Source: Candidatus Mailhella merdavium
GTDB lineage: Bacteria > Desulfobacterota > Desulfovibrionia > Desulfovibrionales > Desulfovibrionaceae
DNA: 52,770 bases
NCBI GenBank assembly: GCA_019119045.1
Contig: DWXS01000011.1
Coordinates: 1-52,770 of the forward strand
Direction: 5' to 3'
How positions within the stretch are numbered: the stretch's first letter is position 1; each line of letters starts with the position of its first letter. Positions 1-52,770 of this stretch are shown here, piece by piece. The position numbers and the translations under genes were made by a program. The notes below the pieces were generated by a model. The model was not told the DNA's origin. It saw nothing but the letters and a program-made list of their open reading frames with translations, and did not search any database.

Positions 1-431
1 TCCCCCCCCCCCAAAAGGATTCATCCGCATCAATGCAGAAATATCGCTGCATTCTCCCAGGCAGGCTGTGTTCGGAGTATGGGAATAAATCTCCCCGGAC
101 AGACGGAATCGGGCGAACCCCTTCTCATTCATCAAAAGGCCCTTCCTTGACCAATTCCTGCACCTTCAACACGTATCAACTGTCCGGAAAGAAAGACTCG
201 ACTCTGCGACATTTTCATGTTGAAATTGATCGGACAACCCACTCAATTCCAGGACTGCCCTCCCTGTCGGGAGGACGGCATCCCCTTTCTCCGGGTGCGG
301 ACGCCTGAGCATATACGGCATCCATACGGACAGTCTGCCAGCAGACGGAGATACGGGCCTGTTCCCTCTTTCCATAATAAAGAGCGGGCGGATTCAGCCA
401 TAATCCTTGAACTATGCGACGGGAGGCGCTC
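1..431. other. Noncoding leader upstream of ald
   Basis: I see no convincing gene here. Short open frames on both strands lack ribosome binding sites and family signatures. The stretch opens with a C homopolymer at 2-12, and a small perfect stem (AATGCAG/CTGCATT, 32-38 with 47-53) follows without a T-run. The last bases carry the GGGAGG ribosome binding site (421-426) of alanine dehydrogenase, so the ald promoter presumably lies in this region, but I could not pick one out with confidence. Confidence 0.5.
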
Positions 432-1544
432 ATGAAGGTAGGCATACTCAAAGAAATCAAGGTGCAGGAACGACGTGTGGCAATGACTCCCTCCGGAGTG
501 GAGGAAATGATCCGTCATGGACATCGTGTTCTGGTGGAACGGGATGCCGGTCTGGGAAGCGGATTTGCAGATACGGACTACCGCGCCGCGGGAGCGGAAA
601 TTGCCGCCTCGGCCGCTACGGTGTACGCGGCCTGCGACATGGTCATGCACGTCAAGGACCCCCAGCCCTCTGAATACGGCATGATTCGCAAGGGACAAAT
701 CCTTTTTACCTATTTTCATCTTGCTCCGGATCCCGAACTGACCCGGGCCATGCTGGATCGTGGGGCCGTATGTATCGCGTATGAGACGGTACGTCGCAAA
801 GACGGTTCGCTTCCTCTGCTCACTCCCATGAGCGAAGTTGCCGGGCGTCTTTCCGTACTGGCCGGAGCGCGGTATCTGGAAGCAAACTTCGGCGGCACAG
901 GAATTTTCATCGGCGGCGTGACGGGCGTTGCGCCGGCGGAGGTTCTTGTTCTGGGAGGCGGAACTGTAGGCTACAATGCCGCCCTGATGGCCTGTGGTCT
1001 CGGCGCGCATGTGCATGTGCTGGACGCCAGCCTTGACAGGCTGCGTCAGCTCTCATCTCTTCTTCCCGCAAACGCCATTCCGCTCATGTCTGCGCCGGAT
1101 ACCGTCCGCAGGCTTGCGGCTACAGCGGATCTGGTGATCGGTTCCGTTCTTATCCCCGGCGCCAGGACGCCCCGTCTGATTACCCGCAACATGTTGCGGC
1201 AGATGAAGAAGGGCGCCGTCATCGTGGATGTCGCCATTGATCAGGGTGGCTGTATAGAGAGTTCCCGTCCCACAACGTTTGACGATCCCGTCTTTGTGGA
1301 GCAGGGCATTATTCACTATTGCGTGACCAATATGCCCGGAGCTGTTCCGAGAACGTCCACCCTTGCCCTGACCAATGCAACTCTGCCTTACGCTCTGGCT
1401 CTGGCAGACAAAGGCTGGCAGAAGGCCTGTCGCGATGATGAAGCTCTGCTTGCCGGACTGAACATTGCGGAGGATCACATCACTCATCCGGCCGTGGCTG
1501 CGGCTATCAACACGGAGTACAGGGATCCTTCGACGCTTCTGTAA
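432..1544 (+). CDS. ald: Alanine dehydrogenase
   Basis: This enzyme interconverts L-alanine and pyruvate plus ammonia with NAD+/NADH in the cytoplasm. The 370-residue product has the family's N-terminal MKVGILKEIK and RRVAMTP motifs, the substrate-domain GAYLE-like segment (GARYLEANFGG), and a Rossmann glycine motif (VLGGGTVGYNAA). The length is normal for Ald. I chose the ATG at 432 because GGGAGG lies 5 nt upstream and the protein then begins at the conserved MKVG; an in-frame ATG at 414 has no such site. It stands alone, ending in a hairpin that separates it from the convergent cheV-like gene. In relatives Ald also recycles alanine formed by taurine:pyruvate transaminase, but no taurine gene is visible here. 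Confidence 0.95.
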   Translation: MKVGILKEIKVQERRVAMTPSGVEEMIRHGHRVLVERDAGLGSGFADTDYRAAGAEIAASAATVYAACDMVMHVKDPQPSEYGMIRKGQILFTYFHLAPDPELTRAMLDRGAVCIAYETVRRKDGSLPLLTPMSEVAGRLSVLAGARYLEANFGGTGIFIGGVTGVAPAEVLVLGGGTVGYNAALMACGLGAHVHVLDASLDRLRQLSSLLPANAIPLMSAPDTVRRLAATADLVIGSVLIPGARTPRLITRNMLRQMKKGAVIVDVAIDQGGCIESSRPTTFDDPVFVEQGIIHYCVTNMPGAVPRTSTLALTNATLPYALALADKGWQKACRDDEALLAGLNIAEDHITHPAVAAAINTEYRDPSTLL

Positions 1545-1551
1545 TATATGT

Positions 1552-1583
1552 GCATGTATCGCGCCGTACAGCGCGATACATGC
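1552..1583. terminator. Hairpin between convergent genes
   Basis: A perfect 13-bp inverted repeat (GCATGTATCGCGC with GCGCGATACATGC, 6-nt loop) lies between the stop of ald and the stop of the minus-strand cheV-like gene. The T-run after it is short (GTTTCC), so it is a plausible shared terminator or 3' mRNA end, not a textbook one. Confidence 0.7.
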
Positions 1584-1589
1584 GTTTCC

Positions 1590-2546
1590 TCATCCCTGAT
1601 TCTTTGCCTGTGATGTCTGAATGAGGGCATACATCTTGTCGCTGATTGCCTGTAAATCCGGCTTGGCAAACTGTGCATCTGCTCCGACACTTTGGCATTT
1701 CCGGGCCAGAGGTTCGGAAATGAGAGAAGAAAACATCGCGACGGGGATAACCTTAAGTACGGGATCTTCCTTGATGTAGCGACACAGAGTAAGACCATCC
1801 AGATTGGGCATTTCAATATCGCTGATAACCCCCTGAACAATATCCGTAACAGGAACACCTTTTTCTTCCGCTTCAGCCTTGCATTGCTGAAGCATTTTCC
1901 AGGCTTCTTCGCCATCCGTAGCCTGCGAGATATCGAACCGTCCTTCCTTTTCCAGCTCATCAAACACAAGACGGCGGATATTGGCGGAATCGTCGGCATG
2001 GATGATATGATATTTACGGGCGGGAGGAGGAGTCTTTCTTTCCTCATCCATGCGTACGGACAAGCTCGGATCCATTGCGGCAACAATGGCCTCGACATCC
2101 AGCAGGAACAGCATATGCCCTTCAAGACGGACAACAGCAGTGATTGATCCGCGACTCATCTTAAGCAGGAAGGGGCTGGGAGCCTCAACCTGCTTCCAGC
2201 TTATGCGATGGATGCGCGTAACCCCTGAAACCAGAAATGCCATCTGCGCCTTATTGAACTCGGTGACGATGACCCGGGGGTCCTTACTTGTAATCCCACC
2301 CTTGTCAAGGAATTTGCTCACATCGATCAACGGCACGATTCGTCCGCCCCGGAAGGGAAAGGCTCCCAGTACCGAAGGATGACGCATCTGCGGCATGGCC
2401 GTGACCGGCTGGGATCGGGAAATTTCAATCACTTTGGATACATTGATGCCGTAGTAACCACGATAGCCGTCAGGTTCATCAATGTAAAATTCCACAATCT
2501 CCAGCTCATTGGTGCCAACTTCAAGCAGGATTCTGGACTGCGACAT
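1590..2546 (-). CDS. cheV: CheV-type chemotaxis coupling protein (CheW-REC)
   Basis: The 318-residue protein joins an N-terminal CheW-like domain (about residues 10-165, with NVSKVIEI and FRGGRIVPLIDVSKFL) to a C-terminal response-regulator receiver domain (about 178-310). The receiver has an acidic pair in HADDSANIRR, the phospho-acceptor Asp243 in GVISDIEMPNLDG, a Ser in FSS at the Thr/Ser switch position and the conserved Lys in FAKP. CheV proteins link chemoreceptors to CheA and tune adaptation by phosphorylation. No che operon surrounds it, and several CheV paralogues are usual in Desulfovibrionaceae. It is convergent with ald. Domain assignment is secure; the receptor it serves cannot be read from sequence. 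Confidence 0.93.
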   Translation of the reverse strand: MSQSRILLEVGTNELEIVEFYIDEPDGYRGYYGINVSKVIEISRSQPVTAMPQMRHPSVLGAFPFRGGRIVPLIDVSKFLDKGGITSKDPRVIVTEFNKAQMAFLVSGVTRIHRISWKQVEAPSPFLLKMSRGSITAVVRLEGHMLFLLDVEAIVAAMDPSLSVRMDEERKTPPPARKYHIIHADDSANIRRLVFDELEKEGRFDISQATDGEEAWKMLQQCKAEAEEKGVPVTDIVQGVISDIEMPNLDGLTLCRYIKEDPVLKVIPVAMFSSLISEPLARKCQSVGADAQFAKPDLQAISDKMYALIQTSQAKNQG

Positions 2547-2903
2547 TATACGTTACCCCTGTTTCCACCCTTTTCAAACCGAGCTGTACTGGCTTTTGTC
2601 AAGATACGAATTCCGCGCACTTTCCCGCCTGTCAGACACACTCGAAACACACGGCAAACCGTAACAAGTTTCCAAATACTCTTTACGTTTCCATGATATA
2701 ATATTCTTTCGCAGGACGCCATTCGTAAAAGGGGCTGCCGATGCCCCGTTCCAAAGCACCCTGAAACCTATCCGCTTTCCGGCAATTCACCGCGAAATAT
2801 TCTCTGAGTCAAGAGGAAGAGGATGTTCCGACGTCGAAGAAGCGCACTTTGTCAGCAGCATGTTCTCTGAGTCAGTTCCCTGCGAAACGGAAAACTGCCC
2901 GCA
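2547..2903. other. Intergenic spacer with a repeated word
   Basis: This spacer lies between two minus-strand genes and should hold the cheV promoter on its left side. No gene is supported. The word TTCTCTGAGTCA occurs twice (about 2800-2811 and 2863-2874), and related words recur at 35262-35279 and 42933-42950 (see findings). Confidence 0.5.
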
Positions 2904-4190
2904 TCAGTACTGTGCAAGCTCATATGCTTCCTGATATTTTATGGCAGCTTTTTCCAGACAATAATAGCCTATCCGTCCCAGAAGGATGGAAGCGTTATGA
3001 AGTTCCCCCTGTTCGAGAGCTTCGGCCAGCTCTATCCACGCACTCAAAGGCCCTGTCCTGAAGCAAAGCGCGTTCATAATGTCCGAAGGCAGAGGAATAC
3101 AGGCCAACAAACGTTCAAAGGGCGCGTCATACAGGGCCTCGAGCGTGGAAAAAAGTCCCAGCATGAACGCTTCATCCTCTTCGGGGCGTCCGACTTCAGA
3201 AGCCAGCCATTGGAAGAAATACCCGCGTCTCGTTCCCAGCAGTGCCAGCTCAAGCTTGAGATCGCTGCTGCGATTGTCTGCAATGAGCGTGGCCATAAGC
3301 CACTTTCTCAGAGGAGCCGTGCCCATATAGGCAATGGCATGAGCAACCGTCCGTATCGGGACATGGGGCGGCCATGCGGCTGAATTGATAAACTTAAGCA
3401 GACGATAGGAAAGAGCGGAATCCCGCAGAATCAGCTTTTCCAGTTCCTTTGGAGAAAGATCCCGGGAAGCGAGAGCATAGAGAAGACGCAGCCTGCTTTC
3501 CGTATGCAGAGGAACCTTGCGATCTTCCACCAGCTCCGGCTTCTGAAAAAAATACCCCTGGAAAAGACTGTATCCATATTTCTTAGCCTGCTCATATTCT
3601 TCACGGGTCTCTACCTTTTCCGCAAGCGCAATACGCGGAGGCCCCTTGAGCAGTTTCAGCGTGGTACACAACTCCACGCGATCAGCCAGAGAAACAACTT
3701 CTCTGAAGTCCACCTTGACAATATTCACGAAGTCGAGAAAAGGCCGAAGCTGCGCCTGCCCCACATAATCATCGAGAGCCAGAAGATAGCCCCGCGCCCG
3801 AAGGCCGGCCAGTTCCCGCAGAATGTCCGGCTCCGGCTTCACGTTTTCAAGAATTTCTATGACGCAGCGTTCTTTGGGCAAGGCCAGAGAAATACGATCA
3901 AGCAGCATGTCCGTAGACATATTAATGAGAGCCTTGCATCGGAGCGATATATCGGAAAGTATCATCGGCAGGCCGTCCACAATCACCTGCGAACTGGCAA
4001 AACTGTCGCATGAAAAATCTGCCCTGCTTGTATTCGTCGGGCTGCGGAACAGCAGTTCATAGCCCCAACATTTTCCGGAAGAAGTAAACACCGGCTGACG
4101 GGCCACGAAATAGTTCTCGTAAAAATTATGTTTTTCCGGCGAAAAGACAGATCTCATACTCAACGTTCCCGATGACAAATCATAAAACAT
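2904..4190 (-). CDS. EAL/HDOD signal-transduction protein
   Basis: The protein (428 residues from this start) has the layout of YuxH-type proteins. An N-terminal, probably degenerate EAL domain (FVARQPVFTSSGKCWGYELLFR near residue 28, LALDDYVG near 137, KVDFREV near 157) is followed by a C-terminal HDOD domain (about 225-410; LKFINSA and TVAHAIAYMG). The EAL domain lacks a clear E-A-L signature, so c-di-GMP hydrolysis is doubtful and a sensing or scaffold role is likelier. A second start, Met12 at 4157, has a GGGA further upstream; either is possible. It sits behind the CheV gene but 357 bp away, so it is probably a separate transcript. Confidence 0.88.
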   Translation of the reverse strand: MFYDLSSGTLSMRSVFSPEKHNFYENYFVARQPVFTSSGKCWGYELLFRSPTNTSRADFSCDSFASSQVIVDGLPMILSDISLRCKALINMSTDMLLDRISLALPKERCVIEILENVKPEPDILRELAGLRARGYLLALDDYVGQAQLRPFLDFVNIVKVDFREVVSLADRVELCTTLKLLKGPPRIALAEKVETREEYEQAKKYGYSLFQGYFFQKPELVEDRKVPLHTESRLRLLYALASRDLSPKELEKLILRDSALSYRLLKFINSAAWPPHVPIRTVAHAIAYMGTAPLRKWLMATLIADNRSSDLKLELALLGTRRGYFFQWLASEVGRPEEDEAFMLGLFSTLEALYDAPFERLLACIPLPSDIMNALCFRTGPLSAWIELAEALEQGELHNASILLGRIGYYCLEKAAIKYQEAYELAQY

Positions 4191-4837
4191 GAATTCTCAT
4201 GATGTTGCTCAGCAAATCCCTCTCTTTTCCCTCCTACCATAGAGAAGAGAAAGAAAACGCATGTGTCTTCAATACACAAACCCCTTCCACACCGGGCAGA
4301 ACGACAACACGAACAGGTATGTTCCGAAAGTGGATACGAAGAAGCTTACAGAACCACGGAGCTTCTTCAACTCCTCGCCTGCAAGGTATGATTAACAGGG
4401 GTTTTCATCGCTCCGACATCAGATACGGCAAAATAATTTCACCCCGTACTATTCAGGATTGCCATTTTAACAGGAGCGGCCTGCCTGTTCTATACAGCTC
4501 CTTTCTTAGCCATATCCGACAGCTTCGTCTCTGACAATACCACATACATGCGTGACGAGCAAAAGAATTCATATGCTCACCAGCCCTCTATCGTTGGAAC
4601 TGTAAGGATTTATGCCTTTAATTTTTTACCTTCATTAACTTTTTTAATTAATCTTTTAAATATGAAACAACGCCTCGCAACTTCACCTGAAGGCATCTGC
4701 TCCGCCCGCGGAAGGACTACGTATTCCGGCATAAACCAGAAAAAGGCATACCCTGCTGACAGCCTGTATGAGAGTCTCGTTGCGCTTCCGACGCTTTTCT
4801 CCTAACATATTCAAAAATTTTACAAGCGGGAGGCCCC
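4191..4837. other. Long intergenic region, no gene seen
   Basis: About 650 bp separates divergently read genes. The open frames here (for example near 4199-4534) have no ribosome binding site and a composition unlike real proteins. A very AT-rich block at about 4610-4672 is a plausible promoter region for the lipoprotein gene at 4838, but no clean -35/-10 pair stands out. The GGGAGG ribosome binding site for that gene is at about 4828-4833. Confidence 0.5.
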
Positions 4838-5383
4838 ATGCGTCGCCTTGTTTCTTCCATGCTGCTCGGCCTGACACTCGCCCTCGCGGGCGGCTGCGCC
4901 GGGTTTGAATTTACCAATCCCTTCTCGAGCACTTCCGACGTTAACGATGTCTATTACAGCAAATTCCCGGATATCCCCATTCCTTCAGACATGAAGAGCG
5001 ATATCGGAGAAACGCTGGTATCCTCCACGCCCAACGGCGTCAAGGTAGGGCTGGAAACATTTTCGGGCAGAGTGGAATCCGCGTCTCTGGCTTCCGCAAT
5101 GACCCATAACATGATGCCCCAAGGCTGGATTCTGCGCGGTCAGGTCACGGGCAAACGCACCATGCAGCTCTATGAAAAAGATGGACGTTTCGCCGCGATC
5201 TATCTTTATGACGGCATGATGAACACCACCATGGAAATATGGGTGCTGTACAACCTTGACGGCGCGCCTCTGACCCCGGCCTTCGCGCCTTCGGATTCCG
5301 GCTCTGCGCCTGTGTGGGACAACAATTTTACCCCGGCTTCTTCGGCAACGGAAGTCTGGGAAGGTCAATCCACATCGAAATAA
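4838..5383 (+). CDS. Predicted lipoprotein of unknown function
   Basis: The 181-residue product starts with a lipoprotein signal peptide: basic MRR, a hydrophobic run, and a lipobox LAGGC with Cys20 as the lipid-modified residue. It is therefore expected at the inner face of the outer membrane or at the inner membrane. The mature part contains a compact domain (about 40-150), then a Ser/Thr/Pro-rich tail with no motif I recognise. A GGGAGG site supports the start. It lies 40 bp upstream of coaBC on the same strand and may share its transcript, but no functional link is known to me. Confidence 0.85.
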   Translation: MRRLVSSMLLGLTLALAGGCAGFEFTNPFSSTSDVNDVYYSKFPDIPIPSDMKSDIGETLVSSTPNGVKVGLETFSGRVESASLASAMTHNMMPQGWILRGQVTGKRTMQLYEKDGRFAAIYLYDGMMNTTMEIWVLYNLDGAPLTPAFAPSDSGSAPVWDNNFTPASSATEVWEGQSTSK

Positions 5384-5423
5384 GCTGCGGATTTGCTCCG
5401 TACGATGCAAAACCGGGAACATT

Positions 5424-6653
5424 ATGGAAGCCCATCTGCGTTTTCGCGCCTTTACTGGTAAACGCCTGCATCTTGGCGTATGCGGTTCGGTTGCAGCCTT
5501 CCGCACGGCGGAACTGGTACGCCGCTGGCAGGAAATCGGAATCGGCGTCAGCGCAACGCTGACCAGAGCGGCGCGAAATTTCATCACGCCGCTGACCTTT
5601 GAATCTCTGGGAGCATCCCCTGTGTACGGAGATATGTTCGGAGGCGAAGCTCCGTTTGAGCATCTTGAACCCGGCCAGACGACACACGCCCTTGTTCTTG
5701 CGCCCGCATCGGCGGATATGCTTGCCCGCCTCGCCTCGGGACGAGCAGACGACATGCTCTCCGCTCAGGCTCTGGCCTTCGACGGCCCCATAGTGGCCGC
5801 TCCGGCAATGAACCCGCGCATGTGGCAGAATCCCGCAACCCAGGCTAATGTTGATATATTGCGGGAACGCGGCGTCTTTTTTGTCGGCCCGGAAAAGGGA
5901 AAAATGGCCTGTAATGACGAAGGCCCGGGACGTCTGGCCGAACTGCGGGCCATATGGCTGGCTGCGCTCAAGGCTCTGACCCCGCAGGACATGGAAGGAA
6001 AGAAGGTTCTGGTCACTCTGGGGCCGACCCGCGAAGGCTGGGACGACGTGCGTTTCTGGACAAACGCCTCCACGGGAACCATGGGCGGCTCTCTGGCTGT
6101 GGGCGCATGGTTACGCGGAGCCGAAGTACATGCGGTCTGCGGGCCTAGCTCTCTCTGGCTGCCCGGCTCTTCACTGGGAGAGGATTTTTTCCGGCACGAT
6201 GTCTGCACCGCAAGGGAAATGTTCGAAACAGCCCGCGAACTTTGGCCCGATATGGACGCAGGCATATTCACGGCTGCCGTAGCGGATTACAGCCCCGAAC
6301 CCTACGGAAGGGGCAAATTCAAAAAGGAGCAGGCCGCACAGGGCTTTTCTCTGCGCTTCCTGCCCAACACGGATATACTGCGTACTCTGGCCGGGGAACG
6401 GCGCGACGATCAGAAAATCGTAGGCTTTGCGGCGGAAAGCACAGAAAGCGAGGAGGCCCTTGCCGATCTGGTTCGACGCAAACTTCTATCCAAAGGCGCC
6501 GATATGATCGTAGGCAATCAGATTTCCGACGGCTTCGGAACAGCCACAAACCGCGTTTTCGTGGCAGATATCCAGGGACGCGAGGAACATTGGGCCGCGC
6601 AGCCAAAACCGGATATCGCCTGGAATATTCTCAACTGGCTTCAGAGCATTTAA
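5424..6653 (+). CDS. coaBC: Phosphopantothenoylcysteine synthetase/decarboxylase
   Basis: This bifunctional coenzyme A biosynthesis enzyme joins cysteine to 4'-phosphopantothenate (CoaB) and then decarboxylates the product (CoaC). The 409-residue protein shows the flavin-binding CoaC domain first (about 12-185; GVCGSVAAFRTAEL, PASADMLARLASG, PAMNPRMWQNPATQAN, then GPEKGKMACNDEGPGRLAE). The CoaB domain follows (about 195-405; GPTREGWDDVRFWTNASTGTMG, TAAVADY, KFKKE). In the CoaB motif the usual PIDPVR is replaced by GWDDVR, a mild divergence. The stop is followed after 2 nt by the next gene, so the two are probably co-transcribed. The ribosome binding site (GGGAA) is weak. Confidence 0.95.
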   Translation: MEAHLRFRAFTGKRLHLGVCGSVAAFRTAELVRRWQEIGIGVSATLTRAARNFITPLTFESLGASPVYGDMFGGEAPFEHLEPGQTTHALVLAPASADMLARLASGRADDMLSAQALAFDGPIVAAPAMNPRMWQNPATQANVDILRERGVFFVGPEKGKMACNDEGPGRLAELRAIWLAALKALTPQDMEGKKVLVTLGPTREGWDDVRFWTNASTGTMGGSLAVGAWLRGAEVHAVCGPSSLWLPGSSLGEDFFRHDVCTAREMFETARELWPDMDAGIFTAAVADYSPEPYGRGKFKKEQAAQGFSLRFLPNTDILRTLAGERRDDQKIVGFAAESTESEEALADLVRRKLLSKGADMIVGNQISDGFGTATNRVFVADIQGREEHWAAQPKPDIAWNILNWLQSI

Positions 6654-6655
6654 TC

Positions 6656-7462
6656 ATGGCTCTGCCCCTTTTCCTCTCTCCTGCCTTACGGGCCTGGGCA
6701 CGCCTTGGCCTTGAAACACTGCTCGTGGACAGCTCCCAGCGAGCCGGGGAACTGCGTCTGCCCGCCGAAGCGCGGGGAGACCGGGCCGACATGACGAAAT
6801 CGAGCGGGCCGACACAGCAGAAAACAGCACGAAAGCTCCCTTCCCCTTCTGCCGGAACGCTGGCCTCTGCATCGGGACAGACTTCCGTCCCCCGTCCTGC
6901 CCCGACACGCCGAAAAACGGCGCAAGCTGCGGAGACTGTTCGGCCGGCCCCTTCTCGACCGGAAAACGATTTGCACATTCTTCCCCCTGAAGCATGGCCG
7001 CCTGCCTGGCAGGCTCTCCGCTCCCGTCGGCCCCTTCCTCCTCGGCCGCTGGTCTGCTGGACCTATGCGGGGCTTGGCCCGGATCTTACGGGAAATCCGG
7101 ATCCGCAGAGAAAAGAACTGGTTGCACGCATGATCAGAGGACTTGCTCATCCCGGAGGAACGCATGTGTTCTGGCCCTTTGATCTCCCCGGAGAGGCTCT
7201 GCTGTCCGAAGACATGCAGGCCACACTGTTTTGGTCAGGCGAGGCTCTGCTGCATACACGGGCATTGCTGGTCATGGGCTCGGATGCGCGCGACGCGCTG
7301 AAACTCCCCAAAATCGGCCCCTACTGTCAGACCATGGTGCGGGGGCGACTTTTCATTCAGCTTCCTCAACCGCACAGTCTGGCGGAAAAGCCCGACGCCT
7401 TCAGTCAGGCCATGGCCTTTCTCTCCGGTCTCCTGCGTTTCTGCAATACACCAAGACGCTGA
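6656..7462 (+). CDS. Unknown protein downstream of coaBC
   Basis: The ATG at 6656 lies 2 nt after the coaBC stop, giving a 268-residue protein probably translated by coupling. An N-terminal segment (about 1-40) is followed by a long Pro/Ala/Thr-rich, probably disordered stretch (about 40-105). A compact C-terminal domain follows (about 115-265; LVCWTYAGLGPDL, HVFWPFDLPGE, ALLVMGSDA). That alternation loosely recalls the uracil-DNA-glycosylase fold, but I see no catalytic motif and make no functional claim. The composition argues that the frame is real. Confidence 0.7.
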   Translation: MALPLFLSPALRAWARLGLETLLVDSSQRAGELRLPAEARGDRADMTKSSGPTQQKTARKLPSPSAGTLASASGQTSVPRPAPTRRKTAQAAETVRPAPSRPENDLHILPPEAWPPAWQALRSRRPLPPRPLVCWTYAGLGPDLTGNPDPQRKELVARMIRGLAHPGGTHVFWPFDLPGEALLSEDMQATLFWSGEALLHTRALLVMGSDARDALKLPKIGPYCQTMVRGRLFIQLPQPHSLAEKPDAFSQAMAFLSGLLRFCNTPRR

Positions 7463-7917
7463 CACATGTTCCTGTAAAGGCCCGTTCCATGGCCGACCGG
7501 ACTTTGCATTCGTCGATCCCGCACTTTTCCCTTCACCGACAGTTCATCGTCAAAGCTTTTTCCGATTTATCCGTCATTTTTCCTATGAAACTCCCTTCTA
7601 CGGCAGGGAACTTTCATAAAAAGTGCCTATACGGTTATTGCGTCATTCGGGCCTTATGGGTCTTGTACCGGCAAAACCATGCTCCGGCGTCGCATGATGA
7701 AAACGGCAAACGAAAGCCCAGCCGGCCTTGCACAAGGAGAAACACCATTTTAAATCTGTCGGTTCAGCAAAAAAGATCGGGCAGTTCCGAAAATCCGTAA
7801 CGTTCTGAACTATCGCCCCCCCTGCCATGATGCTCGCATCCAGCCAGGTCTCCAATCTTTCCAGAACATATCGCCCCTTCCGCAAAAGGCATGTCGAGAG
7901 ACTCCTGCTTTTTTAAC
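7463..7917. other. Intergenic region, no gene seen
   Basis: About 450 bp between the coaBC-linked gene and the rpmB promoter. The open frame running through the left part on the plus strand is a shadow of the upstream gene extended by chance; it has no start signal. No RNA gene or clear terminator was recognised. Confidence 0.45.
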
Positions 7918-7946
7918 TTGCTTTTTTCAAAATGAAGCGTTATTGC
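7918..7946 (+). promoter_or_regulatory. Probable sigma-70 promoter of rpmB
   Basis: TTGCTT (7918-7923) and TATTGC (7941-7946) are separated by 17 nt, upstream of rpmB. The predicted transcript starts near 7953 and carries a GGAGG ribosome binding site at about 8013-8017. Confidence 0.55.
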
Positions 7947-8022
7947 TAGCAGTCCTTCCCTTACAGGGAAAGAAAAAAGTATCCTGACTGCCCGAGAAGG
8001 GCGGCATCCATAGGAGGACGTC

Positions 8023-8238
8023 ATGGGCAAACAGTGTGAAATCTGCGGCAAGAAGGCTCAGGTCGGCAATCTGGTCAGCCATTCCAACATCAAGACCAAG
8101 CGCCGTTTCAACCCCAACCTGCAGACCGTGCGCCATCAGTTCGACAACGGTGAAGTGCGTTCCATCACCGTATGCACCCGCTGCCTGCGTGACGGCGCCG
8201 TGCGCAAGCCCGTCGTTCGCGCAGAACAGGGCGAATAA
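8023..8238 (+). CDS. rpmB: 50S ribosomal protein L28
   Basis: The 71-residue protein has the L28 signature: [10 protein letters not shown] at the N-terminus, [16 protein letters not shown] in the middle and VCTRCLR towards the end. Two CxxC pairs make it a zinc-binding (C+) form. It belongs to the large ribosomal subunit. A strong GGAGG site precedes the ATG, and a hairpin terminator follows, so it is monocistronic. Confidence 0.97.
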
Positions 8239-8274
8239 TCCCGGCTGGCCCTGTGCCGGCAGACGGAATTTCAG

Positions 8275-8302
8275 GGCGGGGCTTCAGGCTCCGCCTTTTT
8301 TT
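8275..8302 (+). terminator. Rho-independent terminator after rpmB
   Basis: A GC-rich stem (GGCGGGGC paired with GCTCCGCC, short loop) is followed by TTTTTTT, directly downstream of rpmB. Confidence 0.85.
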
Positions 8303-8319
8303 ATATTCACCATTCCCCT

Positions 8320-9378
8320 ATGCTTGCACGCCGTCTTTCCCGTTCGCGCCGCTCGTTGTTCCGCCCCGGACGGCGCAAGGTGCGAACCTTCATCCAGATT
8401 TCCGGACGCTCCGGAGGCATCCCGAAATACTGGCGCGTCGTCGACGGACGTCTCAACGGCCCGGATGGAGAACCGGCCCGCGGCAGGGCAACGGATATGC
8501 ATCCTTCCCCGCGCCTTCTGGCCTGGTGGAAACTCGCGCTGGATGCCGGGGGCATCCCATGGATGACGGACGGACGAGGTTCCGCCCCCCGGCTTTTTGT
8601 TCCGGCTCTGTATGAACGCATGGCGCGTATTGAACTGGCTGCGGTCACGGGAGAAAGTCTGCGTGGTCTGCCTGCTCCCCTGCCCCTGAAGCACAACCTT
8701 CACTGGACTCTGCTTTTTCTGCTGCTTTTTCTGGTGTGGCAGGGCTTTGTCGGGGGCTGGTTTCAGGCAGAAGGCCTTTCCGGGGCGCAGACATGGGCGG
8801 ACCTGTGGAAGGAAGCCGGGGCGTTGGACGTAGGCCGAGTTCTGAGGAACGGCGAATACTGGCGTTGTATCACCGCCCTGACCCTGCACGCCGACGCACA
8901 GCACTTTTTCGGCAATCTGCTGTTCGGCGGGCTGTTGCTGGGATTGACCGCCCGACGCATGGGGCTGGGGCTTGCGCTGCTGCTGACCGTATCTGCGGGA
9001 ACGCTGGGCAATGCCCTCAACGTCCTGTATCGTCCGCCCGATCATGTCAGTCTGGGATTCTCTACGGCAGTATTCGGTCTGGCCGGAATTCTCGGTGCGG
9101 ATGCCGCGTTGCGCGAGGGGTTGGGACACGGAGGCTGGCGACGGGCACTCCTGCCCGCCGGGGCGGCTCTGGCTCTGCTGGCTCTGCTGGGCACGGAGGG
9201 TGAACGCACAGACTATGCCGCACATGTTTTCGGTCTCCTTTCCGGGATATTTCTGGGGCTGATTGCCGGATATGCTCTGCGCGAACACGGTCTTCCCCGC
9301 CGCTTCTTTCAGATACTGACGGCTTTTCTCGCTCTCCTGATTCCCACGCTGGCATGGCTCGCCGCCTTTCGAGGCTGA
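8320..9378 (+). CDS. Rhomboid-family intramembrane serine protease
   Basis: This is a membrane protease of the rhomboid superfamily, which cleaves transmembrane substrates. The 352-residue protein has a soluble N-terminal region (about 1-125) and then a multi-helix membrane domain. It carries the family's signatures: HADAQHFFGNLLFG with Asn199, GFSTAVFG with the nucleophile Ser248, and DYAAHVFG with the base His302. The ATG at 8320 is only 18 bp behind the rpmB terminator and has no good ribosome binding site, so a later start such as Met at 8500 is possible. The tgt gene follows after 24 bp. Confidence 0.88.
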   Translation: MLARRLSRSRRSLFRPGRRKVRTFIQISGRSGGIPKYWRVVDGRLNGPDGEPARGRATDMHPSPRLLAWWKLALDAGGIPWMTDGRGSAPRLFVPALYERMARIELAAVTGESLRGLPAPLPLKHNLHWTLLFLLLFLVWQGFVGGWFQAEGLSGAQTWADLWKEAGALDVGRVLRNGEYWRCITALTLHADAQHFFGNLLFGGLLLGLTARRMGLGLALLLTVSAGTLGNALNVLYRPPDHVSLGFSTAVFGLAGILGADAALREGLGHGGWRRALLPAGAALALLALLGTEGERTDYAAHVFGLLSGIFLGLIAGYALREHGLPRRFFQILTAFLALLIPTLAWLAAFRG

Positions 9379-10551
<1,173 letters not shown>

Positions 10552-10575
10552 ACAAAAGGAAGGGCGTCCCTTCCG

Positions 10576-10613
10576 CTGAAAAAAGGCCGGGAATATTCCC
10601 GGCCTTTTTTCAG
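10576..10613. terminator. Bidirectional terminator
   Basis: A long symmetrical hairpin has A-rich and T-rich flanks on either side (core GGCCGGGAATATTCCCGGCC). It serves tgt on the plus strand and the convergent membrane-fusion gene on the minus strand. Confidence 0.92.
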
Positions 10614-10635
10614 CGCACTCTCTTCATGCAAAACA

Positions 10636-11727
10636 TTATTTCACCCAGACGACAACTTCTGCATTCTGTCCGGGATACAGGGAACTTTCCGCACCGTTCT
10701 CTTCTTCCGAAAGTCCCTGAGCATCAGGCAGCGTTATCCCTATTTTTGCAAGAAGGGTATTGTTCTCGCGTGAAACAGCCTGTACTCTGCCGTCCAGTTC
10801 CGGGCCGCCTTCCAGCTTTACCGTGCAACGCTGCCCCTCTCGGAGCGCGACGCCTGCGGCAAATCGGGCCTCAACCCACAGTCCTTCCAGCGGCATGATC
10901 TTCATCAGTTCATCGCCGCGCTCGACATTGCCGCCCTGGACAGCCTTTACCCAGAAGACCTTACCGCGCGTCGGAGCGAGAATCACAGCGTTGTCAAGCG
11001 CATTTCGGGCCTCGTCCACGCGCGCGCGCCACAATTCCACCTGCACGGGGCCGGGACGCGTCCCCTGTGCCGCATCATGCAGACGCCGGAGCGTCCTGTC
11101 TGTTTCGGCCCTTTTGTCGCTGAGGTCATTGAGGCGGGTTCTGGCCGCTTCCAGATTCTTTCCGGCATCGGCTTCTGCAGCAGTCGCCGCCGCACGCTCT
11201 TCATTCGAGATCTGCGGATTGCGCAACTGCAACTGAAGACGGGCATATTCGGCCGTCCATCTTTCCACTTCAGCCCGGGCGTTTTCCTCTTCTCTGCGCG
11301 CGGCGTCCGATGCCTGACGCGCCCCTTCCTCCGCTTCCTTCAGAACAGGATCGGAAGCACCGGAAGGTACGCCGCCCTGCATGGCAAGCTCAAGCGCGGC
11401 TTCCGCTTCCGTCAGAGCGCGCTCCAGAGGAGCGGAATCCAGCGCAACGAGCAGCTCGCCGCTGTCCACTATCTGCCCATCCTTCACAGCCACCTGAATA
11501 ACCCGTCCGGCAGATGCGGATCGCAGCGAATACTCGGCCCCGCCGACGGCAGCCCATTGCGACGTAACGCGCCCGGAATACCACTGATAAAGGCAAAACC
11601 CTGCCCCGAGAAGCAGCAGGAACAGCACAGACAGCACAATGCGTCCTTTTCCGCCCCTTTTTCTCGTCGCAGGCAGTTCCGGCATGGGAATGGCACCCTT
11701 TCTATCGGACGAAGAAGACTCGGACAT
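10636..11727 (-). CDS. HlyD/EmrA-type membrane-fusion protein
   Basis: Periplasmic adaptor proteins of this family bridge an inner-membrane pump and an outer-membrane channel. The 363-residue protein has one N-terminal membrane helix (about residues 29-48), a split lipoyl/barrel-sandwich domain (ASAGRVIQVAVKDGQIVDSGELL and VILAPTRGKVFWVKAVQGGNVERGDEL), a long Ala/Glu/Arg-rich coiled coil (about 105-215) and a beta-barrel end (PGQNAEVVVWVK). No pump or channel gene is adjacent, so it is an orphan. It is divergent from a MarR regulator, the usual arrangement for drug-efflux control. Confidence 0.88.
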   Translation of the reverse strand: MSESSSSDRKGAIPMPELPATRKRGGKGRIVLSVLFLLLLGAGFCLYQWYSGRVTSQWAAVGGAEYSLRSASAGRVIQVAVKDGQIVDSGELLVALDSAPLERALTEAEAALELAMQGGVPSGASDPVLKEAEEGARQASDAARREEENARAEVERWTAEYARLQLQLRNPQISNEERAAATAAEADAGKNLEAARTRLNDLSDKRAETDRTLRRLHDAAQGTRPGPVQVELWRARVDEARNALDNAVILAPTRGKVFWVKAVQGGNVERGDELMKIMPLEGLWVEARFAAGVALREGQRCTVKLEGGPELDGRVQAVSRENNTLLAKIGITLPDAQGLSEEENGAESSLYPGQNAEVVVWVK

Positions 11728-11861
11728 GACGACTCCTCTATGTCGTTGCGACCGGCAGAGCGCCAGTCATATTGATCTGCGGACAAGGGCGCGACATAAA
11801 CAATGCCGCCGAATATCCGGGACGGAAAGCATTCCACCGCCCAGCCCCTCTTGTCAATCTC

Positions 11862-11929
11862 TTGTCTTTTCCCTGAATGCCTATATAGTAATATTCCGCT
11901 TGCCAAAACAGGTGTTTTTTGCGAAAACA
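11862..11929 (+). promoter_or_regulatory. Promoter and candidate operator upstream of marR
   Basis: TTGTCT (11862-11867) and TATAGT (11884-11889), 16 nt apart, form a plausible promoter. Just downstream lies an inverted repeat, TGTTTT-5 nt-AAAACA (11913-11929), positioned to act as an autoregulatory MarR operator. Assignment of the dyad to MarR is inference. Confidence 0.45.
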
Positions 11930-11971
11930 AACAAGTTCGATATCTAACAAAAGAAATACGTCAGGATTCTC

Positions 11972-12496
11972 ATGTTTCACGTCAGCCCCGACAGCCCCAC
12001 TCTTGCCCCGAATCTCGTCTCCCGCATCAGGCACGGGCTGCATAAATATCTGAAGCAGGAACTCGATCGCGCCGGTCTGCCCGGGCTTGTTCCCTCACAC
12101 GGCCTTATTCTCGGCTGTCTGTACAATGAGGATCACATGCCCATGAATCGTATTGCGCAACTTATCGGACGCAGAAAAAGCACGCTTACCGTTCTTGCAG
12201 ACAAACTGGAAAATCGCGGTTATATTCAACGCGAAGCCTCGGCAGAGGACAGCAGAGTAAAACGGGTCTCCCTCACAGCCAAAGGCGAGGAAGCCCGGGA
12301 ATCCTTTGAAAGGATTTCCAGAAATATGCATGAGTCTTTATGGCAGGGATTCAGCGAGGAGGAGAAACGTCAGCTTATGCGACTGCTGCGCCGCATGTCC
12401 GACAATATTTCCGCAATGACCGTCTCTTCCGCTTCCGACGAAGATGAAGAGGACACACCTTCCGCTGTATCGGGTCGGAGAAAAAAAACGTTATGA
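11972..12496 (+). CDS. MarR-family transcriptional regulator
   Basis: The 174-residue protein has the winged-helix layout of MarR: MNRIAQLIGRRKSTLTVLADKLENRGYI as recognition region, then the wing (REASAEDSRVKRVSLTAKG), then a dimer helix. The tail is acidic followed by basic (DEDEEDTPSAVSGRRKKT). Its stop overlaps the ATG of the next gene (ATGA), so it is the first gene of the amino-acid transporter operon. It is divergent from the membrane-fusion gene and could control both. MarR proteins usually repress until a small aromatic or lipophilic ligand binds. Confidence 0.92.
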   Translation: MFHVSPDSPTLAPNLVSRIRHGLHKYLKQELDRAGLPGLVPSHGLILGCLYNEDHMPMNRIAQLIGRRKSTLTVLADKLENRGYIQREASAEDSRVKRVSLTAKGEEARESFERISRNMHESLWQGFSEEEKRQLMRLLRRMSDNISAMTVSSASDEDEEDTPSAVSGRRKKTL

Positions 12497-13275
12497 ACTC
12501 CCGTCTGTTCCGTCCTCTCCTTCTGCTCTGCTTCATGGTCGGTCTCATCTGGCTCATTGCGGATACTGCGGTGGAAAATTACCGCTGGCAATGGTACCGG
12601 GTCTGGCCCTATGTCGGCACATGGGAAGACGGAACCTTCACGCCCGGCCCTCTGCTGACAGGTCTTGCGCTGACGTTGAAAATTGTGGCCGGAGCTTTCG
12701 TCATAGCTCTTTTCAGCGGCGCAGCTCTGGCGTTCATGCGGTTGTCTCCCTCTCCGACTGCCCGTCTGCTTGCAGGCGCGATACTCGGGCTGATCCGTAA
12801 TACCCCCCTGCTTATGCAGATATTCATTGTCTATTTCGTCCTGGCGCCGATGCTGAACATCGGGGCGGACGCGGCAGCGGCCCTTTCTCTCGGCCTTTTT
12901 GAAGGCTGCTATGTAGCGGAAATCTTCCGGGCAGGAATTGTCAGCCTGCCCCGTGCCCAGTGGGAAGCAGCCTTCAGCCTCGGCTTCGGCATGCCTGCCA
13001 CCCTGCGGCTGGTCATCATCCCGCAGGCTCTGCGCCGTATTATCGCCCCCCTTTCAGGACAGATCGTTTCGCTGATCAAGGACAGTTCTCTGGTCAGCGC
13101 GATTGCCGTGGCAGATCTTACGCTCCGCGGCAGAGAGGCTATTGCGGAAAGTTTCCTGAGTTTTGAAATCTGGCTGCTGGTGGCCGGAATCTACTTGGGT
13201 CTGACACTGATCGCGGGCTTGCCCGCTCTGTGGCTGGAAAAACATACCAACACATCTTTCAGGAGCAAATCATGA
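12493..13275 (+). CDS. Polar amino-acid ABC transporter permease (1)
   Basis: The 260-residue inner-membrane protein belongs to the HisMQ/GlnP permease family. It has about five membrane helices, a family motif LIRNTPLLMQIFIVYF, and the EAA loop (YVAEIFRAGIVSLPRAQWEAAFSLG) that contacts the ATPase. The start overlaps the marR stop by 4 nt. It overlaps the next gene by 4 nt as well, so translation is coupled. It should form a heterodimer with the permease at 14091. Confidence 0.93.
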   Translation: MNSRLFRPLLLLCFMVGLIWLIADTAVENYRWQWYRVWPYVGTWEDGTFTPGPLLTGLALTLKIVAGAFVIALFSGAALAFMRLSPSPTARLLAGAILGLIRNTPLLMQIFIVYFVLAPMLNIGADAAAALSLGLFEGCYVAEIFRAGIVSLPRAQWEAAFSLGFGMPATLRLVIIPQALRRIIAPLSGQIVSLIKDSSLVSAIAVADLTLRGREAIAESFLSFEIWLLVAGIYLGLTLIAGLPALWLEKHTNTSFRSKS

Positions 13276-14087
13276 ACCCATTCAAAAAGATTGCCTTTTC
13301 CCTGCTCATGGCTCTCGGGCTTCTCCTGCCCTCCGCCCCTCAGAGTCAGGCCGCCCCGGAATCCACCATCGACGCCATCGTCAAACGCGGAACGCTCCGT
13401 GTGGGATTCTCCTCTTTCGTCCCCTGGGCCATGCAGGACAAACAGGGAAAATATATAGGCTTTGAAATCGACGTAGCCCAGCGTCTTGCCGACGATCTCG
13501 GCGTCAAACTCCAGCCTGTGCCCACCAACTGGGACGGTATCATTCCTGCGCTGCTTTCCGGAAAGTTCGATATGATCATCGGCAGCATGTCCATTACGCC
13601 CAAGCGTGCCCTGTCTGTGAACTTTACCGTCCCCTATGATACGGCATACATCGACGTGACACTGAATAAGGAAAAGGCCGGCGCATTCAAGAGTCTTGAC
13701 GATCTGAACAAACCGGAAGTCATCGTAGCCGTGCGCAACGGCACCACTGCCGCCCTTGCGGCCAAAAAACTGGTGCCCAATGCCACATTCCGCCTGTTCA
13801 ACGACGAAGCCCCGGCTGTGGAAGAAGTGCTTGCCGGACGGGCCCATGCCTTTTTCTCCAGCGCGCCCCTGCCCACAATGGAAACGCTGCGTAACCCCGA
13901 CAAACTGATACAGAACTTTGAGCTGCAGGCATTCCGCTCTCCCATTGCCATTGCCGTGCGCAAGGGTGACTTTGACACGCTGAACGTTCTCGACGGCTGG
14001 ATCAGGATGGTGGAAGAGGAAGGCTGGCTTCAGGAACGTCGTGACTACTGGTTCAAATCCAACCAGTGGGAAAGTCTGCTTAAATAA
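13272..14087 (+). CDS. Amino-acid ABC transporter substrate-binding protein
   Basis: This periplasmic family-3 binding protein has 271 residues. A signal peptide (about 1-26, ending ...PQSQA) is followed by the family pattern VKRGTLRVGFSSFVPW, GKYIGFEIDVAQRLADDLG and GKFDMIIGSMSITPKRA. The ATG at 13272 is preferred because AGGAG lies 6 nt upstream and the signal peptide then starts properly. The conserved Arg that binds the amino-acid carboxylate appears to be present in the ITPKRA segment. The exact ligand cannot be read from sequence. Confidence 0.93.
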   Translation: MNPFKKIAFSLLMALGLLLPSAPQSQAAPESTIDAIVKRGTLRVGFSSFVPWAMQDKQGKYIGFEIDVAQRLADDLGVKLQPVPTNWDGIIPALLSGKFDMIIGSMSITPKRALSVNFTVPYDTAYIDVTLNKEKAGAFKSLDDLNKPEVIVAVRNGTTAALAAKKLVPNATFRLFNDEAPAVEEVLAGRAHAFFSSAPLPTMETLRNPDKLIQNFELQAFRSPIAIAVRKGDFDTLNVLDGWIRMVEEEGWLQERRDYWFKSNQWESLLK

Positions 14088-14090
14088 ATT

Positions 14091-14999
14091 ATGAGCTATC
14101 TGCCCGGCATATCACCTGCGAGGAGCTGGCGCCGCCTGACATGGGGAGATATTCTTCTCCTCGCGGCGGCGCTGGCCCTGCTCGTCCTTCTCTTTTTCCG
14201 CGCCCGGGAAATCTCCGGCGAAAGCTGGGAATGGAGCAGCCTGCGCCCCTATCTCTGGTACAGAGATGAAGAAGGCTTCCACTGGGGCATGCTGATTGCA
14301 GGCCTGTTCATGACCATCCGCCTGGGGCTGTGGAGCCTGGCACTGGCGCTGATTTCCGGTACCCTGATCGGGATGCTCAATGCCCATGTCCGGGGTCTGG
14401 CAGCCCTGCCCATGCGCTTGTATATCAACCTGCTGCGCAACACCCCTCCCCTTGTTCTGCTTTTCCTTGTCTTTTTCTTTGCCGGTTCCTTCTTTTCCGA
14501 GCCGCTGCTCCATATCGAAGCACTGGTTCAGGAACTGCCGTCCGGCCCGCAAACACTGATCCACACTCTTCTTGCCCCTCCCGGACAGATGGATCGCATG
14601 TTTGCCGCCGTACTCACTCTTGGTCTGTATGAAGGTGCCTATGTGGCGGAAATCGTGCGGGCCGGGATTGAAAGCGTTCCTCACAGCCAATGGGAGGCGG
14701 CCGCTTCCCAGGGATTCAGCCCCTGGCAGCAGCAACGCTACATCATAGCCCCTCAGGCGCTGCGCGTCATTCTCCCTCCCCTTGTCGGACAGACAATTTC
14801 CATCTTCAAGGAAACTACTCTGGCCTCGATCATCTCTCTGCCGGAACTGACCTTTCAAAGTCTGGAAGTCATGGCCGTCACGCGCATAACCTATGAGCTG
14901 TGGTTTATCACCGCACTGCTCTATCTCGGACTGTCTCTGTTCTGGTCGCGGCTCGGCGCATGGCTGGAACATCGCCAGAAATGGCGGCCTGTGGAATGA
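14091..14999 (+). CDS. Polar amino-acid ABC transporter permease (2)
   Basis: The 302-residue HisMQ-family permease has the same signatures as its neighbour (LLRNTPPLVLLFLVFF and the EAA loop YVAEIVRAGIESVPHSQWEAAASQG). An insert of about 40 residues between the second and third helices (SEPLLHIEALVQELP...) makes it longer. It starts 3 nt after the binding-protein stop. No ATP-binding subunit gene follows within the window, which is unusual for this family; the ATPase must be supplied from elsewhere. Confidence 0.92.
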   Translation: MSYLPGISPARSWRRLTWGDILLLAAALALLVLLFFRAREISGESWEWSSLRPYLWYRDEEGFHWGMLIAGLFMTIRLGLWSLALALISGTLIGMLNAHVRGLAALPMRLYINLLRNTPPLVLLFLVFFFAGSFFSEPLLHIEALVQELPSGPQTLIHTLLAPPGQMDRMFAAVLTLGLYEGAYVAEIVRAGIESVPHSQWEAAASQGFSPWQQQRYIIAPQALRVILPPLVGQTISIFKETTLASIISLPELTFQSLEVMAVTRITYELWFITALLYLGLSLFWSRLGAWLEHRQKWRPVE

Positions 15000-15002
15000 T
15001 GC

Positions 15003-15027
15003 TATGAATATTCATACCGGATCCGGG
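15003..15027. repeat. Two adjacent perfect palindromes
   Basis: TATGAATATTCATA (15003-15016, 14 bp, perfect) and CCGGATCCGG (15018-15027) follow immediately after the transporter operon. They have no T-run. They could be a protein-binding site or a weak 3' stem; nothing in the sequence decides. Confidence 0.4.
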
Positions 15028-15234
15028 GCCAGAGCAAAGGCTGTCCTTTTTCTAGCGTAGCTGCTCGCGGAACCCGAAAATCCCACAGGCGAACCTCTGT
15101 CCGTCTCCCTTCTTGAAAAACCTCGATGGAGTTCTGAAAGGTATTCTTTGAATACCCGGCTAATCCTGAAAAACAGGAATCTGACGTTCCTCAGGGGACG
15201 CCTGTGTGTTTTACGGGGGTCGAGGATGCGGCCT

Positions 15235-15579
15235 TCAATGCTTCACAGAACCCGAAAAAACATTGATGACCACCACTCCAGCAATAATGAGCGCGAGTCC
15301 TATATAGGCGGGAATATCAAGATGCTGCTTGAAATAAAAAACTCCGATCAGCGAAATAAGCACAATACCGAGCGCACACCAGATAGCATATCCGATGCCT
15401 ACGGGCATTGATTTCAGGACGTGAGAAAAAGTATAGAAAGACACAATATACCCGATAACGGCACACAAGGTAGGAAGAGGCCGGGTAAATTGCTGCGATG
15501 CGTTCAGGCTCGACGTGGCGAAGGTTTCCGCCAGGATGGCCACAAAAAGAAGCCCATATGTTGTGACTATACCGCTCAT
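15235..15579 (-). CDS. SMR-family (EmrE/Qac-type) cation exporter
   Basis: The 114-residue, four-helix inner-membrane protein belongs to the small multidrug resistance family. The essential Glu in helix 1 is present (AILAETFATSSL), as are the YAIWCALGIVLIS motif of helix 3 and the C-terminal SGSVKH typical of EmrE/QacE proteins. These proton antiporters export quaternary ammonium ions; E. coli EmrE also exports betaine and choline. The ATG at 15579 is set by GGAGG 4 nt upstream. It lies downstream of the phosphocholine phosphatase on the same strand, with hairpins between. A role in quaternary-amine handling is inference from family and context. Confidence 0.9.
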   Translation of the reverse strand: MSGIVTTYGLLFVAILAETFATSSLNASQQFTRPLPTLCAVIGYIVSFYTFSHVLKSMPVGIGYAIWCALGIVLISLIGVFYFKQHLDIPAYIGLALIIAGVVVINVFSGSVKH

Positions 15580-15677
15580 GAAACCTCCACAGCTATACCG
15601 GCACACCTCGTCCGGGCAAAGTATCGTTTTTTTCGGATGTAGCCCGTACAGACACGAGGCATCCGGGATACATGTAC

Positions 15678-15769
15678 CGCTGAAACTTTCAGCGGCGGAC
15701 TTTCTCCGTCTTCGATTCCGCACAATACAGAAGCTCCCGCCGCTTCTCAACAGATGAAACGGCGGGAGC
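15678..15769 (-). terminator. Hairpins between the phosphatase gene and SMR gene
   Basis: Reading the minus strand, a perfect 10-bp stem (GCTCCCGCCG/CGGCGGGAGC, 15733-15742 with 15760-15769) follows the phosphatase gene. A second stem (CCGCTGAA/TTCAGCGG, 15678-15696) comes next. T-runs are poor, so they may terminate partially or protect the upstream mRNA; some read-through into the SMR gene is possible. Confidence 0.55.
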
Positions 15770-15805
15770 ATAGCCTTATCGAATCGAATCGTTCCAGAAC
15801 ATGCC

Positions 15806-16897
15806 TTACATGATTGTGTCAGGATCGATGAAGATCCAGTTCTTGTTGGCAGTCACGGGCATATTCAGCTCATTCTGCTGGGCTGCGGACTTGTTCGCGT
15901 GATCGATGGTCCACTTGGCCTTGGAATCTTCCATGGGGTTGCCGGGCTTGCGGTTGATCCACAGTTTGAGTCCGCCGCGTTCCACATTCACGCTTTCCAG
16001 CATATAGGTGTCGGAACCGGTGGAGTCGCCGCCGGCTATGATCGGACGCTGCCACTGATTGATATACCCGATGGTGGAACCCTGCTTGCCTTCGAACCAA
16101 GTCATGGGATTGGTGAGGAAGGAGGTCGTGACCAGATCGAGGTTCTTTTCCGGATCGTACTTGCCTTCCCGAATCTGCATACGGGAATTGGTAAGTTCAC
16201 CCGTCTTGGGGTCCTTGAGCAGTACGGTCACGCCGATGACCTTTTCAGGATCGATGTTGTATCCGTACTTGGGATCGCTGGCTACCATACGGATGATTTC
16301 CTCATGAGCGGCGGTCATGATGTACACGTCGATCCCGTTCTCGCGCAGCTTGGCATAAAGTTCCTGCATACCGCGGAACATCTTGGGGATGGGAAGTTCG
16401 ACGGTAACGACCTTGTCGCCGTCCCATACCTGACGCTTGATGGGAGCCTTGAGGGCCAGCATTTCGTCAAGGTTCTTCTTCAGCTCGCGCAGCGTAAAAC
16501 CGGAAAAGATTTGCGAGGCCCAGGGGTAGCTGATCAGATCGTGCATCTCGCAGAGCCGCCAGTAATAGCTGGTCATGTTCTCCTTGCCGCCTTCAAAATC
16601 CGGACTGTCCTTGAAGGGGATGATCTTCATGGCCGGATCCATGGTCTCGCGGGTAAGCAGACCTTTCTGATCCATATAGGCCAGCAGAGGGTCAAGAAGA
16701 TCATAACGATACGTCGTCTGATCCATGTCGAACGTAGCATACTGCCCCTGATGAGCATTTGCCTGAATCATGGCTTCGAGCTTTGCGCGGGCTTCCTTGG
16801 GCCAGTGCTTCAGTTCCGTAGCGGAGGCAACGCCGACCAGCAGCGCGCAGCAGAAGGTGGACGCAAGCAGAGCCTGTACGAGTTTCCTGAATGTCAT
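15806..16897 (-). CDS. pchP: Secreted phosphocholine phosphatase (PchP-type HAD)
   Basis: The 363-residue protein begins with a signal peptide (about 1-26, ...VGVASA) and should act in the periplasm. It carries the HAD-phosphatase motifs in the form seen in Pseudomonas phosphorylcholine phosphatase: motif I DMDQT (nucleophile Asp57, acid Asp59; PchP has DMDNT), motif II TAA at 195-197 (PchP has SAA) and motif III GDSTGSD at 290-296 (PchP has GDTPDSD). PchP releases choline from phosphocholine. Placement divergent to a choline lyase microcompartment, with a matching promoter architecture, strongly supports that substrate. It is third in an operon after the DMT permease and a small gene. GGAG precedes the start. 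Substrate is inferred, not proven. Confidence 0.87.
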
Positions 16898-16935
16898 GCC
16901 TTACTCCAGCGTTTGAGAATGAATCCCCGGGGCAT

Positions 16936-17199
16936 TTACCGAATATACTTGTTGATGGTGGCGATACTTTCCGCATTGGCGCGGAAGTACATGCGTACCT
17001 CTCCCTGTTCGTCCAGCTCGAAACGGGACTGCTCCAGCAGACCGTTGGACTCCGCAGTCATCAGCGAAGTGAGAACGTCGGCCTTGTTCAACGCCTTGAA
17101 GTGACCGTATTCCCCCTTGAGGGCTTCAATCACCTCTTCCGGACATGCCTCGCGCCCGTCGGTGAACAGATTGAGAATGGCGTAGTTCAGAGGCTTCAT
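16936..17199 (-). CDS. Small protein of unknown function
   Basis: The 87-residue product has no family I can name. Predicted helices followed by a short strand pair (ADVLTSLMTAESNGLLEQSRFELDE region) resemble a winged-helix fold, as in small adaptor or regulator proteins. It starts 4 nt before the DMT permease stop region ends (start 17199, permease stop 17204-17206) and has a GGAGG site inside the permease gene's end. It lies between permease and phosphatase, so it is part of that operon. Confidence 0.75.
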   Translation of the reverse strand: MKPLNYAILNLFTDGREACPEEVIEALKGEYGHFKALNKADVLTSLMTAESNGLLEQSRFELDEQGEVRMYFRANAESIATINKYIR

Positions 17200-17203
17200 A
17201 GGC

Positions 17204-18286
17204 TTAGTCCTCCTTCTTCTTCATGAAGATGGCCAGAGGGTTGGTGGCAATGGTGAAGATACCGATAACCATCAGAACGGCGGCAACCCAGGCGATCGGA
17301 GGCATATTCCAGCCGTCGATGCCGAAGACCAGACCGAGCCACACCCAGCAGAAGAAGGGGCCCCAGAAGGAGAACATGCCGTTGCAGGCCATACCCAGAG
17401 CCGCGCCGCACATGGCATTGCCCTTGTACCAGAGCATGAAGCCCCAGTAACAGGCGAAGCCGCCGATGATGAAAAACTTCATGGAATCCCAGTCCGCAAG
17501 AGCCGAACCGATGACCTCGAAGGGGCTGGCTCCGCCGATGAAACCAAGCACGGGAACCATGATGATCAGATTGGAAAGACCGTTGGTCACTTCGCGAATG
17601 GCAATACTCACCTCGGGGTCAATCATGGAGGAGGCATAACCGCCCACGCAGCCTTCCAGCCCCCAGCCCAGAGCAGCACCGAAACCGAAGAGCAGCCCGA
17701 TCATCATGTTGGGATGCTCTGCCGTATCACTGCTGGACATACCGATGAGCGCGCTGGCACCGAAACAGATGAGAATACCCAGCATCATGCGGGGAGTAAG
17801 AGCCTGCTTGAACAGGATACGGGCGAGAATCGCGCCGATGGCCGGGCACAGAGCGCTGATCGGGACTACGATGGAACCGGCCTGCTGAAGCCCGATCACA
17901 TAGGCGGTGGAGGCAAAGGGGCCGCCGATCATGGCTGCAAAGGCGAGAATAACCCCCGGTCTGGTTTTGAAGCTGCGGCCGAAATCGCCCAGCTTACCCT
18001 TCCAGGCGGCAATCAGCAAAGCCCAGACGGCACTGCAGGTATCCGTCAAAGCCGCGCCGAGAGCGCTCAGCATAAAGGCCACGGCAAAGGGCGTGAATCC
18101 GGAGTCTTCCCCGTAAAAGTTGGCCCAGATCCCTACGGACATGGCGAGCGTCATGAACGCGGTATAGTTACCGTAGGTAACCCCGGACATAATGGCGGTG
18201 ATGATGCCCCTCTTCCTGAAGTTTGCCGTAAGCCTGTTCTTCGCCTCAATGGCGGCCGGGCTCGGCATGCCGGTTGCGTGCTCCAT
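17204..18286 (-). CDS. DMT-superfamily permease
   Basis: The 360-residue protein has about ten hydrophobic helices with the internal duplication of EamA/DMT transporters (for example VVPISALCPAIGAILARILF, then GILICFGASALIG). The ATG at 18286 has GGAGGG 5 nt upstream. It is the first gene of the minus-strand operon that includes the phosphocholine phosphatase. Uptake of choline, or of a related quaternary amine released outside the membrane, is an attractive role because no other choline transporter is seen in the window. This is inference; DMT proteins carry many substrates. Confidence 0.88.
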   Translation of the reverse strand: MEHATGMPSPAAIEAKNRLTANFRKRGIITAIMSGVTYGNYTAFMTLAMSVGIWANFYGEDSGFTPFAVAFMLSALGAALTDTCSAVWALLIAAWKGKLGDFGRSFKTRPGVILAFAAMIGGPFASTAYVIGLQQAGSIVVPISALCPAIGAILARILFKQALTPRMMLGILICFGASALIGMSSSDTAEHPNMMIGLLFGFGAALGWGLEGCVGGYASSMIDPEVSIAIREVTNGLSNLIIMVPVLGFIGGASPFEVIGSALADWDSMKFFIIGGFACYWGFMLWYKGNAMCGAALGMACNGMFSFWGPFFCWVWLGLVFGIDGWNMPPIAWVAAVLMVIGIFTIATNPLAIFMKKKED

Positions 18287-18499
18287 AAAGACCCTCCGTG
18301 GATTGCGGTTCCGAATGGGTTTTCCGACCGGACACCCTGCGAGCTTCCCCTCCGGGTAATGTCCAGGCCTCTGCGGAAAACATGCTTCTCGCCTGCCCAG
18401 GCGGATCTTTCCGCCCGTGGAATGACGCGCCATTCCAGCGGTTCGTCCTCCATGCGACTCTGTCAGATGCAGAAACGAACTTGGGTATGATTCAGAACC
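18287..18499 (-). other. Leader of the DMT-phosphatase operon
   Basis: About 200 nt lie between the predicted transcription start near 18492 and the permease ATG. No gene is seen. A long leader leaves room for post-transcriptional control, but I recognise no riboswitch. Confidence 0.4.
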
Positions 18500-18530
18500 A
18501 GCATAACCTTTCCCTCAAGGTAAAGGTCAA
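18500..18530 (-). promoter_or_regulatory. MerR-type promoter of the DMT-phosphatase operon
   Basis: On the minus strand TTGACC (18530-18525) and TATGCT (18505-18500) are separated by 19 nt, longer than the normal 17. The spacer plus the CC of the -35 box is a dyad, CCTTTACCTTGAGGGAAAGG. A 19-nt spacer with a dyad between the boxes is the hallmark of promoters activated by MerR-family DNA distortion. The dyad matches the one at 18813-18832 in 16 of 20 positions. Confidence 0.78.
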
Positions 18531-18808
18531 CCTGTATTTGGAAAAAAACGGATCTTCTCTTCAGCCAGGAGCAGAACCCCGTACGGAACCGTATGATTTT
18601 CTAACGGCTTTTCCTGAAAAAAAATTTGTTCCCCCCTGCTTAGCCCCCTCTTTTTTCCTTTTCGAGAAAACGGGAATGTATCCTATCTACCTTGAATGAA
18701 TACACAATCAGTATTTATGTTTCTTCTTCCCAGTTCCTTGGGAGGCTTCACTTTTTTTCTTTTTTTTCTTTCCGAATCGTCCCCTCCCCAAATTTTTTTA
18801 AATTGTTC
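18531..18808. other. Spacer between the two divergent promoters
   Basis: No gene is supported. The stretch is rich in T and poly-pyrimidine tracts (about 18640-18660 and 18745-18775), as expected for a regulatory spacer. Confidence 0.45.
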
Positions 18809-18839
18809 TTGACCTTCCCCTTTGGGGAAAGGCTAGCAT
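18809..18839 (+). promoter_or_regulatory. MerR-type promoter of the cut operon
   Basis: TTGACC (18809-18814) and TAGCAT (18834-18839) are separated by 19 nt. The dyad CCTTCCCCTTTGGGGAAAGG (18813-18832) fills the gap, closely resembling promoters bound by CueR- and BmrR-like MerR proteins. Transcription would start near 18846, so the ATG at 18838 cannot be the first codon; the leader of cutA is about 118 nt. Confidence 0.82.
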
Positions 18840-18963
18840 GAACATACTATCCGAACCAGATGAGCCCTGCGTGTGGCCTGCACATGCCTGCACGCCCCGT
18901 GTACGCTTCCGGTTGAAGCGTGCGGAAAAAAGCAACCTTTTCCGAACCGCCCACGGAGACAGT

Positions 18964-19569
18964 ATGAGGAATTACGCTGACGAGGCCATGGGCCTCATTG
19001 AAACCCTTGGAATGGTTCCCGCGATCTACGGCGCCGACGCCATGCTGAAAGCGGCCGACGTCCAGCTCTTTTCCTATGAAAACGTCGGTTCAACGCTGGT
19101 GACCATCATGGTCAAGGGAGATGTCGCAGCCGTGCGCGCCTCTGTGGACGCGGGCAAAGCCGCCGCAGCATCCATAGGCAAGCTGACGGCGCATAACGTT
19201 ATGCCCCGCCCCGTGCGCGGCGTCGGCGACATTGCGCTGGTGCATGGAGTCATGAACGAACCGAGCGAACCGCCCCTGCGTTCTCTGGCCATGATCGAAA
19301 CCTTCGGCATCGTCTACATGCTGGAAGCCGCCGACGCCATGATCAAGGCGGCCGACGTCGAACTCATCGGTTATGAAAACGTGGCCTCGGGATACATCTC
19401 CGTCCTGACCCAGGGCGACGTGGCCGCATGCAAGGCGGCCGTAGCCGCGGGAATCAAGGCGGTGGAAGCCATGGGCACATCCGTGTACAGCTCCTGCGTC
19501 ATCCCCACGCCCCACCGGGATCTGGTGAAAATGACGCGTCGCTACGCCATTGAAAATCTTCTTGCCTGA
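18964..19569 (+). CDS. cutA: Tandem BMC-domain shell protein (BMC-T)
   Basis: The 201-residue protein carries two BMC domains (about 8-92 and 105-190; GLIETLGMVPAIYGADAMLKAADV and AMIETFGIVYMLEAADAMIKAADV). It should form trimers that sit as pseudo-hexameric tiles in the microcompartment shell. I chose the ATG at 18964, with GGAG 5 nt upstream, over an upstream in-frame ATG at 18838 that lies inside the promoter. It is the first gene of the cut operon. The letter follows the published Desulfovibrio gene order. No pore cysteine like that of PduT is visible. Confidence 0.92.
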   Translation: MRNYADEAMGLIETLGMVPAIYGADAMLKAADVQLFSYENVGSTLVTIMVKGDVAAVRASVDAGKAAAASIGKLTAHNVMPRPVRGVGDIALVHGVMNEPSEPPLRSLAMIETFGIVYMLEAADAMIKAADVELIGYENVASGYISVLTQGDVAACKAAVAAGIKAVEAMGTSVYSSCVIPTPHRDLVKMTRRYAIENLLA

Positions 19570-19623
19570 TCCGGCGTCCGGCCTATCCGACGCCGCCTGC
19601 CACCCGAACGCGGGGAATGGACG

Positions 19624-21120
19624 ATGATTGCCGACAAAGACCTTCTTTCCATGCAATATGCCCGCATCCTCGCTGAAAACGCGAGGGAGGCGCAAAGAAA
19701 GCTGGCTGGCTTCCCGCAGGAAAAGCTCGACACCATTGTCGAGCATGTGGCCGCCGAAGTGGAACGGCACGCCCGCGAGCTTGCGGTCATGTCCTTTGAG
19801 GAAACGGATTACGGACGCTGGCAGGATAAGCTGATCAAAATAGGTTTCGTCTGTCGTGCCGTTCTTCGCGGTCTGCGCGGCATACGCTGCGTGGGGGTAC
19901 TGAAGGAGGACGAAAACGGCAACATTCTGGAAGTGGGCGTTCCCCTCGGGGTCATCGTCGCGCTCTGTCCTTCCACCAGCCCCGTCTCAACCACCATCTA
20001 TAAAGCCCTTCTGGCCATAAAGTCGGGCAACGCCATTATCTTTTCCCTGCATCCGCGTGCCGTCAACTGCATGAAACGGACGCTCGATCTGATCATCGCC
20101 GCAGCGGAGGAATGTGGCCTGCCGGAAGGGAGCATTTCCTATCTCGCCACCTCGACCAGAAGCGGTACCGTCGAACTGATGCGTCACCCCGCGACTTCGC
20201 TGGTGCTTCTCACGGGCGTTGTCGGGATGCTGGATGCGGCTCAGGCCTGCGGCAAACCTCTGATCTGCGGCGGCACGGGCAACGGCCCTGCCTTCATCGA
20301 ACGCAGTGCGGACGTGCGACAGGCCGTGCGCGATATCATCTTCAGCAAGTCCTTCGACTGCGGCATCGCGCCTTCGGCGGAACAATGCGTGGTGGTGGAT
20401 TCCCGCATTGCGGAGGAAACCCGCCGCGCCTTTCAGGAAGAAGGCGCCTACTTCATGCGCGAGCAGGAAGTACACGCTCTGGCCGAGCTGTTTTTCCATC
20501 ACGACGGACGCCGTCGCCGCGACATGATCGGCCTTGACGCCCCCACGCTGGCCAGACGGGCCGGATTTGAGGCCCCGGCGCATACGCGGGTGCTTATCGC
20601 CGAACGCAAATATGTCTCGGATACGGACGCCTATAACCGCGAACTTCTTAACCCCGTACTCCCCTGGTATGTGGAGGACGACTGGCAGCATGCCTGCGAA
20701 AAATGTATTGAGCTGCTGCTGTATGACCGCGCCGGTCATACGCTGGTGATTCATTCCCGCGACGAGGACGTCATCCGCCAGTTTGCTCTGAAAAAACCCG
20801 TCGCCAGGCTGCTTGTGAACACGCCGGCCGCACTGGGCGGCATGGGTGCGACCACGGAACTCTTTCCGGCCATGACCCTCGGCAGCGGACTGGCCGGACA
20901 GGGAATCACTTCCGACAATGTTTCTCCCCTGAACCTCGTCTATGTGCGTCGCGTCGGTTATGGCGTGCGCCCCGCGGATGAACTGGTTCATATGTTCGGC
21001 GAATGCGGGCAGGCATCCCCGGAGGCCTGCCCCCGGAACGGAACGGATATCAATCTTGATGCACTGCGCCAGGTACTGCGGGAAACCCTCCGGGTCATAT
21101 CCGCTCCCGGACGCAGCTGA
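19624..21120 (+). CDS. cutB: Aldehyde dehydrogenase homologue lacking the catalytic Cys
   Basis: The 498-residue protein belongs to the acylating acetaldehyde dehydrogenase family (EutE/PduP/CutF) and aligns along its length with CutF in this operon. At the active site, where CutF has NGTICASEQ (Cys247), this protein has [10 protein letters not shown]: Pro250 replaces the nucleophile Cys. Normal catalysis is therefore unlikely. The C-terminus ends in an amphipathic helix after a short linker ([18 protein letters not shown]), like an encapsulation peptide. It may be a structural partner, a cofactor binder or a CutF partner. The nearest cysteines in DCG and EQC do not align with the nucleophile. 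Confidence 0.9.
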
Positions 21121-21148
21121 CGACATTTTCACCAACGGAGGAAGCAGA

Positions 21149-23704
21149 GTGGATCTTCACGACTTTTCCAGCAAGATTGCAGAGGCGACCAGAAACCTGT
21201 CTCCGGCGGAGCGGGAATCGCTGAGGAAGATTTTTGAAGGCGTCTCCGCAGAGATACTTCAGGAGTCCGCACATGCGCTCTCCTCATCCGGCACGCCCGC
21301 CGCGTGCGCCCACGGGAACGGCATCCCCGACGGTCCTACGGAACGCCACAAGCTCCTGAAGGAAAACTTCCTGAAACAGGTGCCCAGCATCTCCATTCAC
21401 CGCGCCCGCGTCATCACCCAGATCGATAAGGAAAATCCCGGCCTGCCCAAAATCGAACTGCGGGCCAAGGCATTCCGCCGCTGCTGTGAAACCGCGCCGC
21501 TGGTCATTCAGGATCATGAGCTGATCGTCGGCTGCCCCTGCGGAGGCCCCCGCGTCGGCGCCTTCTCCCCCGACATCTCCTGGCGCTGGCTGCGCGACGA
21601 ACTGGACACCATCGCCCATCGTCCTCAGGACCCCTTCTATATTTCCGAAGACGACAAGAAGGTTCTGCGCGAAGAAATCTTCCCCTACTGGGAAGGCAAA
21701 TCCGTAGACGAATACTGCGAAGCTCAGTACCGTGAAGCGGGAGTCTGGGAACTTTCCGGCGAATCCTTCGTGTCCGACTGCTCCTATCACGCCCTGAACG
21801 GCGGCGGAGACTCCAACCCCGGATACGACGTTATCCTGATGAAAAAGGGTATGCTGGACATTCAGCGCGAAGCCCGCGAACATCTGGAACATCTCGACTA
21901 CGAAAATCCCGATGATCTGGACAAGATCTACTTCTACAAATCGATCATCGACACCACCGAAGGCGTGATGATCTACGCTCGCCGCATGTCCGAATACGCG
22001 GCGGAACTGGCCTCCAAAGAGAGCGACCCCAAGCGCAAGGCAGAACTTCTGAAGATTTCCGAAGTCAACGCCCGCGTTCCCGCTCACGCTCCCAGCAGCT
22101 TCTGGGAAGCCATTCAGTCCGTGTGGACTGTGGAATCCCTGCTGCCGGTGGAAGAGAACCAGACCGGTATGTCCATAGGCCGCGTGGACCAGTACATGTA
22201 TCCTTTCTACCGCGCCGATATCGACGCAGGCCGCATGACCGATTATGAAGCCTTCGATCTCGCCGGCTGTATGCTGATCAAGATGTCGGAAATGATGTGG
22301 CTTACCAGCGAAGGCGGCTCCAAGTTCTTCGCCGGCTACCAGCCCTTCGTGAACATGTGCGTGGGCGGCGTGACCCGCGAAGGGCGCGACGCGACCAACG
22401 ATCTCACCTATCTGCTCATGGACGCCGTGCGCCATGTACGCATCTATCAGCCTTCGCTGGCCACCCGCGTACACAACAAGTCGCCGGAAAAATACCTGCG
22501 TAAGATCGTGGACGTCATCCGCTCCGGCATGGGCTTCCCTGCCGTGCATTTCGACGACACCCACATCAAGATGATGCTGGCAAAGGGCGTTTCCATCGAA
22601 GATTCCCGCGATTACTGTCTTATGGGCTGCGTGGAACCGCAGAAAGCCGGGCGTCTGTATCAGTGGACCTCCACATCCTACACGCAGTGGCCCATCTGCA
22701 TCGAACTGGTTCTCAACCACGGCGTACCGCTGTGGTACGGCAAGAAGGTCTGCCCCGATCTGGGCGATCTGAAGGCCTTTGACACCTGGGAAAAGTTCGA
22801 CGCAGCCGTCAAGGAACAGATCAAGTACATCACCAAGTGGACGGCCGTAGCGACGGTTATTTCCCAGCGCGTACACCGCGAACTTGCGCCGAAGCCCCTG
22901 ATGTCCGTCATGTACGAAGGCTGCATGGAACACGGCAGAGACGTTTCCTCCGGCGGCGCGATGTACAACTTCGGCCCCGGCGTGGTCTGGAGCGGCCTTG
23001 CCACCTATACGGACTCCATGGCCGCGATCAAGAAGCTGGTGTACGACGACAAGAAATACACGCTCGAACAGCTCAATGAAGCCCTCAAGGCCGACTTCAA
23101 GGGATACGATCAGATCCGGGCAGACTGCCTGGCCGCTCCCAAGTACGGCAACGACGACGATTACGCCGACCTTATCGCGGCGGATCTCATCGCCTTCACC
23201 GAGCGCGAGCATCGCAAGTACAAGACGCTGTACTCCGTACTCAGCCACGGCACGCTGTCCATCTCCAACAACACGCCCTTCGGCCAGCTCACGGGAGCCT
23301 CCGCCAACGGCCGCCATGCCTGGCAGCCCCTGTCCGACGGCATCAGCCCCACGCAGGGCGCCGACTACAAAGGCCCCACGGCGATCATCAAGAGCGTGTC
23401 GAAGATGGCCAACGACAACATGAACATCGGGCTTGTGCATAACTTCAAGCTGATGAGCGGCCTGCTCGACACCCCCGAAGGCGAAAACGGCATCATCACC
23501 CTGATCCGTACCGCCAGCATTCTGGGCAACGGCGAAATGCAGTTCAACTACCTTGACAACGACGTTCTGCTGAAAGCGCAGGATCATCCCGAAGATTACC
23601 GCGATCTGGTGGTTCGGGTAGCCGGCTACAGCGCGTTCTTCGTCGAACTGTGCAAGGATGTGCAGGACGAAATCATCAGCAGAACGGTGCTTCGTTCCAT
23701 CTGA
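21149..23704 (+). CDS. cutC: Choline trimethylamine-lyase (glycyl radical enzyme)
   Basis: CutC cleaves choline to trimethylamine and acetaldehyde by a radical mechanism inside the microcompartment. The start is GTG 21149, with GGAGGA 6 nt upstream; the product has 851 residues. Relative to the studied Desulfovibrio alaskensis enzyme the numbering is shifted by five, and all key residues fit: Tyr213, Asp221 (binds the trimethylammonium), thiyl Cys494 and base Glu496 in MGCVEP, Thr507, Tyr511, and radical Gly826 in RVAGYSAF. This excludes diol dehydratase, isethionate lyase and pyruvate formate-lyase. The first 40 residues ([17 protein letters not shown]...) form a helix-plus-linker suited to encapsulation. 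cutD follows. Confidence 0.98.
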
Positions 23705-23825
23705 TGTCTGCCGCCCTGTCCCGGAAGAGCTTACCACGTCTTCCGGGACGGGGATTCCCCAGCCGGAAACATACTGACGCAAGCAACTCTCCCAAGCAAA
23801 CGACGTATCACGCGGAGCCAGTCTC

Positions 23826-24758
23826 GTGGTTGAAAGAAAAGCGCTGATTTTCAACATACAGAAATACAATCTGTATGACGGGCCGGGCATCAGGACGCTG
23901 GTCTTCTTCAAGGGCTGTCCGCTGCGCTGTCTCTGGTGTTCCAATCCTGAAGGACAGTTACGCAGCTATCAGATACTCTTCAAGAAGGATCGCTGCGTGG
24001 ACTGCGGCGCGTGCGCGGCGGTCTGTCCTCAGGGCGTCCACGTCATGGACTCCGCCACGGGACGCCACGTCATCATGCGCGACGTCGAATGTGTGGGTTG
24101 TCGCAAGTGCGCGGACGCATGTCCTCAGGGCGCGCTCAGCATCTCCGGGGAATATCGCACGATTTCGGATATTATGAGCGTCATCGAAGAAGACGTGCCC
24201 TTCTATCAGAGTTCGGGCGGAGGCGTGACGCTGGGCGGGGGCGAGGTTCTCATGCAGCCTGAAGCGGCCGTCAATCTGCTGACTGCCTGCAAACAGCGCG
24301 GTATCAACACGGCCATTGAAACCTGCGGCTACGCGCGGCCTGAAGTGGTACGAAAGGCTGCCGAAGTGACGGATCTCTTTCTGTTCGATGTCAAGCACAT
24401 GGATTCCGACCGCCATTATCAGCTGACCGGAGTACGCAACGAACTCATTCTGGAAAATCTGCAATGGCTGTTTGAAAACCGTCGCAATGTCAAGGTACGC
24501 GTCCCTCTGCTCAAAGGAGTCAACGACGGCGGACAGGACATAGAAAGTCTGGTGCGCTTTCTGGAACCCTATAAGGATCACCGTAATTGCAAGGGTATAG
24601 ATCTGCTGCCCTACCACAAAATGGGCGTCAACAAATACGCCCAGCTGGGGCGCGAATATCCCCTCCCCGGGGATCCGGCCCTGAGTGAAGAAGATCTGGA
24701 ACGGGTCGAGCGCGTCATAAAACAATACGATTTCCCGGTAACGGTGATCAGGCACTGA
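23826..24758 (+). CDS. cutD: Choline TMA-lyase activating enzyme
   Basis: CutD is a radical S-adenosylmethionine enzyme that puts the glycyl radical on CutC. The 310-residue protein has the AdoMet cluster motif CPLRCLWC (CxxxCxxC) near residue 32. Two inserted ferredoxin-type clusters follow (CVDCGACAAVCP and CVGCRKCADACP, about 57-100), typical of activases of this class. Then come GGGEVLMQPE and the C-terminal half-barrel. The start is GTG, set by GGAG 8 nt upstream; the next gene follows in 19 bp. Reduction of its clusters needs flavodoxin or ferredoxin. Confidence 0.96.
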   Translation: MVERKALIFNIQKYNLYDGPGIRTLVFFKGCPLRCLWCSNPEGQLRSYQILFKKDRCVDCGACAAVCPQGVHVMDSATGRHVIMRDVECVGCRKCADACPQGALSISGEYRTISDIMSVIEEDVPFYQSSGGGVTLGGGEVLMQPEAAVNLLTACKQRGINTAIETCGYARPEVVRKAAEVTDLFLFDVKHMDSDRHYQLTGVRNELILENLQWLFENRRNVKVRVPLLKGVNDGGQDIESLVRFLEPYKDHRNCKGIDLLPYHKMGVNKYAQLGREYPLPGDPALSEEDLERVERVIKQYDFPVTVIRH

Positions 24759-24777
24759 TGCCTGGGGAGGCATATTC

Positions 24778-25410
24778 ATGCTGGCACTCGGACTTGTGGA
24801 AACCAGAGGACTGCTCGCGGCGATTGAGGGCGCGGACGCCATGCTCAAAGCCGCAGACGTACGCCTGCTGGAAAAGAATCTGGCCTCCGGCGGCCTGGTG
24901 ACCATCACCATTGCAGGAGAAGTCTCCGCCGTACAGGCTTCCGTAGACGCGGCCAGAGCCTGCATTCAGCGCATCGCCGGAACGGAACTGGTATCCGCTC
25001 ACGTCATTCCCCGCCCGGATCAGGAGCTGAGGGGAATCCTGCTGCTGGATCCCGATCCCAACGATCCGCGCGACGCGGCATATTTCTCTACAGACGCTCC
25101 TTCCCCTGCCCCCGGCCCGGCTTCTGAAGTCATTCTTCCCGAGACCGCGCAGGAGGAAGGCGTCGAAAATACCCCCGGAGAAACCCAGGAGGCGAACCCC
25201 GCCTCCGAAGCACAGAAAGCGGCCGCCCCAGAACGTCGGGCATCCGCCCTGCCGGAAATTTCGCGGCTGAAAAACATGAGTCTGAACAGGTTGCGTCAGA
25301 TGGCCCGCAGCATGGACGCTCTGTCCATGAGTGAAGAGACCATTGCGTCGGCCGACAAGAAATCCCTGATTGCCGCCATTACCCAGGTACTCAGGAAAAT
25401 AGAGGAGTAA
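24778..25410 (+). CDS. cutE: BMC shell protein with C-terminal extension
   Basis: The 210-residue protein has one BMC domain (about 1-85; ALGLVETRGLLAAIEGADAMLKAADV). A Pro/Ala/Glu-rich linker (about 100-160) and a helical C-terminal segment (about 165-208; LNRLRQMARSMDALSMSEE) follow. The plan resembles PduK/CutE-type extended shell proteins, but no cysteine cluster of the PduK type is seen. The tail may tether cargo or the cytoskeleton at the shell surface. A GGGGAGG site lies upstream. Confidence 0.86.
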   Translation: MLALGLVETRGLLAAIEGADAMLKAADVRLLEKNLASGGLVTITIAGEVSAVQASVDAARACIQRIAGTELVSAHVIPRPDQELRGILLLDPDPNDPRDAAYFSTDAPSPAPGPASEVILPETAQEEGVENTPGETQEANPASEAQKAAAPERRASALPEISRLKNMSLNRLRQMARSMDALSMSEETIASADKKSLIAAITQVLRKIEE

Positions 25411-25414
25411 GTAC

Positions 25415-26908
25415 ATGGTAGACAAGGATTTACTGTCCATTCAGGAAGCCCGTGCTCTGGTTCGCGCCGCCCGTGCGGCCCAGGCCGACTTCTCGCAACT
25501 GGGACAGGAACGCATCGACGCCGTGGTCAAGGCTGTTGCCGAAGCTGCTGCGGCTCAGGCCGAAGCGCTCGGCGTCCTGGCCCATGAAGAAACCGGATAC
25601 GGTAAGCCGCAGGACAAGAAGATCAAGAATCTTCTCGCCAGTGAAAAGGTTTATGCGGCCATTAAGGATATGAAGACCATCGGCATTCTGCGCGAAGACA
25701 AGGTCAACAAGATCACTGAAATCGCCGTGCCGGTCGGGGTCATCGCAGGGATTATTCCCTCCACGAACCCCACGTCCACCGTCATTTACAAGTCCCTCAT
25801 CTCCCTGAAGGCGGGCAACGCCATCGTCTTCACGCCGCATCCCAGCGCGAAGAAGTGCATAGGCCGCACGGTGGAAATCATCAAGGAAGCCCTGCATCAC
25901 TGCGGCGTCAGCACGGATCTGGTGAGCTGCATCAGCATCCCCACCATTGAAGGCAGCGGCGAACTCATGAAGATCGCCGACCTCATCCTCGCCACCGGCG
26001 GCCCCGGCATGGTCAAGGCGGCCTACAGTTCCGGAACCCCCGCCCTCGGCGTAGGCGCGGGCAACGTGCCTGCCTACATCGAACGCAGCGCCAACATCGA
26101 GGACGCCGTGGCCAAAATCATGGCCAGCAAAACCTTCGACAACGGCACCATCTGCGCTTCCGAGCAGTCCATCGTTACGGAATCCGTCATTGCCGCCCAG
26201 GTCAAGCGTGCGCTGATCGCCCAGGGAGGCTTCTTCCTCGAGGGAGAAAACCTTACCAAGGTTAAAGCGATCATGGAACGCGGCAACGGCTCCATGAACC
26301 CCGCCATTGTCGGCCGCGACGCCCAGACCATCGCCAAGATCGCCGGAATCGACGTGCCCGCAGGCACCCGTCTGCTCATCTCGGACGAGCAGGGCGTAGG
26401 CCCCAAATTCCCCTTCTCCAAGGAAAAGCTCACCGCGCTTCTCGGCTTCTATGTGGTCAACGACTGGCATCAGGCCTGCGAACTCTGTCATGCTCTGCTG
26501 CATAACTGCGGCATAGGCCATTCGCTGGCCATCCACTCCAACAATGAGGACGTAATCCGCGAATTCGGCCTGAAGAAGCCCGTCTCCCGAATTCTGGTCA
26601 ACACCCCCTCCACGCAGGGCGGCGTCGGCCTCACCACGGCCCTCTTCCCCTCCTTCACGCTGGGCTGCGGCGCGGTAGGCGGCAGTGCTACCTCCGACAA
26701 CGTGACGCCCATGAATCTGCTGAATATCCGGCGCGTGGCCTACGACCTCGGCAACAGCATGTGCCAGCATCACGACTGCCACGATGAAACTCCGAAGAGC
26801 TGCTGCTCTTCTGCTTCCTCCTGCTCCTCATCCGGCGCAGGAACTTCTTCCATCGACATCAACGCCATTACCTCGCTGATCGTCGCGGAACTGAAGAAAG
26901 TTATGTAA
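25415..26908 (+). CDS. cutF: CoA-acylating acetaldehyde dehydrogenase
   Basis: CutF oxidises the acetaldehyde released by CutC to acetyl-CoA with NAD+ and CoA. The 497-residue protein has the intact active site: Cys247 in NGTICASEQ, plus PSTNPTSTVIYK. The C-terminus is unusual: a Cys/Ser/His-rich linker (CHDETPKSCCSSASSCSSS region, about residues 450-475) leads to an amphipathic helix (IDINAITSLIVAELKKVM) that looks like an encapsulation peptide. It follows cutE by 4 nt. cutB is its near-full-length homologue without the active-site cysteine. Confidence 0.95.
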   Translation: MVDKDLLSIQEARALVRAARAAQADFSQLGQERIDAVVKAVAEAAAAQAEALGVLAHEETGYGKPQDKKIKNLLASEKVYAAIKDMKTIGILREDKVNKITEIAVPVGVIAGIIPSTNPTSTVIYKSLISLKAGNAIVFTPHPSAKKCIGRTVEIIKEALHHCGVSTDLVSCISIPTIEGSGELMKIADLILATGGPGMVKAAYSSGTPALGVGAGNVPAYIERSANIEDAVAKIMASKTFDNGTICASEQSIVTESVIAAQVKRALIAQGGFFLEGENLTKVKAIMERGNGSMNPAIVGRDAQTIAKIAGIDVPAGTRLLISDEQGVGPKFPFSKEKLTALLGFYVVNDWHQACELCHALLHNCGIGHSLAIHSNNEDVIREFGLKKPVSRILVNTPSTQGGVGLTTALFPSFTLGCGAVGGSATSDNVTPMNLLNIRRVAYDLGNSMCQHHDCHDETPKSCCSSASSCSSSGAGTSSIDINAITSLIVAELKKVM

Positions 26909-26976
26909 TATGACATCAGGCGCAGAAGGCGCAGGTGTTTCCCTTTTCAACGCAATACAACATCAAGGAGACCGAT

Positions 26977-27261
26977 ATGACTTCCACCAACGCTTTGGGC
27001 ATGATCGAAACCAAGGGCCTCGTAGGCGCAGTTGAAGCCGCCGACGCCATGGTCAAGGCCGCCAACGTCACCCTCATCGGCCGCGTGCAGGTCGGCGGCG
27101 GACTCGTGACCGTCATGGTGCGCGGCGACGTAGGCGCGGTCAAGGCCGCCACCGACGCCGGCTCCGCGGCAGCCCAGAAGGTCGGCGAACTGGTCAGCGT
27201 GCATGTCATTCCCCGTCCCCACTCCGAAGTGGAACTCATTCTGCCCCACAAGGAAGCGTAA
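26977..27261 (+). CDS. cutG: BMC-H hexameric shell protein (1)
   Basis: The 94-residue product is a standard BMC-H protein ([28 protein letters not shown], then [15 protein letters not shown]) that tiles the facets of the shell. AAGGAG lies 6 nt before the chosen ATG. It is nearly identical to the BMC-H at 30855. A pair of hairpins follows, consistent with a highly expressed, stabilised message. Confidence 0.96.
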
Positions 27262-27273
27262 GACAGAGGGGAC

Positions 27274-27345
27274 GGCCGGATCTTTCTTCCGGCCCGAACC
27301 CCACCCGCCCCCTGAAGGAAAACTCTTTTCCCGAAGGGGACGGGT
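27274..27345 (+). promoter_or_regulatory. Intercistronic hairpins after BMC-H gene 1
   Basis: Two stems lie between cutG and the phosphotransacylase gene: GGCCGGA/TCCGGCC (27274-27280 with 27288-27294) and ACCCGCCCCC/GGGGACGGGT (27303-27312 with 27336-27345, one mismatch). There is no T-run after them, so they look more like mRNA processing or stabilising elements than terminators. Confidence 0.6.
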
Positions 27346-27360
27346 CGGGCCATAAAGGAC

Positions 27361-28062
27361 ATGCAGATGAATGAACAAGCCATCAAAGACGTACTGGCCC
27401 AGGTACTCACCTGCGTGCTGAATGAAGTTGCGGCTCAGTCCGCGCCTCATTCCGACAAAAAGGAAAGCGGCCCCATTCCCGTGGAGCTTTCCGCCCGTCA
27501 CGTCCATCTCAGCGAAAAGGACGCCATCGCCCTGTTCGGCGCGCCGCTGACCCACGCGCGGGATCTTTCCCAGCCGGGCCAGTTCCTGTGCAAGGAACGT
27601 GTGCGTCTTATCGGCCCCAAGGGCGTCATGGACAATGTGGCCATTCTCGGCCCCTCCCGGGGCAAATCGCAGGTGGAGATCTCCAAAACCGACGCCCGCG
27701 CTCTCGGCATAGACGCTCCTGTGCGCCAGTCCGGCGATATTGCAGGAACGCCGGGCATCATTCTTGCTTCCCAGACCGGCATTGTGGGCCTGGATGAAGG
27801 CGTCATCGTCGCCTCCCGTCATATCCACATGTCGCCGGAAGATGCCGCCCGCTTCGGCGTGGCGGATAACGACAAGGTCTGCGTACGGCTCGGAACCGAG
27901 CGCCCGCTTATTCTTGAAGATGTGCTGGTGCGCGTCAGCGACAAGTTCAATCTGGCCATGCACATCGACGCGGACGAAGGCAACGGCTCCGGCTGGAAGA
28001 ACGGCATACACGGCGTCATCATCGGTAAATCCGGGAGAGCCCATGGACTTTGCGGCCGTTAA
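27361..28062 (+). CDS. cutH: PduL-type phosphate acetyltransferase
   Basis: This enzyme converts acetyl-CoA plus phosphate to acetyl-phosphate, recycling CoA inside the compartment. The 233-residue protein has the PduL zinc motifs (SARHVHLS and SRHIHMSPEDAARFGV) in two related barrels, and an N-terminal helix (NEQAIKDVLAQVLTCVLNEV) suited to encapsulation. An ATG at 27367 is an alternative start. It overlaps the next gene's start by 20 nt. Confidence 0.96.
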   Translation: MQMNEQAIKDVLAQVLTCVLNEVAAQSAPHSDKKESGPIPVELSARHVHLSEKDAIALFGAPLTHARDLSQPGQFLCKERVRLIGPKGVMDNVAILGPSRGKSQVEISKTDARALGIDAPVRQSGDIAGTPGIILASQTGIVGLDEGVIVASRHIHMSPEDAARFGVADNDKVCVRLGTERPLILEDVLVRVSDKFNLAMHIDADEGNGSGWKNGIHGVIIGKSGRAHGLCGR

Positions 28063-28870
28063 CCGACAAATCGACGAGCTCGAGCGCCGTATCGACGCGC
28101 CCGCCGAAATCTCTCCGAACGAACAGCTTTTTGTGGGCGTGGATCTCGGCACGGCTTATATCGTCGTCGTTGTGGTCAACGCCGAACATGAACCCGTGGC
28201 CTGCGCTCTGGAATTTGCTCAGGTCGTCCGGGACGGTCTGGTCGTAGATTATACCGGGGCAACGCGCATCGTCCGCAAACTGGTTCAACAGCTTGAGCAA
28301 CGCCTCGGGCGCGAACTGGAGCTTGCGGCCATTGCCGTACCCCCCGGCACGGGCGAACGCGAATGCGCCACCCATCGCCATGTGGTGGAGGGAGCGGGAC
28401 TTACGGTAACTTCCATACTTGACGAGCCGACGGCCGCCAACGCTGTTCTGGGTGTAGAAAACGGCGTCATCGTGGATATAGGCGGAGGGACTACGGGCCT
28501 GTCCGTACTTGAGAACGGCAAAGTCGTGTACGTTGCCGACGAACCTACGGGCGGCACGCATCTCTCCCTTGTCCTCGCAGGCAATTACGGCATCAGCTTT
28601 GAAGAAGCCGAAGCCATCAAGAAGGATCCTTCCCGGCAGGAGGAAATTCTTCCCGTCGTCAAGCCGGTGCTGGAAAAAATGGCCTCGATCATCAGGCGGC
28701 ATATTGAAGGCCGCGATGTTTCCGCCATTTATCTGGTGGGCGGGACCTGCTGCCTGAAAGATATGGAAAAGGTCATCGCCAAGGAAACGGGCAAGCCTGT
28801 ATGCAAGCCCTCCAACCCCTTCCTGGTCACACCGCTGGGCATTGCGCTCAACTGCGGCCCGCAGGAATGA
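28043..28870 (+). CDS. cutI: EutJ-type Hsp70-like protein
   Basis: The 275-residue protein has an actin/Hsp70-type ATPase fold (FVGVDLGTAYIVVVVV near residue 28, GVIVDIGGGTTGLSV near 140, IYLVGGTCCLKDME near 230) and no substrate-binding domain. Homologues such as EutJ sit in microcompartment loci, presumably as chaperones for shell or enzymes. It starts inside the end of the phosphotransacylase gene and overlaps the next gene by 4 nt (ATGA), so translation is coupled. Confidence 0.93.
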   Translation: MDFAAVNRQIDELERRIDAPAEISPNEQLFVGVDLGTAYIVVVVVNAEHEPVACALEFAQVVRDGLVVDYTGATRIVRKLVQQLEQRLGRELELAAIAVPPGTGERECATHRHVVEGAGLTVTSILDEPTAANAVLGVENGVIVDIGGGTTGLSVLENGKVVYVADEPTGGTHLSLVLAGNYGISFEEAEAIKKDPSRQEEILPVVKPVLEKMASIIRRHIEGRDVSAIYLVGGTCCLKDMEKVIAKETGKPVCKPSNPFLVTPLGIALNCGPQE

Positions 28871-29496
28871 ACAGCTTTTCGGGTGACGCCATGGATGTAG
28901 CGGAACTGGTACGGACAGTCGTTCTTGAAGTGCTGGAACGGATCGACGGGCAGACTCCCCGACTCTGCGTCAGGGTGCTTGCCGATCGCGACGAAGCTCT
29001 TGTCCGGCGTATCGCCCCTCTTGTCTTTCCCTTTTTCGGAGAGAACACGGATATTCTGTTCACCGGCGAAGACAACGGGGGGAGGTCTCCACAAAAATAT
29101 CTCCTTCCCGAACTTTCCTGCTCCGATATGGCCGATCTGGCCTCAGGCCGGGCCTCCTCGCCGCTTATGGAAGAAATCCTCGGCCTTCTTCTGCACGGTA
29201 CGGAGGTGGAAGTACTGGATTTCGCTTATCGACATTACGCCGACAGCGCGCCGGGGGCGCTCTATGAGCTGTATGCCGCCTATGAACAGAAGCTGGCCGC
29301 ATACGGACTCCGGGAATTCCGCCCCAAAGCGCCCGAAACGGCCAGACGGAGAGAATCTCTGATTACTGCCGCTCTGGTTGAACAGGCAGGCGCAGAAGGT
29401 ATCCGCACTCTGGTAGTGCCGACTTCCGCCAACGTCACTCCGCTTGCGGCGGAAGCGGCGGAAGCCCTGCACATGAACATCCTGAAACAACTGTAA
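28867..29496 (+). CDS. cutJ: Microcompartment-locus protein of unknown function
   Basis: The 209-residue product starts by ATGA overlap with cutI; a later ATG at 28891 is possible. It combines an N-terminal helix, an alpha/beta region (about 35-120, LFTGEDNG) and a C-terminal segment (VVPTSANVTPLAAEAAEALHMNIL). That C-terminal pattern recurs in many small BMC-locus proteins. It recalls the uncharacterised ethanolamine-utilisation family, and a flavoprotein-like role cannot be excluded. The position between EutJ- and EutN-type genes is conserved in cut loci as I know them. No catalytic motif is visible. Confidence 0.8.
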   Translation: MNSFSGDAMDVAELVRTVVLEVLERIDGQTPRLCVRVLADRDEALVRRIAPLVFPFFGENTDILFTGEDNGGRSPQKYLLPELSCSDMADLASGRASSPLMEEILGLLLHGTEVEVLDFAYRHYADSAPGALYELYAAYEQKLAAYGLREFRPKAPETARRRESLITAALVEQAGAEGIRTLVVPTSANVTPLAAEAAEALHMNILKQL

Positions 29497-29505
29497 GGGT
29501 CACGG

Positions 29506-29781
29506 ATGATTATAGGCATCGTCATCGGCAACGTGTGGGCCACAAAAAAGGAAGAAACGCTCAACGGTCTGAAGCTCATGGTCGTACAGCGTATCGATCC
29601 GGCCGACGGAAAACGGCATGAAAGTCTTGTCGCCGCGGACTGTGTGGGCGCGGGCATCGGCGAACAGGTGCTGGTAGTCACCGGCAGTTCGGCGCGCAAG
29701 GCGCTGACATCCTCCGGTATTCCGGTGGATGCGGCCATTGTCGGCATTCTGGACGAAGTTGAAATCACCAGAGGTTTGTGA
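29506..29781 (+). CDS. cutK: EutN/CcmL-type shell vertex protein (BMC-P)
   Basis: The 91-residue protein begins MIIGIVIGNVWATKK and contains AADCVGAGIGEQVLVVTGSSAR, the pentamer-forming fold that closes the twelve vertices of the shell. It follows the previous gene by 9 nt. Only one such gene is present in the locus. Confidence 0.95.
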   Translation: MIIGIVIGNVWATKKEETLNGLKLMVVQRIDPADGKRHESLVAADCVGAGIGEQVLVVTGSSARKALTSSGIPVDAAIVGILDEVEITRGL

Positions 29782-29782
29782 G

Positions 29783-30337
29783 GTGGCTGTGGATACTCTC
29801 GGCGTGGTGGAAGTAAACAGCATTGCCGCAGGCGTGGAACTTGCCGACGGTATGGTCAAGGTAGCCGACGTGGAACTCGTGCGCGCGGCGACGCTGTGTT
29901 CCGGCAGGTTCATCATTCATGTCGCCGGCGATCGCGAAGCGGTGGAAACCTCCGTCAATTTTGCCCGTGCCGGGCAGAAACGCCTGAGCGGAAGTTTCGT
30001 CATCTCCAACGTGTCCCCGCTGCTGATCGCCGCCTTGAAAAAGAGCGAACCCGCCATGCCAGGCGAGGCTCTCGGCGTGGTGGAAAGCCGCTTTGTCTCC
30101 ATGGGCATCAACGCCGCCGATATCGCGGTAAAGAAATCGGAAGTCCGGCTGCTGAAATTTGTGGCCGGTCAGGGTATTACCGGTAAATCCTTTTTCGTTC
30201 TCGGCGGCGATGTGGCCGCCGTGCGCGAAGCCGTCGCCGCCGCGAGCGAATCGCTGGGCGACAAACTGGTGGAAGCGGTGGTTATCCCCAACCCCGCCGA
30301 AGCCATGGCAAGGGCTTTAACGGGCGGAGTGAGGTAA
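29783..30337 (+). CDS. cutL: Tandem BMC shell protein, PduT-like (1)
   Basis: The 184-residue product, read from GTG at 29783, has two BMC domains (LGVVEVNSIAAGVELADGMVKVADV and LGVVESRFVSMGINAADIAVKKSEV). In PduT, Cys38 of a TICPGKF motif binds a [4Fe-4S] cluster at the trimer pore. Here TLCSGRF places Cys39 at the same point, so a pore-bound iron-sulfur cluster is likely. Together with the PduS-type protein it could move electrons through the shell. It starts 1 nt after the cutK stop. Confidence 0.88.
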   Translation: MAVDTLGVVEVNSIAAGVELADGMVKVADVELVRAATLCSGRFIIHVAGDREAVETSVNFARAGQKRLSGSFVISNVSPLLIAALKKSEPAMPGEALGVVESRFVSMGINAADIAVKKSEVRLLKFVAGQGITGKSFFVLGGDVAAVREAVAAASESLGDKLVEAVVIPNPAEAMARALTGGVR

Positions 30338-30339
30338 AC

Positions 30340-30738
30340 ATGAAAAAAGAACTGATTTGTGTGGATAATCTCGACGCTTTCATCTGCAAGCAGGATGGAA
30401 AGCTCTACGTCGACCAGGGCAGAATACTGACCCCCGGCGCGAAAGACGAGCTTGCCAGGCGGGGCGTGAGCGTCGTGTACGGGCCGGAACCCGCCCCGGA
30501 ACCTGCGACCCCCTCCTGCCAGCCTGCCGGCCCCTGCCGGGGCTGCTGCGGCACGGGAAGAACATTTTATGTGGGGCCGGAAGAAGGTTCTGCGCTCTCC
30601 ATGACGGGCAGTCTGGAAAGCCTGACCATTGCCGTGGCCTCAATGCTGAAAAAGGAATATGGCGTCACGGATCCGGAAGAAATCCGGGCCATGACCATTG
30701 AGGCCCTCAAAACCATCCGGGACAACGTTCTGAACTGA
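30340..30738 (+). CDS. cutM: Small cysteine-containing microcompartment-locus protein
   Basis: The 132-residue product starts 2 nt after the previous stop. The first 50 residues (VDQGRILTPGAKDELARRGVSVVYG) match the C-terminal signature that recurs in BMC-locus proteins. A Pro/Cys-rich linker with CRGCCG follows, then a helical C-terminus. The Cys group could bind a metal. No known function; the frame is supported by tight packing and composition. Confidence 0.78.
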   Translation: MKKELICVDNLDAFICKQDGKLYVDQGRILTPGAKDELARRGVSVVYGPEPAPEPATPSCQPAGPCRGCCGTGRTFYVGPEEGSALSMTGSLESLTIAVASMLKKEYGVTDPEEIRAMTIEALKTIRDNVLN

Positions 30739-30854
30739 GCGCGACACTGGCTCTGGAATATTCGGACGTCTTCGGACGCCCGAGTCATGAAAATCAACTG
30801 AGAGATGCGGAGTATTCATCCGCATGAACGCTGCTGGCAGCGAAGGAGACCACC

Positions 30855-31145
30855 ATGAAGCTGGATGCACTGGGCATGATTGAAACGAGAGGACTCGTCG
30901 GCGCCGTCGAGGCTGCGGACGCCATGGTCAAGGCCGCAAACGTGACACTGATCGGGCGCGAACAGGTAGGGGGCGGACTGGTGACCGTCATGGTGCGCGG
31001 CGATGTAGGCGCGGTCAAGGCCGCCACCGACGCCGGCGCGGCCGCTGCGGAACGTGTGGGCGAACTGCGCAGCGTACACGTCATCCCCCGTCCTCATGCC
31101 GAAGTCGAACTGATTCTTCCTCATCGTCCCGAAGCTGCAGAATAG
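30855..31145 (+). CDS. cutN: BMC-H hexameric shell protein (2)
   Basis: The 96-residue product is nearly identical in the core to cutG ([44 protein letters not shown]), differing mainly at both ends. It is the second copy of the major facet protein. A 116-bp gap precedes it and a strong hairpin follows. Confidence 0.96.
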
Positions 31146-31151
31146 GGCCCG

Positions 31152-31210
31152 AGGGAGGATTCCGTTCCGCATCTTCATGCTGGCTGGAAGACGCGGAGGG
31201 ACTCCTCCCT
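31152..31210 (+). promoter_or_regulatory. Long hairpin after BMC-H gene 2
   Basis: An outer stem (AGGGAGGA/TCCTCCCT, 31152-31159 with 31203-31210) encloses an inner one (CCGCATCTTC/GAAGACGCGG, 31167-31176 with 31187-31196, one G-T pair). There is no T-run. As after cutG, it probably protects or processes the upstream message. Confidence 0.65.
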
Positions 31211-31442
31211 TCAGGATATGCGGAAAAACCGGCCCAGGAGTCTGTTTTCTGAATGAAACGCTTACAGGCATAACGTATTTCTGTCCCGTCGATATGCGAT
31301 ATCCGGCAGAGTCATGCCTCTGCCGGGAGGACACGAAGATTTCAGCCGGCGGATATTTCATTGCGGCCGCACACAGCGGCATATCACCATCCCGGAACAT
31401 ACCGCGTATTCCGGCATCAACAACACTCCCGCGGAGGCGAAC

Positions 31443-32552
31443 GTGACCCAGTTCCACGGCAAAACGAAAATCTGCTACGGCAGATATGCTCTTGAAACTC
31501 TGGAAGAACTGCCCACCTCCTCCGCCTTTGTCGTGACCGATCCCTTCATGGTCAAAAGCGGATTTGCCGAGCAGGTCACAAGTCACCTGGAACGCCGGAG
31601 CCTTCCCCATGCCACCTTCGCCGAAGTCGAGCCGGATCCCTCTCTAGAAACGGTGATGCGGGGCACCCTCGAGTTCCTCCGTTCGGGGGCTGATCTCATT
31701 GTGGCTCTGGGCGGAGGCTCCGCCATAGATACGGCCAAGGCAATCTCCTTTTTCGCCCATAAGGCTGCTCCTGAACTTCCCCGTCCGCTGCTGGTCGCCA
31801 TTCCCACCACCAGCGGCACGGGTTCCGAAGTCACGGCCATTTCCGTGGTCACGGACAAGGCAAAAGGCGTAAAAATTCCTCTGAACGACGAGCTGCTCAT
31901 TCCCGACGTAGCCATTCTTGACGCGCGCTTCACCCGTACCGTGCCGCCCCACGTTACCGCCGCCACGGGCATGGACGTGCTTACCCACGCGCTGGAGGCC
32001 TATACCTCCCGGAACAACAACGCGTTCACGGATATTCTCGCCGTGCAGGCCATTCGATACGTTTTCTCTTTTCTGCTCAAGGCCTATCAGCAGATGGAGG
32101 ACATGGAAGCGCGGGAAATGATGCTGCTGGGGTCCTGCATGGCGGGCATGGCCTTCAACAACAGCGGTCTGGGCCTGACGCACAGTATGGCTCATGCGCT
32201 GGGGGGCCAGTTCCATATTCCCCATGGTCTGGCAAACGCCGTGCTTCTCCCCTATGCCATTCGCTTCAACAGCTTTGATGCCGGCGTCCGCTACCGGGAG
32301 CTTGCCAGAATCATAGGCCTGCCTCATGCCAATGTGGAAGAGGGGACCTCTTCTCTCATCGGCGCCGTGCAGGGGCTGAATGAAGCCATGGGGATACCCG
32401 CCCATATCCGGAATCTGAAGGTTGACGAAGCGGCCTTCCGCGCCGCTCTGGATTCCATGGCCGCTCATGCGCTGGAAGACATGTGTACGCAGAGCAACCC
32501 CAGGCGACCCTCGCTCACGGACATCAGGATGCTCCTGGAACAGGCCTGGTAA
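31443..32552 (+). CDS. cutO: Iron-containing alcohol dehydrogenase
   Basis: CutO reduces acetaldehyde to ethanol and regenerates NAD+ for CutF inside the shell. The 369-residue protein has the Fe-ADH signatures: ALGGGSAIDTAKAISFF for NAD, TTSGTGSEVT, then the metal ligands in HALEAY, GLTHSMAHALGGQFHIPHG. The GTG start is set by GGAGG about 6 nt upstream; the frame stays open further upstream but has no start signal. Confidence 0.94.
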   Translation: MTQFHGKTKICYGRYALETLEELPTSSAFVVTDPFMVKSGFAEQVTSHLERRSLPHATFAEVEPDPSLETVMRGTLEFLRSGADLIVALGGGSAIDTAKAISFFAHKAAPELPRPLLVAIPTTSGTGSEVTAISVVTDKAKGVKIPLNDELLIPDVAILDARFTRTVPPHVTAATGMDVLTHALEAYTSRNNNAFTDILAVQAIRYVFSFLLKAYQQMEDMEAREMMLLGSCMAGMAFNNSGLGLTHSMAHALGGQFHIPHGLANAVLLPYAIRFNSFDAGVRYRELARIIGLPHANVEEGTSSLIGAVQGLNEAMGIPAHIRNLKVDEAAFRAALDSMAAHALEDMCTQSNPRRPSLTDIRMLLEQAW

Positions 32553-32610
32553 CAAATTTCCGGCCCGGCGACGATTTCGCCGAAGCCATATCCTGCCAGA
32601 GGACAGTGTG

Positions 32611-33939
32611 ATGGGAAATCTGATTGTTGATAAAATACGGGAAGCCGGCGTTGTCGGCGCGGGGGGCGCAGGCCTGCCTACGCATGTCAAGGCTGACGCC
32701 ACGGTGGACACCGTTCTGGTGAACGGTGCCTCGTGCGAACCCCTGCTCATGAGCGATCCTCACCTCATGGAAAGCGAGGTGGAGACGCTGATCCGCGGTC
32801 TTGAAGCCGTTATGGAATGTACCGGAGCAAAACGCGGCGTGATCTGCCTGAAGGGCAAACATGCCAAAGCCATGGAAACCGTGCGTGCGGCTGCGGCAAA
32901 AAATGCTTCCGACAGACTTGAAGTCTTTGAGCTCATGGATTTCTACCCCGCCGGGGACGAACAGGTGCTGGTGCGCGAGGTTCTGAACCGCACGGTTCCC
33001 GAACGCGGGCTTCCGCTCCAGGTCGGCGCCGTGGTCGCCAACGTGGAAACGCTGTGCAATGTGGCCCGGGCTCTCAACGGTACGCCCGTCACCCACCGTT
33101 ATCTTACCGTAGCCGGTGAAATCGGACATTCCATGGTACTTCGCGCCCCGGTGGGAACGCCGGTGGAAGACGTCCTCGCCTTTGCGGGCGGGACGACCAT
33201 TTCCGAATACCGCGTGGTGGACGGCGGCCCCATGATGGGGAAGGTTCTGCCCGACGCTTCCCGCGCCGTAGTCACAAAAACAACCAGCGGTCTGCTTGTT
33301 CTGCCGCCGGATCATAACGTTGTGGCCCGCAAGGTCATGAACCCGGCCAGAGTACGGCAGATCACAAACAGCATCTGCTGTCAGTGTTCCCGCTGCACGG
33401 ATCTCTGCCCGCGCAACCTGATCGGGCACTCGCTCCATCCGCACAAACTGATGCGCGTCTTTGCCAGTCAGGATCTGGAAAGCGAAATCGCCAAAGAAGC
33501 TCTTCTCTGCTCCGAATGCGGTCTGTGCGAAAAATTCGCCTGTCCCATGCTCGTCTCTCCGCGCGAAGTCAACGCGCAAATCAAGAAAACGCTCATGCAG
33601 GCCGGCGTCAAATGGGAAAGTTCCGGCCGTCCGCTTGAAGTCAGTCCTTTCCGCGAGGAACGCCGCGTACCCACAACCCGCCTGATCCAGCGTCTCGATC
33701 TGGTGGACTATGACACTCACCCCGGGTATGCCGGCGAAATCCGTCCGGTGCGGGTGCATATTCCCCTGCGCCAGCATATAGGCGCGCCCGCCGTATGCGT
33801 TGTAAGCCCCGGGGCGCATGTAAAATGCGGCGATCTGCTGGGAGAAATCCCGGAAAAAGCCATGGGCGCAAGGGTACACGCAAGCATCGACGGCGTGGTT
33901 GAGTCCGTTGCGGACGGAATGATAACCATCAAGGCGTAA
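32611..33939 (+). CDS. PduS/RnfC-type flavo-iron-sulfur protein
   Basis: PduS-type proteins bind FMN and two [4Fe-4S] clusters and shuttle electrons for the compartment. The 442-residue protein has the SLBB/RnfC N-terminal region (GVVGAGGAGLPTHVK), two cluster motifs (CCQCSRCTDLCP and CSECGLCEKFACP, about residues 256-310) and a C-terminal barrel (PGAHVKCGDLLGEIP). It lies between the alcohol dehydrogenase and a PduT-type shell gene, which supports an electron path across the shell. In the order of the locus it would be cutP. Confidence 0.93.
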   Translation: MGNLIVDKIREAGVVGAGGAGLPTHVKADATVDTVLVNGASCEPLLMSDPHLMESEVETLIRGLEAVMECTGAKRGVICLKGKHAKAMETVRAAAAKNASDRLEVFELMDFYPAGDEQVLVREVLNRTVPERGLPLQVGAVVANVETLCNVARALNGTPVTHRYLTVAGEIGHSMVLRAPVGTPVEDVLAFAGGTTISEYRVVDGGPMMGKVLPDASRAVVTKTTSGLLVLPPDHNVVARKVMNPARVRQITNSICCQCSRCTDLCPRNLIGHSLHPHKLMRVFASQDLESEIAKEALLCSECGLCEKFACPMLVSPREVNAQIKKTLMQAGVKWESSGRPLEVSPFREERRVPTTRLIQRLDLVDYDTHPGYAGEIRPVRVHIPLRQHIGAPAVCVVSPGAHVKCGDLLGEIPEKAMGARVHASIDGVVESVADGMITIKA

Positions 33940-33949
33940 GGTGAATACA

Positions 33950-34510
33950 ATGAAATTGCGCACTATCGGCTGCGTGGAGCTGAACAGCATCAGCACGGGC
34001 ATGCATGTCGCCGACGAAATGGTCAAGGCCGCTGAAGTTCAGCTTGTTCTCGCCCGCCCCACCTGTCCGGGCCGCTATCTGGTCATCGTCACCGGCGACA
34101 CGGGCGCGGTAAAAAGTTCCGTATCGCACGGCCGCGCCATCGGCGCCGATATGGTCGTGGACTGGTTCGTCATCCCCAGCGTCCATGAAAGCGTGATCCC
34201 GGCCATGAACGGCACGGCCGTCTGTCCCCGCATCAATGCTCTGGGCTGTATTGAAACATGCACCACGGCAGCCTGTATCCTTGCTGCGGATGCCGCAGCC
34301 AAGTCCGGTCAGGTTCACCTCATCGAACTGCGCTTTGCGGCAGGCCTCGGCGGCAAAGCCTTTGTCACCATGACCGGCGAAGTCAGCTCGGTACAGGCCT
34401 CGGTAGACGCGGGCGTCGCCACAGTGGAAGGCGAAGGCGCAGGGCCGGTTCTCAGTCATATCGTCATCCCCTCGCCCAGCGAAGAATTCAAAGCCCAGCT
34501 TCTGGGATAA
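33950..34510 (+). CDS. Tandem BMC shell protein, PduT-like (2)
   Basis: The 186-residue protein is a second PduT-like BMC-T (TIGCVELNSISTGMHVADEMVKAAEV, then LGCIETCTTAACILAADAAAKSG). The pore segment reads RPTCPGRY with Cys39, matching the PduT TICPGKF ligand even more closely than cutL. I chose the ATG 33950 over the GTG 33941. It is 10 nt downstream of the PduS-type gene, the pairing expected for an electron-conducting pore. A terminator follows. Confidence 0.92.
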   Translation: MKLRTIGCVELNSISTGMHVADEMVKAAEVQLVLARPTCPGRYLVIVTGDTGAVKSSVSHGRAIGADMVVDWFVIPSVHESVIPAMNGTAVCPRINALGCIETCTTAACILAADAAAKSGQVHLIELRFAAGLGGKAFVTMTGEVSSVQASVDAGVATVEGEGAGPVLSHIVIPSPSEEFKAQLLG

Positions 34511-34518
34511 CGAAGTTG

Positions 34519-34560
34519 AAGGGAAGGGAAAATGCCTCAAAGCGCTTTTCCCTTCCCCTT
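34519..34560 (+). terminator. Terminator-like hairpin in the cut locus
   Basis: A 12-bp stem (GGGAAGGGAAAA with TTTTCCCTTCCC) is followed by a T/C-rich stretch after 34560. It ends the main cut transcript before the EutS- and EutP-type genes. Confidence 0.7.
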
Positions 34561-34572
34561 TCCTTCTTTCAA

Positions 34573-34830
34573 AAAATACGGAATCGTTTTACCCTCAGCA
34601 CAGCTTTCAGAATTCCCGAATCCGGGGTATCCTCCGGGAATATTTTCCGGCAGCTCATGTTTCCGGCAGTCTGAAAGACCGGAAATACGCACAGTAAAAC
34701 AGTTCTGGAAAGCTGAAAGAGACGCTGTCGGGGCAAAGACTCATGACGAGCGACAGCCGACATTCTTTTTTCAAAGGGACATAAGCGTTCCCTGCCGCCC
34801 CCTTCTCGCAGCTAACATCAGGATATGCAC
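34573..34830. other. Spacer before the EutS-type gene
   Basis: The roughly 260 bp hold no gene. A stem ATTCCCG/CGGGAAT (34612-34618 with 34635-34641) is the only clear structure. A promoter for the EutS-EutP pair is expected, but I cannot point to one, and I see no copy of the MerR-type dyad. Confidence 0.4.
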
Positions 34831-35190
34831 ATGGGCAGAATCAGCGACGAACCGAAACAGCGTGTCATTCAGGAATACGTTCCCGGCAAGCAGATCACGC
34901 TCGCCCATGTCATCGCCAGCCCGAACCGGGGCATATACCTCAAACTCGGTCTGGACGAAGGAATCAGCGACGCCCTCGGCATCCTGACCATCACGCCGGC
35001 AGAAGGCGTAATCATCGCCGCGGATATCGCCACCAAGGCCGGTTCCGTGGATATCGGCTTTCTGGATCGTTTCGGCGGTTCCCTGCTTCTGGTCGGCGAC
35101 GTAGCCAGCGTGGAAGCCGCCCTCAAGAGCGTCATCAGCTATTTCGACGAGGTGCTGCACTACGCTTCCGTCGATATGACCCGCACCTGA
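34831..35190 (+). CDS. eutS: EutS/PduU-type permuted BMC shell protein
   Basis: The 119-residue product matches EutS/PduU along its length (IQEYVPGKQITLAHVIASP, then GSVDIGFLDRFGGSLLLVGDVASVEAAL). These permuted BMC-H hexamers carry a small beta-barrel plug. ATG 34831 fits an AGGA site better than ATG 34825. The gene lies after a terminator, apart from the main cut transcript. Confidence 0.93.
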   Translation: MGRISDEPKQRVIQEYVPGKQITLAHVIASPNRGIYLKLGLDEGISDALGILTITPAEGVIIAADIATKAGSVDIGFLDRFGGSLLLVGDVASVEAALKSVISYFDEVLHYASVDMTRT

Positions 35191-35435
35191 TCGCTCAGGA
35201 CAGCAAGGGGCGCATATCCGTTTCCCTGGCGGACAGGAGACGGGAGCTTACTGGTTTTGAAGATGCTCTCCGAGTCAGGCGAAGCGAGATTCCGGCGAAG
35301 GGCAAACGCTGCATGCTGGAACAGAGGGGGCCTGTCTGATAGATTTTTCAAGAGCAACACGCTCTCCACACGCACAGCCCTCGTGCCGAACGAAGCCGTA
35401 CCGGAACGCATGTTCCTTCACAGGTGGACGCGTTA

Positions 35436-35861
35436 ATGAAAAAAATCATGCTCATTGGTGAAGGCCATTCCGGCAAGAGTACCCTCATCCGCGCCCTCTC
35501 CGATCCGGGTTATGTTCCCCGCAAGGTTCTTGCCCTCGACTTTTACCGCAATTTCGTCAACACGCCCAGCGAGTTTCTGGAAAACCGCCGCTTCTACCCC
35601 GCGCTTATCACCGCTGCTGCGGATTGCGACGTGCTTCTTTTCATTCAGGATGCCACCCGCGCCACCTGCCAGCTCCCGCCTGCCTTTGCGGCCATGTTCA
35701 ACAGACGGGTCATCGGCGTGATTACCAAAAGCGACGCCCCCGGGGCCGACCCGGATCGCGCCCGCAGATTTCTGCGGAATGCCGGAGTAAAAGAGATTCT
35801 TGCCCTCAGCTTGAACGAGGGCACAGGACTGGAAGAACTGCGCGCCGAACTTGAAGAATGA
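35436..35861 (+). CDS. eutP: EutP/PduV-type small GTPase-like protein
   Basis: The 141-residue protein has a P-loop GEGHSGKST (residues 8-16) and a TKSD guanine-binding motif near residue 97. EutP/PduV proteins are linked to microcompartment positioning or acetate kinase activity in different studies. It lies 245 bp after the EutS-type gene and closes the cut locus. Confidence 0.9.
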   Translation: MKKIMLIGEGHSGKSTLIRALSDPGYVPRKVLALDFYRNFVNTPSEFLENRRFYPALITAAADCDVLLFIQDATRATCQLPPAFAAMFNRRVIGVITKSDAPGADPDRARRFLRNAGVKEILALSLNEGTGLEELRAELEE

Positions 35862-36283
35862 ATTCCGAAACATTCGCGAAGAACTGTCCTGAACCTACCC
35901 GCACAAAGCCGTATGCCTGCCGGACGAAATGCTGGTCTGTTCCGGCGTTTCAGGCTTCCGACTCCCGGAGTCGGCAACAGAGCAGGCGTGAAGCCTGCGC
36001 GTCCCTGCACGTCCGTGCGTCAGGCTTCATTCTGCCTTGTAAGGCCTTCTTCTCCGCACAGGCTCCGCGTAAGCCGGAGCATACTCAAGGCTTGCGCTCA
36101 CGATAAGGCAGGTACAGAGGAAAGAGAACGGCCCAACGGCAGAAGGCAAAGAGTCCCGAAATTCATTTTTTTGGAATATGGCAGGAATCGGCAGGATCAG
36201 CGCGCCGCCGGAACAGAGGCAACATCCTGCATCCGTTCCGGCGGCGTGAGGTCTATGTTTCAGATTTTTCTACTGCCGAACGT
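35862..36283. other. Intergenic region after the cut locus
   Basis: No gene is seen. Stems include CCGACTC/GAGTCGG near 35958-35974 and GCAGGC/GCCTGC just after it. These are plausible 3' ends for eutP on the plus strand and for the convergent dmsC-like gene, but no T-run stands out. Confidence 0.45.
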
Positions 36284-37045
36284 TCAGTAGGGAAAGCCTA
36301 TCCAGGTAGCCGTATGCACGGTATCGACAAAAAAGACGACGCGTATGCACAGCACGCTGATAAGGACAAGGGCTTTCTGGGCGCAGCACAAGCGATCGAG
36401 CTGAACCAGAACAAGGGCCGCCGCTATGGTCAGAACTCCTGCCCAGTACCAGACGGAATGCAGCCAGGCCTGCGCCGAGGCCTGCATGACGGTGCCCGCC
36501 GTCAGCCCCATCAGCGGAGCAAGGATAAGTACGGCCAGCAACATCCACAGACAGATACGCAGGATTCCGCCGAAGCTGCGCGCATCATTCCCGCTTCTGA
36601 ACAGGGGAAGGAATACGGCTCCCAGCGTCAGCGCGCTGAGGAAGAAAAGAAACAGCGGCAGACCTCCGGCAACAAAGGGCATGGATTCGGGCGCATATGT
36701 CATACTCTGCGCCGCAAGGCCCAGTATGCCCACAAATGCGGCCGACACGGCAGAGATACCGCTTCCGCCGCGCAGCCAGGTTATGCCGGCCAGAGCGGTG
36801 AATATACCGAAAAGCAGAGCTTCCGCACTGAGCCAGGACGTACCCAGTCCGTTCAGCGCGGAGGGCGCCCGCAGGGGTTGCCCCAGATGGAACAGCGAGA
36901 GGAGCAGTCCCGCCGCCCCGATCACGAAAATCGACAACCAGCCCTTCCGCGAAGCAGGGCGACCCGGCAGGGCCAGAAAAACGGCCAGCCCCGCGGCCAG
37001 CTGGCTAAGCACGGTAAATGCGATGAGAGGCCATTCGGCGGTCAT
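36284..37045 (-). CDS. dmsC: DmsC-type membrane anchor subunit
   Basis: The 253-residue protein has eight hydrophobic helices and the DmsC pattern (LSLFHLGQPLRAPSALNGLGTSWLS near the N-terminus). It would oxidise menaquinol and pass electrons to the DmsB-type subunit. Its start overlaps the dmsB stop by 4 nt. Lies at the 3' end of the operon. Confidence 0.9.
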   Translation of the reverse strand: MTAEWPLIAFTVLSQLAAGLAVFLALPGRPASRKGWLSIFVIGAAGLLLSLFHLGQPLRAPSALNGLGTSWLSAEALLFGIFTALAGITWLRGGSGISAVSAAFVGILGLAAQSMTYAPESMPFVAGGLPLFLFFLSALTLGAVFLPLFRSGNDARSFGGILRICLWMLLAVLILAPLMGLTAGTVMQASAQAWLHSVWYWAGVLTIAAALVLVQLDRLCCAQKALVLISVLCIRVVFFVDTVHTATWIGFPY

Positions 37046-37605
37046 GACTGCCCCCTGATTTGACGCGGCATCCGCGGCAGGATGAAGCGGGTTGAGGGAT
37101 TGAGCCGGGGCATGGACGGATACCCGGCCGGAAACTGCACCGCGTTGGGTTCGTCCAGCGTATTGAGATCCACCAGTTCCAGCGCGCCGACAGGACAGGC
37201 CTGCACGCAGGCGGGCAGAAGACCGGCGTCAATGCGCTCCCAGCACATGCTGCACTTTTCAGCGTGCTTTTCTTCCGCATTATAACGGGGCGCGCCATAA
37301 GGGCAGGAACGCACGCAGTTGGTGCAGCCTATACAGGTTTCCTGATGATGTACGACGATCCCGTCCTCGCGCTTTTCATAGGAGCCTGTGGGGCAGGCCC
37401 GCAGACAGGCGGGGTCGTCGCAATGGTTGCAGGCCAGAGAATAAAAGGCCCGTTCCCTGTGGGGATAGATGGACTCGGCCAGGGGATAGACCTGACGCCA
37501 CACCATGTTCGGCTCAAGCTGATTGAAATTCTTGCAGGCCATGGCGCAGCCCCGGCAGCCGATACATTTGTCGGCGTTCATCAAAAAGGCATAGCGTTTC
37601 TTCAT
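37042..37605 (-). CDS. dmsB: DmsB-type four-cluster ferredoxin subunit
   Basis: The 187-residue subunit carries four cysteine motifs (CIGCRGCAMACK, CNHCDDPACLRACP, CIGCTNCVRSCP, CSMCWERIDAGLLPACVQACP). The start at 37605 has AAGGA 7 nt upstream; the longer frame begins with Cys-containing residues that do not fit the family. It relays electrons from DmsC to the molybdenum subunit. Confidence 0.94.
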   Translation of the reverse strand: MKKRYAFLMNADKCIGCRGCAMACKNFNQLEPNMVWRQVYPLAESIYPHRERAFYSLACNHCDDPACLRACPTGSYEKREDGIVVHHQETCIGCTNCVRSCPYGAPRYNAEEKHAEKCSMCWERIDAGLLPACVQACPVGALELVDLNTLDEPNAVQFPAGYPSMPRLNPSTRFILPRMPRQIRGQS

Positions 37606-37761
37606 GCAGGTATCCTTTCCCGTCCCTTTTCGCGGACAGCTGTTCATTGCGGCCGGAAGGGTGCGGTTTTACATGATCCGGAGGAACAGAGCCGAAAGAC
37701 GGGCCGTTCCTGATACGCGCCCGGATCCGAACTTGACGCGGGGATGAATCGCACGTGCGCC

Positions 37762-40023
37762 TTATACGGCGGGCGCAATATCCACAAACTGATCGTGAAT
37801 GGCCACGCCGGGCGCACCGGTTTTCATGGCGCCCATGTCTGCGGCGCAGTCATCCACCACATTCTGGACATTGAACGCCAGTTTGCGGAACCATGCCTCA
37901 TACATGACCACGCAGTCCTTTGCCACATTTGATGTCAGTTTGGCCCGAACCGTTACTTCACCTATGGAGTTGAATACCCGGACCTTTTCCATATCGCGGA
38001 TGCCCTTGGCTTCAGCCGCTTCGGGATGAATATAGACAAAGGGCTCGGGATAGAAGTTTTCCATCCAGTCCAGATTGATGAACTGCGAATGCAGGCCGAA
38101 CTGCACATGCGGCGTGAGCAGACGGAAGGGCGCCGTAGCCTCTCTCCCCGGCACATACTCCGGCAGAGCCTTGAATCCGTTCTGCGCGCACAGATCGGAG
38201 CGGAATTCATACTTGCCCGACGGCGTCATGAACACACGTTCGTTCCAGGCGGCAGAGTTGGAAAGCTTTGCCTTGACCGGGCCGTTGCGCAGCTCTTCCC
38301 AGCTTGAAATGCCGAAATAGTCATACACGCCCTTGTTGAACTCCTTGATCATCCATTCCCTGCCGTCCACTTCCTGCGGGAAGGTACAGGACCCGGGAGC
38401 CTTCTTGTTCATGGCCCGGGACAGGGCTGCGGCGATCTCAATGTTGGAACGGGCCTCGTGCATGGGCTTCACGGCCTGCTCGTTCAGCGACAACCAGTAA
38501 TGCCAGTACGATACGTTGACCGTCCATTCTTCGAACAGGGTGGTTACGGGCAGAACGATGTCGGAATGTTGCACGGTTTCGTTGAAGAACTGATCGACCG
38601 TGACCACCATTTCCAGCTTGGCGAACGCCTTTTCCAGCTTATTGCGGTCAAAGTCCTGAGCAAAGGGGTTTTTGCACGATACCCACAGCATTTTCAGCTC
38701 GGGATCTTTTGCATCCAGAATTTCCTGAGCCGTCTTGTTGATGTTCAGGGTACGATCGCTGTAGGTCGTGTTGCCCTCTCCGGCAAAGTCGAATTCCCCT
38801 TTCGGCCCGGTGGCACCGACAAAGCCGATCGAACCTTCCGGCTGCTTCTGGATCATGGCGTGGTAGTTGAATCCCCAGGTACGCATCTGCCCGTAACGTG
38901 CGCCCCCGCCTTCCACGCCGATATTACCCGTCATTGCCACAAAGGCATCAATGGCCCTGACCATGGCTCCGCCGTTGGTATGACGCTGCATGCCGTAGCC
39001 TATCCATACCGTGGCAGGTTTTGCAGCGGCAAACTCCTCGGTAAGGGCACGGATATCCTCCGCCGGAATACCGCATATTTCCGACGCCCAGTCCACAGTC
39101 ACGTTCTGCCGCAGATAGTCGGCAAATTCCGCGTAGCCCACGGCATAATTGTTCACAAAGTCCTGATTCACCAGCCCCCTGTCCAGCAGATGACGGGCCA
39201 TGCCCAGGGCCAGCGCGCCGTCCGTGCCGGGCTTCACGCGCCAGTACATATCGGCCTTGGCCGCAGTCTGGGTGAACACGGGATCGATGACCACGATTTT
39301 TGCGCCGTTTTCTCTGGCCTGATACAGGTATTTCATGCTGTGCATGGAACACCAGGCAGGATTCCCTCCCCAGATGATGATATACTTTGCTTTGACAAAA
39401 TCTTCAGGATCGTTGCACCACATGTCGCCGAGGTCGTAATTCTGGGCGTCGATCCCCGCAGGCCAGCACGGCGTCCCCACAAAACGGGTGGTATAGCCCA
39501 GAGAGGACATCATCCCCTCCACGCCATAATTGGTGATCCCGAAGTTGCCGGAATATTTGGTCAGGCCCAGACCCAGCAGACTGCCGTCGCGTTTTTTTAT
39601 CTCGAGGATTTTGTCTGCGATGCGATCCATGGCCTCATCCCAGGAAATGCGGCGCCAGTTGCCGGAACCCCGCTTATCCTGAATCATCGGATACTTGATA
39701 CGATCCGGACTGTAGAGCCTCCGCGGATAGGTATAGCCTTTCACGCACAACGCGCCCCTGGTAAAGGTGGATTCCGGCGCGCCTTCCACAAACTGCACTA
39801 TGCCGTCCCGCACATAGGTTTTTATGCTGCAGGTATCATAGCAGTTTCGCGGGCAGGCGTTGCGGAACACCTGGTACGCGCCGGGATCAAAGGGAACAGC
39901 CTTTGCGTTCCGGGCCGTCAGCAGACCGCCGGGCAGAGCGGCCGCCGCTCCCGCCGCCAGCAGCCCCTTGAGAAAGCCGCGCCGATCCACGGCGTCGGGA
40001 CGCCTGAATTTGATCTTGTTCAT
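37762..40023 (-). CDS. dmsA: DmsA-family molybdopterin oxidoreductase
   Basis: The 753-residue protein has a twin-arginine signal (DRRGFLKGLLAAGAAAA), so it is exported folded to the periplasm. An N-terminal [4Fe-4S] site (CPRNCYDTC...GALCVKG) and bis-MGD domains (WGGNPAWCSMHSMKYL, VKPGTDGALALGM) follow. Family members reduce DMSO, TMAO or other acceptors. The molybdenum ligand and true substrate cannot be assigned from sequence alone. I chose Met at 40023 (AAGGA 7 nt upstream); the ATG at 40029 is too close to that site. Confidence 0.92.
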   Translation of the reverse strand: MNKIKFRRPDAVDRRGFLKGLLAAGAAAALPGGLLTARNAKAVPFDPGAYQVFRNACPRNCYDTCSIKTYVRDGIVQFVEGAPESTFTRGALCVKGYTYPRRLYSPDRIKYPMIQDKRGSGNWRRISWDEAMDRIADKILEIKKRDGSLLGLGLTKYSGNFGITNYGVEGMMSSLGYTTRFVGTPCWPAGIDAQNYDLGDMWCNDPEDFVKAKYIIIWGGNPAWCSMHSMKYLYQARENGAKIVVIDPVFTQTAAKADMYWRVKPGTDGALALGMARHLLDRGLVNQDFVNNYAVGYAEFADYLRQNVTVDWASEICGIPAEDIRALTEEFAAAKPATVWIGYGMQRHTNGGAMVRAIDAFVAMTGNIGVEGGGARYGQMRTWGFNYHAMIQKQPEGSIGFVGATGPKGEFDFAGEGNTTYSDRTLNINKTAQEILDAKDPELKMLWVSCKNPFAQDFDRNKLEKAFAKLEMVVTVDQFFNETVQHSDIVLPVTTLFEEWTVNVSYWHYWLSLNEQAVKPMHEARSNIEIAAALSRAMNKKAPGSCTFPQEVDGREWMIKEFNKGVYDYFGISSWEELRNGPVKAKLSNSAAWNERVFMTPSGKYEFRSDLCAQNGFKALPEYVPGREATAPFRLLTPHVQFGLHSQFINLDWMENFYPEPFVYIHPEAAEAKGIRDMEKVRVFNSIGEVTVRAKLTSNVAKDCVVMYEAWFRKLAFNVQNVVDDCAADMGAMKTGAPGVAIHDQFVDIAPAV

Positions 40024-40102
40024 CAGCATTTCCTTTGTGGTTTTGCATTCTCTCCCCGGAATGAACGCATCAGCGCGCGTCCCTGCCGGAAAGGGAACGA
40101 TC

Positions 40103-40738
40103 TCATTCCCTGTTCGGCGCCTGTTGCGTCGACAGCAGCCATGCTTCCAGACAATTCAGAGCTTCGGACAGAAGTTCCGGCATGGACTCCGCCCGTGCCC
40201 GGCTCAGAAATTCGGGAATCCAGACGGACATATGCCCGTCAAGAAGCCAGTGAAGAGCCTCTTCCGCACTTTGCCGCAGTCCGCCGTCCTCCGCCGGGGC
40301 AAGAGAACGGAGAACAAGCCATACTTCCAGTTCACAGGCGAGGTGATCTTCGGGAAGGTTGTCTTCCTCCCTTACTGCCAGCCCCAGACTCCGGATCAAT
40401 TCCCGCATGGAGACCGCGGCCTGCCCCATAAGGAGCGGCTCGGCGTCGAGATATACCGAAGCATACGGCGGAGCGGGCACGGGGCCAGGCCCCACAAAAA
40501 GCCGGTTGAAGGCATACTCGGCCTCACGAATGCTGTCCTCATCACGGGAAGGCAACGAAGAAAGGTCTCCCTCCGCGCGAAAAGAGGCCAGAGCTTCCAG
40601 CGCACAGGCCATAGCTGCGCCGTCACGGGCGGCAAACAAATCGCGCAGTAACTGCGCCGCCTTTTCCGGTGCGAAGGAAGGAAGGGAGGATACGCTTTCC
40701 GACAGGGGGGAAGAACACGACGGGGAGGTCTGAGACAT
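40103..40738 (-). CDS. TorD/DmsD-type maturation chaperone
   Basis: The 211-residue protein belongs to the TorD/DmsD family (YAFNRLFVGPGPVPAPPYASVYL near the middle), which guides folding and export of molybdenum enzymes with a twin-arginine signal. It lies directly upstream of the DmsA-type gene on the same strand, so it is its likely partner. The N-terminal 25 residues are Ser/Pro-rich. Confidence 0.9.
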   Translation of the reverse strand: MSQTSPSCSSPLSESVSSLPSFAPEKAAQLLRDLFAARDGAAMACALEALASFRAEGDLSSLPSRDEDSIREAEYAFNRLFVGPGPVPAPPYASVYLDAEPLLMGQAAVSMRELIRSLGLAVREEDNLPEDHLACELEVWLVLRSLAPAEDGGLRQSAEEALHWLLDGHMSVWIPEFLSRARAESMPELLSEALNCLEAWLLSTQQAPNRE

Positions 40739-40849
40739 GGATGCTCCATCAGAGGTTTCTGACGGAACTATAGCCGGACGAAAAAAGCGAAGACCAGAGG
40801 GAATAATCGGGGAGAGTTCGGGGAGGGGAGCCTACCCGATCTCACCTTC

Positions 40850-42292
40850 CTATCCGTTGTCACGAGACGGCGTTTCGTCTCCATGGAAGGGATGAGCGGC
40901 AAGAAAGGCCGCAAGTTGAGCGTCCTGCCCTCGCACACCGAGCTTGCGTCTGATGTTTTTGCGGTGCGTCTGCACCGTTTCCGGCGATATCCCGAGAGCC
41001 GCCGCGATTTCCTTGGTGCTGTGCCCCGCCCGGATAAAACGGCAGACATTGAGTTCCGCAAGCGTCAGTCTGGCCATCCCCTGCTCTCCGCTGTCCGGGC
41101 TTCCTCCCGCCTGCCCCAGCATACGGCGTACCTGATCCTCTATAAGCGCGGCATGGCTGTGTCGTGCGGCTTTATCAGGGATGTTCACCAGCCGGGCCAG
41201 AGCGGGAGCCAGAAAGTTTTGCAGGGAAGAGGCAAGTTCCGCTCTGGACTGATCGCGTTCGGCCGCCACATTGTTCAGAACGGTGCGCAGCGTGATGTTC
41301 ATTTCCTCAATCTGGCGTTTTTCCTTTTCCAGTGCGGCGGTTCTGGCGCGGATGACTTCCTCCATGATTTCCCGCTGCGTCACGTGGGGCGTAATGTTGG
41401 TCAGCAGCACCAGATATTCGCCGCTGCTTGCCAGACTGATATCTCCCAGAGAGGAGATGGAAAGACGAAAGACCAGATCGCCGCCGAAGGGCGTGACTTC
41501 CACGGTCTGCCCCACGGGATAGTAACGGAAAAATTCCTCGGGAGAGCTGCTTTCCAGCCCCAGAACATCCCAGACTGCGCGCCCTGTAAGATTTTCTCCG
41601 GCATACTGGCGCAGGGAACGGTTGGCGGTGGTGACGCGGCACTGCGCGTCCATGACCAGTACGCCGTCGGACGTGGTGTTGAAGACGTTTTCAAAGCGGC
41701 ACTTTTCCAGCGTGAGGCGGCGCAGCATTTCGTCCATGTCGGAATGATGCTCATCCCGCTGGACCCCCAGACAGACATCCATCCATATTTCTTCAAAAGC
41801 GGCGCCGTACAGACGCAAAAGAACGCAGGCATCGTCAAGAACATGCTGAGAGCGGCGTCTTCCGAAGGAAAAGGCGTGTACGGCATCCTCCAGCGCATGA
41901 ATGAAGGTCTTGAAGCATCCCAGATACATGGTTCCGGTAATGCCCCTCCGCATATGACGCAGCCCGGAAGCCACAAGATCCTGCGCCCAGTTGTCGCTGT
42001 TCCCCGCAAGACGTTCAAAGGTCGGCAGATATCCCGTATCCAGATGACGCACGATGTGATCGGTCAGAGAACGGCAGGCGGCAATGCAGTCCGCACGACG
42101 GGCGGTGGTGAACACCAGATAGCCCGCAGCCTGCATATAAACCGTCCACTGCTCCAGAAAAACATCCATGACGCTGTCCATATCCCGGAAAAGGGACGCG
42201 GCCCGACGCCATGCCGTCATTTTGAGGCAGGGAAGGCCGGACATCTGTCTGGACGCGGGAGAAAGGGGTGATGACGGGACGGCTTTCGGCAT
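40850..42292 (-). CDS. PAS-LuxR-type transcriptional regulator
   Basis: The 480-residue protein has a PAS domain in its middle (about 210-330; FENVFNTTSDGVLVMDAQCRV), a helical linker and a C-terminal LuxR helix-turn-helix (LTLAELNVCRFIRAGHSTKEIAAALGISPETVQTHRKNI). GAGG 6 nt upstream sets the start at 42292. It lies directly upstream of the Dms-type operon on the same strand and probably controls it. The sensed signal is not known. Confidence 0.88.
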   Translation of the reverse strand: MPKAVPSSPLSPASRQMSGLPCLKMTAWRRAASLFRDMDSVMDVFLEQWTVYMQAAGYLVFTTARRADCIAACRSLTDHIVRHLDTGYLPTFERLAGNSDNWAQDLVASGLRHMRRGITGTMYLGCFKTFIHALEDAVHAFSFGRRRSQHVLDDACVLLRLYGAAFEEIWMDVCLGVQRDEHHSDMDEMLRRLTLEKCRFENVFNTTSDGVLVMDAQCRVTTANRSLRQYAGENLTGRAVWDVLGLESSSPEEFFRYYPVGQTVEVTPFGGDLVFRLSISSLGDISLASSGEYLVLLTNITPHVTQREIMEEVIRARTAALEKEKRQIEEMNITLRTVLNNVAAERDQSRAELASSLQNFLAPALARLVNIPDKAARHSHAALIEDQVRRMLGQAGGSPDSGEQGMARLTLAELNVCRFIRAGHSTKEIAAALGISPETVQTHRKNIRRKLGVRGQDAQLAAFLAAHPFHGDETPSRDNG

Positions 42293-42409
42293 GATATCCT
42301 CGGTACCCGGCGGAAACGTCGCCTTTTCCGGAACATCGCAGGGGAACGGGTACGAAAAGGATTTCACCGGCGCCGCCCTTTTGTCAATCCATCCCCGGAG
42401 GAATTTTCC

Positions 42410-42844
42410 GTGAAGTATGGTTTTTATCCGATATTGCTTCTCTCTCTGTGTCTGGCCTTTTCCGACATCATGACCACGGCGTCTGCTGTCGAAACGGAGT
42501 CCGTCTTTTCTGCGGAAAAAAGGGTAGAAGGTCGCTCCGTGCGTGTAGATATGGAATTCCCCCGTCACGCTGCCGTGGGTGAAACCGTGCCGCTCACCGT
42601 TGCCCTGTCTTTTGATCGGCAGATTTCGGGCGCATTTCCTTCCGTCAGCGTTACATGGAAAAAAACGCCGGACGGAGCTTCCTCGCCGGAAGTTCTGCCC
42701 GGCGCGCCGGTGACGGACGTCCGCTTTTCTGCCCCCGGCCATTATGAAATGGAGGCGGAAATCGGACTGGTGCTCAAGAACAGCTGCGGAGGCGTTCGCC
42801 TGCTTCCTCTTGCCGTCGCCTCCTTTGCCGTCGACGTCTCCTGA
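42410..42844 (+). CDS. Exported protein of unknown function
   Basis: The 144-residue product, read from GTG with GGAGGA upstream, has a signal peptide (about 1-27, ending in TASA) and a beta-rich mature domain, probably Ig-like (RVDMEFPRHAAVGETVPLTVALSF). It is divergent from the PAS-LuxR regulator and may belong to its regulon. It has no close family that I recognise. Confidence 0.8.
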   Translation: MKYGFYPILLLSLCLAFSDIMTTASAVETESVFSAEKRVEGRSVRVDMEFPRHAAVGETVPLTVALSFDRQISGAFPSVSVTWKKTPDGASSPEVLPGAPVTDVRFSAPGHYEMEAEIGLVLKNSCGGVRLLPLAVASFAVDVS

Positions 42845-43563
42845 CGCTCCATATTCCTTACGGAAAACGAGGTTGTCGCTCGTCGCCCTGCCCCTGCGGG
42901 CAACACACGGGATCACGGCCTGTTTGTTTTGAATATGCTCCTGAAGTCAGAAAAAACGGGACTGCTCCGCAACGCCGGAGCAGTCAAGGGACTTGCGACG
43001 CAGCCCCCCCAACGGACGGCCCGCAGGGCGTACAGACATGATCGGCAGAAATGCTCCGGCGGAGACGTGGAATCTGCGAACGAGAAACAGGGGGGCCGGC
43101 AGATATCTTCAAGAACAACACGGTATGAGAATGACGCTCCGTCCGCCGGAATCTTTATCCATAAGCGACATAACGAAACAGCTCTTCCGTCCGGGGCTTT
43201 CCCTGTCCCGACAACGGTCGCGTCCCAGCTTACGGAGGGGGCTTTATTTATCCGCACTCCCTGCGCTTGTCTCTGACAGGTCCGGATTACGCGCCGCAGG
43301 GGGATAGTTCCGAATATGTTCCGACGACTGATGCCGGGAACCTCCCTCTTTTCAAGCGGTAAACACAGCGAACCCGTTCACGGGAAAAAGCGTCATCCGC
43401 AGTATCGAACTGCCGAAAGCTCCCTGCAGATCCGCCGTCGAATGTTCCGAATACAGGAAGAGTTCAGCGAATCTCAAAAAACCGCTATTCCGGACCGTCT
43501 TACTGAAGTTGCACGATAATAGACCCGAACCAATCCGGACAGCCTGCATCCGCCCGGACAGAT
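42845..43563. other. Gene-free region upstream of the MerR gene's 3' end
   Basis: About 720 bp without a supported gene. A 10-bp stem (GACTGCTCCG/CGGAGCAGTC, 42960-42985) has an A-run on its left, so on the minus strand it is a terminator-like hairpin followed by T-rich sequence. It could end the MerR transcript far downstream or an unannotated small RNA. The repeat-like word at 42933-42950 lies next to it. Confidence 0.4.
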
Positions 43564-44475
43564 TCAGAGCAGGTCCTGACTCCGCCCCCGTCCATGACGG
43601 GATTCTGCTCCCGCTCCATGAGCTTCTGGATGTTTTTCCATTCCGTCACGGCTCACCTTCACCAGCAGCTCCGTAACATGATAATCACTGTTGCTCGTTG
43701 TCCAGTAATCCGTAACATAGCGCTCATAACAGGCTGTCCCGGGCGTATAGCCATGACGTCGAACCCATGAAATGAATCTGTCGTAGGTTTCCGGGATGGT
43801 TTCAATTTCGCCGACATGATAGCAGGAAGCCATCATACAGCCTCCGAAAGAGACACGCCCTCCGCCTCCGCAGGGCATAAGAACGTTCTGCATGATGCGG
43901 ATATTCTGCGGACGCCCTTCCATTCTGTCTTCCAGGCTGGAAAAGCGGATATAGACGGGACCGGTGATCGCGTTCCCGGTTTTTTCCACATAATCCATGA
44001 AATGTATATTGATGATAGCCGACTTGATATCGCCTTCAAAAGGCTGTTCCTGATACAGCAGATTTGCCTGTTCCACATATTTGACGGAAATTTCGCGCAC
44101 GCCTTCCACAATAACCTGCTCCGCTTCCCGGAGCAGAGCGTGCCAGTCCCGCACCGATTCCTCGCAGCGTTGCAGCTCTATTTTTGCATTCTGCAATTCG
44201 TGTATTTTTTTTTCAAAGGCGGACTGCATGGAGCTGTAGACATTTCCGTTCGCTCCGGCAATGAACTCCTTCATTTCATCAAGTTTGAATCCCATCTGCT
44301 TGTAGTATTTCAGCACCGGGACCATGAGCAGTTCGTCGTGCGTATATAATCTGTAATTATTATAATCATGGCGCAGAGAGGAAATGAGACCTATCTTGTC
44401 ATAAAAACGCAGGGCCTTCTTCGACACGTTGCAAAGCTGGCTCATCTCTCCGATGGAATACTGTTGCTTGCGCAT
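43564..44475 (-). CDS. MerR-family regulator with GyrI-like sensor domain
   Basis: The 303-residue protein starts with a MerR helix-turn-helix (YSIGEMSQLCNVSKKALRFYDKIGLI), followed by a dimer helix (about 75-120). A C-terminal domain of the GyrI/BmrR type follows (about 155-280), which in relatives binds hydrophobic or cationic ligands. It is not next to a clear target gene, and lies 25 kb from the two MerR-type promoters near 18.5-18.8 kb. It is thus a candidate activator for them, by inference. AAGGA lies 7 nt before the start. No MerR-type dyad of that kind is seen before this gene. Confidence 0.9.
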   Translation of the reverse strand: MRKQQYSIGEMSQLCNVSKKALRFYDKIGLISSLRHDYNNYRLYTHDELLMVPVLKYYKQMGFKLDEMKEFIAGANGNVYSSMQSAFEKKIHELQNAKIELQRCEESVRDWHALLREAEQVIVEGVREISVKYVEQANLLYQEQPFEGDIKSAIINIHFMDYVEKTGNAITGPVYIRFSSLEDRMEGRPQNIRIMQNVLMPCGGGGRVSFGGCMMASCYHVGEIETIPETYDRFISWVRRHGYTPGTACYERYVTDYWTTSNSDYHVTELLVKVSRDGMEKHPEAHGAGAESRHGRGRSQDLL

Positions 44476-44771
44476 CGTATTTTCCTTGAAAGGCTGTTTC
44501 CGGCACAGGTTTTATTTTCGTTTTTAGTATTTTTTCATGTTCAAGGCAAGAAGCAAAAAAAAACTCCGAAACTGCATCTTTTCCCCCTGCCGATCGGGGA
44601 TGTAGTCCTTGCAAAGGATGCGGATCGATATTATCTTTGGTATGCCGTTACAGGATACCCTGTGTTTTTTACGCGGAATCCTGCGGTATGAAATTGTCCG
44701 GTTCGGAGAGTTCCGTCCGGCATTCATCAATAAGAGCAAACAACAGCGCGTGTTTCGCGCGGGAGGATCTC

Positions 44772-45482
44772 ATGCAAGACCTGCGTAATGATACCCGCTC
44801 CATGAGCATGGCCCGTTCCAGCGTGGCCGTCTTCATGCAGCAGGTGTACCTGTGGATGACCGCCGCCCTCGGCGTCACCGCCGTCGTCGCCTATCTTACC
44901 GCGACCAGCCGTTCCCTGCTCATGCTGTTCTTCGGCAACGGCATGCTGGTGCCCATCGTTCTGCTGGTGGCCATTTTCGGCCTGGTATTTTTCCTTTCCT
45001 CTTCCATTCACCGGCTGTCCTCCGGAGCGGCCACGGGATTTTTCCTGCTCTATGCGGCTCTCATGGGCTTCTGGCTCTCCCCCGTGCTGCTGGCCTACAG
45101 CGGGGCTTCCGTGTCCCGGGCCTTCGTGGTGACGGCAGGCATGTTCGGCGGAATGAGCGTGTTCGGCATGATCACCAAACGCGATCTGTCCGGCATGGGA
45201 AGTTTCCTCATGATGGGTCTGTGGGGCATTATCCTCGCCAGCATCGTGAATCTCTTCCTGAAGAGTTCTTCGATGGATTTCGTCATCTGCGTGATCGGCG
45301 TCATCGTCTTTACCGGTCTGACCGCATGGGATACCCAGAAGCTGCGCCAGATGGGCGAAACTGCCCCCATTGAAGACGGCGTAGCCATTCGCCGCGGCGC
45401 CATTCTCGGCGCGCTGACCCTTTATCTCGACTTCATCAACCTCTTCCTCATGCTGCTGCGCCTCTTCGGCAATCGCGACTAG
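44772..45482 (+). CDS. Bax inhibitor-1/YccA-family membrane protein
   Basis: The 236-residue protein has seven membrane helices and the family's signatures (VYLWMTAALGVTAVVAYL; LTAWDTQKLRQMG; LYLDFINLFLMLLRLFG). Homologues modulate the FtsH protease or act as a calcium leak. GGGAGGA 5 nt upstream sets the start. A GAAGCGG/CCGCTTC stem follows the stop. Confidence 0.92.
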   Translation: MQDLRNDTRSMSMARSSVAVFMQQVYLWMTAALGVTAVVAYLTATSRSLLMLFFGNGMLVPIVLLVAIFGLVFFLSSSIHRLSSGAATGFFLLYAALMGFWLSPVLLAYSGASVSRAFVVTAGMFGGMSVFGMITKRDLSGMGSFLMMGLWGIILASIVNLFLKSSSMDFVICVIGVIVFTGLTAWDTQKLRQMGETAPIEDGVAIRRGAILGALTLYLDFINLFLMLLRLFGNRD

Positions 45483-45604
45483 GCACGCAGACATGATCAG
45501 GACTGAAGCGGCATAAGGCCGCACGCTCCGCTTCATGACTTTTCCGGGCCGCAGGGCAGTTCCGCCCGGCGGCCCGAATCTTTTTGCTCCGGACGCAGTT
45601 TATC

Positions 45605-46810
45605 ATGGCGAAACGGCATATACTTCAGGATCTGCTTTCCCCCCTCCTGTTCCCGCTCTCTCTCATCTATGGAGAGCTTGCGCTCATGCGCCGCTCCACA
45701 AAAGAAAGCAGTCCGGTATCCGGCCCGCGCTTCTTCGGCGAACCTCCCGTTCCCTGCGTTTCCGTAGGAAACATCTCCTGGGGCGGCACAGGCAAAACCC
45801 CTGTCACCGGCTGGCTGCTGGAGTGGGCGGAGGCGCAGCATCTGCGCGCCGCGGTGCTGACTCGCGGCTACGGGGCGAGGCCGCCGCAACACCCTTTCCG
45901 TGTCGGGCCGGATGCCCATGTACGCGAGGCAGGAGACGAACCGCTCATGCTTGCACGCCGCTTTCCTACAGCCACGATCATGGTGGATCCCAGACGCACC
46001 CGCGCCGCTGAAAAGCTGATGCTCGAGGCGGAGGAAAGCGAATGCCATCCGCCGGATCTCTTTATTCTGGACGACGGTTTTCAGCATGTTTCCATGGGCA
46101 GACACCTTGATCTTGTGCTGATGGATGCCGACGATTTTGCATTTGACCGGCGTTCCAACTGGAACAGAGTCATCCCCGCAGGCACATGGCGCGAACCTCA
46201 GCGCGTACTCGATCATGCCGACGCATTTCTGATTAAAAGCACCCGGGAAAAGTGGCCCGAGCTTGCACAGGCCATGACCTTCCGCCTTGCCTCCTACGCA
46301 AAACCGGTCTTTGCCTTTGAACTGCATTGTCGGGGGCTGGTACAGTGTTCCCCGAACGACGAACATGTTTCCGAGGAAACTCCCGTACCGAGTCTCATTC
46401 CGGCCCCTTCGGAGGACACGCCGCTTCCCGAGGATCTGAGCGGCCCGTATCTGCTTGTCTCCGGCGTGGGCAATCCCGAGCTGGTGAAGGAAACTGCCAC
46501 TGCCTTCATGGGTGCGGAACCGGCCAGGGTCGCCTGCTTTCCGGATCATCATGCCTATACCAGAGGCGACGCCATTGTGCTGGCCGACTATGACATGCCC
46601 GTACTCTGCACGGCCAAGGACGCCGTCAAACTCTCCGGTCTCGGCCTGCCCAGACTTTACGCTCTGGATGTGGAGGCGGATTTTTTTGCTTCTTTAAGCG
46701 ATTCAAGCTCAACCGAGCGGGGAATTCCCTTCTCCGCATGGTGGAGCAGATGGTGGCGCGAATGGCACACAAATCATATTCTTCCTCTTCCCACAGAGAA
46801 CACGCCTTGA
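45605..46810 (+). CDS. lpxK: Tetraacyldisaccharide 4'-kinase
   Basis: LpxK phosphorylates the lipid A precursor at the inner membrane. The 401-residue protein has an N-terminal membrane-associated helix, the P-loop VGNISWGGTGKTP (about 53-65), DDGFQH and the C-terminal DHHAYT. The ATG at 45605 fits the family start; an in-frame TTG at 45584 is less likely. It overlaps the ribonuclease R gene. LpxK shows a Gram-negative outer membrane. Confidence 0.94.
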   Translation: MAKRHILQDLLSPLLFPLSLIYGELALMRRSTKESSPVSGPRFFGEPPVPCVSVGNISWGGTGKTPVTGWLLEWAEAQHLRAAVLTRGYGARPPQHPFRVGPDAHVREAGDEPLMLARRFPTATIMVDPRRTRAAEKLMLEAEESECHPPDLFILDDGFQHVSMGRHLDLVLMDADDFAFDRRSNWNRVIPAGTWREPQRVLDHADAFLIKSTREKWPELAQAMTFRLASYAKPVFAFELHCRGLVQCSPNDEHVSEETPVPSLIPAPSEDTPLPEDLSGPYLLVSGVGNPELVKETATAFMGAEPARVACFPDHHAYTRGDAIVLADYDMPVLCTAKDAVKLSGLGLPRLYALDVEADFFASLSDSSSTERGIPFSAWWSRWWREWHTNHILPLPTENTP

Positions 46811-49329
46811 AAAAACGCGATCTTTCCGCCCTGTCTGAACATTCCCTGCGCGAGGACATTCTGCACGCGCTCGCATCCGGCGCACCTCTTCGTCTGGATG
46901 ATTTCCTGCGAAAACTGGCTCTTTCGCGCAGAAGCAAACGCACGCTGATCGGAATGCTGCGAACGCTGGAAAGCGAAGGACTCATTGTCTCCATCCGGGG
47001 AGGAGCCTGGGCGGCAGCTTCCCGGATGAAAAAAGTACGCGGCGTTCTTTCCATCCAGCGTTCCGGAGCGGCCTTTGCAAGAGTGGAAAAAAGCTCTCCC
47101 GGACAGGGAGATGTCTTCATTGCCCCGGAGCATCTCGGCGATGCGTGGGATGGGGATACCGTGGAACTCTCCCTCTTTCCTCCGCAAAAAGGACGCAAGC
47201 GGAACGACCGTGGCCCAGCCCTGCATGCGGAGGGGCAGGTGCTTGCCGTTCTGGAACGTCCCCGCCGTGAACTGACCGCCTGCGTACTCCACAACACGGT
47301 TCCACAGCCGGAATCACACTGCTCCCGCGTTCTGTGCCGCCCGGCAGATCCCCGCCTGAGACTGGAGCTGCTGACGGATATATCTGCCCTGCCCTCCGTC
47401 CCGGAAGAAGGCGAACTGCTCCGCGTTACCGTCGGTCAGCGAATTGACGACACAGCCCCTTCTGCCCGCAGCACGCGCAGGGGGCGGCGCAATCATCGTT
47501 CCGCACTACCGCCCCTTCCCTTGTGGTCGGCAACGGCGATCGACTCTCTGGGCAGAGAAGACGACGTCCGCGTTCAGGAGGATCTGACAAAACTCAATCA
47601 CCGCATTCCGACCTCCTTCCCCGACGACGCGCTGCAGGAAGCGGAACTCTCCGCCGGGCAAGGCATTGGAGACGATTCCGGAAAAGAGACGCTGGAAGAT
47701 TTACGTCACATTGCTCTGGTCACCATTGACGGCGAAGACGCACGGGATTTCGACGACGCGGTATTTGTCGCGCGGGAGGAAGACGGCTGGAGGCTGCTGG
47801 TCGCCATTGCCGACGTTTCCCATTATGTGCGTCCGCGCGGCGCGCTGGATCGCGAAGCCCGCGAACGAGGCAATTCCTATTATTTTCCGACATCCGTAGA
47901 GCCCATGCTGCCGGAAGCCCTGAGCAACGGGGCATGCAGTCTGCGCCCGGATGAAGATCGCCGCGCCATGGTTGCCGATATGCGCTTTGATGCTTCCGGC
48001 ATAATCCGTACTTCGCGCTTTTCAAATGCCGTCATTCGCTCACGGGCACGCCTCACCTATACCCAGGTGGAATACATGCTTGAGAACGGACGTGACGATT
48101 CCGATCTTCCGCAGCCCGCGACACATTCCCCGCGTCCCGGCAATATTCCGCCTTCCCGGCCCACGCCGGAGCTGATCGCCATGCTGAAGGAGGCCTCCGG
48201 ACTGGCCGAAACGCTGATCAAAAGACGTCATGACGCGGGCGCGCTGGATTTCGATCTGCCGGAAGCGGAATTCACCGTTGAGGAAAACCGTGTGACGGGA
48301 ATCTCCAACCGCAACCGCTTGTTCAGTCACAGACTCATCGAAGCCTTCATGATCGCGGCCAACGAGGCCGTAGCACGTTTTCTCACGGAAAAGGGCGCGC
48401 CCTTTCCGTATCGGGTGCATCCCGCTCCCTCCCCGGAAAAGCTGGAAGAGCTGGGGCGCGGTCTCATGGCCACGGGGCTGGATCTTCCTCTGCCCAGACC
48501 TGCCGATTTTGCCAGAGATGCAAACTGGCTGCCCGCACTGCTGAACTCCGTGCAGACACGGGAAGATCTCTCGCCGGAGCAGATTTTTCTCGTGAACCGC
48601 CTCTGCCTGCGTTCCATGATGCAGGCCCGCTACGATCCGGAAGAGGGCGGTCATTTCGGGCTGGCTTCAGCCTGTTACTGTCATTTCACCTCTCCCATCC
48701 GCCGTTATGCCGATCTGATCACCCACCGAGCGCTTAAATACGCGCTCGGTCTTGATACGGGCGGCTCCATCCCCGCAGGGCACAAGCTGCTGGCTGCTAC
48801 CGATCGCTGCAACGAACGGGAGCGCGCCGCACAGGATGCGGAACGGGAAATTACCCGTCGCTTCGGTTGTCTCCTGCTCCGGAACAGAGTCGGTGAAACA
48901 TTCGGAGGAGTCGTCTGCGGAGTGACGCATTTCGGCCTGTTTGTTGAACTGGAAGGGATGCCTCTGGAAGGCATGATCCGCGTGGAGAGACTGGGACAGG
49001 ATTTCTTTGAATACGATGCCGAGCGGCAGGAACTGCGCGGCGTAATCAGCAATATCGCCTACAGACTCGGACAGCGCGTACAGGTGCGCCTTATCGAGGT
49101 CAATCCCGGCAGGCTTGAAATCAATCTGGCCTTGCTCAACAGCGTGGCCGCGCCCGCCGGAAGAAGAAAACAGGGAAAAAAATACGGAAAACAACATCCG
49201 CGCCGCGAAACTCCGGCCCTTGCGACGCGCTCCGGGGATTCCGGCAGAAAACAACGTCGGGAACGCGGCGCGCGCCATGAGAACCAGGGGCGGCCCCGTA
49301 CAAGGCGGGGAGGCAGACCTCGGGGCTGA
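46738..49329 (+). CDS. rnr: Ribonuclease R
   Basis: RNase R degrades structured RNA from the 3' end. The protein (863 residues from this start) has an N-terminal winged helix (about 30-90), cold-shock folds, the catalytic RNB domain (DGEDARDFDDAVF with first Asp331), a C-terminal S1 domain (about 716-800) and a Lys/Arg-rich tail. The start is uncertain: ATG 46762 and a TTG at 46807, overlapping the lpxK stop, are alternatives and both give a plausible N-terminus. It is co-transcribed with lpxK. Confidence 0.93.
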   Translation: MVEQMVARMAHKSYSSSSHREHALKKRDLSALSEHSLREDILHALASGAPLRLDDFLRKLALSRRSKRTLIGMLRTLESEGLIVSIRGGAWAAASRMKKVRGVLSIQRSGAAFARVEKSSPGQGDVFIAPEHLGDAWDGDTVELSLFPPQKGRKRNDRGPALHAEGQVLAVLERPRRELTACVLHNTVPQPESHCSRVLCRPADPRLRLELLTDISALPSVPEEGELLRVTVGQRIDDTAPSARSTRRGRRNHRSALPPLPLWSATAIDSLGREDDVRVQEDLTKLNHRIPTSFPDDALQEAELSAGQGIGDDSGKETLEDLRHIALVTIDGEDARDFDDAVFVAREEDGWRLLVAIADVSHYVRPRGALDREARERGNSYYFPTSVEPMLPEALSNGACSLRPDEDRRAMVADMRFDASGIIRTSRFSNAVIRSRARLTYTQVEYMLENGRDDSDLPQPATHSPRPGNIPPSRPTPELIAMLKEASGLAETLIKRRHDAGALDFDLPEAEFTVEENRVTGISNRNRLFSHRLIEAFMIAANEAVARFLTEKGAPFPYRVHPAPSPEKLEELGRGLMATGLDLPLPRPADFARDANWLPALLNSVQTREDLSPEQIFLVNRLCLRSMMQARYDPEEGGHFGLASACYCHFTSPIRRYADLITHRALKYALGLDTGGSIPAGHKLLAATDRCNERERAAQDAEREITRRFGCLLLRNRVGETFGGVVCGVTHFGLFVELEGMPLEGMIRVERLGQDFFEYDAERQELRGVISNIAYRLGQRVQVRLIEVNPGRLEINLALLNSVAAPAGRRKQGKKYGKQHPRRETPALATRSGDSGRKQRRERGARHENQGRPRTRRGGRPRG

Positions 49330-49388
49330 AGCCGCTCGGCGTTGCCCGAATGCTGTGTTGCACGGCAAAAGGCTTCCGCATGAAAAGC

Positions 49389-49417
49389 TTGACACTTTCT
49401 TTTCGTAAGAATAAGAA
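49389..49417 (+). promoter_or_regulatory. Promoter of rpoZ-dnaJ
   Basis: TTGACA (49389-49394) and TAAGAA (49412-49417) are 17 nt apart, upstream of rpoZ. Confidence 0.65.
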
Positions 49418-49556
49418 ATGTGGTTCGGCATTATTCCGAAGTATATCCTCCGTCCGCATCCCTCTGCTCCCGGGAAGGACAGGGTAACGACATTATGGCG
49501 CGCCCGGCGCGAGTTCATACTTTTTCGCGCTCCGACGCGACGCAGGAGGCAGCAAT

Positions 49557-49793
49557 ATGGCCCGCATCACCGTGGAAGATTGTCAGCAGCGTGTGGATAA
49601 CCGCTTTTTGCTCGTACAAATGGCCATCAAGCGCGTACATCAGTACCGCGAAGGCTATGAACCTCTGGTGGATTCAAAGAACAAGGAAGTCGTCACCGCC
49701 CTGCGTGAAATAGCGGCAGGTAAGATTCTTCCGGAAGATCGCCGGTTCTATACTCCCATAGAAGAAGGCAGCACCCCCGTTCTGGATGACTAG
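49557..49793 (+). CDS. rpoZ: RNA polymerase omega subunit
   Basis: The 78-residue protein has the omega pattern ([29 protein letters not shown]). It aids assembly of RNA polymerase. GGAGG lies upstream and dnaJ follows after 21 bp. Confidence 0.95.
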
Positions 49794-49814
49794 TTCCGCA
49801 AGGTTCGCATTCTC

Positions 49815-50939
49815 ATGAGTCAGCGCGATTTCTACGAAGTTCTCGGTGTGGCACGCAATGCCAGCGCCGAGGAGATCAAGCACGCCTATCGCAAACTTGC
49901 CCTGCAATATCACCCCGATCGCAACCCGGACGATCCCGAGGCTGAGCAGAAGTTCAAGGAAGCTGCGGAAGCCTACGACACGTTGCGGGATCCTGAACGC
50001 CGGGCCAACTATGACCGCTACGGCACGGCCGATCCCTTCGGCGCCGGACGCGGGGGCTTTTCCAGCGCGGAAGATATTTTCTCCCAGTTCGGCGATATAT
50101 TCGGGGATCTTTTCGGATTCGGCGCACGCACGCGCGGCGGCGGCCCCCGTCCGGAAGCCGGAGCGGATCTCCGCTATAATATGAAGATTTCCTTCCGGCA
50201 GGCGGCCTCCGGCACAGAAGTGCCGATCAAGATTCCCCGTCATGAGGAATGCGAGGACTGTCACGGCAAGGGAACCGCCCCCGGAACGAATACCGAACCC
50301 TGCAAACAATGCGGAGGAAGCGGTCAGGTTCGCCACTCTCAGGGATTTTTCCAAATCAGCGTTCCCTGCGGCGCCTGCGGAGGCCTGGGCTACACCATTC
50401 CTCATCCCTGCCCCAAATGTAAGGGAAAAGGCACGATACTCAAAAACCACGAGCTGAACGTGCGTATTCCCGCCGGCGTATACACCGGCGCGCGGCTGCG
50501 GCTGCGCGGAGAGGGAGAAGCCGGAGTTCACGGCGGCCCTCCCGGCGATCTTTATGTCGTGCTGACCGTAGAAGACGACAAGACTTTCGAGCGCGACGGC
50601 CAGAACCTCATTTACACTACGGAAATCAGTTTCCCGCAGGCAGCTCTCGGGGCACGCATCGAAGTGCCAACCCTTGACGATCCCATAGAGCTTGATATCC
50701 CCAAGGGAACGCAAAGCGGCGCGGTATTCCGCCTTCAGGGCAAGGGCCTTCCCTACCCCGGCGAACAGCGCAAGGGCGATTTGCTCATTGAAGTGCGCGT
50801 GCTGACGCCGACGAAACTGTCGGAAGACCAGATCCGCATTCTCAAGGAATTTGAGGAAGCTACAAAAGCCAAGGACTCCGGTATCGCCGGTAAAGTCAAA
50901 AAGGCAATGAACAAAATCGGCAAGGCAGTGAAAGGTTAA
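49815..50939 (+). CDS. dnaJ: Chaperone protein DnaJ
   Basis: The 374-residue co-chaperone of DnaK has a J domain with HPD (1-70; [14 protein letters not shown]), a Gly/Phe-rich region (about 75-105), a zinc domain with four CxxCxGxG repeats ([32 protein letters not shown]) and a C-terminal substrate domain. All four zinc repeats are intact, so it is a full type I DnaJ. Confidence 0.96.
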
Positions 50940-50960
50940 ACATCGAATACCGGCAAAAAC

Positions 50961-50989
50961 TTGACATCCCGCATCTTCCGGCATATAGA
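50961..50989 (+). promoter_or_regulatory. Promoter of the tRNA-Thr gene
   Basis: TTGACA (50961-50966) and TATAGA (50984-50989) are separated by 17 nt, just upstream of the tRNA. This is close to the sigma-70 consensus. Confidence 0.8.
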
Positions 50990-50998
50990 AGACAACGC

Positions 50999-51074
<76 letters not shown>

Positions 51075-51084
51075 TGAATTTCAG

Positions 51085-51119
51085 GCCCTTACATGCAAGT
51101 TGCATATAAGGGCTTTTTT
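51085..51119 (+). terminator. Terminator of the tRNA gene
   Basis: A stem GCCCTTA/TAAGGGC (51085-51091 with 51107-51113), with ATGC/GCAT inside, is followed by six T residues. Confidence 0.85.
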
Positions 51120-51455
51120 CTTTCCCCACACCATTCCCCACACACAAGATAAAAATGGGGAAAAATAGATAGCAAAAATATATCCCAATTCCGGCAGTGA
51201 AAGAGCTTCCCCTTGCCGGTATGTGCATCGGCTGCACCACCCTTGCCATGGGGATCCATAGTATGGACACCCATTTCCATCTAGCTTCAAGACACCAAGT
51301 TTTCCCTAGCAGTTTCCCCGCCCTTTTTTTGGGGTCGCACCCTGCTACCACGCCTGCAACCTCTCGCAATCCCTTGCGCCGCCTCACTCCGGCAAGAGAG
51401 GAGGTAGCAGCCTTGCCGGAAAAAGTCGCACCCTGCTACCCTGCAACCTGCCCAC
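51120..51455. repeat. Gene-poor stretch with direct repeats
   Basis: No gene is supported. The 16-bp word GTCGCACCCTGCTACC occurs at 51334-51349 and 51425-51440, each followed by CTGCAACCT nearby. A stem CCGGCAAG/CTTGCCGG lies between (51389-51396 with 51412-51419). It looks like the noncoding part of an inserted element. Confidence 0.6.
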
Positions 51456-51491
51456 GAAAAAGCCCGGAGAGGCGTTCACCTTGCCGGGCTT
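51456..51491 (-). terminator. Terminator of the small minus-strand operon
   Basis: AAGCCCGG (51460-51467) pairs with CCGGGCTT (51484-51491). On the minus strand the stem is followed by TTTT. It ends the operon of the small genes at 51553 and 51849. Confidence 0.7.
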
Positions 51492-51552
51492 TCCCATGGC
51501 TCCATGCCGTGCAATGAACCTGAACTTTTCTGAACTAGTTCCCCGTCCTTTT

Positions 51553-51795
51553 TTAGGGGGCAACGGTGTTTAGTTGGGTGTTTAGTTTTGCGATGCCTGC
51601 GCCTATGTCCTTGGAATAACTTGATTCCTGAAAGTTCAGGGCTACAAATGATTCCGATTGCATTCCGGTGTTGCGTTTGCGTTGTCTTCCCCGGCAAGCC
51701 AAGTGACGCCGCGCCTTTCCCGTCCCGCTGGTGTTGCGTTTTCCCTCTCCCGTCACCCGTGAGTGGTAGCGTTTTGCTATGATGGTTAATTTCAT
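51553..51795 (-). CDS. Small basic protein of unknown function
   Basis: The 80-residue frame begins with MKLTIIAKRYHSR and is rich in Arg, Lys and Ser. A GGGAG site lies 8 nt before its ATG, and a stronger AAAGGAGG lies further up. It is read in the same direction as the HTH gene at 51849 and is followed by a terminator. No known family is seen. It may be a small element-encoded protein, but coding status is uncertain. Confidence 0.4.
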   Translation of the reverse strand: MKLTIIAKRYHSRVTGEGKRNTSGTGKARRHLACRGRQRKRNTGMQSESFVALNFQESSYSKDIGAGIAKLNTQLNTVAP

Positions 51796-51848
51796 TGACG
51801 ATTCTCCCGTCAGCCTCCTTTTTTAAGCTAACGGTGTTAGCTCAGGTG

Positions 51849-52271
51849 TTAGCTTTCCCCCAGCTCATCCCTTGTGAAAGACTGCCTGCACCATTCGCAG
51901 CGGTATTTCTCCCCATTCCGGCGCAAGGTTCCCACACTCGCGCAATAAGGACACTCACAGTCTTCCAGATTGATTTTCCCGTCCTGTCCTTCCCCTGCCT
52001 CATCTTTTCCCGTTTCGCGCCTCTCCGTGCCTTGTGGAGAGACTTTTACCGGCAGGGGTGAGGGCTGATTCCTTTCCCTGCCTTTCAGCCACTCCCACAA
52101 TTCCCCGATGCTCACACAGGGAACGGAAGGCGTCACCATGACCAGGGGCGCGCCTTCATCCTTCCATTGCCGGACTGCCTTTGCCGATACCCCGAACGCC
52201 GCGCCTATCTCCTTCCAGCCATGAGCCAGACATGACGCTGTCAGGGGAGGGAACGTGTGCTGATTCTCCAT
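51849..52271 (-). CDS. Helix-turn-helix plus zinc-ribbon protein
   Basis: The 140-residue protein has an N-terminal HTH of the kind seen in phage packaging (Nu1-like) and excisionase-type proteins (WKEIGAAFGVSAKAVRQWKDEGAPL). A charged linker follows, then a C-terminal zinc ribbon (CPYCASVGTLRRNGEKYRCEWC). Such proteins occur in prophages and integrative elements. It is not related to its chromosomal neighbours. Dyads upstream may be its operators. Confidence 0.75.
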   Translation of the reverse strand: MENQHTFPPLTASCLAHGWKEIGAAFGVSAKAVRQWKDEGAPLVMVTPSVPCVSIGELWEWLKGRERNQPSPLPVKVSPQGTERRETGKDEAGEGQDGKINLEDCECPYCASVGTLRRNGEKYRCEWCRQSFTRDELGES

Positions 52272-52770
52272 AACTCACCATATCAGGGATTAAATCAATG
52301 AAATCAGCTACGGCATATCACCGTAGGCCGGTTTGGTTCGGAAAGTTTGAGACAAGTCCGAACTTTGCGCCTTTGAACAGGACAATACATTGCTTTCATT
52401 CATATATTTTTCTTGGGAGTCCGAACTTTTGAGTTGTAATCAACGAGCTGAAAGTTTAGCGCGTTGAATGATTCCGGCATGGGGAGGGCAACCAATCCAA
52501 AGTTGGATGCGTTGAAAACAGTGTGCCCTCGCGCGCGTGCGCGTAGTGATCACCTGTTTGCCGGATTCAGAAGTCACGGGCAAGACTTTCGGGAAAAGTT
52601 GACAAGGCACACCCTCACCCCGCAACTTTCCGAGTTTTGAACATGTAACACACAGACATAAAACATCTTTTTCTTTTAGTTCCCGCAACTTTCCACTCTA
52701 CCGCCTGGCAAAAGAAAAGGCCCCCCGTTCCCGGAGAGCCTTTTCCCATACCTTGAGTTTTATTGAGTAG
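52272..52770. promoter_or_regulatory. Regulatory-looking region with repeated AACTTT boxes
   Basis: No gene is seen. AGTCCGAACTTT occurs at 52355-52366 and 52418-52429, and an inverted GTTCGGA pairs with TCCGAAC at 52336-52342 and 52357-52363. CCCGCAACTTTCC occurs at 52619-52631 and 52682-52694. Other AAAGTT/AACTTT words lie between. They look like binding sites for a regulator or replication/integration protein of the element. A possible terminator stem (AAAAGGC/GCCTTTT) sits near 52715-52745. Confidence 0.5.

Follow-up and report, generated by a model that had tools for sequence, protein, structure and literature searches.

Probable twin MerR-type operators at divergent choline-lyase and phosphorylcholine-phosphatase operons of Candidatus Mailhella merdavium and their co-occurrence with a choline-type MerR regulator

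In the genome of Candidatus Mailhella merdavium (Desulfovibrionaceae; assembly GCA_019119045.1), an operon for a choline-lyase (cut) microcompartment and an operon for a permease and a phosphorylcholine phosphatase diverge from one intergenic region, which raises the question of whether both are controlled by the same regulator. We analyzed the 52,770-nucleotide stretch of contig DWXS01000011.1 that carries the two operons (positions 1 to 52,770, here called the window). The initial annotation had described two outward-facing promoters, each with a TTGACC element, a 19-nt spacer and a -10 box, and this description was confirmed to the base. The minus-strand promoter (18500 to 18530, read from 18530 to 18500) consists of TTGACC, 19 nt and TATGCT and faces the permease/phosphatase operon, and the plus-strand promoter (18809 to 18839) consists of TTGACC, 19 nt and TAGCAT and faces the cut operon. 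Each spacer harbors a 20-bp dyad of the form CCTT...AAAGG (18507 to 18526 and 18813 to 18832, respectively). The two dyads are identical at 16 of 20 positions, as had been claimed, and both are internally imperfect, with 8 of 10 matching pairs at the minus site and 7 of 10 at the plus site. The accessible text of PMC7722741 lists 28 confirmed MerR-family promoters, all with 19- or 20-bp spacers, and both promoters of the window fall into this range. Furthermore, 8 bp separate the dyad center from the 3' end of the -35 box, in agreement with the 7 or 8 bp given for such operators in the available portion of PMC5045206 (8 bp for 22-bp MerR-family sites and 7 bp for CueR sites). No Rfam family was found at or above threshold between positions 14000 and 21000, and no similar DNA was found in the plasmid collection.

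The plus-strand operon starts with a gene for a BMC shell protein (18964 to 19569; PF00936), followed by cutC, encoding choline trimethylamine-lyase (20942 to 23704, mechanical open reading frame [ORF] start; TIGR04394, 1674.5 bits with a cut-off of 1050), and by a radical SAM activase gene of the cutD type (23826 to 24758; PF04055 plus ferredoxin-type domains), which owes its name to its position. Further BMC shell proteins, aldehyde and alcohol dehydrogenases and a phosphotransacylase are also encoded here, and a CutC above the curated cut-off together with a radical SAM activase and microcompartment genes identifies the locus as a cut cluster. Since an ATG at 18838 overlaps the -10 box, the start of the first gene was placed at ATG 18964, which is probably correct and was chosen by a ribosome-binding-site-like sequence; in several close relatives, the shell-protein match starts only at query residues 39 to 50.

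The divergent operon on the minus strand begins with a permease gene of the DMT type (17204 to 18286; EamA domain, PF00892, 28.5 bits with a cut-off of 28.2). Its mechanical ORF runs to 18433, and its start, again selected by a ribosome-binding-site-like sequence, is probably the ATG at 18286. An 87-amino-acid ORF (16936 to 17199), the gene of the phosphorylcholine phosphatase PchP (15806 to 16897) and an SMR-family transporter gene (15235 to 15771, mechanical ORF start; PF00893, 85.2 bits) follow on the same strand. PchP has no Pfam or NCBIfam match; its residues 27 to 362 align to residues 1 to 326 of PDB entry 4AS2 (E = 2.1e-117), a full-length homology that supports the phosphatase identity assigned by the initial annotation. 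Read by eye, its N terminus resembles a signal peptide. The gaps between these genes are short once the 87-amino-acid ORF is counted, so that the operon is likely transcribed as a single unit.

The two sites stand out in the window and in the genome. The pattern CCTTNCCCTNNNGGGAAAGG matched nine times in the window at up to three mismatches, compared with 0.66 matches expected from shuffles (maximum of 3 in 100 shuffles), a figure that flatters the sites because the pattern was composed after they and their relatives were known. Four of the nine matches are the twin sites on both strands, and no other match has fewer than two mismatches. A genome-wide search for the dyad with 19-nt spacing, as suggested in the initial annotation, was carried out with a 31-nt pattern that comprises the -35 and -10 boxes. 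At up to three mismatches, it matched just the twin sites in the 3.02-Mb assembly, and its reversed control gave no match there; as the assembly is 87.8% complete, the genome may contain further sites. With a 24-nt pattern that omits the -10 box, a third match (G000:C11, one mismatch) was obtained, which lies within a reading frame, has no -10 box and was rejected. At two mismatches the 24-nt pattern is unspecific by itself, with matches in 80 of 149 Desulfovibrionaceae genomes and often with the reversed control as well, and at three mismatches the control counts approach the real ones in several genomes; at these levels, position alone lends a match meaning.

The gene for the proposed reader of both operators, a MerR/GyrI-like regulator, is located at 43564 to 44475 on the minus strand (PF00376 and PF06445). 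The initial annotation had pointed to this protein, and it appears to be the best candidate, judging by its match to the NCBIfam model NF053782 ("choline utilization transcriptional activator") and by the co-occurrence of its relatives with the site. Residues 2 to 276 align to positions 3 to 277 of the 278 in the model, and cutC lies in the same cluster, which is the genomic context of this family. The score of 412.6 bits is below the curated cut-off of 450, and we therefore refer to the protein as a close relative of NF053782 and not as a member; 10 of the 149 Desulfovibrionaceae genomes exceed the cut-off, and that of the window is not among them. A predicted structure (mean pLDDT, 86.4; pTM, 0.74) was compared with known structures using Foldseek. 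EcmrR ranked first by E-value (TM-score, 0.44), followed by DNA-bound BmrR (3q1m; E = 6.4e-13; TM-score, 0.68), and a BmrR-acetylcholine entry ranked fourth (TM-score, 0.66). The protein thus combines a MerR helix-turn-helix with a GyrI-like domain in a predicted BmrR-like fold. An alignment with 21 hand-picked relatives has 35 invariant columns, with many falling in the effector domain (e.g., most of ERYVxDYWTT), which suggests a fixed ligand. Upstream of the window merR gene, no operator copy with fewer than five mismatches was found, so that the gene is not autoregulated through this site.

Other features of the region were noted as well. Close to the merR gene, a 688-amino-acid protein with a C-terminal LuxR-type (GerE) domain is encoded (40850 to 42916, minus strand), possibly a second regulator of the cluster. 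The interval between the cut operon and merR also holds genes for a molybdopterin oxidoreductase and a chaperone-like protein of the Nitrate_red_del family (37762 to 40738, minus strand). Between the two operators, a 23-bp element, TACCTTGAATGAATACACAATCA (18688 to 18710, plus strand), is almost unchanged across seven aligned intergenic regions and occurs as a single copy in the genome at up to three mismatches. It is not a MerR dyad and may be a site for a second regulator.

To follow the sites across the family, we used the 149 Desulfovibrionaceae genomes, 23 of which have a full-length NF053782 match (at least 369 bits; the best score among the rest was 49). CutC exceeds the 1050-bit cut-off in 26 genomes and scores above 1630 in 25 of them (G003, with 1313 bits, was left out); 22 genomes have both the MerR and a CutC above 1630. 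Stretches of 17 to 20 kb around 24 cutC genes besides that of the window were scanned at up to four mismatches, and sites were retained if they had at most two mismatches or a correctly placed TA...T box. A site with 0 to 3 mismatches was present upstream of the first cut gene in all 22 genomes with merR and cutC (21 of 21 fetched loci plus the window), and no retained match was found at the three loci with cutC and without merR (G094, G120 and G073). The permease gene is divergent from the cut operon at 15 of the 21 merR-positive loci, and a second site faces it in 13 of these, the other two (L192 and L194) having only degenerate copies on the permease side. The comparison with other Desulfovibrionaceae that the initial annotation had recommended revealed conserved sites, with the divergent pair kept in other genera. 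Among these loci, pchP is confined to the genus of the window (4/4 other loci of the genus versus 0/20 remaining stretches); one genome of this genus (G070) has retained the MerR without a strong cutC.

MerR paralogs away from cut clusters (L201, L202 and L203) and the relative in a genome without a strong cutC (L204) had no such site in the stretches scanned. These four stretches also gave nothing when searched for promoters that combine a long spacer with 8 or more of 10 dyad pairs, a scan that recovers the minus site of the window and misses the plus site (7/10 pairs). All four encode full-length relatives of the choline MerR beside other genes that look like transporters, of the EamA and YitT families and, in L204, a TRAP DctM component. 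Separately, an extra inverted repeat of the CCTTCCCCT...GGAAGG type was seen by eye between the permease promoter and the permease start at L185 and L188.

We then analyzed whether the site and the MerR occur together in the whole class, in which 47 of 297 genomes were merR positive (at least 317 bits). Exact 24-nt sites were found in 20 of the 47 merR-positive genomes versus none of the 250 others, and at one mismatch the numbers were 40/47 versus 8/250, leaving seven merR-positive genomes without a site at up to one mismatch. These counts take a site anywhere in the genome, and some of the 40 lie off the cut operon (that of G068 and presumably that of G149). Of the 24 exact sites, 19 share a contig with merR at a distance of at most 30 kb. 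The remaining five comprise four that are twin sites beside cutC (G127 and G147), with merR on a different contig or 66 kb away, and one in G299. All 10 exact-site genomes outside the first 149 are merR positive, which is only partly a fresh test, since most of their site sequences were already known and some of these genomes may be those of loci L009, L011 and L023.

Also in other phyla, mainly Bacillota by title, the two were associated. Among 69 loci, 63 had at least 5 kb of upstream sequence and were retained. At up to two mismatches, 26 of them had merR and site, 12 merR only, none the site only and 25 neither (Fisher, 7.6e-9), and at up to three mismatches the corresponding numbers were 32, 6, 3 and 22 (Fisher, 1.0e-8); the Fisher values ignore relatedness, and related genomes are not independent trials. 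The reversed pattern gave no match in the 619 kb of these loci. Two loci (L038 and L061) have no cutC within the stretch analyzed, records titled Clostridium include both states, and seven loci (L057, L063, L072, L074, L080, L084 and L085) carry an additional site directly upstream of merR. A cognate-type MerR is thus encoded in the genome of the window and co-occurs with the site elsewhere. The 6 of 38 merR-positive Bacillota loci without a site at up to three mismatches, and the three merR-negative ones with a site at three mismatches, count against regulation of the site by this MerR.

These distributions bear on the possibility that the sites belong to a different MerR-family regulator, e.g., a metal or multidrug sensor. 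In the genome of the window, a MerR domain was matched four times, three times over the cut-off, which gives three candidates besides the MerR in the window (two over the cut-off), and the CCTT...AAGG arms resemble CueR- and BmrR-type operators. However, exact sites occur only in genomes with an NF053782-type MerR, the one MerR type compared, the site is near such a gene in most fetched loci, and no metal gene was seen among the targets, which makes another regulator improbable.

Outside the cut clusters, 11 sites were fetched and inspected from the many matches with one or two mismatches in the 149 genomes. Four of them sit before PhoA-family alkaline phosphatases in another genus. An orthologue of this phosphatase (74 to 100% identical) is present in 6 of 10 genomes of that genus, and in all six a site lies within ~260 bp upstream (L210, L211, L213, L218 and L251 to L256; one mismatch in three, two in two and three in one). 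Four of these sites have a spacing of 20, and two have a spacing of 19 together with a poorer box, CACACT. Signal-peptide-like N termini were seen in all four orthologues that were covered as far as the start. The MerR is present in all six of these genomes and in three of the four without an orthologue (G079, G021 and G149). No site at up to three mismatches was found for eight less similar alkaline phosphatases (40 to 45%), which come from eight genomes; for one of them (L259), the upstream stretch scanned was short. Another of the 11 sites (L215:4253, in G019) immediately precedes the gene of a second CutC (1265 bits; the profile match contains one stop), and one (G021:C8, two mismatches) precedes an RnfC-like gene. 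Matches in G091, G040 and G068, which span reading frames, and those at G096:C13 and G048:C1, which have no correctly spaced TA...T box, were set aside.

The positions of merR and of the phosphatases speak to a further alternative, in which the sites are real and conserved and the operons share no common signal, the permease side serving chiefly MerR autoregulation and the phosphatase being under its own control. At 15 of the 17 merR-positive cut loci outside the genus of the window, merR follows the permease gene on the same strand at a distance of less than 1 kb, so that at these loci the minus site could serve mainly for autoregulation, and the left operon is only presumed to be one transcript. 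In the genus of the window, however, merR is placed elsewhere and not behind the permease, yet the minus site is intact in the window and at all four other loci, each with pchP behind the permease, and another genus likewise has a phosphatase among the targets. We give this alternative little credence. Finally, a chance resemblance between two promoters, which the imperfect dyads might suggest and which the initial annotation had already held to be implausible, can practically be discounted in view of the shuffles, the genome-wide count, the conservation and the co-occurrence with MerR.

The geometry of the promoters was compared across 50 compiled sites, which were picked by likeness to those of the window, with duplicates and degenerate copies excluded, and whose base frequencies are therefore partly circular. 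In 45 of them, the spacing to the best -10 box is 19 or 20 nt, namely at 25 of 26 cut promoters (17 at 20 and 8 at 19), 13 of 17 permease promoters, 6 of 6 phosphatase promoters and the one promoter of a second CutC. The 19-nt spacing emphasized in the initial annotation holds for both promoters of the window and is not universal, as 20 nt is found at 17 of the 26 compiled cut promoters. A 20-nt spacing, too, agrees with the 19/20-bp rule for MerR promoters, as formulated in the accessible text of PMC7722741.

Hence, we consider it very probable that the twin sites are MerR operators in overlong promoters, read by the NF053782-type MerR encoded at 43564 to 44475, which would induce both operons together. 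Joint control of this kind had been proposed in the initial annotation, and the conservation of the sites and their co-occurrence with the MerR strongly support it. The two promoters, with their 19-bp spacers, would stay inactive as long as the protein carries no ligand. Upon ligand binding, by analogy to BmrR as described in the accessible text of PMC7722741, the dimer would untwist the spacer and kink it, which would align the -35 and -10 boxes such that RNA polymerase could engage. The ligand is most likely choline, the most economical choice given that the targets cleave, may carry or may release choline. The cut microcompartment operon and the operon for permease, phosphorylcholine phosphatase and SMR transporter would then be induced together; in relatives, the regulon would extend to merR, encoded behind the permease, and, in one genus, to an alkaline phosphatase that looks exported.

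Beyond this locus, we lean slightly toward the view that a choline-sensing MerR regulon is common to sulfate reducers and Bacillota and that its operator was separately placed before unrelated exported phosphatases, of the PchP type in the genus of the window and of the PhoA type in another, so that choline would induce choline-stripping enzymes in a feed-forward manner. If true, this loop would link lipid-headgroup scavenging to trimethylamine production, and phosphocholine is predicted to feed the pathway through the co-regulated phosphatases.

CutC makes trimethylamine, the precursor of TMAO. In the literature searched, no description of a switch that turns on cutC was seen. The full-text search, judged from titles and abstract openings, yielded no MerR operator at cut genes, and neither the operator nor its twin arrangement, spread and phosphatase targets were found. 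The initial annotation had regarded such a shared operator as apparently undescribed, which stands for the operator within the literature searched and does not extend to the regulator, as this is already named a choline-utilization activator in NCBIfam. Therefore, only the operator and the regulon would be new; the kind of promoter is also already known. A defined operator makes the question of cutC control directly testable and gives genome and metagenome surveys a sequence marker by which inducible cut clusters can be recognized. It could also become a part for a choline biosensor.

Several known systems share features with the one described here. Metal promoters of the CueR/HmrR type likewise have 19- or 20-bp spacers, and their CCTT...AAGG arms touch the -35 box, as is the case here. 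Unlike in these systems, a GyrI-like domain is part of the regulator, and the targets seen include no metal genes; also, the dyad center is 8 bp from the -35 box versus 7 bp at CueR sites (PMC5045206, accessible text). The cut cluster of Desulfovibrio alaskensis G20 has matching pathway genes in a microcompartment cluster, and the available part of its description (PMC4215793) mentions no MerR, operator or phosphatase. With NF053782, the regulator shares a match over nearly the whole model and a cutC gene in the same cluster, and it differs by its score below 450. Similar in kind is BmrR at the Bacillus subtilis bmr promoter, with a MerR domain joined to a GyrI-like domain, a matching fold and an operator within a 19-bp spacer (PMC7722741, accessible text). 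In contrast to bmr, whose target is a multidrug pump, the targets here are a choline lyase, a permease and phosphatases, two divergent operators are present, and the conserved effector domain probably recognizes a single ligand.
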